Positions 1 through 46,680 of a stretch of DNA of 46,680 nt are shown here, one piece after another. The notes beneath the pieces were generated by a model, which saw nothing but the letters and a program-made list of their open reading frames with translations, did not search any database and was not told where the DNA came from. This DNA is from a bacterium (lineage in GTDB: Bacteria; Patescibacteriota; UBA1384; XYA2-FULL-43-10; JAKAMI01): contig JAKAMI010000005.1 in NCBI GenBank assembly GCA_021812945.1, positions 1-46,680 on the forward strand, written 5' to 3'. Position 1 is the stretch's first letter. Each line of letters starts with the position of its first letter. The translations under genes were made by a program, and so were the position numbers.

Positions 1-109
1 TTGTTTGTGACAATCCCGCGTCTGCAAGGAGTTTTCCGCCCAGCACAAGAGTACTGGAGACGACTCCGGACAGTATCAGCGCCCAATAATATTTAGAGAT
101 CTTACGCAT
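1..109 (-). CDS. Partial membrane transporter, probable DMT/EamA family (N-terminus only)
   Basis: The reverse strand opens with an ATG at 109-107 and stays open to the window edge, giving 36 residues. These start with a short basic stretch (MRKISKYYW) followed by a hydrophobic helix and a Gly-rich segment (LVLGGKLLADAG). This resembles the first transmembrane helix of drug/metabolite (EamA) transporters. Only the N-terminus is visible, so the family call rests on weak similarity and could also fit another small-helix membrane protein. It lies 24 nt beyond a small membrane peptide gene on the same strand and may be its operon partner. Confidence 0.45.
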   Translation of the reverse strand, partial: MRKISKYYWALILSGVVSSTLVLGGKLLADAGLSQT

Positions 110-133
110 TGGCCACTAGCTAAACTCGCAAAC

Positions 134-274
134 CTATACCAAACTATTTATCAAATCTTGGGGCAAATGCAAGAAATAAGCCAAAGCTGCCAGCAAAATT
201 ATTAGAGGCAAAAGCAGTAGCCAGAGAATGGTCGATTTTTTTGGATTGATTTCAGGTAAAGGATTGTTTGGCAT
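134..274 (-). CDS. Small single-pass membrane peptide (46 aa)
   Basis: A 46-residue reading frame runs from ATG (274-272) to TAG (136-134). A polar N-terminus (MPNNPLPEINPKK) precedes one strongly hydrophobic helix of about 20 residues (roughly 14-34) and a short tail ending in QDLINSLV. It begins 13 nt after the ferredoxin stop and is probably cotranscribed with it. No strong Shine-Dalgarno sequence is visible. The function is unknown; position suggests a membrane partner for the ferredoxin, but that is only inference. Confidence 0.5.
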   Translation of the reverse strand: MPNNPLPEINPKKSTILWLLLLPLIILLAALAYFLHLPQDLINSLV

Positions 275-286
275 TTTTGTTGCAGG

Positions 287-466
287 TTAAAGATGTAAGG
301 CGCCTTTGGGACAAGCATTGGCACATGCACCGCATTCGATGCATAAATTTTCATCAACAGTGGGGGCTGAGTTGCCTTTCTGGGATAACGCCCCGACAGC
401 GCAGGCGGACAAGGCAGGACATTTGTGGTCTTGCGGACAAAGATCTTTATTTATTTTTACAGCCAT
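287..466 (-). CDS. 4Fe-4S ferredoxin, 59 aa
   Basis: The 59-residue product has a classical cluster motif C42-x2-C45-x2-C48-x3-C52-P. An N-terminal group C10-x5-C16-x5-C22 carries the words CPQDHKCP and VGAL, as in small ferredoxins with one canonical and one irregular iron-sulfur site. It would act as a cytoplasmic electron carrier; no redox partner is visible in the window. The start is supported by an AGAGGAG Shine-Dalgarno about 6 nt upstream of the ATG at 466-464. A small membrane peptide gene follows 12 nt downstream. The reading frame is certain and the family call is strong; whether the N-terminal cysteines bind a cluster is not known. Confidence 0.85.
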   Translation of the reverse strand: MAVKINKDLCPQDHKCPALSACAVGALSQKGNSAPTVDENLCIECGACANACPKGALHL

Positions 467-533
467 GATTTTCTCCTCTAAAAAACTGATACGACTTCAT
501 TTTAGCATATTTTCGAACCTCAGGAAAAGGCTC

Positions 534-559
534 CGCCCTCCGATGCGACTCGGAGGGCG
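534..559 (-). terminator. Perfect 10-bp hairpin between tRNA-like gene and ferredoxin
   Basis: Arms 534-543 and 550-559 are perfectly complementary (CGCCCTCCGA and its complement) around a 6-nt loop. On the minus strand a short T-rich stretch follows (CCTTTTCC). It probably ends the tRNA-like transcript, although the T-tract is weak. Confidence 0.5.
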
Positions 560-569
560 TAACAGCAAA

Positions 570-644
570 TGGTCGGGGCGGATGGATTTGAACCATCGAC
601 CTTAGCCCTTTGGCTACGTGCTCACCTACCTGCACCACGCCCCG
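570..644 (-). tRNA. tRNA-like gene with collapsed anticodon arm (body resembles tRNA-Pro)
   Basis: Reading the minus strand, a 7-bp acceptor stem (CGGGGCG/CGCCCCG), D-arm (GTGC/GCAC), T-arm (GATGG-TTCAAAT-CCATC), discriminator A73 and an encoded CCA are all present. The C1:G72 pair with A73 is what bacterial tRNA-Pro shows. The anticodon stem TAGCC/GGCTA encloses only four nucleotides (AAAG) instead of seven and has no U33, so no anticodon can be assigned. The total is 72 nt plus CCA. It could be a decayed tRNA, a tRNA-like regulatory RNA, or a 3-nt assembly deletion. Confidence 0.6.
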
Positions 645-650
645 TTGACT

Positions 651-703
651 CCGATTGACCGGCATACTGCCACCTCGTAGGTGGCATCGCCGGTCATAAT
701 CGG
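651..703. repeat. Long nested inverted repeat upstream of the tRNA-like gene
   Basis: Nested complementary arms CCGATT, ACCGGC and GCCACCT are followed in reverse order by AGGTGGC, GCCGGT and AATCGG, separated by short asymmetric bulges. The structure lies 7 bp before the 5' end of the tRNA-like gene. It could be a processing hairpin, a terminator for upstream transcription, or a member of the palindromic repeats seen elsewhere. Confidence 0.55.
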
Positions 704-711
704 TGAAAATG

Positions 712-734
712 AAAAAGCCCTCGGGATGGGGCTT
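712..734 (-). terminator. Rho-independent terminator after tRNA-Leu(UAA)
   Basis: On the minus strand AAGCCC, an 8-nt loop and GGGCTT are followed by a run of five T. This is a textbook intrinsic terminator for transcription coming from tRNA-Leu(UAA) and the genes upstream of it. Confidence 0.7.
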
Positions 735-781
735 AATCTCTACAATATATAAGGTTCTACACTATCAAATTAAGCAACATC

Positions 782-838
782 CTAGGAGAGGTTGGCCGGC
801 GGCGGGGTCTGAGTCAATTTGATGCTTAATGTTTTCAT
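782..838 (-). CDS. Possible 18-aa micro-ORF with a Pro-Pro-Pro motif
   Basis: ATG at 838-836 opens an 18-codon frame (MKTLSIKLTQTPPPANLS) ending in TAG at 784-782. It is about 50 nt upstream of an intrinsic terminator and downstream of tRNA-Leu(UAA). Three consecutive proline codons would be an EF-P-dependent stall site, so an attenuator-type leader peptide is conceivable. No clear Shine-Dalgarno sequence is visible, and a frame this short may be chance. Confidence 0.25.
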   Translation of the reverse strand: MKTLSIKLTQTPPPANLS

Positions 839-883
839 AATCTATTTAGAAAGTATCAAAGAATTGGGCTGAAGTCAAATCTT

Positions 884-972
884 TGGTGCCCAGGGCGAGA
901 ATCGAACTCGCACGATGTTTTACCATCAAAGGATTTTAAGTCCTTCGTGTCTACCAATTCCACCACCTGGGC
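884..972 (-). tRNA. tRNA-Leu(UAA)
   Basis: The minus strand folds into a class II tRNA: acceptor GCCCAGG/CCTGGGC, anticodon stem AAGGA/TCCTT with loop CTTAAAA (anticodon TAA), a long variable arm, T-arm with TTCGATT, discriminator A and encoded CCA. It lies about 90 nt after the stop of the DHH phosphoesterase gene on the same strand. Confidence 0.95.
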
Positions 973-984
973 ACATTTTTATCA

Positions 985-1063
985 GGACAACAGGCTAAAG
1001 CCTGGTCTCAAAAAAAGTAGAACGAGCCTCAGCTTGCGAAGAACAGCCTAAAGGCTGGGCTAC
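985..1063. repeat. Dispersed intergenic repeat, CAGGCTAAAGCCTG family
   Basis: Contains the palindromic word AGGCTAAAGCCT and a degenerate inverted copy (CAGCCTAAAGGCTG). Relatives of the same wording occur at 5312-5410, 16215-16335 and 23205-23310. It fills the gap between the DHH gene and tRNA-Leu(UAA). Confidence 0.65.
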
Positions 1064-1065
1064 AT

Positions 1066-2043
1066 TTACTCTATCTCCACTCCTCCGTCTTTCACCACCA
1101 ATCTACCCTTGATCGAGAAGCCGGAGGCGCGTTTGTGGCCGCCGCCGCCTAGGCAAGAGGCCAAAATCGAGACATCATGTTTGTCGGAGTCCGTCCTCAG
1201 GCTGCCTCTAATATTACCATCCGAAGTCTCGTACATCAACATAGCTATACCCGCCTCAGGGGTGGCGCTCATCATATTTACTACCCCCGCTAAGTCGTCT
1301 TCCGCCGCTCCGGCCGCGATAATATTCTTCTGAGTAATGACCGAAGTCATTATCCCTAATTCTTTATTGGTTTTAATATTTTTTAAAGCGATCCCCCAAA
1401 GTTTGAGCATCGCAAAGGACCGGCGACCCGAAAGATTTTCCGAAATCAATTTCAATTTAGCCCCAAGACTCAGAAGCTTAGCCGCCACCAAAAGACATTG
1501 CCTATCGGTTGTCGGATGCTGGAAACCACCGGTATCGGTATAAAGTCCCACCAGAAGAGCGGTAGCAATATCAGGGTCGATCAACGATTTATTTAGACGA
1601 GTCAATAGTTCATAAACGATTTCGGCTGTAGAGGAGACTTGATGGCTAACCAGATTCAAATTTGCCAGTTTCCAAATGTCGTTTTGAGGATGATGATCAA
1701 TATTGATGATAGTCTTTTTTTGGCGCCGGTATTTCTTGAGACGATCGGAAAACCCGGTACGTTTTAGATCTCCGTTATCTACCAATACTACGGATTGATA
1801 GTCCCCAAATAGAAAATCTTGTTGGAAGCTTAAACGACCAGACAGAAAACCAAATGCTTCCGGAACCGGACTGGCGCAGACCAAAAAAACTTTCTTAGCC
1901 ATTTTTGACAAAAATAAATAAAGAGCCAGGGCGCTGCCAATAGTGTCGCCATCCGGATGATCGTGAGCGATCAGCAAAAAATCGTCGTTCTTCGACAAAA
2001 AATCAGCAACCCGGGATAAGGTTTTTTGGTAGGTAGGGTGCAT
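1066..2043 (-). CDS. DHH-family phosphoesterase (NrnA/RecJ-like nanoRNase or pAp phosphatase)
   Basis: The 325-residue protein has the DHH-family metal motifs in order: HDHPDGDTIGSA near residue 30, VDNGD near 100, NIDHHPQND near 120 and TDTGGFQH near 170. A C-terminal DHHA1 domain carries GGGGHKRASGF near residue 305. The family (NrnA type) degrades 2-5 nt RNA and/or dephosphorylates pAp in the cytoplasm. The ATG at 2043-2041 is preferred over an upstream TTG at 2052, because homologues begin close to the HDHPDGD motif. It is the last gene of a unit S1, MBL-fold protein, DHH protein. A longer paralogue lies at 10199-11614, so the two may have divided RNA-turnover roles. Confidence 0.9.
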   Translation of the reverse strand: MHPTYQKTLSRVADFLSKNDDFLLIAHDHPDGDTIGSALALYLFLSKMAKKVFLVCASPVPEAFGFLSGRLSFQQDFLFGDYQSVVLVDNGDLKRTGFSDRLKKYRRQKKTIINIDHHPQNDIWKLANLNLVSHQVSSTAEIVYELLTRLNKSLIDPDIATALLVGLYTDTGGFQHPTTDRQCLLVAAKLLSLGAKLKLISENLSGRRSFAMLKLWGIALKNIKTNKELGIMTSVITQKNIIAAGAAEDDLAGVVNMMSATPEAGIAMLMYETSDGNIRGSLRTDSDKHDVSILASCLGGGGHKRASGFSIKGRLVVKDGGVEIE

Positions 2044-2082
2044 AGTCTTCAAGGTCTGCTAAAACATAGCTGGACATGGCTA

Positions 2083-2132
2083 GACGTAGAGAGACATTGT
2101 CAAACAAATCTTTTGCAATGTCTCTCTACGTC
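2083..2132. repeat. Inverted repeat, GACGTAGAGAGACATTG family
   Basis: Perfect 17-bp arms (2083-2099 and 2116-2132) flank a 16-nt loop between the MBL-fold gene and the DHH gene. Degenerate copies of the same words lie at 11625-11690 and 28555-28633. This is a small dispersed palindromic element. Confidence 0.75.
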
Positions 2133-2161
2133 TTTCAACTTCTCTCCATACCTCTCAGTAT

Positions 2162-2650
2162 TTACTCGAGAATTACTATCTCTCTTTCTTCTTCGGCCGG
2201 GAGTTGGCTTTTTTGAATCTTTAGCACCTTCTCGCGGCGAGGCTCGCTCGTCCCCTCGCTCTTGAGAAATTCAGTCTCATTCTCAAGAAAAATAGGGATG
2301 ACAATCTTGGGATCTATCTTCTGGAGAAGCACCAAAGCTTGTTTCAAATCGAGTGAATCTTTGGCTCCAACCGGTAAAAAGAGGATATCTACATCGTCAA
2401 GCTGATTTATGGCTTCGGCGCTGAGACTTTTTTTCAAACCATCCAGATAACAAACATTAATATCATCGGAACAAATTGTAAAAATGTTCTGATCGTCGCT
2501 GGCAATAACATTGACAAAAACTCCGGCTATTTCATATTCCCCCGGAGCGGCAAGATGAATGTCCGAAATTTTAATACCGTCGTTGAGTTGAACCGTAGCT
2601 TCTTTGGCCTTGATTTCAAACTCATTTCCATTTGTCCGTTTTATTTGCAT
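2162..2650 (-). CDS. MBL-fold (UlaG-like) protein lacking the metal-binding half
   Basis: A 162-residue protein carrying the later strands of the metallo-beta-lactamase fold: a PGEYEIAGV segment near residue 36, a LFLPVGA segment near 92, and PKIVIPI near 115. The N-terminal HxHxDH metal motif of active UlaG/UPF0173 enzymes is absent and the protein is much shorter than they are. It is therefore probably a non-catalytic or minimised family member. The start at 2650 follows a GAGGGG Shine-Dalgarno closely. It begins 8 nt after the stop of the S1 gene, so it is cotranscribed and may be linked to translation or RNA turnover. The C-terminal region around residue 130 is rich in charged residues. 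Confidence 0.7.
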   Translation of the reverse strand: MQIKRTNGNEFEIKAKEATVQLNDGIKISDIHLAAPGEYEIAGVFVNVIASDDQNIFTICSDDINVCYLDGLKKSLSAEAINQLDDVDILFLPVGAKDSLDLKQALVLLQKIDPKIVIPIFLENETEFLKSEGTSEPRREKVLKIQKSQLPAEEEREIVILE

Positions 2651-2657
2651 TTGCCCC

Positions 2658-3896
2658 TCACTCTTTAGCTGATGCAGACTTAAGACTCAAACCCAAGCGG
2701 TGGCTTTCCGGCTCGATGGAGATAATCTTGAACTTATACTTCTCTCCTAGATTGACTATTTTCCCCGGATCGACAATGTGTTCACTTGAAAGCTCGGAGA
2801 TATGGACCAGGCCGTCGATGTCGCGATCCAAGTTAACAAAGGCGCCGAACGGAGTAATCTTGGTGACTTCACCCTCAACGACTTGGCCAACCTTAAGGTG
2901 TTTGACCGACTCGGCCCAAGGATCCGGCTGGAGACGTTTAATAGATAAGGAAATCTTGCTGCCGTCGTTGGCGATAACCATAACCTCGACGGTTTGACCG
3001 ACCTTAAACAGTTTGTTGATATCGGTGACTCGTCCCCAGGATAGCTCGGAAATGTGGACCAAACCCTCAATGCTTTCTCCAACGGAAACAAACAGGCCGA
3101 AGTCAACAATGCCGGTGATTTTCCCAGTGATTTTCTGGCCGACTGTCAGACCCTCGAGTTTGTTTTTGGTTTCGGTGGCTTGAGCCGATTTCTCCGAAAA
3201 TATTAGTTTATTTGTTTCGCGGTCGCAGGTGATGATTTTAACGAACATCACCTCGCCGACCAGATTGTTCAAGCGGTTTAGAATCTCGTCTCTATCGCCG
3301 CCTTGGACCCTGGGGTAATGCTCCGGAGAAAGTTGGGAAACCGGCAAGAAACCTTGAATTCCGGCATACTCGGCAATAAGACCGCCCTTGTTAGCTTCGG
3401 TAATTTTGATATTGAGACCTTCGTTATCTTTGAGTTTTTTCTCTAGGTCAAACCAGTAACGCTCGCGATCGGCGCGCTTCAACGAGAGAATAACATTTCC
3501 CGCTTCATCCTCTAGCGAGATGACATAAGCCAAGATCTTATCTCCGGCTTTGACTTCCGTTACGTCCGACATCTCCTTTTCGGGAACAAAACCGAGCGAG
3601 ATTCCGGCTACATCAACCCAGATTTTTGTTCCGGTGACAGCCAGAACCGTGACCTCCTTGAGCTCCCCGACCTTGAGTGGGAAAACATCTTCACCCAACT
3701 TTTCAATCATCTTGGCAAATTCACCGGTAGCTTCGGGTTCAGTTTTCAGCGATCGAGGATCGGTTTTTTCTGTTTTTTTAACTTTCGGACTTTTAACTTC
3801 CTGCCCCGCGGAGCTCTTAGGGCGGAGCGGGGTGGCTTTTTTGCCCTCGACTTTTGGACTTTCGGACTCAAGACTCGTTTTTGACTTTGGACTCAT
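2658..3896 (-). CDS. rpsA: 30S ribosomal protein S1 (four S1 domains)
   Basis: A 412-residue protein with a lysine/serine-rich N-terminal tail of about 60 residues followed by four S1 OB-fold repeats. The third and fourth are the most canonical (DFGLFV...GLVHISEL and PFGAFV...GLVHISEL). S1 binds mRNA on the 30S subunit and helps initiation. E. coli S1 has six domains; four is common in reduced genomes. The start at 3896 is chosen because AAGGAAG lies 8 nt upstream; a second in-frame ATG at 3914 lacks such a site. The N-terminal tail contains repeated SPK/SPE words encoded by the 'agtccaaaagtcc' repeat seen elsewhere. The gene heads a unit with the MBL-fold and DHH genes. Confidence 0.93.
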   Translation of the reverse strand: MSPKSKTSLESESPKVEGKKATPLRPKSSAGQEVKSPKVKKTEKTDPRSLKTEPEATGEFAKMIEKLGEDVFPLKVGELKEVTVLAVTGTKIWVDVAGISLGFVPEKEMSDVTEVKAGDKILAYVISLEDEAGNVILSLKRADRERYWFDLEKKLKDNEGLNIKITEANKGGLIAEYAGIQGFLPVSQLSPEHYPRVQGGDRDEILNRLNNLVGEVMFVKIITCDRETNKLIFSEKSAQATETKNKLEGLTVGQKITGKITGIVDFGLFVSVGESIEGLVHISELSWGRVTDINKLFKVGQTVEVMVIANDGSKISLSIKRLQPDPWAESVKHLKVGQVVEGEVTKITPFGAFVNLDRDIDGLVHISELSSEHIVDPGKIVNLGEKYKFKIISIEPESHRLGLSLKSASAKE

Positions 3897-4128
3897 TTTA
3901 ATACTTCCTTTCATTCCGTTTTGCGGAATAATCTTTCTCGGAGAACAGCACGTTGACTATTCACCAAGAAAATCATTCGACTCGCCTCCTACTAATCTCA
4001 CGAAAGTACGAATCCTAATTTGTCAGAACATCCACGGATCTTATTCACGGATTATCACGGTTTTGTGACTGAGTTATCTGTGGTTAAATCGAGAATAATC
4101 AGATAGTAGCACCGCGTTGGCAGAAAAA
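3897..4128. other. Intergenic region of degenerate repeats, no gene seen
   Basis: This gap holds copies of two low-complexity repeat families: CTCACGAAAGTACGAAT near 3996, and CACGGATTATCACGG near 4030-4060. A promoter for rpsA must lie here but no convincing -35/-10 pair stands out. Confidence 0.5.
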
Positions 4129-4551
4129 TCAGTGGACGTGCTTTTGTTTATTTTTTGTGTTTTTGTGAGGAGACGGTAAGTACGACGAAAACCTTTTATA
4201 ATCTTCTATCCTTTTAAGCTCTCTTGGATAGTCCCGGATCAGGTAAATGAGGGTCAAAATACCCCAGACTGCGGATACCACCGTTAGAATTAAAAAAAGA
4301 AAGCGGGCGGACAGGACATAAATTCCTTCAAAACGAAATGATACCAGCAAAAGTCCCAAAAGTCCAGTCACTAGGAAAAGATAACCGAGCTTTTGGCGAA
4401 CCTTAATATCTAAAAATTTGTTAATGAACATCAAGCCGCCAAAAGCCGACGAAATCAGAAAAAGTGTCAGTATAAGTTTCAGATTGTTCGGACTGATGCC
4501 CGGGTTGGAAGTAAACCAGTAACTTGTGGTGAAAAACTGCGCTAAATTCAT
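4129..4551 (-). CDS. Four-helix membrane protein of unknown function
   Basis: A 140-residue product starting at ATG 4551-4549 (MNLAQFFTTSYWF). It has about four hydrophobic segments near residues 22-42, 53-72, 78-98 and 103-122, then a basic tail. The upstream part of the open frame runs through tRNA-Val and is not counted. The last residues (HKNTKNKQKHVH) are encoded by a copy of the 'tttttgtgtttttgtgagg' repeat, so the C-terminus seems to have been captured from repeat DNA. It lies 45 nt downstream of tRNA-Val on the same strand. I do not recognise the family. Confidence 0.6.
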   Translation of the reverse strand: MNLAQFFTTSYWFTSNPGISPNNLKLILTLFLISSAFGGLMFINKFLDIKVRQKLGYLFLVTGLLGLLLVSFRFEGIYVLSARFLFLILTVVSAVWGILTLIYLIRDYPRELKRIEDYKRFSSYLPSPHKNTKNKQKHVH

Positions 4552-4595
4552 AACTATAAGTTTTGATTTTTGACTTTTGACTTTTGATTTAAATA

Positions 4596-4670
4596 TGGTG
4601 CACCCGGTCCGACTCGAACGGACGACCCTTCGGATGTAAACCGAATGCTCTACCACTAAGCTACGGGTGC
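4596..4670 (-). tRNA. tRNA-Val(UAC)
   Basis: Complete cloverleaf on the minus strand: acceptor GCACCCG/CGGGTGC, anticodon loop TTTACAT (anticodon TAC), T-loop TTCGAGT, A73 and an encoded CCA. Its first 10 nt overlap the 3' end of the small membrane protein gene at 4661-4870. Confidence 0.95.
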
Positions 4671-4870
4671 AAATTATCTTTTGGTTTTTCTTTGTAAATG
4701 AAAATCAAATAACCATCTACCACTGTTCCGAGCAAAGTGATGATAAGTCTAATAACAACCTTCCAGCCCGATTGTCCATGAGAAATGTCGATGAGCGTAT
4801 CTATAAACAAATACAAAAAGGCCGGAAAACCGAGGTAGTCAAAAAGTTTGTGGAGATTTTTGTCTGCCAT
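4661..4870 (-). CDS. Small membrane protein (69 aa) ending inside tRNA-Val
   Basis: An ATG at 4870-4868 starts 69 residues (MADKNLHKLFDYLG...) with two hydrophobic segments, near residues 14-28 and 38-60, and a basic end (EKPKDNLHP). The stop codon and last residues are formed by the first 10 nt of tRNA-Val. It sits between tRNA-Leu(GAG) and tRNA-Val on the same strand, so it is transcribed with the tRNAs. tRNA 5' maturation would then cut the coding region just before the stop. There is no clear Shine-Dalgarno. The function is unknown. Confidence 0.5.
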   Translation of the reverse strand: MADKNLHKLFDYLGFPAFLYLFIDTLIDISHGQSGWKVVIRLIITLLGTVVDGYLIFIYKEKPKDNLHP

Positions 4871-4887
4871 AATTGTCTGAATTTTAT

Positions 4888-4974
4888 TGGTGGGCGAAAG
4901 AGGACTTGAACCTCCACGGGATTGCTCCCACAGCCACCTCAAGGCTGCGTGTATACCAATTTCACCATTCGCCC
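4888..4974 (-). tRNA. tRNA-Leu(GAG)
   Basis: Class II tRNA on the minus strand: acceptor GGGCGAA/TTCGCCC, anticodon stem CAGCC/GGCTG with loop TTGAGGT (anticodon GAG), a long variable arm, T-loop TTCAAGT, A73 and an encoded CCA. Confidence 0.95.
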
Positions 4975-5047
4975 AGAATTCAAAAACATTTTCCAGATGT
5001 TTGGAATTTGTTTCTTGGTTATTGTTTCTTCTCCCGTTTTGCGGGAG

Positions 5048-5122
5048 TGGTGCCGATGGCCAGAATCGAACTGGCGACACGAGGATTTTCAGTCCACTGC
5101 TCTACCACTGAGCTACATCGGC
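5048..5122 (-). tRNA. tRNA-Phe(GAA)
   Basis: Cloverleaf on the minus strand: acceptor GCCGATG/CATCGGC, anticodon loop CTGAAAA (GAA), T-loop TTCGATT, A73 and an encoded CCA. The anticodon stem GTGGA/TCCTC has one U28-U42 mismatch, which is tolerable. Confidence 0.95.
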
Positions 5123-5171
5123 AGACATATATAGATTTTCCACAAAGATATCTTTGGATTAATTTGTATGC

Positions 5172-5209
5172 AATGACAGTCTTTGCAAATACTCCTAAAG
5201 ACTGTCATT
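5172..5209. repeat. Inverted repeat AATGACAGTCTTT, copy 1
   Basis: Perfect 13-bp arms at 5172-5184 and 5197-5209 with a 12-nt loop. A near copy with the same loop wording lies at 7669-7708. Both lie upstream of tRNA genes in the transcribed (minus) direction. Confidence 0.75.
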
Positions 5210-5311
5210 ATTTTCGACACGAGATTAATCCATATTTCTGGTCTGTGTAGATAAAATCTACCAATTTGGAGCTCAAAAGTCAAATAAAAAATCCGCCGGA
5301 GCGGGAATAGG

Positions 5312-5410
5312 AGAACAGGCTTTAGCCTGAGACAACAAGCTAAAGCTTAGACTCAAGGAACATGGAGCCCACCCTTTAGGGTGCTAAAAAACAGGCTAAA
5401 GCGTGGACTC
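5312..5410. repeat. Dispersed repeat, GGCTTTAGCC/AGCTAAAGCTT family
   Basis: Alternating short palindromic words (AGGCTTTAGCCT, AAGCTAAAGCTT, ACCCTTTAGGGT, AGGCTAAAGCGT) in tandem. Same family as 985-1063 and 23205-23310. Confidence 0.6.
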
Positions 5411-5424
5411 AAAATAACAATTCT

Positions 5425-5511
5425 TGGTGCCCATGGCCGGATTTGAACCGGCACGGTCTTGCGACCACGGCGCTCTGAACGCCGCGTGTATACCAATTTC
5501 ACCACATGGGC
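5425..5511 (-). tRNA. tRNA-Leu(CAG)
   Basis: Class II tRNA on the minus strand: acceptor GCCCATG/CATGGGC, anticodon stem CGGCG/CGCCG with loop TTCAGAG (anticodon CAG), a long variable arm, A73 and an encoded CCA. It is the third leucine isoacceptor in the window, after UAA and GAG. Confidence 0.95.
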
Positions 5512-5615
5512 TTATTATTGACTGGATTCCTGCCGGAGTTTATCTCGAGTAATATCGAGAGGCAGGAATGACAATTTTTAGACTTTATAAACTTTCTACT
5601 TTATAACTTTATAAC

Positions 5616-7127
5616 TTACTTCTTCACCCTCTTCGTGCTTATGTACCAGTCTACTATATTTCGTAAATGTTCGCTCGGTGTCAAAGCGCCGGCAACCGTG
5701 ACATTTTTTATGTTGTCGTCTACATCCAGCACATATTCTTTGTCCTGCAAAATGATTTCCGGCGATTCGTCTGCCAAGATCTTGTTGAACTCCTCATACT
5801 TTGCTTGTCTGGCGGCAGAATCGGTGATCTGGCGAGCGTCTTCGAGTAAAATGTCGGCCAGTTTAGAGGAAAATCCGGAGAGATTCAAACCGTCTTGCGC
5901 TTGACTAGAATGCCACAAAGGATAAGGATCAAAGTCGTGGCCGAAATCGATCCCGACCACCAGCGACTGGAAATCTCTCTTAGCCATCCTCTCTTTGAAA
6001 TCGGTTTCCTTAAGGCTGATGACGTTCACTTTATAACCTAGCTGGGCCATTGAGTCTTTGAAATTATCGGCAGTGGCGACCAGCTCTTTTTCGTCGGATA
6101 CGATTAAGTCAAATTTAACCTCCGCCGGCGCTTTTAACCTCGCAGCTATATTTTTCCGTAAAGTCTTGTCGTTGAACGGGGCTTGCCTCAAGTTGAACAT
6201 CAGAACAATTTTGGCCGAGGTTGGATACTTCAATCGTACCGATTTGGTCCGGTCATAATTGAGCCCCAAAGCGCTGAACTCTTCTTGGTCATAAAGAGTT
6301 TTGGCTTTGAATTCGCTGTCGTAAAAGTGAAACTCGACCTTCTTAATGTTAGGTTTGACGCCATAATAACCCTCGAAACGCTCCAAAACAAAATTATTGA
6401 CAGTTTGGCCGTGTATACTGGAGCTGTGAAATTGGTACGGTCCGGTTCCCATCGGCTGTTTGTTTAGTTCGGTTAACTGTTTTCCCTGAGGGATAATGCC
6501 GACATTCAGATTGGTTAAAAATGGACCGTAAGGAGTTTTGAGGGAAAATTTGACCGAGAGTCTGTCCGGAGTTTCTATCAAAACATCTTTGAAGTTGTTG
6601 TAGAGGGGGCTTTTCCGTCCAGGATCCTGGATTAGTCCAAAGGTGTAGGCCACATCCGAGCTATCAAAAGGTTTACCGTCCTGGAATACCACTCCGTCGC
6701 GCAGGTGAAAGAGATAGTTTTTCTGATCCGGTGAGATTTCCCAAGTCGCGGCCAGCCTCGGGCTTGCCTGATTTTTATCGTCCAATTTTATCAAACCCTC
6801 ATATACCAAGCTGCAGACCGTTTTGTCATTTTCATTGGAAGCCAAAACCGGATTGATAAACTCTGGCTGGCCGATAAGTCCTTCGGAATAGGTACCGCCA
6901 ACAGCCGGAGCTTCTTTGGTGATACTGCGGTAGAAGTATACGGATTTGATCCCGAGAACCAGGATCAAAACGGAAAAAGCCGCGTAAAAAAACACTTTCT
7001 CTCTTTTTGATAAAACCCGGTTCAAAAGAAAAAGGCGCTTGAAACAGCCCCATGTTGCATTTATTGCGTTCTTTATTATTTGTATGATGCGTAACTCGCG
7101 TCTTGGCCCCTTTAGTTTGAGTTTCAT
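5616..7127 (-). CDS. ABC transporter family 5 solute-binding protein, membrane anchored
   Basis: A 503-residue protein of the oligopeptide/dipeptide-binding family (SBP_bac_5). A basic N-terminus (about 40 residues) and one transmembrane helix near 44-66 replace the usual lipobox, so the binding domain is anchored by that helix. Family words include GGTYSEGLIGQPEFINP near 77, YEGLIKLD near 110, FHLRDGVVFQDGKPFDSSDVAYTF near 140-165 (a longer stretch, only partly quoted as family core) and MGTGPYQF near 227. The start ATG (7127-7125) abuts the secG stop, so translation is probably coupled. No permease or ATPase partner is in the window. The ligand is unknown; peptides are the family norm. Confidence 0.88.
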   Translation of the reverse strand: MKLKLKGPRRELRIIQIIKNAINATWGCFKRLFLLNRVLSKREKVFFYAAFSVLILVLGIKSVYFYRSITKEAPAVGGTYSEGLIGQPEFINPVLASNENDKTVCSLVYEGLIKLDDKNQASPRLAATWEISPDQKNYLFHLRDGVVFQDGKPFDSSDVAYTFGLIQDPGRKSPLYNNFKDVLIETPDRLSVKFSLKTPYGPFLTNLNVGIIPQGKQLTELNKQPMGTGPYQFHSSSIHGQTVNNFVLERFEGYYGVKPNIKKVEFHFYDSEFKAKTLYDQEEFSALGLNYDRTKSVRLKYPTSAKIVLMFNLRQAPFNDKTLRKNIAARLKAPAEVKFDLIVSDEKELVATADNFKDSMAQLGYKVNVISLKETDFKERMAKRDFQSLVVGIDFGHDFDPYPLWHSSQAQDGLNLSGFSSKLADILLEDARQITDSAARQAKYEEFNKILADESPEIILQDKEYVLDVDDNIKNVTVAGALTPSEHLRNIVDWYISTKRVKK

Positions 7128-7349
7128 CTATTTTGCCCAAAAGACAACAGCCAAAGATATCAGTGCAAAAATGACGGCAATTACTATGGTAGCATTGTAC
7201 AAGAATTTTTCAATACCGCGGCGGCTACGGAAGGCGGTGCTAGTCCCTCCGAAAGCACCGGATAGACTCGCTCCCCGTTGTTGCAACAAAACAACCAAAA
7301 CAAGAACCAGCGAGGAAATGATCTGAATTGTTCGTAATGCTTGGGACAT
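7128..7349 (-). CDS. secG: Preprotein translocase subunit SecG
   Basis: A 73-residue protein with two transmembrane helices (about 5-24 and 50-71) around a Gly/Ser/Arg-rich loop (LLQQRGASLSGAFGG) that is diagnostic of SecG. It is the small accessory subunit of the SecYEG export channel. The start is ATG 7349-7347 (MSQALRTIQIISS); longer upstream frames run through the tRNA genes and are rejected. The 5' end lies 18 nt after tRNA-Cys, so it is cotranscribed with tRNA-Gly and tRNA-Cys. The stop touches the start of the solute-binding protein gene. Confidence 0.92.
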   Translation of the reverse strand: MSQALRTIQIISSLVLVLVVLLQQRGASLSGAFGGTSTAFRSRRGIEKFLYNATIVIAVIFALISLAVVFWAK

Positions 7350-7367
7350 AACAATCAATTTTAAGAT

Positions 7368-7441
7368 TGGAGGCGTCGCCGGGATTCGCACCCGGGTAGA
7401 CGGTTTTGCAGACCGTTGCCTAACTACTCGGCCACAACGCC
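7368..7441 (-). tRNA. tRNA-Cys(GCA)
   Basis: Cloverleaf on the minus strand: acceptor GGCGTTG/CGACGCC (one G-U pair), anticodon loop CTGCAAA (GCA), discriminator U73 typical of tRNA-Cys and an encoded CCA. It lies 18 nt before secG. Confidence 0.93.
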
Positions 7442-7459
7442 CGGATACCGGATAATAGA

Positions 7460-7535
7460 TGGAGCGAGAGACGGGATTCGAACCCGCGACCTCATCCTTG
7501 GCAAGGACGCGCTCTACCAACTGAGCTACTCCCGC
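7460..7535 (-). tRNA. tRNA-Gly(GCC)
   Basis: Cloverleaf on the minus strand: acceptor GCGGGAG/CTCTCGC (one G-U), anticodon loop TTGCCAA (GCC), T-loop TTCGAAT, U73 and an encoded CCA. It heads the unit tRNA-Gly, tRNA-Cys, secG, solute-binding protein. Confidence 0.95.
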
Positions 7536-7668
7536 ATTCACAGATTTTTCTGCCTCTTTTATGCTTCTATCAGACCAACCTCGACTGAAACACAGATAGA
7601 GCAATCTTGCTATGATCGCCACCACTGATCTCATACCCAAACATACACGGATAAAAAAGAGGAATTAA

Positions 7669-7708
7669 CGATGACAGTCTTTGCAAATGCCTTAAAAGAC
7701 TGTTATCG
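7669..7708. repeat. Inverted repeat CGATGACAGTCTTT, copy 2
   Basis: 14-bp arms at 7669-7682 and 7695-7708 with one G-U-type mismatch. The core ATGACAGTCTTTGCAAAT is shared with copy 1 at 5172-5209. Confidence 0.7.
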
Positions 7709-7810
7709 CTTTTAAGATCAAGGTACGATCCGCACTGCCTGCCGCGGCTTCTGCGAAGGCCGGTGAATTGAATCTGTGTCGGTCACTACTTCAATAAAAT
7801 CTGTGTAATA

Positions 7811-7839
7811 AATATAGCAAGAAGTCGACCTTGTGTAAA
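7811..7839 (-). promoter_or_regulatory. Sigma70-type promoter for the tRNA-Gly/tRNA-Cys/secG unit
   Basis: On the minus strand TTTACA (7839-7834), a 17-nt spacer and TATATT (7816-7811). It is the best -35/-10 pair in the spacer and points at tRNA-Gly, about 270 nt downstream, across the inverted repeat copy 2. Confidence 0.6.
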
Positions 7840-7909
7840 GCTAATTTTTGTTGTAAAGTCAGATTATCGAGTGGAACTTTTTGATTTTTGATATCGAACG
7901 GAGCAGACT

Positions 7910-8227
7910 ATGGCCAAGAAAAAAAAGAAATTCAAAAAAAAGATCAGCCAAAACTTAAGCGAGCGCATTGCTCAAGCTGAGGCCGAGAAACCGCTTTTGA
8001 GTCCTGAGTCCAAAAGTCCCGAAGTCCAAAAGTCTCCGATCAAGCCGAAAGAAGATACAAGCTCGGCTGACAAATACGCCTACGTGAGGCGGGATATCAA
8101 GCGAGATTTTATCATCATCGGCGTCTTGCTCTTAATCCTTGCCGCGACCGCCGTTGTCGACGCCAAAACCGGCTATCTCAAGCAAGTCGCAGATTGGATC
8201 TATACTACCTTAAACTTAAAAGTCTAG
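7910..8227 (+). CDS. Small basic single-pass membrane protein (105 aa)
   Basis: The product has a lysine-rich N-terminus (MAKKKKKFKKK). A low-complexity middle (SPESKSPEVQKSP) is encoded by the 'agtccaaaagtcc' repeat. One transmembrane helix lies near residues 63-80, before a short tail (DWIYTTLNLKV). A CGGAG Shine-Dalgarno lies about 7 nt before the ATG. Topology suggests a cytoplasmic nucleic-acid- or ribosome-facing basic tail on a membrane anchor, but the function is not known. It stands alone between divergent units. Confidence 0.65.
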   Translation: MAKKKKKFKKKISQNLSERIAQAEAEKPLLSPESKSPEVQKSPIKPKEDTSSADKYAYVRRDIKRDFIIIGVLLLILAATAVVDAKTGYLKQVADWIYTTLNLKV

Positions 8228-8341
8228 CACATTCAAATGAAGTGGCAACCTTCACTGATCAATTCCACAGATTATTCACAGATCAATGGCGAATCAGTGG
8301 TGTAGATCTGTGGGGGTCACTAATTCGATATTGAAACCGCC

Positions 8342-9892
8342 TCAGTACGTTTTCTCCTTCGGTCTGTACTGTAAAGCCTCTAGGATGTGATCGTTGGTGA
8401 TGTTCTCGGATTGATCAAGGTCGGCAATAGTCCTGGCTAGTTTCAGGATTTTGTGATACGAGCGGGCTGACAACGAATATTGGTTAACCGCCACTTTCAA
8501 GAGTTCTTTGGCCTTTTCGTTCAGATCACAATATTCTTTAATATCTTTTGATCTCATCTCGGCGTTGGTTTTGATACGACCTTTGAATCTATCCAGTTGA
8601 ATTTTTCTCGCCCCGTTCACGCGGTCGCGAATCACTTCGCTCTTTTCGGCGTTCAGTTTTTCATCCATTTTCTCAAACTTGAGTCTAGGGACCTCGATAT
8701 GAATGTCAATTCTATCTAATAATGGTCCCGAGATCTTTTTTTGATACCGCATGACTTGAGTCGGCGAGCATAAACATCGGTGATCCGGATCGGTCAGGTA
8801 GCCGCAGGGGCAGGGGTTCTGGGCGGCGATCAGGATGAATTGAGCCGGAAAGGTCAGGCTGCCGGTCGCTCGGGAGACTGTGACCACCCCATCCTCCAAG
8901 GGCTGGCGCAGAGCTTCTAAAACGCTTCGGCTAAACTCGGGAAATTCATCCAAAAACAAAACGCCTCGATGGGCGAGAGATATTTCTCCCGGGTGGGGCC
9001 ATTGTCCCCCGCCGATAAGCGCGATATTTGAAGTGGTATGGTGAGGGCTTCGAAACGGCCGGATTTTCATCAGCTTATTACCGGAAAGCATTCCGGCTAC
9101 GCTGTAGATTTTGGTCATCTCGACCGTCTCGTCGTAGTCGAGTTCAGGGAGTATTGAGGGGAAGCTTTTTGACAGCAGGGTCTTGCCGCTACCGGGAGGA
9201 CCGGAGAGGAGAACGTTGTGACCACCGGCCGCCGCAATTTCCAGGGCTCGTTTGGCTTGGTCCTGGCCGGAGACAAAAGCAAAGTCGTACTCATAGTCCA
9301 CTTTTTCGTTGAACACTTCCGGGTCATGAACATGGGGCTCGATTTTTTTCTCTCCGCGAAAGTACAAAACCAGATCTTTCAGGTTATGAACGGCAAAAAC
9401 CTCTATTCCATCGACCATCGATGCTTCCATAGCATTCTCTTCCGAAACAAAGATAGAGGCGAAACCCAAGTCCCGAGCCATTAGGGTTATTGGTAGAACT
9501 CCATTGATCCGCCTGACTTCTCCGTTCAGCGAGAGTTCGCCAACAAATAAAGCTTGGTCAAGGTAGTTTTTACTCTTGGCCGCTTTCAATATTTGATTAT
9601 CTATCTGCTCTCCAGCCAATAAAATGCCGACCGCGATGGGTAGGTCGTAGCTTGGACCCTCTTTTTTGATGTCGGCCGGTGCTAGGTTTACCGTCAAGCG
9701 ATGGTCGGGGAATTTCATCTCCGAATTATTGATGGCCGCGCGCACCCGTTCTTTGGCCTCGTCGATAGCTTTGTCCGGCAAACCGACAATACTGAAAGAC
9801 GGCAGCCCAGCCCCGACATCGACCTCAACCTCCACCGGATATGCCTCCAGCCCCAGCGTCGCCGCCGAAAACACCTTGGCAATCTTTTTCAA
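8342..9892 (-). CDS. comM: ComM/YifB-like Mg-chelatase-family AAA+ ATPase
   Basis: A 516-residue protein with the N-terminal Lon-like ChlI domain (VEVDVGAGLPSFSIVGLPD near residue 22), then an AAA+ domain with Walker A GPPGSGKT near 231, Walker B-type VLFLDEFPEF near 310, and a Mg-chelatase C-terminal domain (LSARSYHKILKLARTIADL near 480). An LCSPTQVMRYQKKISGPLLD region contains the usual cysteine-rich CPCGY motif just before it. In naturally competent bacteria ComM is a branch-migrating helicase for integrating donor DNA. The start is TTG at 9892, chosen for a GGGAGG Shine-Dalgarno 4 nt upstream. No neighbouring competence genes are visible. Confidence 0.9.
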   Translation of the reverse strand: MKKIAKVFSAATLGLEAYPVEVEVDVGAGLPSFSIVGLPDKAIDEAKERVRAAINNSEMKFPDHRLTVNLAPADIKKEGPSYDLPIAVGILLAGEQIDNQILKAAKSKNYLDQALFVGELSLNGEVRRINGVLPITLMARDLGFASIFVSEENAMEASMVDGIEVFAVHNLKDLVLYFRGEKKIEPHVHDPEVFNEKVDYEYDFAFVSGQDQAKRALEIAAAGGHNVLLSGPPGSGKTLLSKSFPSILPELDYDETVEMTKIYSVAGMLSGNKLMKIRPFRSPHHTTSNIALIGGGQWPHPGEISLAHRGVLFLDEFPEFSRSVLEALRQPLEDGVVTVSRATGSLTFPAQFILIAAQNPCPCGYLTDPDHRCLCSPTQVMRYQKKISGPLLDRIDIHIEVPRLKFEKMDEKLNAEKSEVIRDRVNGARKIQLDRFKGRIKTNAEMRSKDIKEYCDLNEKAKELLKVAVNQYSLSARSYHKILKLARTIADLDQSENITNDHILEALQYRPKEKTY

Positions 9893-10198
9893 AATACCTC
9901 CCAGTATATTTGCTTTAAGTATATCGAATAATCAAAATTTGCAAAATGTTTGTTCATGTAAATCATCGAAAAGTAGGAGGTGTCAAGCTAACCCACATCC
10001 GATGTGGGTTAGCTTGACACCTCCTACCGACGACGGCTGGGGCGGTGGAGTTGCGACTGGTGAATTGGGACTGAGCGGATCATAGTGAAAGCGGTGGCCT
10101 GCTCTTGGTTTTAGAATCAAAAAAACCGCTGTCCACGGAATTGATTAGTACTTTCGTGTGTTATTTGTAGTTTCGCCAAGGAATCCGCCTTTGGCAAA
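9893..10198. other. Gene-free gap between comM and the second DHH gene
   Basis: Apart from the 55-nt palindrome at 9973-10027 no structured or coding element is supported. Short open frames here cross the palindrome and have no ribosome-binding site. Confidence 0.6.
9973..10027 (-). terminator. 55-nt perfect palindrome (27-bp arms, 1-nt centre), terminator-like
   Basis: Arms 9973-9999 and 10001-10027 are exact reverse complements around a single C at 10000. On the minus strand the stem is followed by TTTTCG. It lies 170 nt after the stop of the DHH gene at 10199-11614 and probably ends that transcript. Its tips (AAAAGTAGG...CCTACC) match the terminator-like hairpin at 15866-15889. Confidence 0.7.
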
Positions 10199-11614
10199 TT
10201 ACCACTTGGGCGTTGGTTCCTCGTCCGCCGATTTGCCAGATTTAACAGTCTCAGAATTGCCAACTTCCTGGCGGTTAGGCTCAGAGATCGCCTCTTCCAG
10301 CACAGTTGTCGCCGGTTCTTCAAGTTTAACGGTCAGTCCCGAGTCCGGAGTCCCGAGTCCGGAGTCTGAAGACTTTGGACTAGGGACTATGGGCTTAGGA
10401 CTCCCCTCTGGAACTATCAAATTTTCTCTCACCTCTTGGTTATGACCGTTCAATCGGTCAACCACATTTTGACCAAGAAATTCTTTAATTTTATTCAAGA
10501 CCAATATCTGACTCTCGGCGAGAGTAGTTCCAGGCATCTGAAAAGCTGAAGCTGCGACGTGGCCGCCGCCGCCGAACAAGGACGCGACGGCTGAAACGTC
10601 GACGCCTTTGGCGATACTGCGAAGCGAGCCGTGAAGCCCGTCGCTTCGTTCAGTCAAAAGCAAAGCAAAATCCATACCCGAAGCGGTTTTTAGAAGCTCA
10701 TCGATAACTCCAGAGGCTTCGTCTTCTGTAGCCCCAACCGATTCGAAATCGGATTTGGAGAGCGCGGACCAAATAAAGCGGTGATCCGCCTCAAGTTGCA
10801 TCTTTGACAGAGCCAAACCCCAGAGTTTTAGAGTAGTCAGGGTTCTGGTCTTATAAATGTTTTTGATAATCTCCTGCTGTCGCCCTCCGGCCGCCACCAG
10901 CTGAGCCGCGATGGTCAGAGATTTCGGAGTAGTATTAGCATTTTGAAACGAGCCGGTGTCGGTGGTGATACCGGTCAAAAGGGCGGTGGCGGTGTCCTCG
11001 TCAAACTTCTGCCCCAGAGCCTCTATTAACGAGACCAATATTTCAGAAGTCGAAGTGGCGGTCAGGTCTACCACATTGACCTTGCCGAAATAATCGTTGC
11101 CGGCATGGTGGTCAATGTTGATAACCGGCGTTTCGAAGAAAAGATCGGGGTTCGCCTCAAACGAGATTCCCAAACGATCGGGATCAGTCGAGTCGAGGAC
11201 GATAATCAGATCAAACTTAAATCCTCCGTCCTTGAAAGCCACCATCTCCGGTTTGAACTGGCCGTGTTTGGGGGTAATGACAATGTTGAGCTTATTATCT
11301 TCAACCCGATAGACTATTTTATCCGGTTTAATTTCATGAGCTTCAACGGTAACGATGAAGTCGCGAGTGCCGGTAAATTCGGTACTGATGTCAGAGACGG
11401 AGGGCAAAAATCGGAAAACGGCCGGAATCGGGTCGACACAAACCGCCGATACCTCTTTACCCATCTTCTTCAAGGTCATGGTCAACGCCAAAAGGCTACC
11501 CAGCGAATCTCCGTCAGGATGCTCGTGTGTTAGTATTAGCGGGGTGGTTGACTTACTGACTAAGTCGATAAATTGTTGCTTGGGTGAAAGTTCCATAGTT
11601 CTTTTGCTAGACAT
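10199..11614 (-). CDS. DHH-family phosphoesterase, long paralogue with acidic tail
   Basis: A 471-residue protein with the DHH motifs THEHPDGDSLGS (near 29), VLDSTD (near 139), NIDHHAGND (near 166), TTDTGSFQN (near 216) and the DHHA1 signature GGGGHVAASAF (near 351). Compared with the paralogue at 1066-2043 it has about 45 extra residues between the first two motifs, and a C-terminal tail of some 90 residues. The tail is low-complexity (repeated PSPKSS/GTPDSG words) and repeat-encoded. Likely a nanoRNase/pAp phosphatase or a cyclic-dinucleotide phosphodiesterase of the same fold. The start at 11614 is uncertain because an in-frame ATG follows at 11596 and neither has a Shine-Dalgarno. A good promoter lies at 11723-11751. 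Confidence 0.87.
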   Translation of the reverse strand: MSSKRTMELSPKQQFIDLVSKSTTPLILTHEHPDGDSLGSLLALTMTLKKMGKEVSAVCVDPIPAVFRFLPSVSDISTEFTGTRDFIVTVEAHEIKPDKIVYRVEDNKLNIVITPKHGQFKPEMVAFKDGGFKFDLIIVLDSTDPDRLGISFEANPDLFFETPVINIDHHAGNDYFGKVNVVDLTATSTSEILVSLIEALGQKFDEDTATALLTGITTDTGSFQNANTTPKSLTIAAQLVAAGGRQQEIIKNIYKTRTLTTLKLWGLALSKMQLEADHRFIWSALSKSDFESVGATEDEASGVIDELLKTASGMDFALLLTERSDGLHGSLRSIAKGVDVSAVASLFGGGGHVAASAFQMPGTTLAESQILVLNKIKEFLGQNVVDRLNGHNQEVRENLIVPEGSPKPIVPSPKSSDSGLGTPDSGLTVKLEEPATTVLEEAISEPNRQEVGNSETVKSGKSADEEPTPKW

Positions 11615-11722
11615 AGTAAAAACGTAGAGAGGTATAGTTAGAAATTGTCACTGCAATGTCTTAACCATGTCTTACTACTTCTATCTACTTCTCGCACTTT
11701 TTTTGCCATTAAGCGGCTCTTA

Positions 11723-11751
11723 AAAATAGCGAATTATCTAAGACTTGTCAA
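11723..11751 (-). promoter_or_regulatory. Sigma70-type promoter for the DHH gene
   Basis: On the minus strand TTGACA (11751-11746), 17-nt spacer, TATTTT (11728-11723). The match to consensus is strong. The start codon lies about 110 nt downstream. Confidence 0.7.
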
Positions 11752-11773
11752 CACTATATTTTTCTGGTAAATT
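11745..11773 (+). promoter_or_regulatory. Overlapping divergent promoter toward rpsT
   Basis: TTGTCA (11745-11750), 17-nt spacer, TAAATT (11768-11773) on the plus strand. The -35 overlaps the -35 of the minus-strand promoter, so the two polymerases would compete. It would give an rpsT leader of about 160 nt. Confidence 0.45.
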
Positions 11774-11836
11774 GAATCTACTATCGAATGTCCAACTTTA
11801 TAAACTTTACCGCTGTTGTGCAATTCAACTTTGACT

Positions 11837-11893
11837 GTCATTCTGAACGCAGTGAAGAATCTCTTAAGATCCTTCGCTCACGCTCAGGATGAC
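11837..11893. repeat. Dispersed repeat GTCATTCTGAACG...CTCAGGATGAC
   Basis: Imperfect palindrome with terminal words GTCATTCTGA and TCAGGATGAC. Relatives lie at 17789-17858, 23057-23160, 29031-29151 and 37270-37335, and a piece lies inside the polA polymerase gene. Confidence 0.7.
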
Positions 11894-11938
11894 AATTAGG
11901 CAATAGTTTACTACTTTATAACTTTTTACTAATTTACA

Positions 11939-12289
11939 ATGCCAATAACCAAATCAGCTAAAAAAGCTTTGAAAGTCTCCGTGCGTAGACACGGTGAGAA
12001 TTTGTTGATGAAACAAGAGATCAAAAACCGGGTCAAGGGGCTCCGTTTGGCTATCTCAACCAGTAAATCCGATCTGACTTCCGAATTGTCGTACGCTTTT
12101 TCCGCACTCGACAAAGCCGCCAAAAAGAAATTCATTCACAAAAATAAGGCCAGTCGCCTCAAGTCGCGCCTTTCGCTTGCCGCTTCAAAAGTCGGCTCAA
12201 AGACTGAATCAAAGATTAAGGAGACCAAGACAGCTGCAAAATTCGTTCCCAAAAAGTCCCCGACCTCCAAAACCAAATCAAAGAAATAG
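11939..12289 (+). CDS. rpsT: 30S ribosomal protein S20
   Basis: A 116-residue basic protein whose first 80 residues match S20 (MPITKSAKKALKVSVRR, then KNRVKGLR and ALDKAAKKKFIHKNKASRLKSRL). It binds 16S rRNA at the base of the 30S body. It is about 30 residues longer than usual because of a lysine/serine/threonine-rich C-terminal tail. No Shine-Dalgarno is evident; a run of A/T precedes the ATG. An intrinsic terminator follows at 12296-12332, so it is monocistronic. Confidence 0.92.
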   Translation: MPITKSAKKALKVSVRRHGENLLMKQEIKNRVKGLRLAISTSKSDLTSELSYAFSALDKAAKKKFIHKNKASRLKSRLSLAASKVGSKTESKIKETKTAAKFVPKKSPTSKTKSKK

Positions 12290-12295
12290 TCCAAT

Positions 12296-12332
12296 AAAAA
12301 AATGACCCGGATATCCTCACTGGGTTATTTTT
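12296..12332 (+). terminator. Rho-independent terminator of rpsT
   Basis: AAATGACCC pairs with GGGTTATTT across a 13-nt loop and is followed by a T-run, directly after the rpsT stop. Confidence 0.75.
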
Positions 12333-12453
12333 AAATCCTAACGGTTAAAGAAACCGCGACCTCCACAGATCAATTTCACTGATTTACCACTGATCAGTGC
12401 AGATCAGTGGTGATAGATCAGTGGCGATCACTGCTTCAATATTTTGCTTTGAC
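12333..12453. repeat. Repeat of CACTGATC/GATCAGTGG words
   Basis: Tandem degenerate palindromes (CCACAGATCAA, CACTGATCAGTG, GATCAGTGGTG). The same family recurs at 8245-8325, 14838-14880, 19110-19190 and 34965-35060, always between genes. Confidence 0.6.
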
Positions 12454-12984
12454 TCACGGTTCTCTAAAGTCCGGCCAGATGATGAAGGAGGCTTTGCCAA
12501 AGAGAAAGCGCCGCTCGACCGGGCCAAAGTAGCGGGAATCGTTGGAATTCGGCCGATTATCACCCATCAGAAAATATTCGTTATTCTTCAAGGTCCATTC
12601 ACCGTTCGGGTAACTCTCTACGCCAAGCGGTAAATAAGATTCCTCGAGTTTTGTATTGCCGATGTACACCCGACCGGTATTGATGGCAATTTTCTCTCCG
12701 GGTAGAGCCACTATTCTTTTAATGTATTTTTTGTTGGTTGGGTCCCCGGGATACAGCACAATCACTGCATCGCCCCGCGCCGGCTGATTCAACGAATAGG
12801 TAATTTTGTTACTGAAAACCACCTGGCCGTCCTTGAAAGTCGGAAACATACTATCCCCTGAAACGATGAAAATGGTGCCGACAAAGAAATGAATTAAAAG
12901 CACCGCAACCGCTACAATCAGGATAAACTTCACCAGATCGATGGCCGCCCCACCGTAAAATACAATTCGACGAAATAGATTCAT
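12454..12984 (-). CDS. lepB: Signal peptidase I
   Basis: A 176-residue protein with one N-terminal membrane helix (about 18-40). The catalytic serine is in SGDSMFPTF (Ser45), the general-base lysine in YIKRIVALPGE (Lys89), and the family box GDNRPNSNDSRYFGPV lies near 148. It cleaves signal peptides of exported proteins outside the membrane. ATG at 12984 is preferred; a longer frame from 13017 would add residues encoded by the 'ctcacaaaagtac' repeat. Substrates in the window include the secreted protein at 30314-31018 and the carboxypeptidase at 36317-37252. Confidence 0.93.
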   Translation of the reverse strand: MNLFRRIVFYGGAAIDLVKFILIVAVAVLLIHFFVGTIFIVSGDSMFPTFKDGQVVFSNKITYSLNQPARGDAVIVLYPGDPTNKKYIKRIVALPGEKIAINTGRVYIGNTKLEESYLPLGVESYPNGEWTLKNNEYFLMGDNRPNSNDSRYFGPVERRFLFGKASFIIWPDFREP

Positions 12985-13164
12985 AGTTTTGAAATAAAAC
13001 CCCTCACAAAAGTACAAAACTGTTAGTTAACAGAAAGTCCTAAGGTTAGAAAGCCGGTTTAGAAGTAAAAGTTAGAGGTAGAGGTTTAGCTTGTAGCCTT
13101 TTTCATGATATTTCGTCATCCTTAAGCTTATGTCTGTCATTCCTACCCTAGCCCGACTCTTGTG

Positions 13165-14616
13165 CTAGATGCCCGGCGCCTTGAGACTGTCCAAGTTTCG
13201 CCCGACATAGGAAACTATCGGGAAAAGAAGCAGGCAAAAGTCCTCCAGACCGACCGACTTACTCTCGGTCAGAAACCAGTCGGGAATGATGAAGCTGTGT
13301 TTGGAGAATCTCTGCGCCCAAGCCGCTTCGCATTCAAGCACTATTGCGTAAGGCAGATAGCGCACGAACAGATCGTAATTTCTCTCATCGTACTCTACCG
13401 GGTTTGGATCGGTCAAATAACGCTTGAAGGCCAGCCAGTTCGAGGCCTCGGTTTGGCCGGCCGGGGTTCTTGATGGAATGTAGTCGGCTAGAGCAAAAAT
13501 TATAACCGAAGAGACGATCATTCCGATCCAGAAGAAAAGCGAATAAGGCGGATCCAGACTTATCGAAAACACTTTTAGCAGAAGTCCGCCGACTCCGAGT
13601 AAAAACAGGCCAATAGCTACCAAACTATATTTCATTTTGACGTTACGGTAATCGCTCCTCAGGTATCCCATTCTCAGAGCCAAAGCCTGGATCAGGTAAT
13701 AAAAAGCGGAGATTTTCTTACTGTAAAGGTAGTGATTTACTCTCTCGTCTATCTGGTTTTGAGTGCTGGAAATGGAATTTTTGAATATTTTTCCCAAAAG
13801 CACCTTTTCAAAACCCAGCAGTGACTGCTCCAGATGGTTTTTGCCGAAAACAAATCCCCGCTCGCGATCGACGATAACAATGTCGCCCCGAACCGCCAGA
13901 TCCACCAGAGTCGCGGCAATTTCTCTCGGTCCGATCTTTTGCTTGGCTATGAGTCCAACCACCGCCGGCGGAATGCTCATTGGCGGAGCTGAAACGGCAC
14001 GGTCCGGTATGTCGACTTTCCCCCTAAGTTCTCGAAAAAGGATATACAAAAGAACAAAAAGAGACAAAAGAGGCAAAACAACCGCCAAGAGAAGCCAGAA
14101 GCCGAAGCTGGAACCGGCAAGAGTGTTTTTGACTCTTAGAACCAAGGGGTACTCGATGGAACCGACCGGCATTTTAGCGACCACGGTTATCTCCGCTTCG
14201 GGTCCAATGCCGTAAGCGGTGTATTCGATAGTACGGCTGTCAATAATCTTGGTATTCGAACTATCAACCCCGTGCACAGCAAGAATCTTCGCATCGGTTT
14301 CATAAGCGATTGTCGCGGGCAAACTTAAGCGGATCGTCACGCTGTCCATATAATTTTTTGGCTGATTGACGATAACTCTTCTCAGCTCATCCTTGCCGTC
14401 AACTGGTGCGATTTGATCGACTTTTTGGTTATTTAGAATGACGCTTCCATTGCCCAAAATGTTTAAGTTTTGGTTGACACTGCTGCTGTAACCGCCCGTA
14501 TTTTCCACCGGTTGGTCCGCCAAAACTTGCAGCTGCCCCCGGACATAAAAAGCCGCGGCCAACACCAAAACCAGACCGGCGAAAAAGACGGTTTTCTTCC
14601 GGTACAGACTAAACAT
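13165..14616 (-). CDS. DUF2207-type membrane protein
   Basis: A 483-residue protein with an N-terminal signal/anchor helix (about 8-25), an extracytoplasmic beta-rich domain to about residue 170, and a transmembrane helix near 177-200. A winged-helix-like cytoplasmic segment follows (PPAVVGLIAKQKIGPREIAATLVDLAVRGDI, given here as a region of residues 217-250), then two more helices near 333-375. This layout matches the DUF2207 family, which is common in reduced bacteria and has no assigned activity. The start is ATG 14616-14614; the longer open frame has no better signal. It is monocistronic, between lepB and holA. Confidence 0.75.
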   Translation of the reverse strand: MFSLYRKKTVFFAGLVLVLAAAFYVRGQLQVLADQPVENTGGYSSSVNQNLNILGNGSVILNNQKVDQIAPVDGKDELRRVIVNQPKNYMDSVTIRLSLPATIAYETDAKILAVHGVDSSNTKIIDSRTIEYTAYGIGPEAEITVVAKMPVGSIEYPLVLRVKNTLAGSSFGFWLLLAVVLPLLSLFVLLYILFRELRGKVDIPDRAVSAPPMSIPPAVVGLIAKQKIGPREIAATLVDLAVRGDIVIVDRERGFVFGKNHLEQSLLGFEKVLLGKIFKNSISSTQNQIDERVNHYLYSKKISAFYYLIQALALRMGYLRSDYRNVKMKYSLVAIGLFLLGVGGLLLKVFSISLDPPYSLFFWIGMIVSSVIIFALADYIPSRTPAGQTEASNWLAFKRYLTDPNPVEYDERNYDLFVRYLPYAIVLECEAAWAQRFSKHSFIIPDWFLTESKSVGLEDFCLLLFPIVSYVGRNLDSLKAPGI

Positions 14617-14679
14617 TTTCAGAATGTTTGTGAGAGTGTAAATTTCCCCTCCTTCCCGCACCAAGTGCGGGAATAACCA

Positions 14680-14894
14680 ATAACCAATTTCCAATAATCA
14701 GGAGACAACCAATATCCAATACCCAATAACCAAATTTGCTTCCTTGTTTGAATTTTGAAAATTGGTTATTGAAAATTAACTGGTTATTGTATCTTGATTA
14801 TTGGTGATTGTTCGTTTCTTGTTTCTTGAGATTTTGATATCAATCTGTGCTCAATCGGTGAATGAAATCAGTGGGTCTATCCCCTTGAATTGTA
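14680..14894. repeat. Low-complexity CCAATAACC/GGTTATTG tract upstream of the DUF2207 gene
   Basis: Repeated CCAATAACCAAT words at 14680-14740 are followed by complementary GGTTATTG words at 14760-14800, which can form one large stem. An AATCAGTGGGTC repeat piece precedes the holA stop. Confidence 0.5.
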
Positions 14895-15830
14895 TCATGC
14901 GCACAACCCGGCCGCAAGAAGCTCTAGAGCCAGTTTGGGTTCTTGCCGGCCTGTCTTCATCTGAAAATCGATTTCCTCGAGATACAAATAAATATCCCGT
15001 AGCTGTGTTAACGAGTAATTTTCGGCTATCGAAAGAACTTTGCCAAAAACGTAAGGATTGATGCCGCTTTTTGAAGCGGTTGCTTCCTTTCTGTCAAGCA
15101 AATCGCGGACAATTAATAATTGCCGATACTGCCAAACAACCATGGTTAGAATGTAGTTTTCGTTTTGACCGCTTTGAATCAGCTTTATTAGAGCTCTCAA
15201 CGACTTTTCGAGTCGTCTTCTAGCCAAACTCTCGATAAAAAGAAAAACGTCCGAATTGACTTCTGAGGTTACCATTTCTTGAATGTCGGACTCGTTGATC
15301 TCACTTTCCGATCTATAAGTGGCAAGCTTAATAATCTCCTGTTCCAAACGCAAAGAATCGTTCGGAACGGCGGCGGCCAAAAGAACTGCCGCCGGTTTTG
15401 TTATCGTTGAGCCGTGAGTCGCGGTCATCTCGTTAATCCTTTGAACCAGCTTGAACTGGTCCGGTGGCAAAAACTCGCGGCTCTGAGCAATTTTTTGCAA
15501 TGTTTTGAAAGCTACCGTTCTTTTGTCCAGTTTTGCCGTCTCGATAACAACCACGTCACAAGCCGGATTGTCGAATTTTAGGAGGTCGAGAATCTGCTCG
15601 ACCTGTTCCGTCCTTTTGTTGGCCAGAAGATTTTCGATGATGATAAGCTTCTTCGGAGACAAAAAGCCGACAGTCATCATCTCCGTGCTCAAAGAACCGG
15701 CTGATAATGTCGCGCCATCCAACCTGACAATATTAAGATCACCCAACTCATCATTTCTAAAACCTTCCTCGATCTTGCGAAGTTCTCGCTTCATCCCCCA
15801 CTCGTCTTGTCCGTAAAAAAAATAGAGCAT
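14895..15830 (-). CDS. holA: DNA polymerase III subunit delta
   Basis: A 311-residue protein with the N-terminal P-loop-like fold of clamp-loader delta subunits (MLYFFYGQDEW, GFLSPKKLIIIENLL near 54). It continues with the middle lid helices (SLRLEQEIIKLATYRS near 159) and the C-terminal collar domain (KTGRQEPKLALELLAAGL at the end). It opens the sliding clamp during loading. The ATG at 15830 has no Shine-Dalgarno; a TAGCAT box lies exactly 6 nt upstream, so it may be leaderless. The orphan gene terminator at 15857-15889 separates it from upstream transcription. Confidence 0.88.
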   Translation of the reverse strand: MLYFFYGQDEWGMKRELRKIEEGFRNDELGDLNIVRLDGATLSAGSLSTEMMTVGFLSPKKLIIIENLLANKRTEQVEQILDLLKFDNPACDVVVIETAKLDKRTVAFKTLQKIAQSREFLPPDQFKLVQRINEMTATHGSTITKPAAVLLAAAVPNDSLRLEQEIIKLATYRSESEINESDIQEMVTSEVNSDVFLFIESLARRRLEKSLRALIKLIQSGQNENYILTMVVWQYRQLLIVRDLLDRKEATASKSGINPYVFGKVLSIAENYSLTQLRDIYLYLEEIDFQMKTGRQEPKLALELLAAGLCA

Positions 15831-15856
15831 AGTTTTATGCTAGCTGGTTCCGGCTG

Positions 15857-15889
15857 AAAAGAAAAGTAGGTGGCACCGGAGCCACCTAC
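15857..15889 (-). terminator. Rho-independent terminator of the orphan gene
   Basis: On the minus strand GTAGGTGGC and GCCACCTAC form a 9-bp stem (extended by CCGG at the loop), followed by TTTTCTTTTC. It lies about 30 nt after the stop of the gene at 15920-16123. Confidence 0.8.
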
Positions 15890-15919
15890 CACGACCGTAA
15901 TCACACACCAACGACCGCT

Positions 15920-16123
15920 TCAGGTCGTGAGTGTAACGTCGAACCCTCGTGAGCGCAGAAAGTTGGCGTCTGACATCGTCAGTACCGCCTGACCAGTCTG
16001 CTTCCCACGCAGGTTGTCACCGAAGATACGTTTGAGCAATGGTTGCTCGCACTTAGGTATCCTGGCAAACCTGACTGTACCCCGAACGGTGTACGTCAAC
16101 CCGCGGCTAACTGAATCACTCAC
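15920..16123 (-). CDS. Orphan 67-aa protein with its own promoter and terminator
   Basis: A GTG start at 16123-16121 is preceded by a very strong Shine-Dalgarno (GAGGGAGGG, 16138-16130). A promoter lies upstream (16159-16188) and an intrinsic terminator downstream. The product (MSDSVSRGLTYTV...) is soluble, basic in the first half and has one cysteine (KCEQP). It ends in RSRGFDVTLTT. GC content looks higher than in the surrounding genes. I recognise no family; it could be a small regulator or a horizontally acquired gene. Complete expression signals make a real gene likely despite the length. Confidence 0.65.
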   Translation of the reverse strand: MSDSVSRGLTYTVRGTVRFARIPKCEQPLLKRIFGDNLRGKQTGQAVLTMSDANFLRSRGFDVTLTT

Positions 16124-16418
16124 GGAAAACCCTCCCTCGAAACATGAAGTTGGTAATACTTATATCACGACTGTCCTTAAATGTCCAATCAAAAAAAACA
16201 CCGTAAACGGTGGTCTCAATTAATTGAGTCCGGACTCTAGTCTGTTGGAAACACGCTTCATCCTTCGCTAAAGCTACGGATGACAGGAAAGCTTGCACTC
16301 AAAACTTCTGAGCCCAGCCTTTGGGCTGTTCTGAGCATGCGTGGACCCAATTTCTAAATGAATATTCGTACTTTTGTATTTTTGTGCTGTTTTTTGTACT
16401 TTCGCGAGGGGGGCGAGA
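16124..16418. other. Gap upstream of the orphan gene, repeats only
   Basis: Apart from the promoter at 16159-16188 this region holds an ACCGT/ACGGT mini-hairpin at 16199-16213. Mixed dispersed-repeat pieces (16215-16335) and a 'tttgtactttcgcgagggg' repeat copy (16370-16412) follow. Frames here read through repeats and lack start signals. Confidence 0.6.
16159..16188 (-). promoter_or_regulatory. Promoter of the orphan gene
   Basis: On the minus strand TTGGAC (16188-16183), 18-nt spacer, TATAAG (16164-16159). The predicted transcript starts about 30 nt before the GTG and includes the Shine-Dalgarno. Confidence 0.6.
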
Positions 16419-17729
16419 CTACTTGCTCGCCGCCCAGTTGTCTCCGATCCCGACCTCGACTTTTATCGGCACACAAAGTTTGACCACGTTTTCCATCACT
16501 TCTTCCATAAGCTTGGCCACTTCTTTGGCCTGTTTTTCCGGACACTCCACCACCAGCTCGTCGTGAACGGTTAGGATTAGGCGGGGTCTGGCATCCATGT
16601 CATTCTGAGGCAAAGCCGAAGAATCCTTTTGTTTTTGATTTTTGATATCTAATTTTTGATTTAGTGTTATCATCGCAAGTTTGAGGATCTCGGCAGCTGA
16701 GCCTTGAATCGGCGTGTTGACCGCCATCCGTTCGTCGGCCTCCCGAAGAATCCGGTTGTCCGATTTGATGTTGAAAAGTTTCCGCTTGAAACCGAAGATC
16801 GTCTCCACCGCTCCGGTTTTTCTGGCCCTGTAAGTCGTCTCCTCAATGTATTCCTTGATCCCCTGATGGTTGTGGAAATACTCGAAAATGAATTTGGCCG
16901 CCATCTCCTGAGGAATATTCAAAGCCTGCGATAAGCCGAAGGGACTCATGCCATACAAAACGCCGAAGTTGATGGTCTTGGCAAAGCGTCGTTCCTCCTT
17001 GGAGATTTTCCCCTCCGGTTTGTGAAATAAAAGACTGGCGGTGCGAGTGTGAACATCGATGTTCTTGTTGAAAGCATCCATCATCTGCCGGTCGCCGGAA
17101 AAGCAGGCGATGATGCGTAATTCTATCTGCGAGTAGTCTGCCGAGACTAGCTTGTTACCCTTACCTGCCACAATGGTTTTCCGAATATCGGCGCCGTAGG
17201 TCCCCTTGATCGGGATATTTTGCAGGTTTGGCTCGCTTGATGAAATACGTCCGGTGCGAGCGTCTTGAGCGTAGTGGGTATGTAAACGATCCCGCTCATC
17301 AACCAGCTTCGGTAAAGGCTCCAAGTAGGTCGAAACCAGCTTAGTAAACTCGCGATATTTTAGAATCTTGGGAATGGCTGGATGAGCATGTTTGATCTTG
17401 TAGAGCTCCCCGGCGGCGGTAGAATAGCCGGATTGGGTTCTGCGAATGTCTTCGGTCGGTAATTTCAGTTGATTGAACAATAGGTCCGCCAGCTGGCTCG
17501 GCGAGTCCAGGTTGATCTCAGTCCCCAGATCACTGAGAATATCTTTTTTGAGCTTGTCTATTCTTCGTCCGACCTGCCTGTTTAGCTGTTTGATTCTGTC
17601 AACATCAATCAACACCCCGGTCTTTTCCATCTCCCGCAAAACCGGCTCGACACGTCTAAAAATCTGTTCCGACGAAATGTCCGGCACCAGACAACAATCT
17701 TTATTTTTCTTCTCACAGGGACACAACAT
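16419..17729 (-). CDS. polA: DNA polymerase I, polymerase domain as a separate gene
   Basis: A 436-residue family A polymerase with motif A (DYSQIELR, Asp198), motif B (RRFAKTINFGVLYG, near 248-260) and motif C (VHDELVVE, His389-Asp390). The thumb begins soon after the N-terminus (VEPVLREMEKTGVLIDV near 27). No 3'-5' exonuclease domain is present, and the 5' nuclease domain is encoded by the next gene upstream (17879-19039). Residues 361-380 are encoded by dispersed-repeat sequence, just before motif C. The N-terminus carries a small cysteine cluster (LCPCEKKNKDCC), possibly metal-binding. It does gap-filling synthesis in repair and Okazaki-fragment maturation. Confidence 0.92.
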   Translation of the reverse strand: MLCPCEKKNKDCCLVPDISSEQIFRRVEPVLREMEKTGVLIDVDRIKQLNRQVGRRIDKLKKDILSDLGTEINLDSPSQLADLLFNQLKLPTEDIRRTQSGYSTAAGELYKIKHAHPAIPKILKYREFTKLVSTYLEPLPKLVDERDRLHTHYAQDARTGRISSSEPNLQNIPIKGTYGADIRKTIVAGKGNKLVSADYSQIELRIIACFSGDRQMMDAFNKNIDVHTRTASLLFHKPEGKISKEERRFAKTINFGVLYGMSPFGLSQALNIPQEMAAKFIFEYFHNHQGIKEYIEETTYRARKTGAVETIFGFKRKLFNIKSDNRILREADERMAVNTPIQGSAAEILKLAMITLNQKLDIKNQKQKDSSALPQNDMDARPRLILTVHDELVVECPEKQAKEVAKLMEEVMENVVKLCVPIKVEVGIGDNWAASK

Positions 17730-17788
17730 AATAAGTTATGGATAGCTAATAAAGCTAATGGCTAATAACGAATGATCTATTTTGTTCT

Positions 17789-17858
17789 GTCATTCTGAGC
17801 GACTAGCGAAGAACCTTCCGAGACAGATCCTTCGGCTCGATGACTCGCTCAGGATGAC
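17789..17858. repeat. Dispersed repeat sitting at the polA split point
   Basis: GTCATTCTGAGCG...CTCAGGATGAC element in the 149-nt gap between the two polA genes. It belongs to the family at 11837-11893. Confidence 0.7.
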
Positions 17859-17878
17859 GGGAAATACAAGGCTTGCAA

Positions 17879-19039
17879 TTATAACAGTTTCAACTGTTGG
17901 TTCTTCTTTTGAGCCTCAGCCTCAGGTTTTTCGGTTTCTTGGTTCTTCGGTCCTTCAGTCCTGCTCGCCCTCCCAAATCTGGCGAGCAACGAACGAAAAT
18001 TCAGTTTTTCGAACAGCAGCCGTAATTTCTCCTTATCGTACTCTCCCCATTTCAAATCTTCAAGAGTGAACTCCACCGGCACATCTTTGTGGATGGTCGC
18101 GAGCTCCCGGGAAAGATAGGCCTGATCTTTGTGTTTTATGAGTAAATCTTTGATCCGCGGTTTAATTGCACCTGTTGTGTCATTCCCGCGAAGGCGGGAA
18201 TCTGCTAATTGATTGGGGAGATTCCCACCTTCGCGGGAATGACCAGAGTTTTGCGACTTGTTCTCTGGACTTTTGGACTCCTTGACTTTTAGACTTTCAT
18301 AAATTCGGTCTAAAGACCCGAATTTATGAATAAGCTCCGTTGCCGTTTTGTCACCGATCCCCGGGACTCCGGGGATATTGTCTGAGGCGTCGCCGGCCAA
18401 GGCCTTGAGATCAACAAAATCCTCCGGCTCTAAGTCGTATTTGGTCTTGATGACATCACGATTAATAATGCGCGGACCGTTTGCACCCTGCTTTAGATCA
18501 TAAACAAAAACATCGCCGTTGACCAACTGGAAGGTATCTTTGTCCCCCGTCACTATGTAGATCTTAACACCAACACTGCCATTCCCGTCTCTCTTGCCGT
18601 CATTCCCGCGAAAGCGGGAATCTGCTAATTGATTGGGGAGATTCCCACCTTCGCGGGAATGACAAAAAGTAGAGCTCAGTCTTTTCACCACCGTCCCAAT
18701 AACATCATCTGCTTCGTACCCTTGCATTTCCAAAACTTTGATACCAAAAGTTTCCACCAGTTGCTTTATAACCGGAATTTGATCGTATAGTTCCTGGTCA
18801 GCCTTGACTCTAGTAGATTTGTAGTCTTCAAATTTGTGGTGGCGAAAAGTCGGGCCGGCCAGATCAAAAGAGCAGACTATGTATTCCGGTTTTAGGTCCT
18901 CGATAACACGAATCAAGGTCAAGGCGAACCCGTAAACCGCATTAGTCGGGTTGCCCTCCGGATCAGTAAAAGTTTTTGGCATAGAGTGATACGCCCGATG
19001 CACCACCGCGTTGCCGTCAATCAAGACTAGATTATTCAT
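17879..19039 (-). CDS. polA: 5'-3' exonuclease (PolA N-terminal domain) as a separate gene
   Basis: A 386-residue FEN-type 5' nuclease: DGNAVVHRAYHSMP near 8, SFDLAGPTFRH near 58, GYEADDVIGT near 107, VTGDKDTF near 162 and the helix-hairpin-helix AGDASDNIPGVPGIGDKTA near 206. Metal-binding aspartates are present. It removes RNA primers and flaps. Two nearly identical 65-bp palindromic repeats are translated in frame at about residues 126-148 and 266-288 (SREGGNLPNQLADSR each time). The tail (about 360-386) is glutamine/lysine/glutamate-rich and ends where a normal PolA would enter its 3'-5' exonuclease domain. There is no Shine-Dalgarno; an extended -10 lies 6 nt before ATG 19039, so a leaderless mRNA is likely. 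Confidence 0.9.
   Translation of the reverse strand: MNNLVLIDGNAVVHRAYHSMPKTFTDPEGNPTNAVYGFALTLIRVIEDLKPEYIVCSFDLAGPTFRHHKFEDYKSTRVKADQELYDQIPVIKQLVETFGIKVLEMQGYEADDVIGTVVKRLSSTFCHSREGGNLPNQLADSRFRGNDGKRDGNGSVGVKIYIVTGDKDTFQLVNGDVFVYDLKQGANGPRIINRDVIKTKYDLEPEDFVDLKALAGDASDNIPGVPGIGDKTATELIHKFGSLDRIYESLKVKESKSPENKSQNSGHSREGGNLPNQLADSRLRGNDTTGAIKPRIKDLLIKHKDQAYLSRELATIHKDVPVEFTLEDLKWGEYDKEKLRLLFEKLNFRSLLARFGRASRTEGPKNQETEKPEAEAQKKNQQLKLL
18179..18243. repeat. 65-bp palindromic repeat inside the 5' exonuclease gene, copy 1
   Basis: Ends GTCATTCCCGCG / CGCGGGAATGAC are inverted, with an inner GGCGGGAATC...GATTCCCACC pair. It is almost identical to 18599-18663, in the same orientation and reading frame, 420 nt away. 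Confidence 0.9.
18599..18663. repeat. 65-bp palindromic repeat inside the 5' exonuclease gene, copy 2
   Basis: Differs from copy 1 at one visible base (AAAGCGGG versus AAGGCGGG). It is read in frame as part of the protein. Confidence 0.9.
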
Positions 19040-19045
19040 AATCTG

Positions 19046-19054
19046 ATATTACCA
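19046..19054 (-). promoter_or_regulatory. Extended -10 of the 5' exonuclease gene (leaderless)
   Basis: On the minus strand TGG-TAATAT (19054-19046) is followed by CAGATT and then the ATG at 19039. The wording is nearly the same as upstream of leuS (TGATAATATCTGATTATG). Transcription would begin at or next to the start codon. Confidence 0.6.
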
Positions 19055-19208
19055 CGACTGAGGGATGATAAAAAGAGTGAAATTGATTATAATAAATATA
19101 ATACATACTACGACCTCCACAGATTTACACCACAGATTGAGACCGATCGATTTTTAATCAGTGGAATTGATCAGTGGCGGTCACCTTTCAATTTTTCTTA
19201 GGTAAGTT
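19055..19208. repeat. Divergent spacer with CACAGATT/GATCAGTGG repeats
   Basis: Words CCACAGATTTACACC, AATCAGTGG and GATCAGTGGCGGTCACC fill the space before the cation ATPase. Same family as 12333-12453. Confidence 0.55.
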
Positions 19209-21803
19209 ATGGTTTCCAAAAGAGCACTTGATGTTTTAGAGGAATACAAAAGCCGCGAAACCGGTCTTTTTGAAGATGAAGTTCAAAAAAGACTCCTGAA
19301 ATACGGCCGGAACAGTTTGAAAAAGAAAGATAAAAGCGGTTGGATCCGGATGATCGGCCGGCAATTTACCGATCTGATGGTGATTATTTTGTTGGTTGCC
19401 GGAACTCTGGCCTTTATTTTTAACTCTTTCCGGGACGCCGGAATAATGTTTTTGATCGTGGCCGTCAATGCCATGATCGGCTTTTTCCAAGAGTTCAAGA
19501 TCGAAAAAACGCTCTCTAGCCTTTCCGAACTGCTGCCACAAAAGGTACGGGTTTTCAGAAACAGCAGAGAAACCGAGATCTTGTCCGAGTCGGTGGTACT
19601 GGGAGACGTCATAGTCATAGCCGCCGGAGAAGATATTCCGGCCGATGCTATTATTCTGGAATCTTACGGCCTTAAAACAGACGAGAGTACCTTGACCGGA
19701 GAATCCCATCCCGTCCCCAAAGAAGCGCTTCTTTCTAACCATCAAACGGACGAAAATATGGTCTTTATGGGTACCACGGTTGTCGGCGGCTCGGCTAAAG
19801 CAGCGGTTATTTCTACCGGTTTTTCAACTCGCTTCGGTAAGATTGCCAGCCTCTCCACCGGCATCAAACGCAGTTTCAGCCCTCTACAAAAAAAGTTAAA
19901 TCAAATGAGCAAACTGGTGGCCAGAATTGCCATCATCATTCTGGCCGTGGTAGTCATCTACGGCGCTTTCACCGGCAAAGATCTGATGTCCAATTTTCTT
20001 TTTGCCCTAGCGCTGGCAGCCGCGGTTGTCCCGGAAGGCCTGCCGGCGACCGTTTCCGTAGCCCTCTCTCTAGCCGCCAGCCGGCTGGCTAAGAAAAATG
20101 CCCTGGTCAAAAAACTCACCTCCACCGAATCCCTCGGCGCCGCTACGGTTATCTGTACCGATAAAACCGGTACGATCACTGAAGGCAAGATGGAGATCGA
20201 GACATTCTGGTCATTAAAGCAAGGGAAGATCAGGATAGACCAGCTCAAAGTCGCCGAGCTTGATATTATCAAAAATATCTTTGCGCTCTGCAATCACGCG
20301 GAAGCGGTCGACGGCAAACTTTCCGGCAACTACAACGAAATCAGCCTGCTGGAATATTTAACCAAGAATCGGGTCAATTTCGAAAAACTACGCAAATATT
20401 ATTCGATTATCCACGAGATACCTTTCTCCTCCGAGCGTAAAATGATGTCGGTGGTCGTAAAAATCGACGAGGCGTTTTGGCTCCTGACCAAGGGTTTACC
20501 GGAAAAAGTTGTCAAAGCTGCCAATCTTTCCGGTCCGCTAAATCGTCGGATTCAGAAAATTTCAGATAATTTTTCAGAACAGTCGCTTCATAATCTGGCT
20601 TTTGCCTACAAACGCTTGCCCAAAGGCTTTAAAACACCAAAAAACCTTAAGGGTAAGACCCTAAAGGATTTCGATCTAAAATTGGAAGCCAAACTAGATT
20701 TCTTGGGGATTGTCGGTCTGTCCGACCCCATCAAAGAGGGAGTTGTAGAAGCGGTCAAGAATTGTCACCTGGCTGGTATTCGGGTCAATATGATTACCGG
20801 TGATTCCCTTAAAACCGCCTTGGCGATAGCCAAGAAAATTAATTTATTCAATGATAAATCTGATCATATTTTTACCGGTTTGGAAGTCAACCGGATGAGC
20901 GACTTGGAGCTACGGAATGTCCTGCAAAAAAATGTTGTCTTTGCCGAGATAGACCCGGAACACAAGCTCAAAATAGTTGAAAATCTGCAAGCTCTGGGCG
21001 AGATCGTGGCCATGACCGGAGACGGAGTCAATGACGCCCCGGCCTTGAAACGGGCCGATATCGGCGTCTCAATGGGTAAAAAAGGCACCGATGTGGCCAA
21101 GGAAGCCGCCGATATGATTCTCTTGGACGATAACTTTACCACCATTGTCAAAGCCATTTACGAAGGCAGGATTATTTTTGAAAACATCCAAAAAATAGTT
21201 TATTACGTTTTTGCCAACAACGCCGGCGAGCTCTTTACGGTCGTACTCGGGATATTACTGCAATTACCTTTGCCCATTATTGCCGTTCAAATCCTAGCCA
21301 TTGATCTTGGGACCAACGTCCTGCCATCGCTTTCTTTAGCCGCCGACAAGGGCGATCAATCTTTGATGCGCGAGCCGGCTCAGCATCGAGGCATCAGTTT
21401 GCTGAACCAAAGAAATATTACTAAAATACTGGTCACCGGCTTGGTAGTCGGAGCCGGCGCCAATATTTCCTTCTACCTGCTTCATCGCTTCGGCTATCCT
21501 TACACTGTCGCCACCACCGCCTCTTACGCCACCATTGCACTTTGTCAGATAATCAGTATCTGGATGACGCACCTTGATTTCAGAGGTTCGATCTTGAGCC
21601 CGAAAATATTTGATAATACGTACCTGATCCTGGCGGAAATTGTTTCTCTCGGTCTGTTATTTTCTGTTGTCTACCTCAAATCTTTTCAATCCATTCTCTC
21701 CACCGCTCCCTTAAACCCGGTGGCCTGGTGCCTCCCCGTCCTCTCGGCACTTCTTCTGGCGGTCATTGGCCAAATCTTCTTTATGAAAAAACTTGAGAAA
21801 TAG
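19209..21803 (+). CDS. P2-type cation-transporting ATPase
   Basis: An 864-residue P-type ATPase with the actuator TGE (163-165), M4 motif VPEGLPA near 274, phosphorylation site DKTGT (Asp318), and hinge TGDGVNDAP (Asp605, Asp609). About ten membrane helices are present. The M6 segment AIDLGTNVLPSLSLA is closer to Na+/K+ and H+/K+ ATPases (DLGTD) than to SERCA (NLVTD), while M5 (NNAGELF) is SERCA-like. The ion could therefore be Na+, K+, H+ or Ca2+. It is monocistronic, with a weak AGGTAAG before the ATG. It would maintain ion gradients at the cytoplasmic membrane. Confidence 0.92.
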   Translation: MVSKRALDVLEEYKSRETGLFEDEVQKRLLKYGRNSLKKKDKSGWIRMIGRQFTDLMVIILLVAGTLAFIFNSFRDAGIMFLIVAVNAMIGFFQEFKIEKTLSSLSELLPQKVRVFRNSRETEILSESVVLGDVIVIAAGEDIPADAIILESYGLKTDESTLTGESHPVPKEALLSNHQTDENMVFMGTTVVGGSAKAAVISTGFSTRFGKIASLSTGIKRSFSPLQKKLNQMSKLVARIAIIILAVVVIYGAFTGKDLMSNFLFALALAAAVVPEGLPATVSVALSLAASRLAKKNALVKKLTSTESLGAATVICTDKTGTITEGKMEIETFWSLKQGKIRIDQLKVAELDIIKNIFALCNHAEAVDGKLSGNYNEISLLEYLTKNRVNFEKLRKYYSIIHEIPFSSERKMMSVVVKIDEAFWLLTKGLPEKVVKAANLSGPLNRRIQKISDNFSEQSLHNLAFAYKRLPKGFKTPKNLKGKTLKDFDLKLEAKLDFLGIVGLSDPIKEGVVEAVKNCHLAGIRVNMITGDSLKTALAIAKKINLFNDKSDHIFTGLEVNRMSDLELRNVLQKNVVFAEIDPEHKLKIVENLQALGEIVAMTGDGVNDAPALKRADIGVSMGKKGTDVAKEAADMILLDDNFTTIVKAIYEGRIIFENIQKIVYYVFANNAGELFTVVLGILLQLPLPIIAVQILAIDLGTNVLPSLSLAADKGDQSLMREPAQHRGISLLNQRNITKILVTGLVVGAGANISFYLLHRFGYPYTVATTASYATIALCQIISIWMTHLDFRGSILSPKIFDNTYLILAEIVSLGLLFSVVYLKSFQSILSTAPLNPVAWCLPVLSALLLAVIGQIFFMKKLEK

Positions 21804-21866
21804 CTGTTTTGACGTGTTAAGTTTCCGTTTTCAGCCTATACCACAATGGAATTATACTTCCGTTTC

Positions 21867-21875
21867 TGGTATTTT
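21867..21875 (+). promoter_or_regulatory. Extended -10 before the ychF leader ORF
   Basis: TGG-TATTTT (21867-21875) is followed by ATTCTC and an ATG at 21882. A weak -35 (TGGAAT, 21847-21852) lies at 17-nt spacing. Confidence 0.5.
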
Positions 21876-21881
21876 ATTCTC

Positions 21882-21920
21882 ATGAAAAAATATTCTAGAA
21901 CACTGAAAGTTGGAATATGA
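21882..21920 (+). CDS. Putative leaderless 12-aa ORF overlapping ychF
   Basis: ATG at 21882, 6 nt after an extended -10, opens 12 codons ([12 protein letters not shown]). Its TGA stop overlaps the ychF ATG as ATGA. Such a short leaderless frame could deliver ribosomes to ychF by termination-reinitiation, since ychF itself has only a poor Shine-Dalgarno. It may also be chance. Confidence 0.35.
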   Translation: MKKYSRTLKVGI

Positions 21921-23050
21921 GCCTCAAGATCGGGATTGTCGGGTTGCCCAATGTGGGTAAATCGACATTATTTAATGCCTTGGTTAAAGGGTCAAAAGCC
22001 GAGGCGGCCAACTACCCTTTTTGCACCATCGAGCCCAATGTCGGCATAGTTGAGGTGCCGGATGAACGGCTAAAACCGCTGGCCGAGATTTCTAAGTCCG
22101 AAAAAATAATTCCGGCGGTAGTTGAGTTTGTCGACATCGCCGGTTTGGTGCGCGGCGCTTCCAAGGGCGAGGGGTTGGGCAACCAATTCCTAGCTCACAT
22201 CCGCGAATGCTCAGCCATTGCTATGGTGGTGCGATTTTTTGAGGACAAAAATGTCACGCACATTGAGGAAAAGCTGGATCCGATGAGCGATATCGAAACC
22301 ATAGAGACTGAGCTTCAGCTGGCCGACTTACAAACTCTAGAGAAGAGGATAGCTTCGGCGGAGAAAGATATTAAATCGGGTGATCGGTTATCGGTTATCC
22401 GTATTCAGGGGTTGAAGAAACTAAAACAGGCGCTAGACGAGGGCAAAAACGCCCGAGAAGTCGAACTTACCGACGAGGAAAACGAACATCTAAAAGACCT
22501 GATGCTTCTGACCCAAAAGCCTATTTTGTATGTGGCTAATTGTTCGGAAGAACAACTAGTCAAATTCAAAGAAATCCTTCGACAGGCCGAGGACCCCTCC
22601 GAGGCAAGAAACAATAACCAAACGGATAACGGAATACTGATAACTGATTACAATTTCATCCCCATAAGCGCCAAAGTTGAGGCCGAGTTGAATGATTTGC
22701 CGGATGGTGACAAGGCTGAATACCTCGAGTCTCTAGGCATAAAGGAATCCGGCCTTCATCACCTCATCAAAGAAGCGTACAAGGCGCTGGGATTGATGAC
22801 TTACCTCACCTCCGGCGAGAAAGAGACCCGAGCTTGGACGATAGAACGAGGCTTCACCGCTCCTCAGGCCGCCGGCGTCATCCACACCGACTTCGAACGA
22901 GGCTTTATCGCCGCTGATGTAGTTAATTATCAAGATTTTGTGGCCAACAACGGCTGGGCCGGCGCCAGGGCCCATGGCCTCGTCCGAACCGAGGGCAAAA
23001 GCTACCTGATGAAAGACGGCGATATTTGCTTGTTTAAATTCAACGTTTGA
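21917..23050 (+). CDS. ychF: YchF/OLA1-family redox-responsive ATPase
   Basis: A 377-residue Obg-family P-loop protein: G1 [13 protein letters not shown] near 8, [15 protein letters not shown] near 35, G3 [17 protein letters not shown] near 75, a coiled-coil arm near 130-180 and a C-terminal TGS-like domain ending [11 protein letters not shown]. YchF binds ATP rather than GTP and associates with the ribosome. Residues about 230-245 ([15 protein letters not shown]) look encoded by the 'ggataacggaatactgataactg' repeat wording and replace the usual connecting segment. Expression may be coupled to the micro-ORF at 21882-21920. Confidence 0.93.
22605..22650 (+). repeat. Repeat-derived segment inside ychF
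   Basis: Low-complexity words AACAATAACC, ACGGATAACGG and ACTGATAACTG run through the coding frame. Similar wording occurs in leuS near 31930-31955 and in non-coding tracts. Confidence 0.45.
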
Positions 23051-23384
23051 CTCCCCTGTGTCATCCTGAACAAGTCCTCGAGCCGAAGGATCTAACATAG
23101 CGAATTGGAATTCGATCTAGAATCGGCCCTAGATTCTTCACTTTCAGCTCAGAATGACCGGCGTCGTTTGACTCTGAAACATTTTTTTGATAAGTTAGGA
23201 TTATTAGAGACCGTGCTTTAGCATGTTAATAAGCACCCTGAAGGGTGGGCTCAAGGTAATTGAGACCGGACTTTAGTCTGTTATCTGCAAGCTAAAGCTT
23301 GTTCTACAATTAAAACTTCCCCCAATGAACATCGGGGGCTTCGCCCACACTCATGGGAATTACGAAGGCCACAAGGAGAAATTT
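23051..23384. repeat. 334-bp gap before rpsF filled by two repeat families
   Basis: The first half (23057-23160) is a GTCATCCTGAAC...AGAATGACC element. The second half (23205-23310) is the TTTAGCATG/ACCCTGAAGGGTGGGCTCAAG/AAGCTAAAGCTTGTT family. A CCCCC...GGGGG hairpin (23321-23338) follows near the rpsF leader. No gene is seen. Confidence 0.65.
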
Positions 23385-24308
23385 ATGCGAGAGTACGAAC
23401 TGGTATTCCTAGTTGCCGATAATGTCGCCGAAGATAAGCAGGCGGCCGTTTTGGATAAGATTAAAAAACTGATCACCGAGGCCGGCGGCTCCGTCGCTAA
23501 AGCCGAAAATCTTGGCCGCCGACGCTTGGCGTACGAGATCAAAAAGAATGAATTTGCCACTTACCATGTGGTAAATTTCAAGGTTGAAGGCAAAGAACTC
23601 CAAGAAATTGAGCATGATATTCGTCTGATCCAAGAAGTTTTGCGGCATCTGATAGTTCTAAGAAGCGTCGAGCATGTCTCGATCCTTGAAGAAAAACTTG
23701 AAGCTGCGAGCGAAAAAGAAATTGCCGAAGCGATCGGTGGCGAGAGAAGCGTCGAGCAGGTCGAAGGCGAAACCGAAGCCAGCTATGACCTGATGGCCAA
23801 GAGAGATAATCAGTCCGAAGTCCTTGAGTCCAAAAGTCCGGAAGGAATATCTCAATCCGAAGTTCTAAGCCCCGATCTCAAGGAAAAAAGTGCGGCTGTT
23901 GTTGAATCAGGCGATGGAATTTTAGAGGAAAAGATCGAGAAGTCGGCCAAAAAAGTCAAGAAGCCGCAAGTAAAGAAAACTGTCGAAAAAGTCGAAACTG
24001 AAGAAACAGTCGAAGGTGATAAAGTCGTCATTCCTGCCTCTTCACTTGTCATTCCTGCGAAGGCAGGAATCCAGACTGGATCCCGGATTAAGTCCGGGAT
24101 GACAGAAAAAATCACGACAGACACAAAAGAAAAAGTTACCGAAGAAGTCAAATCAAAAACCGAAAAAGCAGAATCGAAAAAGAAACCGGCTCTAGAGAAC
24201 CGTCCTGAGCAAGTCAGCGAGTCGAAGGATCACAAGGCCGAGGACGAAGCCGAACGCCTCAAGAAACTCGACGACAAACTGGCCGATATTTTAGGAGACG
24301 ACTTATAA
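23385..24308 (+). CDS. rpsF: 30S ribosomal protein S6 with very long charged tail
   Basis: A 307-residue protein. Residues 1-95 are S6 (MREYELVFLV, GRRRLAYEIKKNEFATYHVVNF, LRHLIVLRSV, quoted in parts). Bacterial S6 normally has 95-135 residues. Here about 200 extra residues follow, rich in Lys, Glu, Ser and Val. They include SPEGISQSEVLSPD words and an in-frame palindromic repeat (VIPAKAGIQTGSR near 222). S6 binds S18 on the 30S platform. The start at 23385 is fixed by AAGGAG 7 nt upstream; an earlier ATG at 23325 lacks one. The gene order rpsF-rpsR-ssb is the widespread bacterial one. Confidence 0.93.
   Translation: MREYELVFLVADNVAEDKQAAVLDKIKKLITEAGGSVAKAENLGRRRLAYEIKKNEFATYHVVNFKVEGKELQEIEHDIRLIQEVLRHLIVLRSVEHVSILEEKLEAASEKEIAEAIGGERSVEQVEGETEASYDLMAKRDNQSEVLESKSPEGISQSEVLSPDLKEKSAAVVESGDGILEEKIEKSAKKVKKPQVKKTVEKVETEETVEGDKVVIPASSLVIPAKAGIQTGSRIKSGMTEKITTDTKEKVTEEVKSKTEKAESKKKPALENRPEQVSESKDHKAEDEAERLKKLDDKLADILGDDL
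24049..24105 (+). repeat. Palindromic repeat inside rpsF
   Basis: GTCATTCCTGCGAAGGCAGG followed by ATCCCGGATTAAGTCCGGGAT and GACA, read in frame as VIPAKAGIQTG... It is related to the 65-bp elements in polA and to 31858-31927 in leuS. Confidence 0.8.
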
Positions 24309-24397
24309 GAATAAAACAGTCTAAGAGTCTATAAGTCCGAAAGTCCGAAAGGATCTCTAAGACTTTAAGACTTCTGGACTATAGACTAAGGAATTTT
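24309..24397. repeat. 'agtccgaaagtcc' tract between rpsF and rpsR
   Basis: Repeated GTCTAAGAGTC, AAGTCCGAAAGTCC and GACTTTAAGACTT words. The same wording is translated in rpsA, rpsF, ssb and the proteins at 7910 and 10199, which indicates a sequence family shared by coding and non-coding DNA. Confidence 0.6.
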
Positions 24398-24628
24398 ATG
24401 GCTTACGTACAAAAATTTGTGCCGATCAACCGCGAGTGTGTTTTTTGCCACAACAAGGTGAAGGAAATTGATTATAAAGACGGGCAAATGCTCGGCAAAT
24501 ATCTTTCGCGCTGGGCGAAGATCGAAACTCGCAGACGCACCGGTTGTTGTTCCCGTCATCAAAGGCAGTTGGCGCTCGCTCTCAAACGCGCCCGGTTTTT
24601 GGCTATTCTACCGTATACGGTTAAATAA
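24398..24628 (+). CDS. rpsR: 30S ribosomal protein S18
   Basis: A 76-residue basic protein with VPINRECVFCHNK near 8, CSRHQRQLALALKRARFLAILPY at the end (region 52-74), and three cysteines suitable for a zinc site (CxxC and CC). It pairs with S6 on the 30S platform. AAGGA lies 5 nt before the ATG. It is second in rpsF-rpsR-ssb. Confidence 0.95.
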   Translation: MAYVQKFVPINRECVFCHNKVKEIDYKDGQMLGKYLSRWAKIETRRRTGCCSRHQRQLALALKRARFLAILPYTVK

Positions 24629-24801
24629 GTTGAGGAAACCACACGGATCACGACACAGATTTACACGGCTGTTTAAACCGTGGTCTATCCGTGTTAAAAT
24701 CCGTGTGGTATCTACAATATAATTTAGTTGACTCCGCCCTCCTTCGTCCACCCAGAACGGACTACGGAAGGGCAAAATTACTTCGTAATTTTGGAGGCCT
24801 T
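24629..24801. repeat. rpsR-ssb spacer with two inverted repeats
   Basis: CCACACGGATCACG...ATCCGTGTGG (24637-24712) forms a large imperfect stem. A second, GCCCTCCTTCGT...ACGGAAGGGC, leads into the AAAATTAC-TTC-GTAATTTT hairpin (24774-24792) that touches the ssb Shine-Dalgarno. Confidence 0.6.
24774..24797 (+). promoter_or_regulatory. Hairpin abutting the ssb Shine-Dalgarno
   Basis: A perfect 8-bp stem with a 3-nt loop (24774-24792) ends directly at GGAGG (24793-24797), 4 nt before the ssb ATG. Extension or melting of this stem could change access to the ribosome-binding site. Confidence 0.45.
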
Positions 24802-25314
24802 ATGTTGAATCTAAACAAAGTGATGATCATCGGCAACTTGACCAGGGATCCGGAGATGCGCTACACTCCGAATGGCGCCGCCGTGACTTCGTTTGGCGTC
24901 GCCACTAACCGCCGCTGGACCGGCCAGGATGGTAACGCAACCGATGAAGTCGAGTTTCACGACGTGACCGCCTGGGGTAAGCTGGCCGAGATTGCAACCC
25001 AAGTCCTAAGAAAAGGCGCTCCGGCTTTCGTCGAAGGCCGCCTTCGCACCCATTCATGGGAAGGCCAAGACGGGGTCAAGCGTTTCAAAACCGAGATAGT
25101 GGCTGAAAATCTGATAGCGCTTTCCGGCAAGCCCGGTGGTTCGAGCGACTATGCTCCTTCGAGCCAGAGCCCAGTCGATGAGCCGGTTCAAGAAAATCCG
25201 GTTGATGAGATCTCCAAACCGGCAAAAGAGTCTAAAGTCCAAGGGTCCAAAAGTCCCAAGGAAGACACGCCGGATGAAGAGGAAGAGATAAATATTGAAG
25301 ACATCCCTTTTTAG
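24802..25314 (+). CDS. ssb: Single-stranded DNA-binding protein
   Basis: A 170-residue SSB: OB-fold with MLNLNKVMIIGNLTRDPEMR at the start, VATNRRW near 32, DEVEFHDVTAWGKLAE near 43, FVEGRLRTHSWEGQDG near 72. It ends in an acidic tail EEEINIEDIPF, the conserved DIPF-type tip that recruits repair and replication enzymes. A repeat-encoded SKVQGSKSPKEDTPDE stretch precedes the tip. The start is fixed by GGAGG 4 nt upstream; a longer frame from 24691 has no site. Third gene of rpsF-rpsR-ssb. Confidence 0.95.
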   Translation: MLNLNKVMIIGNLTRDPEMRYTPNGAAVTSFGVATNRRWTGQDGNATDEVEFHDVTAWGKLAEIATQVLRKGAPAFVEGRLRTHSWEGQDGVKRFKTEIVAENLIALSGKPGGSSDYAPSSQSPVDEPVQENPVDEISKPAKESKVQGSKSPKEDTPDEEEEINIEDIPF

Positions 25315-25452
25315 TTCAATTGAAAATTGAACTAAACAATGATCAATTATCAAGTATCAATGGTCAAGATTTGATCCGGCTGGTGTTCTCACTCTAACTG
25401 ATTCTTGAAAATTGATACTTAACTGATAATTGAGACTTGATACTTGAAAATT

Positions 25453-26010
25453 ATGTTAAGCATTACTGACTTAAAAACCGGCACCAAGATCAGCCTCGAC
25501 GGACAGCCCTACGAGGTGATTTTTTATGCCCAGCACAAACAGGGACGGGGCGGGTCTATTGTGAAAACCAAACTCAAAAACTTGATGACCGGAGCGACTT
25601 TGGACAAAACTTTTCAGGGTGCCGACAAGGTGGACGAAGCCAATCTCTCGCGAAAATCTGCGGCTTATTTATACCGGCAAGGTGATGTTTTTCTCTTCAT
25701 GGATAACTCAAACTACGAGCAATTTTCCATTGATCAATCCAGAATTGGCGATCTAATAAATTATCTGGTCGAAGGCGCCGAGACCGCAATTCTCTACTAC
25801 AACGATGAACCGATCAATATCGATCTCCCCATAAAAATGGATTTTGAGGTCGTCGAAGCTCCGCCCGGGGTCAAGGGCAACACCGCCTCCGGCGCCACCA
25901 AAGCTGCCAAGCTCGAGACCGGCCTAACCGTCCAGGTCCCCCTCTTTATCAAAACCGGCGACAAAGTCCGAGTAGATACGCGCACCGGCGCCTACATCGA
26001 GCGTGCCTGA
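25453..26010 (+). CDS. efp: Elongation factor P with Arg at the loop tip
   Basis: A 185-residue three-domain EF-P (SITDLKTGTKISLDGQPYEV start, KTKLKNLMTGATLDKTF near 38, YYNDEPINIDLPIKM near 119, GDKVRVDTRTGAYIERA end). It relieves ribosome stalling at consecutive prolines. The tip of domain I reads HKQGRGGSIV, so Arg32 replaces the lysine that is beta-lysylated in E. coli. Neither an EpmA/EarP-like modifying enzyme nor the EarP-type loop context is seen in the window. The start is ATG 25453; an upstream TTG at 25444 is less likely. Confidence 0.93.
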   Translation: MLSITDLKTGTKISLDGQPYEVIFYAQHKQGRGGSIVKTKLKNLMTGATLDKTFQGADKVDEANLSRKSAAYLYRQGDVFLFMDNSNYEQFSIDQSRIGDLINYLVEGAETAILYYNDEPINIDLPIKMDFEVVEAPPGVKGNTASGATKAAKLETGLTVQVPLFIKTGDKVRVDTRTGAYIERA

Positions 26011-26146
26011 TTTCTCTCCTTCGCGAATATACGAATCTTACGAAAATACAAATAGAGCTCATCCTAAAAAATCTCCTCATAGCCAACTTTTTTGCGTCCA
26101 GCCCATTTGTATTTTTGTTAAATTTGTAGATTTGCGAGGGGGGCCA
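26011..26146. repeat. 'cgaatatacgaat...tttgtatttttgtt...gcgagggg' repeat
   Basis: Two complementary halves (TTCGCGAATATACGAATC and TTTGTAGATTTGCGAGG) flank a short unique stretch. The same wording occurs at 3996-4025, 16370-16412 and 46000-46035. Confidence 0.55.
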
Positions 26147-26175
26147 TTGATACTCTTTCCCAAAACACTTAATAT
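26147..26175 (+). promoter_or_regulatory. Consensus-like promoter of the PRC-barrel gene (leaderless)
   Basis: TTGATA (26147-26152), 17-nt spacer, TAATAT (26170-26175). The ATG at 26183 lies 7 nt after the -10, so transcription should start at or beside the start codon, and no Shine-Dalgarno is present. Confidence 0.75.
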
Positions 26176-26182
26176 AGTGGTA

Positions 26183-26704
26183 ATGCTTATTTTATTCTCA
26201 AAGTTGAATAGCCTCCCCGTTATTGAGCTCGAGGGACAGCAAAAGGTTGCGGTCCTATCCGACGTGGTGGTGGAACCCAAAGATGGCAAGGTGCTGGGTC
26301 TAATTGTTAAAGTCGGCGGACTAATTTCGAAAGACCAGCTGATCGCTTCTCGGGACATAACCCAGCTTTTATCGACTGCGGTATTGATAGGCAATGCCGA
26401 TAAGATCTCTGACATCAACGAGGTCATCCGAGTTCACGAGCTCTACAAAAAGAAATTCGGGCTGATAAACAGAAATGTCAAGACTAAGAGCGGCAAATAC
26501 TTGGGCCGAGTCAACGATTTTCTGATTAACGATGAGACACTCTGCCTGGCCAAAATCTACGTCCGCCATCTCCTGTCCGATCGGATAATTCCGTACAATG
26601 CGATCATCAAAATAGATCATAAAGGTATAGTGGTTAAAGACGACTTCGAAGCACTGGCAGTCATGGAACAATCGGACACCGTCGGCGAAACAGAACTGGC
26701 GTAG
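26183..26704 (+). CDS. PRC-barrel domain protein (two copies)
   Basis: A 173-residue protein with two PRC-barrel-like repeats: residues 1-85 (LPVIELEGQQKVAVLSDVVV, DGKVLGLIVK) and 90-160 (NRNVKTKSGKYLGRVNDFLI, AKIYVRH). PRC barrels are small beta-barrels found in RNA-processing factors such as RimM and in photosynthetic reaction centres. A standalone pair suggests an RNA- or protein-binding adaptor, but the role is unknown. A shorter start (MLILFSKL, 26183) fits the leaderless promoter; the open frame upstream runs through repeat DNA. Confidence 0.75.
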   Translation: MLILFSKLNSLPVIELEGQQKVAVLSDVVVEPKDGKVLGLIVKVGGLISKDQLIASRDITQLLSTAVLIGNADKISDINEVIRVHELYKKKFGLINRNVKTKSGKYLGRVNDFLINDETLCLAKIYVRHLLSDRIIPYNAIIKIDHKGIVVKDDFEALAVMEQSDTVGETELA

Positions 26705-26813
26705 GTTAGTCAAAAGTTCGTAAAGTTATAAAGTAGAAAGTTATAAAATGATCTGTTCACCAACATTCCTGTCTCTCTGTCATTCCCGTGAAGACGGGAA
26801 TCTACTCACAAGA

Positions 26814-26859
26814 TAGCAAAAAACCACCCTTCGATTTTACTCAGGGTGATTTTTTGCTA
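26814..26859. terminator. Bidirectional terminator between the PRC-barrel gene and groL
   Basis: AGCAAAAAACCACCCT pairs with AGGGTGATTTTTTGCT across a 12-nt loop, with A/T runs on both sides. It serves the two convergent genes. Confidence 0.8.
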
Positions 26860-26902
26860 ATTCAACCTACTTTATAAACTTTTTACTTTATAACTTTCAA
26901 CC

Positions 26903-28633
<1,731 letters not shown>

Positions 28634-28649
28634 TTCAGTTTTGGAATTA

Positions 28650-28931
28650 TTACAAAATTCCAAGAATCTCATCTTCTTTTAAAATCTTGTACTCCGCCCC
28701 GTCGATCTTGATCTCGTCTCCGGCGTATTTGCCGTAGAGAACCTTGTCGCCGACTTTGACTTCAAAAGCGATCTTTTGACCATCTTTGCCGGTCTTACCC
28801 GTTCCCAAGGCGATAACTTTCCCCTCAGCCGGTTTCTCTTTGGCGCTGTCCGGCAGAACGATTCCGGACTTAGTCACCTCTTCCGCCGCCAAAGGCTCAA
28901 TTAACACACGATCCCCAAGTGGTTTCAACAT
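28650..28931 (-). CDS. groS: Co-chaperonin GroES
   Basis: A 93-residue Hsp10: MLKPLGDRVLIEPLAAEE start, SGIVLPDSAKEKPAEGKVIA mobile loop (near 22-41), GDKVLYGKYAGDEIKIDG near 61, EDEILGIL end. It caps GroEL. GAGGAG lies 6 nt before the ATG at 28931. It heads the operon behind a strong promoter (28972-29000) flanked by inverted repeats. Confidence 0.97.
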   Translation of the reverse strand: MLKPLGDRVLIEPLAAEEVTKSGIVLPDSAKEKPAEGKVIALGTGKTGKDGQKIAFEVKVGDKVLYGKYAGDEIKIDGAEYKILKEDEILGIL

Positions 28932-28947
28932 ATCGACTCCTCGTTAA

Positions 28948-29015
28948 TTACTCGTCGTCCCTGTAAAATACAATGTAAACAAAACTTTACACTTTGTCAA
29001 CAGTTCGACGAGTAA
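28948..29015 (-). promoter_or_regulatory. groESL promoter region with paired operators
   Basis: On the minus strand TTGACA (29000-28995), 17-nt spacer, TACATT (28977-28972). TTACTCGTCG at 29015-29006 and its exact complement at 28957-28948 flank the promoter, 48 bp apart. A second palindrome, TGTAAA-N6-TTTACA, fills the spacer and -10. This is not the CIRCE sequence (TTAGCACTC-N9-GAGTGCTAA), so a different heat-shock repressor would be needed. Confidence 0.65.
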
Positions 29016-29030
29016 CCACTCACTGTATTG

Positions 29031-29151
29031 TCATTTCGACATCCTTAAGCTTGTCGAAGGACGAGAAATCTCCTGATCCGCTATTGTATATCACGCAGGG
29101 GATTTCCCTGCCGGCAGGCAGGCAGGTCGCTCGATGACTCGCTCGAAATGA
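29031..29151. repeat. Dispersed repeat GTCATTTCGA...CTCGAAATGACA
   Basis: Terminal inverted words around internal CTTGTCGAAGGACGAG and TGACTCGCTCG. It belongs to the 11837-11893 family and lies between the groESL operators and the serine hydrolase. Confidence 0.65.
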
Positions 29152-29228
29152 CAGTGAGCGGTTACGTTGAATACGATTCGAACAAAATTAAAAAGTCTAA
29201 ACTGGGTCTACAAATCAAAAGGCACCAA

Positions 29229-30317
29229 ATGAGAGGGATCAGAAACTTTTCCAAAATCCATAGCATTCTGATAGTTTTGGCTGCTTTGCTTGTAGTGGCC
29301 ACGGTGGCCACGGCTTCCATACTTTATGTCAGATATCTGGGCATGCTGGATGCCAAAAAGCGCGCCGAAGCTATTCTGGAAATGTTCACCGACCAGATCT
29401 TTTTCAATGATCCAAGTAATCCGATGGTGACAAAGGTGGGTAATTCGACCGGTTTAGATACGGCCCCGAACGCGAGCTCGGTCTCGGACTCGAAGTCATC
29501 TCCGCCGTCCGCTCCGGCCTCAACCTCAGCCGACAAAAAAACAGAGGTCTCAAACTCCGTTTCTTCGTTGGAAAACAATCTGGCTCCGGAAGCGAATCCC
29601 GGGGCGAGCACCGTTCTTCTCTGGTCAAATGCACAGCAAGCGGTTCAGGACTATGTGAATCAGTTGAGCGGCATCGACTGGGCTGTCTCGGTCCGCAACG
29701 CCTCGACCGGAGATTTACTGCTGTCTGCCGGAGTCCCTGACAAGCCTTTTACAGCCGCTAGCACCACAAAATTGCTAACCGCCTGCGCATTTCTCCAGAA
29801 AGTGGAGCAGAAGCAGTATAGTCTGGACGATCAAATCGGCGCTTTCCCGGCCGACTTTCAGTTGCACGAATTGATCAATCAAAGCGACAACGACTCGTGG
29901 GCTTTGTTCAACAACCTGTTGGGTGGCGAGAACCTCGAAAATTACAGTCATTCTATCGGCGTCAACAGTTTCATCTACGATGGTAATTTTGTCAAACCCA
30001 GTGAAATGTCGCTCATGCTGAGCAAACTTTATCAGGGACAGTTGCTAAGTCCCGAACATACCAAACTCCTGTTGTCATATATGCAAAATACCGAGGAGGA
30101 ACGCTTTTTGCCGCCAAGTATTCCGGCGGGAGTCACGCTCTATCATAAAATCGGGCTGCTTGAAGGTCTGGTACACGACGTCGGCCTGGTCGATGATAAA
30201 GTTACGCCGCTGAGCGAAGCCTTTTATTCCGATGGTCACGGCAATCAAAACTACGACGATCGCGCGCTCAATTTTCACTCGATCGAAAATATTATTTTCA
30301 CGGAGGCTCCGAAGTGA
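29229..30317 (+). CDS. Membrane-anchored serine beta-lactamase-like hydrolase
   Basis: A 362-residue class A beta-lactamase-fold protein. It has an N-terminal anchor helix (about 12-35), a Ser/Pro-rich linker (about 75-125), then the SxxK motif STTK (in FTAASTTKLL near 180), SDN (QSDNDSW near 218) and a KIG in place of KTG (YHKIGLLEG near 307). It probably acts on cell-wall peptides or as a D-Ala hydrolase on the outside of the membrane. ATG 29229 is chosen for AAGG 7 nt upstream; the longer frame enters repeat DNA. It overlaps the next gene by 4 nt. Confidence 0.8.
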   Translation: MRGIRNFSKIHSILIVLAALLVVATVATASILYVRYLGMLDAKKRAEAILEMFTDQIFFNDPSNPMVTKVGNSTGLDTAPNASSVSDSKSSPPSAPASTSADKKTEVSNSVSSLENNLAPEANPGASTVLLWSNAQQAVQDYVNQLSGIDWAVSVRNASTGDLLLSAGVPDKPFTAASTTKLLTACAFLQKVEQKQYSLDDQIGAFPADFQLHELINQSDNDSWALFNNLLGGENLENYSHSIGVNSFIYDGNFVKPSEMSLMLSKLYQGQLLSPEHTKLLLSYMQNTEEERFLPPSIPAGVTLYHKIGLLEGLVHDVGLVDDKVTPLSEAFYSDGHGNQNYDDRALNFHSIENIIFTEAPK

Positions 30318-31018
30318 AGAAGTATCTTATCTTAGTCTGCGGTTTTCTAGCTCTAGTACCGATGATTTTTATCAATGTCGGTGTAAGTTCGGCTGTCGCA
30401 CCAACGTCTTTTTGTCAGAGCGCCGACCAACGAATTCAGGCGGTGATGGCCAAATCCGACAACGATCAGCGCAACAAATCCGGTACCTTGTCCGTAGTTG
30501 ACGACAAAAAACTCAGCGACCGGCGAAATGCCTGGCTAAAAGACGCCGATGCCCGTATTTCCAAACTGGAGCGTGATTCCAAAGGGCGAGCGCCACAAGC
30601 GATAGCGACATTTCGGACTAAATTTCATCAGGCCGTCGATAACAAACGCGCCGCCGAAAAATCGCTCAGAAAAGACTATGCAGACCAGCTCGGCAAGTTT
30701 ACTGCCGCCAATCAAGGCGCTTGGCTGAACAGCGTTAAGGTCCGCGATCAATCCTTGCTTGCCGTCGCTCAAGACGCTAAGCGCGCTTGCGCCAATAAAA
30801 GCGATAAAGACGCAAACATAAAAAATACTTACAATAGCAAGGTGCGTGCCGCCAATTTGTTATTCAAAAAAAATACCATCGGGAATCCTTCTGTCGGCGC
30901 GGATGCGATGCGCACCGCGACTGCAAACTATGAATCAAAACAACGACAGATCCAGACCGAATACATTGCCGAGGTGAAACGGGCCATGAGCGACCTTAGG
31001 CGAGCGTTTTCTATGTGA
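30314..31018 (+). CDS. Secreted helical protein of unknown function
   Basis: A 234-residue product with a clear signal peptide (MKKYLILVCGFLALVPMIF, about residues 1-27, cleavage likely after SSAVA). The mature part is rich in Lys, Asp, Arg and Ala, with heptad-like helices (e.g. RNAWLKDADARISKLERD), and two cysteines at about 34 and 158. The GTG start overlaps the previous stop (GTGA) and has GGAGG 7 nt upstream. Cotranscription suggests a partner of the hydrolase, perhaps a cell-envelope scaffold. I recognise no named family. Confidence 0.65.
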   Translation: MKKYLILVCGFLALVPMIFINVGVSSAVAPTSFCQSADQRIQAVMAKSDNDQRNKSGTLSVVDDKKLSDRRNAWLKDADARISKLERDSKGRAPQAIATFRTKFHQAVDNKRAAEKSLRKDYADQLGKFTAANQGAWLNSVKVRDQSLLAVAQDAKRACANKSDKDANIKNTYNSKVRAANLLFKKNTIGNPSVGADAMRTATANYESKQRQIQTEYIAEVKRAMSDLRRAFSM

Positions 31019-31116
31019 TAGTCGCCGTATTTTTAATTTTATATTTATCTGCAGTAAGATGCCAAGAGGCCGGAGCGATCGAAAATTTGATAATTCTGGT
31101 CTTTTTTATGTAGTTT

Positions 31117-31125
31117 TGATAATAT
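31117..31125 (+). promoter_or_regulatory. Extended -10 of leuS (leaderless)
   Basis: TGA-TAATAT (31117-31125) is followed by CTGATT... wording, 6 nt before the leuS ATG at 31132. The -35 is poor, as expected for extended -10 promoters. Confidence 0.6.
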
Positions 31126-31131
31126 CTGATT

Positions 31132-34100
31132 ATGGAAAAGTATGACCCGGCTCGGATCGAGCAAAAATGGCAGCAGATTTGGGACGAGAACGCCGACAAA
31201 TGGCGAGCTAAGGATTTCTCCGACAAACCCAAATTTTACACTCTTTTTGAATTCCCCTACCCCTCAGGGGATGGTCTTCATATGGGACACTTGCGCGGTC
31301 AGACGGCTGTCGATGTCTTTGCCCGCAAGAAGAGACTGGAAGGTTATAACGTTATGACTCCGATCGGTTGGGACTCTTTCGGTTTACCGACCGAGAACTA
31401 CGCCATCAAGTACAAAATCCAGCCCTCAGTGGCAACTAAGGAAAATATTGCCAAGATTACCAAGCAGGAGAAGATGCTGGGATATTTTCTCGACTGGGAC
31501 AGAGAAATCGATACCTCTGATCCCAAATATTATCGCTGGACTCAGTGGATCTTTTTGCAACTTTTCAAGCACGGACTAGCCTACAAAGCCGACATACCGA
31601 TAAACTGGTGTCCCAAAGACAAGATCGGTTTGGCCAACGAAGAAGTGATCGATGGCAGGTGCGAGCGATGCGGCGCTTTGGTTATCAAAAAGAAAGTCAG
31701 CCAATGGATGCTCCGCATCACTAAGTACGCAGATAAATTATTGGATGGATTGAAAGATCTTGATTTCCCCGAACGGGTCAAGACCCAGCAAATAAACTGG
31801 ATCGGTCGCTCAAAAGGCGCAAAAATCCGCTTTGACATAATTCCAACAGCCACCTCTGTCATTCCTGCGAAAGCAGGAATCCAGACCTCCGATTCAGACT
31901 GGATCCCGGGTCAAGCCCGGGATGACAATAACGGTAGACGGATTACTGATAACAAATTTCTTGAGGTCTTTACTACGCGGCCCGACACGCTATTTGGGGC
32001 GACTTTCATGGTGGTATCGCCGGAACATAATGTTATCTCAAATCTCAGACCTCAAATCTCAAACTTACATGAAGTCGATTCTTACATTGATCAAGCCAAG
32101 TGTAAATCTGACCTTGAAAGAACGGAGTTGAACAAAGATAAAACAGGCATTGAAATAAAGGGTATTAAGGCCGTAAACCCGATCAACGGGGAAGAAATTC
32201 CGATTTTTATTGCCGATTACGTACTGTCCACATACGGTACCGGCGCGATAATGGGTGTACCGGCCCACGACGAACGCGACTGGGAATTTGCCAAGAAGTA
32301 CGACCTCGAAATCAAGCAAGTCGTGGCTCCGTTTTATACCACTACGGCCGGAGAAGACGCAATAAGACCGGACAAAGAGACGGTTGAGCGAAAGATGATC
32401 TGCGCTATAGTCAAGCACTGGAAAGAAGATAAGATCTACTGCCTCAACTGGGAAAAGTTCGGCTGGCACTCATTTGTCCTCGGAGGAATTGATGACGGCG
32501 AAACAGCTGAGGAAGCGGCCAAGCGTGAAGTAATCGAAGAAACCGGTTACCAAAACATTGAATCAATCGAAAAGATCAGTATTGTGACTCACAATAATTT
32601 TTTTGCCCGTCATAGAGACGAAAACCGGTATTCAATATCTGAATGTTTTATTGTCACACTCGCCGATGGCTCGCACCATGAGCCCGAAATTGAACATACC
32701 AAAAATCATACAGGAGTTTGGAAGGATAGAAGAGAAATCAAATCATATCTGAATCAGCCAAGTAATAAATACTACTGGGATCAGTACGAAAACGGCGAGA
32801 CTGCTTTCGATGGTCATGGCATCATCATCAACTCGGGGGAGTTCAACGGACAAAAATCCGAGGATGCAATAAAAAATATTACCGATAAACTAACCGAAGA
32901 TGGGTCCGGTGAATCGTCGGTATCATACAAACTCAGGGACTGGGTTTTCTCTCGTCAGCATTATTGGGGAGAACCGATGCCAATAGTTTTTTGCCAAAAT
33001 TGCAAAAAACTTATCGAAAATTCTAAACTCGAAATCCCAAACTCTAATAAAATCCAAAATCAAAAGTTCAAAATTCAAAGTCATAATTTTACCCTGGGCG
33101 AGATTCAAAACCCTGGCTGGATTGCTCTAAATGATGATAATTTACCCCTCGTGCTTCCTAAAGTCAAACACTATGAGCCGACAGATGATGGAAAATCACC
33201 TCTCTCAAAGATGACGGATTGGGTCGATACCACCTGCCCCAAATGTGGCGGTCCCGCAATGCGCGAGACTGATACAATGCCAAACTGGGCCGGATCTAGC
33301 TGGTATTTTCTCGCTTACGCTTTAAATCAAAATTCAGATCTTAAATCTCAAAATATTGGTAATACATTTAAAGAAAAACAAAAAGAACTGGCCTACTGGA
33401 TGCCGGTTGATGTATACGAGGGCGGGATGGAGCATACCACGCTTCACCTTTTATACTCGCGTTTCTGGAATGAGTTTTTGTATGATATCGGCGTTGCGCC
33501 GGTCAAAGAGCCTTACGAAAAGAGGGTTCCGCACGGTATTATCTTGGCCTCAGACGGAAGGAAGATGTCTAAATCCATAGGTAATGTAGTTAGGCCGGAT
33601 GAAATTGTAAGCAAATACGGCGCAGATACAGCCCGAACTTATGTCATGTTTATGGGGCCGCACGACCAGACCCTGGCCTGGGACGATAAGGGCATATCCG
33701 GCGTCTGGCGTTTTTTCAAAAAGGTCTGGGAAAATATGCAAAAAGCTGAGGGCAGCGCAGATCCTAAAATCGAGAGTATACTCCAGCATCTGATCGTCGA
33801 CGTTTCAAGCGACATTGAACAGTTTCAGCTCAATACTCCGGTCGCCAAGCTGATGGAGTTTAACAATATACTATTGAAACAAAAAACCGTCTCGAATGAG
33901 ACTAAATCAGTTTTTCTGCGGCTCCTATACCCTTTTGCCCCGCATCTTTGCGAGGAGCTTTGGGAAATTAATAAATTTGACGATAATATTTACCTCTCAA
34001 ACTGGCCAAAACCGGACAAGTCCAAGATTAAAGACGAGAAGGTAAATATTGTCATTCAGATAAACTCAAAGAATCGAGATATTATCGAGGTTGAATCGGG

Positions 34101-34224
34101 TTTAGCCGACGACAAATTAACCGAGCAAGCCAAGTCTCGGCCGAAGATAAAGGCAATCCTTGACGGCAAATCGATATCAAAAACAATTATTGTCAAAAAC
34201 CGCCTGATCAATTTCGTCACTTGA
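31132..34224 (+). CDS. leuS: Leucyl-tRNA synthetase with an inserted Nudix domain
   Basis: A 1030-residue LeuRS (E. coli has 860). HIGH-type motif HMGH at 50-53, zinc-site CERCGALVIKKK near 182, editing domain with TTRPDTLFGATF near 282 and TYGTGAIMGVPAHDERD at 367-383 (Asp380), KMSKS at 811-815. Between about 400 and 545, inside the editing (CP1) domain, a full Nudix box is present: G451-x5-E457-x7-R465-E466-x2-E469-E470-x-G472. Repeat-derived inserts lie at about 243-266 (VIPAKAGIQ...) and 626-652. The enzyme charges tRNA-Leu; three tRNA-Leu genes are in the window. The start has no Shine-Dalgarno and probably a leaderless mRNA. Confidence 0.96.
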   Translation: MEKYDPARIEQKWQQIWDENADKWRAKDFSDKPKFYTLFEFPYPSGDGLHMGHLRGQTAVDVFARKKRLEGYNVMTPIGWDSFGLPTENYAIKYKIQPSVATKENIAKITKQEKMLGYFLDWDREIDTSDPKYYRWTQWIFLQLFKHGLAYKADIPINWCPKDKIGLANEEVIDGRCERCGALVIKKKVSQWMLRITKYADKLLDGLKDLDFPERVKTQQINWIGRSKGAKIRFDIIPTATSVIPAKAGIQTSDSDWIPGQARDDNNGRRITDNKFLEVFTTRPDTLFGATFMVVSPEHNVISNLRPQISNLHEVDSYIDQAKCKSDLERTELNKDKTGIEIKGIKAVNPINGEEIPIFIADYVLSTYGTGAIMGVPAHDERDWEFAKKYDLEIKQVVAPFYTTTAGEDAIRPDKETVERKMICAIVKHWKEDKIYCLNWEKFGWHSFVLGGIDDGETAEEAAKREVIEETGYQNIESIEKISIVTHNNFFARHRDENRYSISECFIVTLADGSHHEPEIEHTKNHTGVWKDRREIKSYLNQPSNKYYWDQYENGETAFDGHGIIINSGEFNGQKSEDAIKNITDKLTEDGSGESSVSYKLRDWVFSRQHYWGEPMPIVFCQNCKKLIENSKLEIPNSNKIQNQKFKIQSHNFTLGEIQNPGWIALNDDNLPLVLPKVKHYEPTDDGKSPLSKMTDWVDTTCPKCGGPAMRETDTMPNWAGSSWYFLAYALNQNSDLKSQNIGNTFKEKQKELAYWMPVDVYEGGMEHTTLHLLYSRFWNEFLYDIGVAPVKEPYEKRVPHGIILASDGRKMSKSIGNVVRPDEIVSKYGADTARTYVMFMGPHDQTLAWDDKGISGVWRFFKKVWENMQKAEGSADPKIESILQHLIVDVSSDIEQFQLNTPVAKLMEFNNILLKQKTVSNETKSVFLRLLYPFAPHLCEELWEINKFDDNIYLSNWPKPDKSKIKDEKVNIVIQINSKNRDIIEVESGLADDKLTEQAKSRPKIKAILDGKSISKTIIVKNRLINFVT
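31858..31927 (+). repeat. 70-bp palindromic repeat inside leuS
   Basis: GTCATTCCTGCGAAAGCAGG, then ATCCCGGGTCAAGCCCGGGAT and GACA, read in frame as VIPAKAGIQTSDSDWIPGQ and following. It is related to 24049-24105. Confidence 0.85.
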
Positions 34225-34231
34225 CCCTGTC

Positions 34232-34268
34232 ATTTCTACTGTCCACCCGGCGGGTGGACAGTAGAAAT
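34232..34268. repeat. 37-nt perfect palindrome between leuS and the DUF177 gene
   Basis: Exact 18-bp arms (34232-34249, 34251-34268) around one G. No T-tract follows on the plus strand. It ends 1 nt before the -35 of the next promoter, so it could be an operator or a terminator-like repeat. Confidence 0.75.
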
Positions 34269-34269
34269 C

Positions 34270-34298
34270 TTGATCGAAAGTCGTATTTGTGTTATTAA
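34270..34298 (+). promoter_or_regulatory. Promoter of the DUF177 gene (leaderless)
   Basis: TTGATC (34270-34275), 17-nt spacer ending in TGT (extended -10), TATTAA (34293-34298). The ATG at 34307 lies 8 nt further, so little or no leader is transcribed. Confidence 0.65.
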
Positions 34299-34306
34299 TA
34301 GATAGT

Positions 34307-34813
34307 ATGATCGCACTTTATTTAAAGGAAATATTTCTTAGTCCTGTCGGCGCGATTGCAAACGATGAGATCGAGTCGTCGTTTGTCTCGAAGAGTACCA
34401 AGGAACCGGGGACAAAAGTGGAGGTTCTTTTATCCGCCAAAATGAACCGGACAGAAAATGGCATTCTGATCGATCTTGGCGGCAGGCTTTCACTTTCGAC
34501 ACATTGCGATAGATGTTTGAAGAAAATTACCACCGGATATAATTTCAAATCCGATCTTGAAATCAAAAACCAAGACGTCGTCCATCTGAAAAATTATCAA
34601 TACCCTCTTGAGGAATTGTTGAATGAGCAAATACTGCTTAATCAGCCGATCAAGGAGCTTTGCCGAGATGATTGTAAAGGACTGTGTGCCAACTGCGGAA
34701 ACGACAACAATATTAAAAAGTGTGATTGTAAACCATTTATAGAGATTAATAGCCCATTTGTAGCCTTGAAGGGAAAAAAACATGGCCCAGCCGAAAAAAA
34801 GAACAAGCAATAG
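34307..34813 (+). CDS. yceD: DUF177/YceD-family protein upstream of L32
   Basis: A 168-residue protein with the family's cysteine pattern: CDRCLKKI near 66 and CRDDCKGLCANCG near 124, followed by CDC. YceD-type proteins are almost always found just before rpmF. In plants and bacteria they are linked to 23S rRNA accumulation. The last 32 nt overlap rpmF in another frame, so the two are translationally linked. The ATG at 34307 fits the leaderless promoter; a GTG at 34289 would overlap the promoter. Confidence 0.88.
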   Translation: MIALYLKEIFLSPVGAIANDEIESSFVSKSTKEPGTKVEVLLSAKMNRTENGILIDLGGRLSLSTHCDRCLKKITTGYNFKSDLEIKNQDVVHLKNYQYPLEELLNEQILLNQPIKELCRDDCKGLCANCGNDNNIKKCDCKPFIEINSPFVALKGKKHGPAEKKNKQ

Positions 34814-34955
34814 CCGAACCGGTAGCAGACGAAGCCAGATCAAGCTGGAAAAACCGGCTTTGATATTTTGTGATAAATGCCACCAAGCCAAAGTAAAGTA
34901 CCAAGTCTGCCCCAACTGCGGCACCTACCAAGGAAAGCAGATCATCAGTAAATAA
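34782..34955 (+). CDS. rpmF: 50S ribosomal protein L32
   Basis: A 57-residue basic protein (MAQPKKRTSNSRTGSRRSQ) with a zinc-ribbon CDKC...CPNC (Cys30, 33, 43, 46), exactly as in L32. It binds 23S rRNA near the exit-tunnel side of the subunit. It starts inside the DUF177 gene with AAGGGAAAAAAAC before the ATG. The usual partner plsX or fabH does not follow, which fits a genome without fatty-acid synthesis. Confidence 0.95.
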   Translation: MAQPKKRTSNSRTGSRRSQIKLEKPALIFCDKCHQAKVKYQVCPNCGTYQGKQIISK

Positions 34956-35080
34956 TGGCGTAGTGGCCTCCACTGATCAATGCCGTAGATCAGAACCGAT
35001 CGATTCTAGCGATGACAGCATTACTGCATTTGCAGTGTAAATCAGAGAGTAAAATCTGTGGTGAACGTATCAGCTGAATT
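34956..35080. repeat. CCACTGATCAATG/GATTTACACTG-type repeat before nusB
   Basis: Words CCACTGATCAA, CAGAACCGATCGATTC and AGTGTAAATCAGAG match the family at 12333-12453. No clear promoter is seen. Confidence 0.5.
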
Positions 35081-35494
35081 ATGAATAGACACCTTTCACG
35101 TCTGGTTGCGATGCAAACTTTGTACGAAATTGATTTTCGTTCCGGTTCTGACGTTGCCGAAATCAAGAATCGGAATATCCACGAGTTTGACGGTAATGTC
35201 GACGAGGAGTTCTACAATTTTGTGGTGGACGGCGTGTTAAAAAATCAGACTGAACTGGACAAAATTATCAGCGCGTCCGCTCCGGAATGGCCAATCGATC
35301 AGATCACCCCGATTGACCGGATAATCCTTGAGATCGCTATTTACGAGCTGAAATACGAGAAAGATGTCCCGCCCAAAGTGGCTATAGACGAATCTATCGA
35401 ACTGGCCAAACAGTTCGGCGCTGACAACAGTTCTAAGTTTATAAACGGAGTTTTGGGCACGGTTTACAAAACATTGTACCCGGAACAGAAGTAG
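35081..35494 (+). CDS. nusB: Transcription antitermination factor NusB
   Basis: A 137-residue all-helical protein. Conserved words include QTLYEIDF near 12, [20 protein letters not shown] near 71, [30 protein letters not shown] (region 97-128). NusB with S10 binds boxA of rRNA transcripts and prevents premature termination. It is followed after 103 nt by rnc, another rRNA-maturation gene. There is no Shine-Dalgarno before the ATG. Confidence 0.93.
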
Positions 35495-35523
35495 AGAACA
35501 TTATTTATTAATAAAGCTTATTC

Positions 35524-35571
35524 TTCGAACCTTAGTGAGAAATAGAGAAACAGTTCTCTCTAACGTTCGAA
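35524..35571 (+). promoter_or_regulatory. Long imperfect hairpin upstream of rnc, candidate RNase III target
   Basis: TTCGAAC, TTAG and GAGAA pair with TTCTC, CTAA and GTTCGAA, separated by single C-C and U-U mismatches, with a 12-nt loop: 16 pairs in a rod of 18 positions. It lies 26 nt before the rnc ATG. The E. coli rnc leader has a hairpin cut by RNase III to limit its own synthesis; this could serve the same purpose. Confidence 0.5.
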
Positions 35572-35597
35572 CGATAGCTCCGAAAATGGAGACTATT

Positions 35598-36296
35598 ATG
35601 GATCAAAAACTGGAAGGACTCGCCACTAAGCTTGGTCTAAAATTCAAAAATCCCGAGCTTCTAGAGAGGGTATTCATCCACCGCTCTTATTTAAATGAAA
35701 ATAAAAACCGCCAACTTGAGCACAACGAACGATTGGAATTTCTTGGAGACGCCGTGTTGGAACTGGCTGTCACGGAATATTTGTATCTACATTATAAACA
35801 TCCGGAAGGGGTTTTGACCAACTGGAGAAGCGCCATAGTTCGCGGCAAGTCGCTCTCGGACGAAGCCAAAAAACTGGAACTAGACATCCTTTTGATGACC
35901 AGTCGAGGCGAAGCCAAAAATACCGGCAAGGCCAAAGATTTACTGCTGGCCAACTGCTTCGAAGCTCTGATTGGCGCCATCTATATAGATCAGGGTTACA
36001 AAACCGCTTTTGACTTCGTTGAAAAGTACGTTATCTATAAACTTGACGATGTGATAAGCGGTGGCCAACATATAGACCCAAAAGGCCGTTTTCAGGAATT
36101 GGCTCAGGAGAAGTGGTCGATTACGCCATCATATACCGTAATAAGCGAAGCCGGCCCGGATCACAACAAACAATTCAAGGTCGGTCTTTACCTAAACGAT
36201 AAACTGATCTCGGAGGGAGAAGGTTCCTCAAAACAGACTGCCCAGGTCGAAGCCGCCAAAGCGGCCCTGGATATCTGGGAAACGATTGTCCTTTGA
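35598..36296 (+). CDS. rnc: Ribonuclease III
   Basis: A 232-residue RNase III: N-terminal endonuclease domain with the signature HNERLEFLGDAVLEL near 42 (catalytic Glu and Asp) and CFEALIGAIYID near 118, then a dsRNA-binding domain with DPKGRFQELAQ near 157 and GEGSSKQTAQVEAAKAAL near 210. It processes rRNA precursors and other double-stranded RNA. The start is fixed by GGAG 6 nt upstream of ATG 35598; longer frames run through the leader hairpin. Confidence 0.95.
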   Translation: MDQKLEGLATKLGLKFKNPELLERVFIHRSYLNENKNRQLEHNERLEFLGDAVLELAVTEYLYLHYKHPEGVLTNWRSAIVRGKSLSDEAKKLELDILLMTSRGEAKNTGKAKDLLLANCFEALIGAIYIDQGYKTAFDFVEKYVIYKLDDVISGGQHIDPKGRFQELAQEKWSITPSYTVISEAGPDHNKQFKVGLYLNDKLISEGEGSSKQTAQVEAAKAALDIWETIVL

Positions 36297-36316
36297 TCCT
36301 AAGTTACTTAAATGAC

Positions 36317-37252
36317 TTATTGGAATCGGTAGTTCTCAAATCCGTAGTCTAAAAGTTTTCTGGCCTCTAGGGCGGAAGCAGTGACATCATCGTAGTTTGT
36401 GTTTAGAATCACGGCGATCAAAGTGGTGCTGTTTCTTTTGGCGGCTCCGACCAAACAATGTCCGGCTTCAGGAATGTAACCTGTTTTAACTCCAATCGCT
36501 CCGGGATAATCGTAATCGTTGACTAAGCGATTGGAGTTTTTAAGATCATGATGTCGAGTCCCCTCAACATTGTCAACCGTAGTCTCAGCGGTACCGACTA
36601 TGGAGGCGAAAACAGAATTCTTTAGTGCGTATCTGGCAATTATCGACAAATCATAGGCCGATGAATAGCCATCCGGACTCAAACCGGCCGGATCAAGGTA
36701 ATGCGAATCTGCCATATTGAGCGAGGCGGCCTTTTTATTCATCAAATCGACGAAACCTTCGACGCCCCCGCTATAGTGCTCGGCTAGAGCGTAGGCGGCG
36801 TCGTTGCCCGATACTATCAACATACAATTCAAAAGATTACGAACCGTCATTTTCTCGCCGGCGATCAGGCGCGAATCCGAACCGATCTGAGCGGCGGCTT
36901 TCTGGGAAACCGTGACGACATCGTCAAGATTGTAATTTTCCAACGCCACGGATGCAGTCATAATCTTTGTTGTTGAAGCAATCGGGACTCTTGAGTGTTC
37001 ATGGCTTTTAGCTAATATTTCATTTGATTTTAGATCCATCAGAATATAGTTTTTTGCCAGCACTCCGGCCCTTAAGGCTTTATTTATGACGATCGGTTCC
37101 GAAGTTATCTCCGGATAAACGTTTTGCATCAGCGGTGTCGAGGTCGGATTGAAAATAATTGCCTCTTTTAAGGAATTATCAACCACCTGGTTGTTGATGT
37201 TTAATCCCAAAACATTTGAGATTAAGGAAAGTATAATTATCAATTTAGTCAT
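36317..37252 (-). CDS. D-alanyl-D-alanine carboxypeptidase (DacA/PBP5-like)
   Basis: A 311-residue exported serine peptidase with a signal peptide (MTKLIIILSLISNVLG, about 1-18). The motifs are SxxK in PIASTTKIMTASVAL (near 92), SGN in VSGNDAAYALAEH (near 146) and KTG in GVKTGYIPEAGH (near 253). It trims the terminal D-Ala from peptidoglycan stem peptides outside the membrane. There is no C-terminal amphipathic anchor as in PBP5. GGA lies 8 nt before the ATG. It is the last gene before a convergent junction with rnc (20-nt gap). Confidence 0.92.
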   Translation of the reverse strand: MTKLIIILSLISNVLGLNINNQVVDNSLKEAIIFNPTSTPLMQNVYPEITSEPIVINKALRAGVLAKNYILMDLKSNEILAKSHEHSRVPIASTTKIMTASVALENYNLDDVVTVSQKAAAQIGSDSRLIAGEKMTVRNLLNCMLIVSGNDAAYALAEHYSGGVEGFVDLMNKKAASLNMADSHYLDPAGLSPDGYSSAYDLSIIARYALKNSVFASIVGTAETTVDNVEGTRHHDLKNSNRLVNDYDYPGAIGVKTGYIPEAGHCLVGAAKRNSTTLIAVILNTNYDDVTASALEARKLLDYGFENYRFQ

Positions 37253-37269
37253 GAATATTTTCCAGTAAA

Positions 37270-37335
37270 CATGTCATCCTTAAGCTTGCGAAGGATTTAT
37301 TCTATAGGTGAGATTCTTCACTGCGTTCAGAATGA
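37270..37335. repeat. Dispersed repeat TGTCATCCTTAAGC...TTCAGAATGAC
   Basis: Belongs to the GTCATTCTGA family and lies between the carboxypeptidase and the pseudouridine synthase. Confidence 0.6.
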
Positions 37336-38019
37336 CTACATTACCATGTTTTTATCAATGCTTTTTATCTCCCCGGGCTTTAGATCACCCAGTTTGAGCC
37401 TGCCTATTTGAATGCGTTTGAGACTAATCACCCCCAGATTAAGTTCTACGCTCATTTTACGTAATTGACGGTTATACCCTTGGTGAAGGGTGATTTTGAA
37501 CACATTTGACCTTTCCCTCACCACCTTGTCGGCACGCATTAACTTTCCATCGATATTTAATCCCGATAAAAATCTCTCGGGTACTTTTTTTAGGTTTTCG
37601 GGACTGCCGGAAAGAGTAAGTTGATACACTTTTTCGATCTCTACGGAAGGGTGAGAAAGCCTCTCGATAAAATTTCCGTCGTTGGTTAAAATCATCAGGC
37701 CTTCCGAACCCATATCCAAACGACCGGCGTATGACAACGACTTATCAACCTCTCCGGTTGAATATATAGTTTCTCTGTCGTGTTCGTCGGACTTGGTTGC
37801 GATAACACCAACCGGTTTATAATAAGCAAGATATCGGAGCGCCCCGGGCTTTACTTTTTCACCGTCAACCTCGATATTGTCCTCATCGCCGACCGTATCA
37901 CCGAGATTTGCCAAGAGTCCGTTGATCCTTATTCGTCGACTTCTGATTGCCTCATCGGCCGAGCGGCGCGAAAACAAACCGGTTGAGGCAAGATATTTGT
38001 TGAGTCTCGTCTTAGTCAT
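37336..38019 (-). CDS. RluB/RsuA-family 16S or 23S pseudouridine synthase
   Basis: A 227-residue protein. An N-terminal S4 RNA-binding domain (RLNKYLASTGLFSRRSADEAI, region 4-24) precedes the synthase fold with the catalytic Asp in YAGRLDMGSEGLMILTND (near 96). TLHQGYNRQLRKM follows near 190. It isomerises uridine in rRNA; RluB (23S) is the best guess. It overlaps the aspS stop by 8 nt, so translation is coupled. Confidence 0.9.
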   Translation of the reverse strand: MTKTRLNKYLASTGLFSRRSADEAIRSRRIRINGLLANLGDTVGDEDNIEVDGEKVKPGALRYLAYYKPVGVIATKSDEHDRETIYSTGEVDKSLSYAGRLDMGSEGLMILTNDGNFIERLSHPSVEIEKVYQLTLSGSPENLKKVPERFLSGLNIDGKLMRADKVVRERSNVFKITLHQGYNRQLRKMSVELNLGVISLKRIQIGRLKLGDLKPGEIKSIDKNMVM

Positions 38020-39445
38020 TTGTCTCAGTGTCAGCAGTTTTTAACGCCTTGCCTTTGGCTTCCTTGGAAAGTTCGATATGAACGTCTTTCAGCTGTTTCT
38101 CCGAAATCGGAGAAGGCGCTCCCATCAGAGGATCTCTAGCGTCGCCCGTCTTCGGGAAAGCCATCGCCTCCCGAATTACTTCCTCCCCTGCCAAAATCGT
38201 TACAAGTCGATCCAATCCGCTGGCTATCCCGCCATGCGGCGGCGCGCCAAATTCAAATGCCTCAAGCATGTGTCCGAAACGTCTATTTTTCTCCTCTTCT
38301 GAAACGCCCAGGAGCTTGAATATTTTTTCTTGAATATCTCTTTTGTGGATCCTAACGGATCCGCCAGCAACCTCGAAGCCGTTCAAAACCAGATCGTAAG
38401 CGTAGGCGCGAACCTTTTCGGGCTCTTTGTCCAGCATCTCCAAATCCTCCGCTCTAGGCATGGTAAATGGATGATGCGACGACACTAATTTCTTTTCGGA
38501 GGCGGAATATTTGAACAACGGCGCGCCCACAATCCAGACAAAGGCCAATTCGTTTTTGTCGCCTTTATCTTTACGAAGATCGGGTTTGTCGCTTTGATAC
38601 TTTTCCATAGAGTCTTTGTAGGAAATTCGAGGAAACGGCGCCATGGCTATGCGCTTTTCGGGACATACGGCTTTAGTCAGGTCCGTCATCAACGACTCGG
38701 TGAGCTTCAAGATATCTTCCTCTTCGACAAAACTCATTTCCAGATCGAGCTGAGTGAACTCCGGCTGCCTATCCCCTCTCTGATCCTCGTCGCGAAAACA
38801 ACGAGCAATTTGAAAATATTTTTCGATTCCCGCCACCATCAAAAGTTGCTTGAATTGCTGCGGACTCTGGGGCAATACGTAAAATTCTCCCGAAAAAAGT
38901 CTTGAGGGGACGACAAATTCGCGGGCGCCCTCAGGGGTCGACTTGGTCAGATACGGCGTCTCGATCTCCCGAAAATCTTGACTCCACAAATATTCTCGGA
39001 TAAACCGGATAATGTGGTGGCGCAACGTGATGTTTTTTACCATCCTGTCCGATCTAAGATCAAGATAGCGGTACTTTAGCCGCAGCTCCTCTTCGACTTT
39101 AGAGGTATCCTTATCAACTTCAAACGGCGGAGTTTTGGACTCGTTTAATACTTCTAAGTCCGCGGCCTCCATTTCAACGGTACCGGTCACAAGATTTTTG
39201 TTAATCAATTTTTCGGGACGTGCCTTGACTTTTCCGACAATACTCAAAACCCACTCGGGACGCACTTCCGAGACCTTTTCGTAGGCTCGGGATCCCGGGA
39301 CAAAAACTATCTGCAGTTTTCCGGTGCGATCTCTCAGATCGATAAAAACGATCTTGCCGTGATCGCGCCGCGTCTCAACCCAGCCCATAATTGTCACTTC
39401 CTCACCGATTTTGTTTATTGTATCCGCAACCATAGTTCGGTTCAT
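38012..39445 (-). CDS. aspS: Aspartyl-tRNA synthetase, bacterial type without GAD domain
   Basis: A 477-residue class II synthetase (E. coli AspRS has 590). N-terminal OB fold (VTIMGWVETRRDHGKIVFIDLRD, region 17-39), motif 2 FRDEDQRGDRQPEFTQLDLE near 214, motif 3 GLDRLVTILAG near 421. Between YQSDKPDLR (near 274) and FVWIVGAPLFKY there are fewer than 10 residues instead of the about 120-residue GAD insertion domain. Active-site residues are intact. GAGAGG lies 5 nt before the ATG at 39445. It lies between pheT and the pseudouridine synthase on one strand. Confidence 0.95.
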   Translation of the reverse strand: MNRTMVADTINKIGEEVTIMGWVETRRDHGKIVFIDLRDRTGKLQIVFVPGSRAYEKVSEVRPEWVLSIVGKVKARPEKLINKNLVTGTVEMEAADLEVLNESKTPPFEVDKDTSKVEEELRLKYRYLDLRSDRMVKNITLRHHIIRFIREYLWSQDFREIETPYLTKSTPEGAREFVVPSRLFSGEFYVLPQSPQQFKQLLMVAGIEKYFQIARCFRDEDQRGDRQPEFTQLDLEMSFVEEEDILKLTESLMTDLTKAVCPEKRIAMAPFPRISYKDSMEKYQSDKPDLRKDKGDKNELAFVWIVGAPLFKYSASEKKLVSSHHPFTMPRAEDLEMLDKEPEKVRAYAYDLVLNGFEVAGGSVRIHKRDIQEKIFKLLGVSEEEKNRRFGHMLEAFEFGAPPHGGIASGLDRLVTILAGEEVIREAMAFPKTGDARDPLMGAPSPISEKQLKDVHIELSKEAKGKALKTADTETND

Positions 39446-39496
39446 CTTAACCTCTCAATATTTATGTCTTATTGCCATCCTAAACAATGACAAACA

Positions 39497-41719
39497 TCAG
39501 CTTCGCAGTTTTGCGCCAAAATATTTTGATAATTTATTTATTATTTTTTTAATTTCATCGTCGGCTTCTTGATCTGTAAGGGTCTTTGTTAAATCCTGCA
39601 GATCAAGATGGAAAGCCAGGCTCTTTTTGCCCGCACCGAGTTTTTCGGATCGAAATTCATCGAAAAGTTCAACACGATTGACCTTGTTGGATGAGTCAAA
39701 TATGGATTTATTGATATCTTCAGAATTGATTTTCTCATCAACTATGATTGCAATATCTCGGTTGGCGGACGGGTATTTTGAGACCTGTCTATAGACTATC
39801 TCTTTTTTGGGCCAGACGATATCCGTAACCGTCAAACCGAGGCTGGAAATATCGGATTCTACAAAATACACAAAGTTTTTACGGAATTTGTAGCGAAATT
39901 TGCTTTGGTCGACCAAGACCGGGTCCGGAACCGGCAAATGTTTTTTGATCGTTTCGATAATCGCTAAAATCTCTTTCTGGTTTTGACCGGCAAGCATAAG
40001 ACCAAGCTTAGTTGTTTCAGATTTCTTATTAAAGACCCGGCCTATTTCAAAAGTGTAAATAGTGGGAAAACTCGAATTTCTAGCGGTAAGTTTGGCAAGT
40101 CCGCCAAATAAGGATTGTCTTAAATATTTGTTTTCAGGCTGTACCGGGTTTTTGACCTCCAAAGCAGACTCAATGTCGATGTCGAGAGCGGCAACATCAT
40201 GACTGGAAACAAAAGGATAACTTATCGATTCGGTCAGGCCGCAAAAGACAAGTTTGTCTTTTAGGGATTCTTGGTAAAAGTAATCGCTACGCCTCGGCTT
40301 CTCTGACTTTGGCAAAGGCAAATGTTTGAGATTCTCTGATCCGTACAACCTGCCCACTTCCTCAGCCAGATCCTGCCACAGCCCAATGTCGTGGCGAAAA
40401 GCCGGAACAGTTGCGAATCCGTCGTGAACCTCGAAACAAAGCCGCCGCAAGTATTGGTTGATCTCCTCTTCGGTTAGTTTGAGACCGAGGAGATTGTTTA
40501 TTTTATCGTACTCGATATTGACTTCGTTAGCCGGAATATTTGTCTCGTTTTTAACAATGCCCGATAAAATGTTACCGCCCGCAACCTCCTTTATCAAGTT
40601 CGCCGCTTTATTTATGGCGTATTCAACCAGGCTCGAATCGATTCCGCGTTCAAATCTATAACTGGCATCGGAGGAAATGCCAAGCTGCTTGGAACTGCGG
40701 CGGATGTTTACGGCGTTAAATACCGCCGCCTCCAGGACAATATCTTGTGTCTCCGCGCCTATAGCCGAATCTTGCCCGCCCATGATTCCGGCCAGAGCTA
40801 TCGGCCGCTTGGAATCTGCAATGACCAGATCATTTTCAGTCAACCGGTACTTTTTTGCATCCAACGCTATGAACGGCTCGTTCTTTTCAGCTTTTCTAAC
40901 AACGATATTGCGACCCTCAACCTTGTCATAATCAAACGCATGTAAAGGCTGGCCGATGTCATACATAATATAGTTGGTAACGTCGACTATGTTATTTACC
41001 GGTTTTAGGCCGATGCTAGTCAGCCGATTTTTTAGCCAGTCCGGCGAATCTCCGACTTTTAGGTGTTTGATGACTCTGGCATAATATTTTGAACAAGACT
41101 TGTCCTCAATATTTACTGAGACGGCGCCGGAAGTTTTATGACTGCTCATAGAGAGCGAGATTGGTTCTTTCTGGATGCTTTTCTTATACTTTGCCGCCAG
41201 TTCTCTGGCTATTCCCAAATGCGACAAGAGATCGCCGCGGTTCGGAGTAACTTCGGTTTGAAAAACAACATCCAAAACGGAAACGGAGCTAAGTTTCGAT
41301 CCAAGTGGCAGGCGGTCATCCAGCAGCATAATGCCGGTGTGATCCTGCCCTAACCCCAGCTCTTTCTCCGAACAAAGCATACCGAAAGATTTTACGCCTC
41401 TAATCTCGACTTCCTTTATCTCAAGACCGTTGATCCTAGCTCCGATCCGAGCTAAAGGCACTTTTTGTCCGGCTTCGATGTTTGGAGCGCCGCAGACTAT
41501 TTGAAGTTTTTCGCTACCGTCGTCAATCGTTGCTATTCTTAGTTTGTCCGCGTTGGGATGAGGCTCGATATTTACTATCTTTGCCGCGACGATTTTGTCG
41601 TCCAGCCGGCCGGTAATCTCCTCAACCTCCGTCCCCAAGGCGGTCAAATCCGAAGCTAGCTCCTCAGGCGAGGGCAGATCTTTCAGATAATCTTGTAGCC
41701 AGCTGTAACTAAACTTCAT
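39497..41719 (-). CDS. pheT: Phenylalanyl-tRNA synthetase beta subunit
   Basis: A 740-residue PheT with an N-terminal EMAP/OB tRNA-binding domain (VNIEPHPNADKLRIATID near 49), B3/B4 editing domain (VDVTNYIMYDIGQPLHAFD near 243), B5 domain and a C-terminal ferredoxin-fold anticodon-binding domain. The last is marked by the B7/8-type core VYRQVSKYPSANRDIAI near 645. It partners PheS as an alpha2beta2 tetramer. It starts 13 nt after the frameshifted TIM-barrel gene; a TTAGG lies 8 nt before the ATG. Confidence 0.95.
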   Translation of the reverse strand: MKFSYSWLQDYLKDLPSPEELASDLTALGTEVEEITGRLDDKIVAAKIVNIEPHPNADKLRIATIDDGSEKLQIVCGAPNIEAGQKVPLARIGARINGLEIKEVEIRGVKSFGMLCSEKELGLGQDHTGIMLLDDRLPLGSKLSSVSVLDVVFQTEVTPNRGDLLSHLGIARELAAKYKKSIQKEPISLSMSSHKTSGAVSVNIEDKSCSKYYARVIKHLKVGDSPDWLKNRLTSIGLKPVNNIVDVTNYIMYDIGQPLHAFDYDKVEGRNIVVRKAEKNEPFIALDAKKYRLTENDLVIADSKRPIALAGIMGGQDSAIGAETQDIVLEAAVFNAVNIRRSSKQLGISSDASYRFERGIDSSLVEYAINKAANLIKEVAGGNILSGIVKNETNIPANEVNIEYDKINNLLGLKLTEEEINQYLRRLCFEVHDGFATVPAFRHDIGLWQDLAEEVGRLYGSENLKHLPLPKSEKPRRSDYFYQESLKDKLVFCGLTESISYPFVSSHDVAALDIDIESALEVKNPVQPENKYLRQSLFGGLAKLTARNSSFPTIYTFEIGRVFNKKSETTKLGLMLAGQNQKEILAIIETIKKHLPVPDPVLVDQSKFRYKFRKNFVYFVESDISSLGLTVTDIVWPKKEIVYRQVSKYPSANRDIAIIVDEKINSEDINKSIFDSSNKVNRVELFDEFRSEKLGAGKKSLAFHLDLQDLTKTLTDQEADDEIKKIINKLSKYFGAKLRS

Positions 41720-41732
41720 AAGTACCTAAGGG

Positions 41733-42511
41733 TTATAAGGAATTCAACAGTACTGCCCATGATTTCTTAATATCCTCGGTTTGAAGAATTTCCAGACTCA
41801 TGAAACCGGAGTATTGAATTCTTTTTAAGGTTGAGATTAGTTTCTTCAAGTTCAGCTGTCCATTCTTGTGGAAACCGTAATGCGCCTTTCCATCTTTAAG
41901 GGCATTATGGAGATGGATATTGACTATCCGATCCTTATTTAATTCAATAAAACTGAGATAGTCGTCACCGTTTTGGATGCAGTGTCCTATATCCAAGGTA
42001 AATTTAACCGCGGGAAACAAAGATTTGATCCTCTCAAGATCGCTTAAGAAAACGGGGTATGATATTTGGGTGGCTTTTTGCGCGGAAATGTTCTCAACCG
42101 AGACTACTAAACGACTACCTGCGTAACCATATAACTCGTTTAAGCAATTGATAAGCTGTTTTTCGGTGTCGGTCCGGGTTTGGAATAACGGAAAGGAGCC
42201 GCCGTGGATTGTTATGATCTTTGCTCCAAGTTTATCGACTTTTTAATTGTTGCGAGTGATGCTGTATTTATTGAATTATGCGATGACACTAAAGATAAAT
42301 TTATAAAAGGCGCATGGACAATAACCTCGTAGCCCGAGAGAAAACTTTTCAATAATTGTAGCTCTTTGTCACTTATATCGGTTTCTTCAGCCCAAATCTC
42401 TATAAAATCAAGCTGATCAAAACCGGATAATGAGTCAAAGTCCGCTACCCATTGTTTGGTATCTTTCGAAACAAGATGCATGAAAAGCCCTAGTTTGAAT
42501 CTTTTTTTCAT
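41733..42511 (-). pseudogene. Sugar-phosphate isomerase/endonuclease IV-like TIM barrel, frameshifted
   Basis: Two frames on the minus strand together form one 259-residue TIM-barrel protein of the xylose-isomerase/AP-endonuclease-2 family. The N-terminal part (to about residue 93) ends at TIKKS. The rest resumes at VDKLGAKIITIHGG and continues to ENIS, LDIGHC, IHLHNA and SLEIL, so all metal-ligand positions survive. The break is a run of five A (plus 42240-42244 as T) where six would keep frame; a -1 slip on T-AAA-AAG also restores it. It could be a recent mutation, an assembly error, or programmed frameshifting. It lies between pheS and pheT. Confidence 0.75.
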
Positions 42512-42569
42512 TATTTAACCAATCTTGTCGATCAGACGCGTCTCAGGGTTTTTCATATTCGTATCGATA

Positions 42570-43253
42570 TTAAAACTGTTTTAGAAACCTTAGGTCTCCG
42601 GCATAAAAGTTGCGGATGTCTTCTATCCCGTATTTCAAAAGGACGAAGCGATCGATGCCCAGTCCGAAGGCGAAACCGGAAACTTTTTCGGCATCCAGAC
42701 CCATATTTTTGATCACTTTAGGGTGAACCATCCCCGAACCCAACATCTCCATCCACTTGCCCTTAAACTTGATGTCAACATCAAAACCGGGCTCGACAAA
42801 GGGATAATGATGCGGACGAAAGCGAACTTCGATATTTTCACCTAGAATTTCTTTGAAGTAGGTTTCAAGAGTCCAGAAAAGATGCCCCACTCTGACGTCT
42901 TTGTCCAAATAAAGCGCGTCCATCTGATAAAATGTGGCTTCGTGCGTTGCATCGGTCGCCTCATTTCTATAACATCTCCCCGGTATGATAACCCTGATTG
43001 GAAGTTTTTTTTCCTTTCCGGCGTGAATCTGGCCGCTGGAGGTATGAGTCCTCAAGACTCGACCATCGGTCAAATAAAAGGTATCCTGGATGTCTCGCGA
43101 TGGGTGGTCGGCAGAGACATTAAGAGAGTCGAAGTTGTACCACTCCGTCTCCACTTCGGGACTTTTATAGACTTCAAAACCCAAACTGTCGAAGATTTTT
43201 ACAGTCTGGCGCAAGAAAACAGTGATGGGGTGAAGATTGCCTTTAGTAATCAT
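42570..43253 (-). CDS. pheS: Phenylalanyl-tRNA synthetase alpha subunit, N-terminally short
   Basis: A 227-residue PheS core beginning at MITKGNLHPITVFLRQ. Motif 2 is GRCYRNEATDATHEATFYQ near 103, the phenylalanine pocket lies near VEPGFDVDI, and motif 3 is GFAFGLGIDRFVLLKYG near 195. Bacterial PheS normally has about 330 residues, with roughly 90 residues of N-terminal coiled coil that contact tRNA; these are missing here. The catalytic core is complete. The ATG at 43253 overlaps the upstream membrane-protein gene by 11 nt. Confidence 0.93.
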   Translation of the reverse strand: MITKGNLHPITVFLRQTVKIFDSLGFEVYKSPEVETEWYNFDSLNVSADHPSRDIQDTFYLTDGRVLRTHTSSGQIHAGKEKKLPIRVIIPGRCYRNEATDATHEATFYQMDALYLDKDVRVGHLFWTLETYFKEILGENIEVRFRPHHYPFVEPGFDVDIKFKGKWMEMLGSGMVHPKVIKNMGLDAEKVSGFAFGLGIDRFVLLKYGIEDIRNFYAGDLRFLKQF

Positions 43254-43644
43254 GAATGCGTTTAAGCTTCTTGACTTGTTTAGTCTCAAAAAATAACTCC
43301 AGTAAAACTATGGCCACCATGATTGAGGATCCTATCCATAGGTCCAGTATCCCAAGTCCCTTCAATAGAAATAAGACAGTTAAGGCTATTGAAACGAAAA
43401 ACGCTTGCCTTAGTGAGGGAAAGTAAAAACTTAAAGAGTATCTGCTTTTAAGAACGTTGCACTTGACGGAGTAAAGTACTAGGGTAAATAACGCCGTTAA
43501 GGTCACCAGAAGGGAGAGATAAAATCCGATAAAAACGGCTGTAGCCGAATTTGCCGGATCGTTATTGGCTATGATCACCAAAAGTGAGGCCAGACCGACT
43601 AAAAGCAGACTCGTATTAAAAAACAGTAAGGAAATGATTCTCAC
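43243..43644 (-). CDS. Four-helix membrane protein of unknown function
   Basis: A 133-residue product with four hydrophobic segments (about 5-25, 36-60, 78-98, 101-120) and a basic C-terminus (KQVKKLKRIHDY). The GTG start at 43644 lies 6 nt after an extended -10 (TGATATGAT) and has no Shine-Dalgarno, which suggests a leaderless transcript heading the pheS unit. The 3' end overlaps pheS. I recognise no family. Confidence 0.65.
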   Translation of the reverse strand: MRIISLLFFNTSLLLVGLASLLVIIANNDPANSATAVFIGFYLSLLVTLTALFTLVLYSVKCNVLKSRYSLSFYFPSLRQAFFVSIALTVLFLLKGLGILDLWIGSSIMVAIVLLELFFETKQVKKLKRIHDY

Positions 43645-43650
43645 GACTTA

Positions 43651-43659
43651 ATCATATCA
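43651..43659 (-). promoter_or_regulatory. Extended -10 of the membrane protein/pheS unit (leaderless)
   Basis: On the minus strand TGA-TATGAT (43659-43651), then TAAGTC and the GTG at 43644. The -35 candidate TGGATA (43679-43674) lies at 17-nt spacing. Confidence 0.6.
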
Positions 43660-43698
43660 AAACATCATCAACTTATCCAGACCGAAAGCGAATTGTTA

Positions 43699-43965
43699 TT
43701 AGATTTCAAAAATAAACTCTAAGTATGGGGCATTTTTTAGCTTGAGAGAATGCGCTGTTAGAAACCGGTACCGGTCCTTCTTTTTGGAGATTGTATCGAA
43801 TATTTTGCGGTCGCCGATAACCTTGAGCCAGACTTTAGCTCTTTGCAAGTCTTCCGATATGACCACATCAAAAACCGTGACTATAGCATCCGGATAGTCT
43901 TGCAGAAAATATTTACTAAGTATTTTGGCAATCTCCTTTGAGATCGCCTCCTGCCTCTTACTCAT
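43699..43965 (-). CDS. rbfA: Ribosome-binding factor A
   Basis: An 88-residue KH-like protein (MSKRQEAISKEIAKILSK start, DVVISEDLQRAKVWLKV near 33, RFLTAHSLKLKNAPYLEFIFE end). It helps late 30S maturation around the 16S 5' end. It is shorter than E. coli RbfA (133). It overlaps the stop of the ABC exporter gene by 8 nt. Confidence 0.88.
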   Translation of the reverse strand: MSKRQEAISKEIAKILSKYFLQDYPDAIVTVFDVVISEDLQRAKVWLKVIGDRKIFDTISKKKDRYRFLTAHSLKLKNAPYLEFIFEI

Positions 43966-45889
43966 AGATCCTCATGGCTTCAAAAGCTGACATACGTTTA
44001 GATTTGCGTATCGGGGAGATAGCGGCGATCAGACACATTATTAAGCTGACTGCAAATACCGTCATTATCAGATTGAAATCGGGTTGTACCAGATAGACTT
44101 GGCTGGGAGAAATTCCCGAAATAAGCATAACAATTTTAAGAAATGAATATGTTAAATAGTTCACAACCAAAAACAACACTTGGGAGCCCGCTCCGCCAAG
44201 GATTGATATGTAAATAGCCTGAATAATGAATATTCTGGACAGATCGGTCGGATTGATACCGAGAGCTTTCAAAATCCCTAGCTCGTGGAAGTTTTCATAC
44301 AGAGACAGGTTGAGAAGCGACAGTATACTGTAGATGGCCAAGACGATGACAACTAAGGCTATAATAATGAAGATGATTTGAATAACCAGAAATGTGTTGG
44401 CAACCTTTGTTTGATTCTCGCTCTGCTGGCTGGCTGAAAGATTTATGCCTTCGATTTGGGCATTGACCTGATCCCGACTAAAAGCCGGGTTGGTTAGGAC
44501 GTTAAAATAATCGTAGTTCGCTTTGCCCAGACTATCCAGCGGGAGATAAACGGTAGGAATCTCGCCCTCGGACATGATTCCGCTATTTTGATAGACGAAA
44601 GATTTTCCCGATTGGCTATCGGTGAGTCTGATATTTTTCTTCAAAAGGGTGAATTCATCGGTGTTTAGTAGTCTGGTCAAATCCTCTGAAACCATTATTT
44701 CTTTGGTCCCGGGTGCATATTCTTGACCGCTTAAAATTTTTACCCCCGAGGCCGCCAGATCGTCGCCCCCGATGCACTTGATGGCTACATTGACTTTCGT
44801 TCCATCAAGTTCCACTATGCCGGTAGAATACTGCACGGGCATGACTCGATTGATAGAGGACAATTGCTTCAAATCGGTGATAGAGTTGTTATTTAGAGCG
44901 CCTGTCGAGCCGCTTCTTAGCGACACCTTAACGATATTGTTTGCGCTTCCGGAAACCTGGGACTTATTGAGATTGATGATGTTAATGGTCATAATAACCG
45001 ACAGAAGCATTGCAGTCAGGCCTACGGCCAAAAATGAGACGGCCAAAAATGATTTATTGCGGGATTTATTAAAGAGGCGCCAAGCATAGCTCAGCTGTAA
45101 AGATAATCTTGCCCAAATGCTTGGCTTGGTCAATTTGTAGCTGCCGATGTCGGTTTTATTACTGCAAAGCGAGGAGTGATTGGTTTCGCTTTTTTTGACT
45201 GAGCCATCCTCCAGAAAAATTACTCGATCGGCAAAGCTCAGATAGTTTGGATTATGCGTTACCAGTACCACACTGCGATTTTGTTTGTGGCAGATTGATG
45301 ATAAAAGATCAATGACAGCATAACCGCGGCTTTGGTCAAGATTTCCGGTCGGCTCATCCGCCAGTATCAGTCCCGGATCAGCCACAATAGCTCTGGCTAT
45401 GGCCACCCTTTGGCGTTCTCCTCCCGATAATTCGTTGACGAGTCTCTTGCTGTAATCTTTCAGTCCCAGACTATTAATACATTCAGTGATCCGCTTTTCG
45501 GAATCTTTCCTTAGGATGTATGACAGTCTCAGCGGCAAAGCGATATTGTCCTCAACAGTCATACTATCTATGAGATTGTAGTTTTGAAATATGTAACCGA
45601 TCCGTTGCCGGCGAAGCTTTGCCCGTTCCCGCCTGTTGTAGCCGGAAATATTCTCGCCGTTAAAATAAATGTTGCCGCTGTTAATTTTTTCCAAACCTGA
45701 AATACAGTTTAAGAGGGTAGTCTTGCCGGCGCCGGACGGGCCGAACACCACCAGGAATTCGCAGCTATTGACGTCTATTTTAAGGTCTGAGAGGGCTTTG
45801 ATTTTGATTTTTCCAAGATCGTAAATCTTGTCGATGTTGTCGACTTGCAGGAGAGTACCGCTATTATTTTTCGGCTTTTCCTCCGCCAA
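43958..45889 (-). CDS. MacB-like ABC exporter (ATPase-permease fusion)
   Basis: A 643-residue fusion. Residues 1-225 are an ABC ATPase (Walker A GPSGAGKTTLLN near 51, signature LSGGERQRVAIARAI near 154, Walker B LILADEPTGNLD near 174). Then follow TM1 near 278-305, an extracytoplasmic MacB-type domain (about 310-490) and three C-terminal helices of the FtsX type (about 500-530, 555-585, 605-628). MacB-type pumps export peptides, lipoproteins or antibiotics by mechanotransmission. The start is TTG 45889, chosen for GGGAGGGG 5 nt upstream. No outer-membrane or periplasmic partner is nearby. Confidence 0.92.
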   Translation of the reverse strand: MAEEKPKNNSGTLLQVDNIDKIYDLGKIKIKALSDLKIDVNSCEFLVVFGPSGAGKTTLLNCISGLEKINSGNIYFNGENISGYNRRERAKLRRQRIGYIFQNYNLIDSMTVEDNIALPLRLSYILRKDSEKRITECINSLGLKDYSKRLVNELSGGERQRVAIARAIVADPGLILADEPTGNLDQSRGYAVIDLLSSICHKQNRSVVLVTHNPNYLSFADRVIFLEDGSVKKSETNHSSLCSNKTDIGSYKLTKPSIWARLSLQLSYAWRLFNKSRNKSFLAVSFLAVGLTAMLLSVIMTINIINLNKSQVSGSANNIVKVSLRSGSTGALNNNSITDLKQLSSINRVMPVQYSTGIVELDGTKVNVAIKCIGGDDLAASGVKILSGQEYAPGTKEIMVSEDLTRLLNTDEFTLLKKNIRLTDSQSGKSFVYQNSGIMSEGEIPTVYLPLDSLGKANYDYFNVLTNPAFSRDQVNAQIEGINLSASQQSENQTKVANTFLVIQIIFIIIALVVIVLAIYSILSLLNLSLYENFHELGILKALGINPTDLSRIFIIQAIYISILGGAGSQVLFLVVNYLTYSFLKIVMLISGISPSQVYLVQPDFNLIMTVFAVSLIMCLIAAISPIRKSKRMSAFEAMRIYE

Positions 45890-46051
45890 TTACCCCTCCC
45901 GTTCGCCAAAGGCGAACTTTCCCTACAAATACAGAGTCGTATCGTAATTGATTGCCTAACCGTAGTCTACGAGCAAATGAGTTTTTTATAGATCCCTATT
46001 TGTACTTTTGTAAGATTTGTACTTTCGTGAGGGGTTAAAATTCTCAAAATT
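45890..46051. repeat. Spacer before rpsI with 'ttgtacttttgtaag...actttcgtgagggg' repeat
   Basis: Matches the family at 26011-26146 and 16370-16412. A TTCGCCAAAGGCGAA palindrome lies at 45902-45917. No gene is seen. Confidence 0.5.
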
Positions 46052-46441
46052 TTATCTCTTTGACCATTGCGGGGCCTTGCGAGCTCGTTTTAGTCCGTAT
46101 TTCTTTCTTTCTTTCTCCCTCGGGTCGCGGGTTAGAAGACCCGACTTCTTAAGGGACAATCTAGAATCCAGATCTTTTTTAACCAAAGCCCTTGAAATTC
46201 CGAGCCGTATGGCTGAGAGTTGGCTCGCTTTACCGCCGCCGGTGACTTTGGCGATTACATCAAGCTTCCCCAAATTGTTGGTTACCTGAAGAGGTTTTTT
46301 TAGGGACTCGGTAATTTCGGATTTCTTTTCGTTTATAAGCAGCTCTCCTCCGCCAAAAGATAGTTTCACTAGAGCAATGGCGGTTTTTCGCCTGCCGGTT
46401 GCATAAAAATATTTATCGGATTTAGGTTTCGCTTCTGCCAT
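46052..46441 (-). CDS. rpsI: 30S ribosomal protein S9
   Basis: A 129-residue S9 (YFYATGRRKTAIALVKL near 12, DVIAKVTGGGKASQLSAIRLGISRAL (region 61-86), KSGLLTRDPREKERKKYG near 98, C-terminal APQWSKR). The C-terminal Lys-Arg tail reaches the P-site tRNA anticodon. Its ATG lies 4 nt after the rplM stop, the usual rplM-rpsI pair. Confidence 0.96.
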   Translation of the reverse strand: MAEAKPKSDKYFYATGRRKTAIALVKLSFGGGELLINEKKSEITESLKKPLQVTNNLGKLDVIAKVTGGGKASQLSAIRLGISRALVKKDLDSRLSLKKSGLLTRDPREKERKKYGLKRARKAPQWSKR

Positions 46442-46445
46442 AGGA

Positions 46446-46680
46446 TTAGTTGAACTTAATGTTGGTATGAGGGTGTTTTTCGTCTTTATATAAATACAGA
46501 TTCTTCAGATAGAGATTCTGGAGTTTGTTTTTAGGAAGCATACCCTTGACGGCGTTGAAGATGATCCTGTCGGCGTGAGTAGCCCGAAGATCCGACAAAG
46601 TCGCAGTTTTGATGCCCCCGTGAAAACCACTATGGTGATAATATCGTTTCGCCTCTTCTTTTTTACCGGTTACCTTAACC
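46446..46680 (-). CDS. rplM: 50S ribosomal protein L13 (C-terminal part)
   Basis: The frame is open to the window edge and gives the last 77 residues of L13: KRYYHHSGFHGGIKTAT, RIIFNAVKGMLPKNKLQ, and the end HPHTNIKFN. L13 is an early 23S-assembly protein. The N-terminus lies beyond the window. Confidence 0.93.
   Translation of the reverse strand, partial: VKVTGKKEEAKRYYHHSGFHGGIKTATLSDLRATHADRIIFNAVKGMLPKNKLQNLYLKNLYLYKDEKHPHTNIKFN

Follow-up and report, generated by a model that had tools for sequence, protein, structure and literature searches.

The closest described systems to the repeats considered here are the CGTC REPs, the Rickettsia palindromic elements (RPE) and the REPIN/RAYT system. 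CGTC REPs were defined by Di Nocera, De Gregorio and Rocco in 2013 (PMC3733652). In the excerpts of that paper on which we rely, CGTC-1 is equated with dRS3 of Neisseria and RPE-6 of Rickettsia, the CGTC-1 elements of R. conorii being RPE-6, and CGTC REPs are described as having no dedicated transposase. According to the same excerpts, REPs within genes encode 20-30 aa, DNA polymerase I is among the genes struck, many REPs lie in replication and repair genes, and double insertions are found in uvrA and uvrB. Here we analyse a stretch of 46,680 nt (hereafter the window, to which all positions refer unless stated otherwise) from a draft genome of 0.91 Mb in 42 contigs that is 96% complete. The source organism appears to be Berkelbacteria-related.

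Two palindromic inserts in a 5' nuclease gene

The host gene (17879-19039, reverse strand, 386 aa, Pfam PF02739 and PF01367) encodes a free-standing 5'-3' exonuclease or flap endonuclease, and the top Foldseek matches to its structural model were flap endonucleases, ExoIX and Taq. It contains two copies of a palindromic REP dimer, both on the reverse strand, with copy b at 18599-18663 (residues 126-147) and copy a at 18179-18243 (residues 266-287). The original prediction that these are one element in the same orientation and frame, 420 nt apart, proved exact in coordinates, orientation and spacing. The copies are identical at 64 of 65 nt (one mismatch), and their start-to-start distance of 420 nt is a multiple of three. 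Of the six reading frames, two lack stop codons across the element; copies a and b are translated in the same one of these, and it encodes HSREGGNLPNQLADSR. Each 65-nt copy consists of two REP hairpins in inverted orientation, with inverted arms of 25 nt (96% and 92% complementary) separated by 15 nt. The anatomy of an arm is a (C/T)GTC head, an 8-bp stem ATTCCCGC/GCGGGAAT and a 4-nt loop; ATTCCCGC-GAAG-GCGGGAAT folds alone into 8 bp and a 4-nt loop, and the second arm has one mismatch (CCCAC). The heads are TGTC and GGTC in copy a and CGTC and TGTC in copy b. Folding energies of the two copies as single-stranded DNA were -29.1 and -24.5 kcal/mol (z = -9.7 and -6.6 compared to shuffles), and folding is strong for both copies either as single-stranded DNA or as RNA.

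The comparison with orthologues used the ten complete sequences of the order, that of the host included and the truncated G010 left out. As had been predicted, the inserts lie in an otherwise conserved nuclease. Both segments are absent from the nine other complete orthologues and are therefore insertions into a conserved nuclease, the comparison being at the level of the order, among relatives from outside the family of the host. Measured between fixed anchors, the nuclease core has exactly 265 residues in all ten orthologues and only two sites vary. Site 1 (residues 117-159, 18563-18691, reverse strand) has 43 aa here and 11-44 aa in the order, and site 2 (residues 248-291, 18167-18298, reverse strand) has 44 aa here and 7-44 aa in the order; the equivalent places in Taq are between residues 129 and 133 and between residues 221 and 223. 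Copy b lies in site 1 and copy a in site 2. The alignment to relatives breaks at residues 122-156 and 253-290, and relative to homologues free of inserts the excess is about 32 residues at site 1 and about 39 at site 2. The predicted gain of about 22 residues per copy holds for the elements themselves, but the element by itself does not account for the full length of the loops, which indicates that their history has further steps. Beside copy a, site 2 contains a second, weak dispersed repeat (18265-18295, no strand assigned) that encodes approximately KVKESKSPE and has five other partial matches in the genome (27-35 nt, E about 1e-4).

In an alignment of 15 sequences no invariant column falls inside either insert. 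In the AlphaFold2 model based on these 15 sequences, pLDDT exceeds 90 over most of the core and drops under 50 at residues 130-150, residues 260-288 and the C-terminal tail. The structural mapping that the original prediction called for therefore places both inserts in loops of very low confidence, which are probably disordered, the low pLDDT at the inserts partly reflecting the absence of homologues for them. A recombination between copies a and b that deletes 140 residues in frame is plausible. Such a deletion would take out the GDKD and GDxSDNIPG motifs and, in all, 17 of the 32 invariant positions, and should consequently inactivate the enzyme.

That the pair of repeats is an assembly artefact might be suspected from a draft in 42 contigs and from two nearly identical repeats of 65 bp, and we regard it as extremely improbable. 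A typical read is longer than either repeat, and the two differ at one base and have unique flanks; the frame is intact over 386 codons; and both copies are in the two variable loops, which would hardly be expected of an artefact.

At 16419-19039 of the window, DNA polymerase I is represented by adjacent 5' nuclease and polymerase genes, the latter being a separate gene of 436 aa for the polymerase domain (16419-17729, reverse strand, PF00476). A Pfam search recognised no 3'-5' exonuclease domain in these split genes. Polymerase matches also adjoin the exonuclease in relatives, so that the split is conserved throughout the order, and a repeat was rejected as its cause since the order shares the same split. 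Between the two genes there is a different palindromic repeat, GTCATTCTGAG...CAGGATGAC (17789-17858, no strand assigned), of the same kind as the site 2 insert of the relative G007.

Dispersal of the element in the host genome

A BLAST search with the 65-mer against its own genome resulted in 42 matches, which correspond to approximately two dozen places (both orientations of the palindrome being counted) that carry the whole element or half of it. The strict REP pattern GTCATTCCCGCNNNNGCGGGAAT had 26 matches in the host genome compared to 0 for the reversed control, and it is present in 8 of the 11 genomes of the order. Together, the BLAST matches and the difference between pattern and control show that the repeats are not due to chance. 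Spacers were found to be related among 13 aligned dimers or partial dimers. Heads of the other genomic copies are mostly TGTC and their tails mostly CCA or CTA. A search of Rfam returned only below-threshold chance matches to hairpins.

The two exonuclease copies are 98% identical to each other and at most 91% identical to any other genomic copy, and they have in common the changes TGCT, GGGGAG and CCCACC that are absent from the other aligned dimers. Because of this identity and these private changes, the two copies are sisters, each the nearest relative of the other, which suggests either local copying of one from the other or homogenisation of the two by gene conversion. Segmental duplication is ruled out as the origin of the pair by their outer flanks, which are dissimilar and have no extended sequence in common. 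The 0.91-Mb genome contains five Y1_Tnp (RAYT-like) transposase genes (L008-L012), and none of the five is flanked by a REP of the exonuclease type. With no transposase that can be linked to the element, it is solely its distribution that points to mobility.

An in-frame REP dimer, or a variant close to it, is also present in other genes of the host, namely tgt, prmC and a uvrD-like helicase gene, in which Pfam or PDB matches resume on either side of the insert. In tgt (L004, 1273-2613) there are two inserts, which belong to different repeat families, at residues of about 134-150 and 350-372. Within the window, a REP-type insert VIPAKAGIQTSDSDWIPGQARDDN is held in a stretch of leuS that could not be aligned to Thermus LeuRS (31840-31959, forward strand), and ribosomal protein S6, whose domain ends at residue 111, has in its long C-terminal tail another REP-type insert, recognised as an inverted repeat (24018-24082, forward strand). 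Other copies are intergenic or ahead of start codons, placement being judged from the stretches around REP matches.

Several further features of the window were observed. A NUDIX-like domain (PF00293, E 2.6e-11) is found within leucyl-tRNA synthetase at 32461-32739 (residues 444-536), and this stretch likewise gave no alignment to Thermus LeuRS. Perfect inverted repeats with arms of 27 and 18 bp and 1 nt between them are at 9973-10027 and 34232-34268, and may represent terminators or palindromic elements of another kind. Tandem arrays, degenerate and with a period of 7 nt, are at 14672-14733, 25399-25447, 4561-4587, 16627-16662 and 32035-32063; similar arrays can be seen by eye in the G001, G005 and G007 nuclease loops.

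Inserts in the same two loops of relatives

Three further lineages have dispersed repeats in the same two loops that are unrelated to those of the host, and these loops have been occupied independently. The site 2 insert of G007, a palindrome of the kind mentioned above, has 27 matches in the G007 genome, and the AT-rich repeat in its site 1 has 23 matches in the same genome. For G001 there are 14 own-genome matches for site 2 and 16 for site 1, and for the repeat in site 2 of G005 there are 35; all counts for these three genomes include the query itself. The AT-rich loop repeats show, by eye, a period of 7 nt and are in part of low complexity, so that less weight attaches to their counts than to those of the palindromes. 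Site 2 of G031 has only two other copies in its genome and is a weak case. These counts do not extend to site 1 of G005 or to the lesser expansions of the loops in G004, G008 and G009. G005 and G007 belong to the same genus, their cores are 87% identical, and their inserts are unrelated in both loops.

We consider it very probable that selfish REP dimers of the CGTC-1 type spread in this genome and survive in the nuclease only in two permissive surface loops, where the frame is open and the length is divisible by three. The element would be a REPIN-like, non-autonomous palindromic repeat dispersed through a Berkelbacteria-related genome. Insertion would be roughly random and would probably proceed via a single-stranded hairpin, and most insertions within genes would be lost. 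Survivors would be those that combine a surface loop, a length divisible by three and an open frame, and would result in a neutral, disordered peptide.

With at least four repeat types at the same two positions, one may ask if the loops are preferred DNA target sites, beyond mere tolerance. This is very unlikely in our assessment, as it would demand one target preference from unrelated repeats, the flanks of the two copies have no extended sequence in common, and zero indels in the core are expected from purifying selection alone. A functional role, in which the inserts are retained for tuning the flap endonuclease, e.g. through lower activity and more mutation or recombination, was speculated on for REPs in replication and repair genes by Di Nocera and colleagues in the excerpts considered (PMC3733652). 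The abundance of REPs in such genes described there, and the presence of inserts in this nuclease in four or more lineages, are in line with it. We nevertheless judge it quite unlikely. The peptides are unrelated in sequence and origin between lineages, several relatives have little or no extra loop sequence, and tgt, prmC, leuS and the S6 tail, none of them repair genes, are also struck. The survival of selfish REP dimers in permissive loops could be extended by supposing that these loops are long-lived landing pads with fast turnover of repeats, as the unrelated inserts in both loops of two species of one genus would suggest, that the inserts modulate flap-endonuclease activity, and that the repeats feed back on replication fidelity in reduced genomes. 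We offer this extension as speculation and find it quite unlikely as a whole.

The locus is an example of CGTC-type REPs that code for protein in a very small genome of the candidate phyla. It is also a clean natural experiment, in which several unrelated selfish repeats have entered two loops of one enzyme that is free of indels elsewhere. Orthologues with and without inserts make the neutrality of intragenic palindromes directly testable.

Comparison with known repeat families

The exonuclease element fits the description of CGTC-1 REPs in the excerpts of PMC3733652, as far as can be judged from its sequence. CGTC-1 heads are described there as an unpaired CGTC, TGTC or CCTC, and three of the four heads of the two copies agree. 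The stem of 8 bp starting with A-T pairs and the loop of 4 nt are both present, as is the lack of a flanking transposase, none of the five Y1_Tnp genes adjoining an exonuclease-type REP. CGTC-1 elements are predominantly HH homodimers with a conserved spacer; the dimers here are inverted, with heads outward and related spacers, an arrangement that may correspond to HH, and the intragenic copies are within the 20-30 aa range. The differences concern the 3-nt tail, with a consensus of CCA in CGTC-1 and CTG/CTC in the two copies here (most other copies in the genome have CCA or CTA), the double insertion in a free-standing 5' nuclease, and the host, a Berkelbacteria-related genome of the candidate phyla, a group not encountered in those excerpts.

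Rickettsia palindromic elements resemble the exonuclease inserts in being palindromic DNA that is in frame in conserved genes and missing from orthologues, all of which was observed here. The analogy with them that the original prediction drew holds at the level of the family, because PMC3733652 equates CGTC-1 with RPE-6 and the element fits CGTC-1. According to the excerpts of that paper, RPE-1 is longer than the element here and, among RPEs, the name of CGTC element is given to RPE-4 and RPE-6 only; the likeness is one of published description. REPINs, built from GTAG REPs, share with our element the inverted REP pair, the related spacer and the presence of RAYT-type Y1_Tnp genes in the genome. 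However, the head here is GTC and not GTAG, and the exonuclease-type REP was not found beside any of the five Y1_Tnp genes; in both of these respects the element departs from a REPIN mobilised by a RAYT.

The prediction overstated how unusual two copies in one gene are, as the excerpts of PMC3733652 include double REPs in uvrA and uvrB, and tgt of the present genome has two different inserts. In one open literature library we found no report on REPs in Patescibacteria and no description of one pair of loops being used repeatedly by unrelated repeats, the latter being weak evidence of absence. The kind of element and its insertion within genes, even twice in one gene, are already known from these systems; what is newer is that the same loops have been occupied repeatedly.
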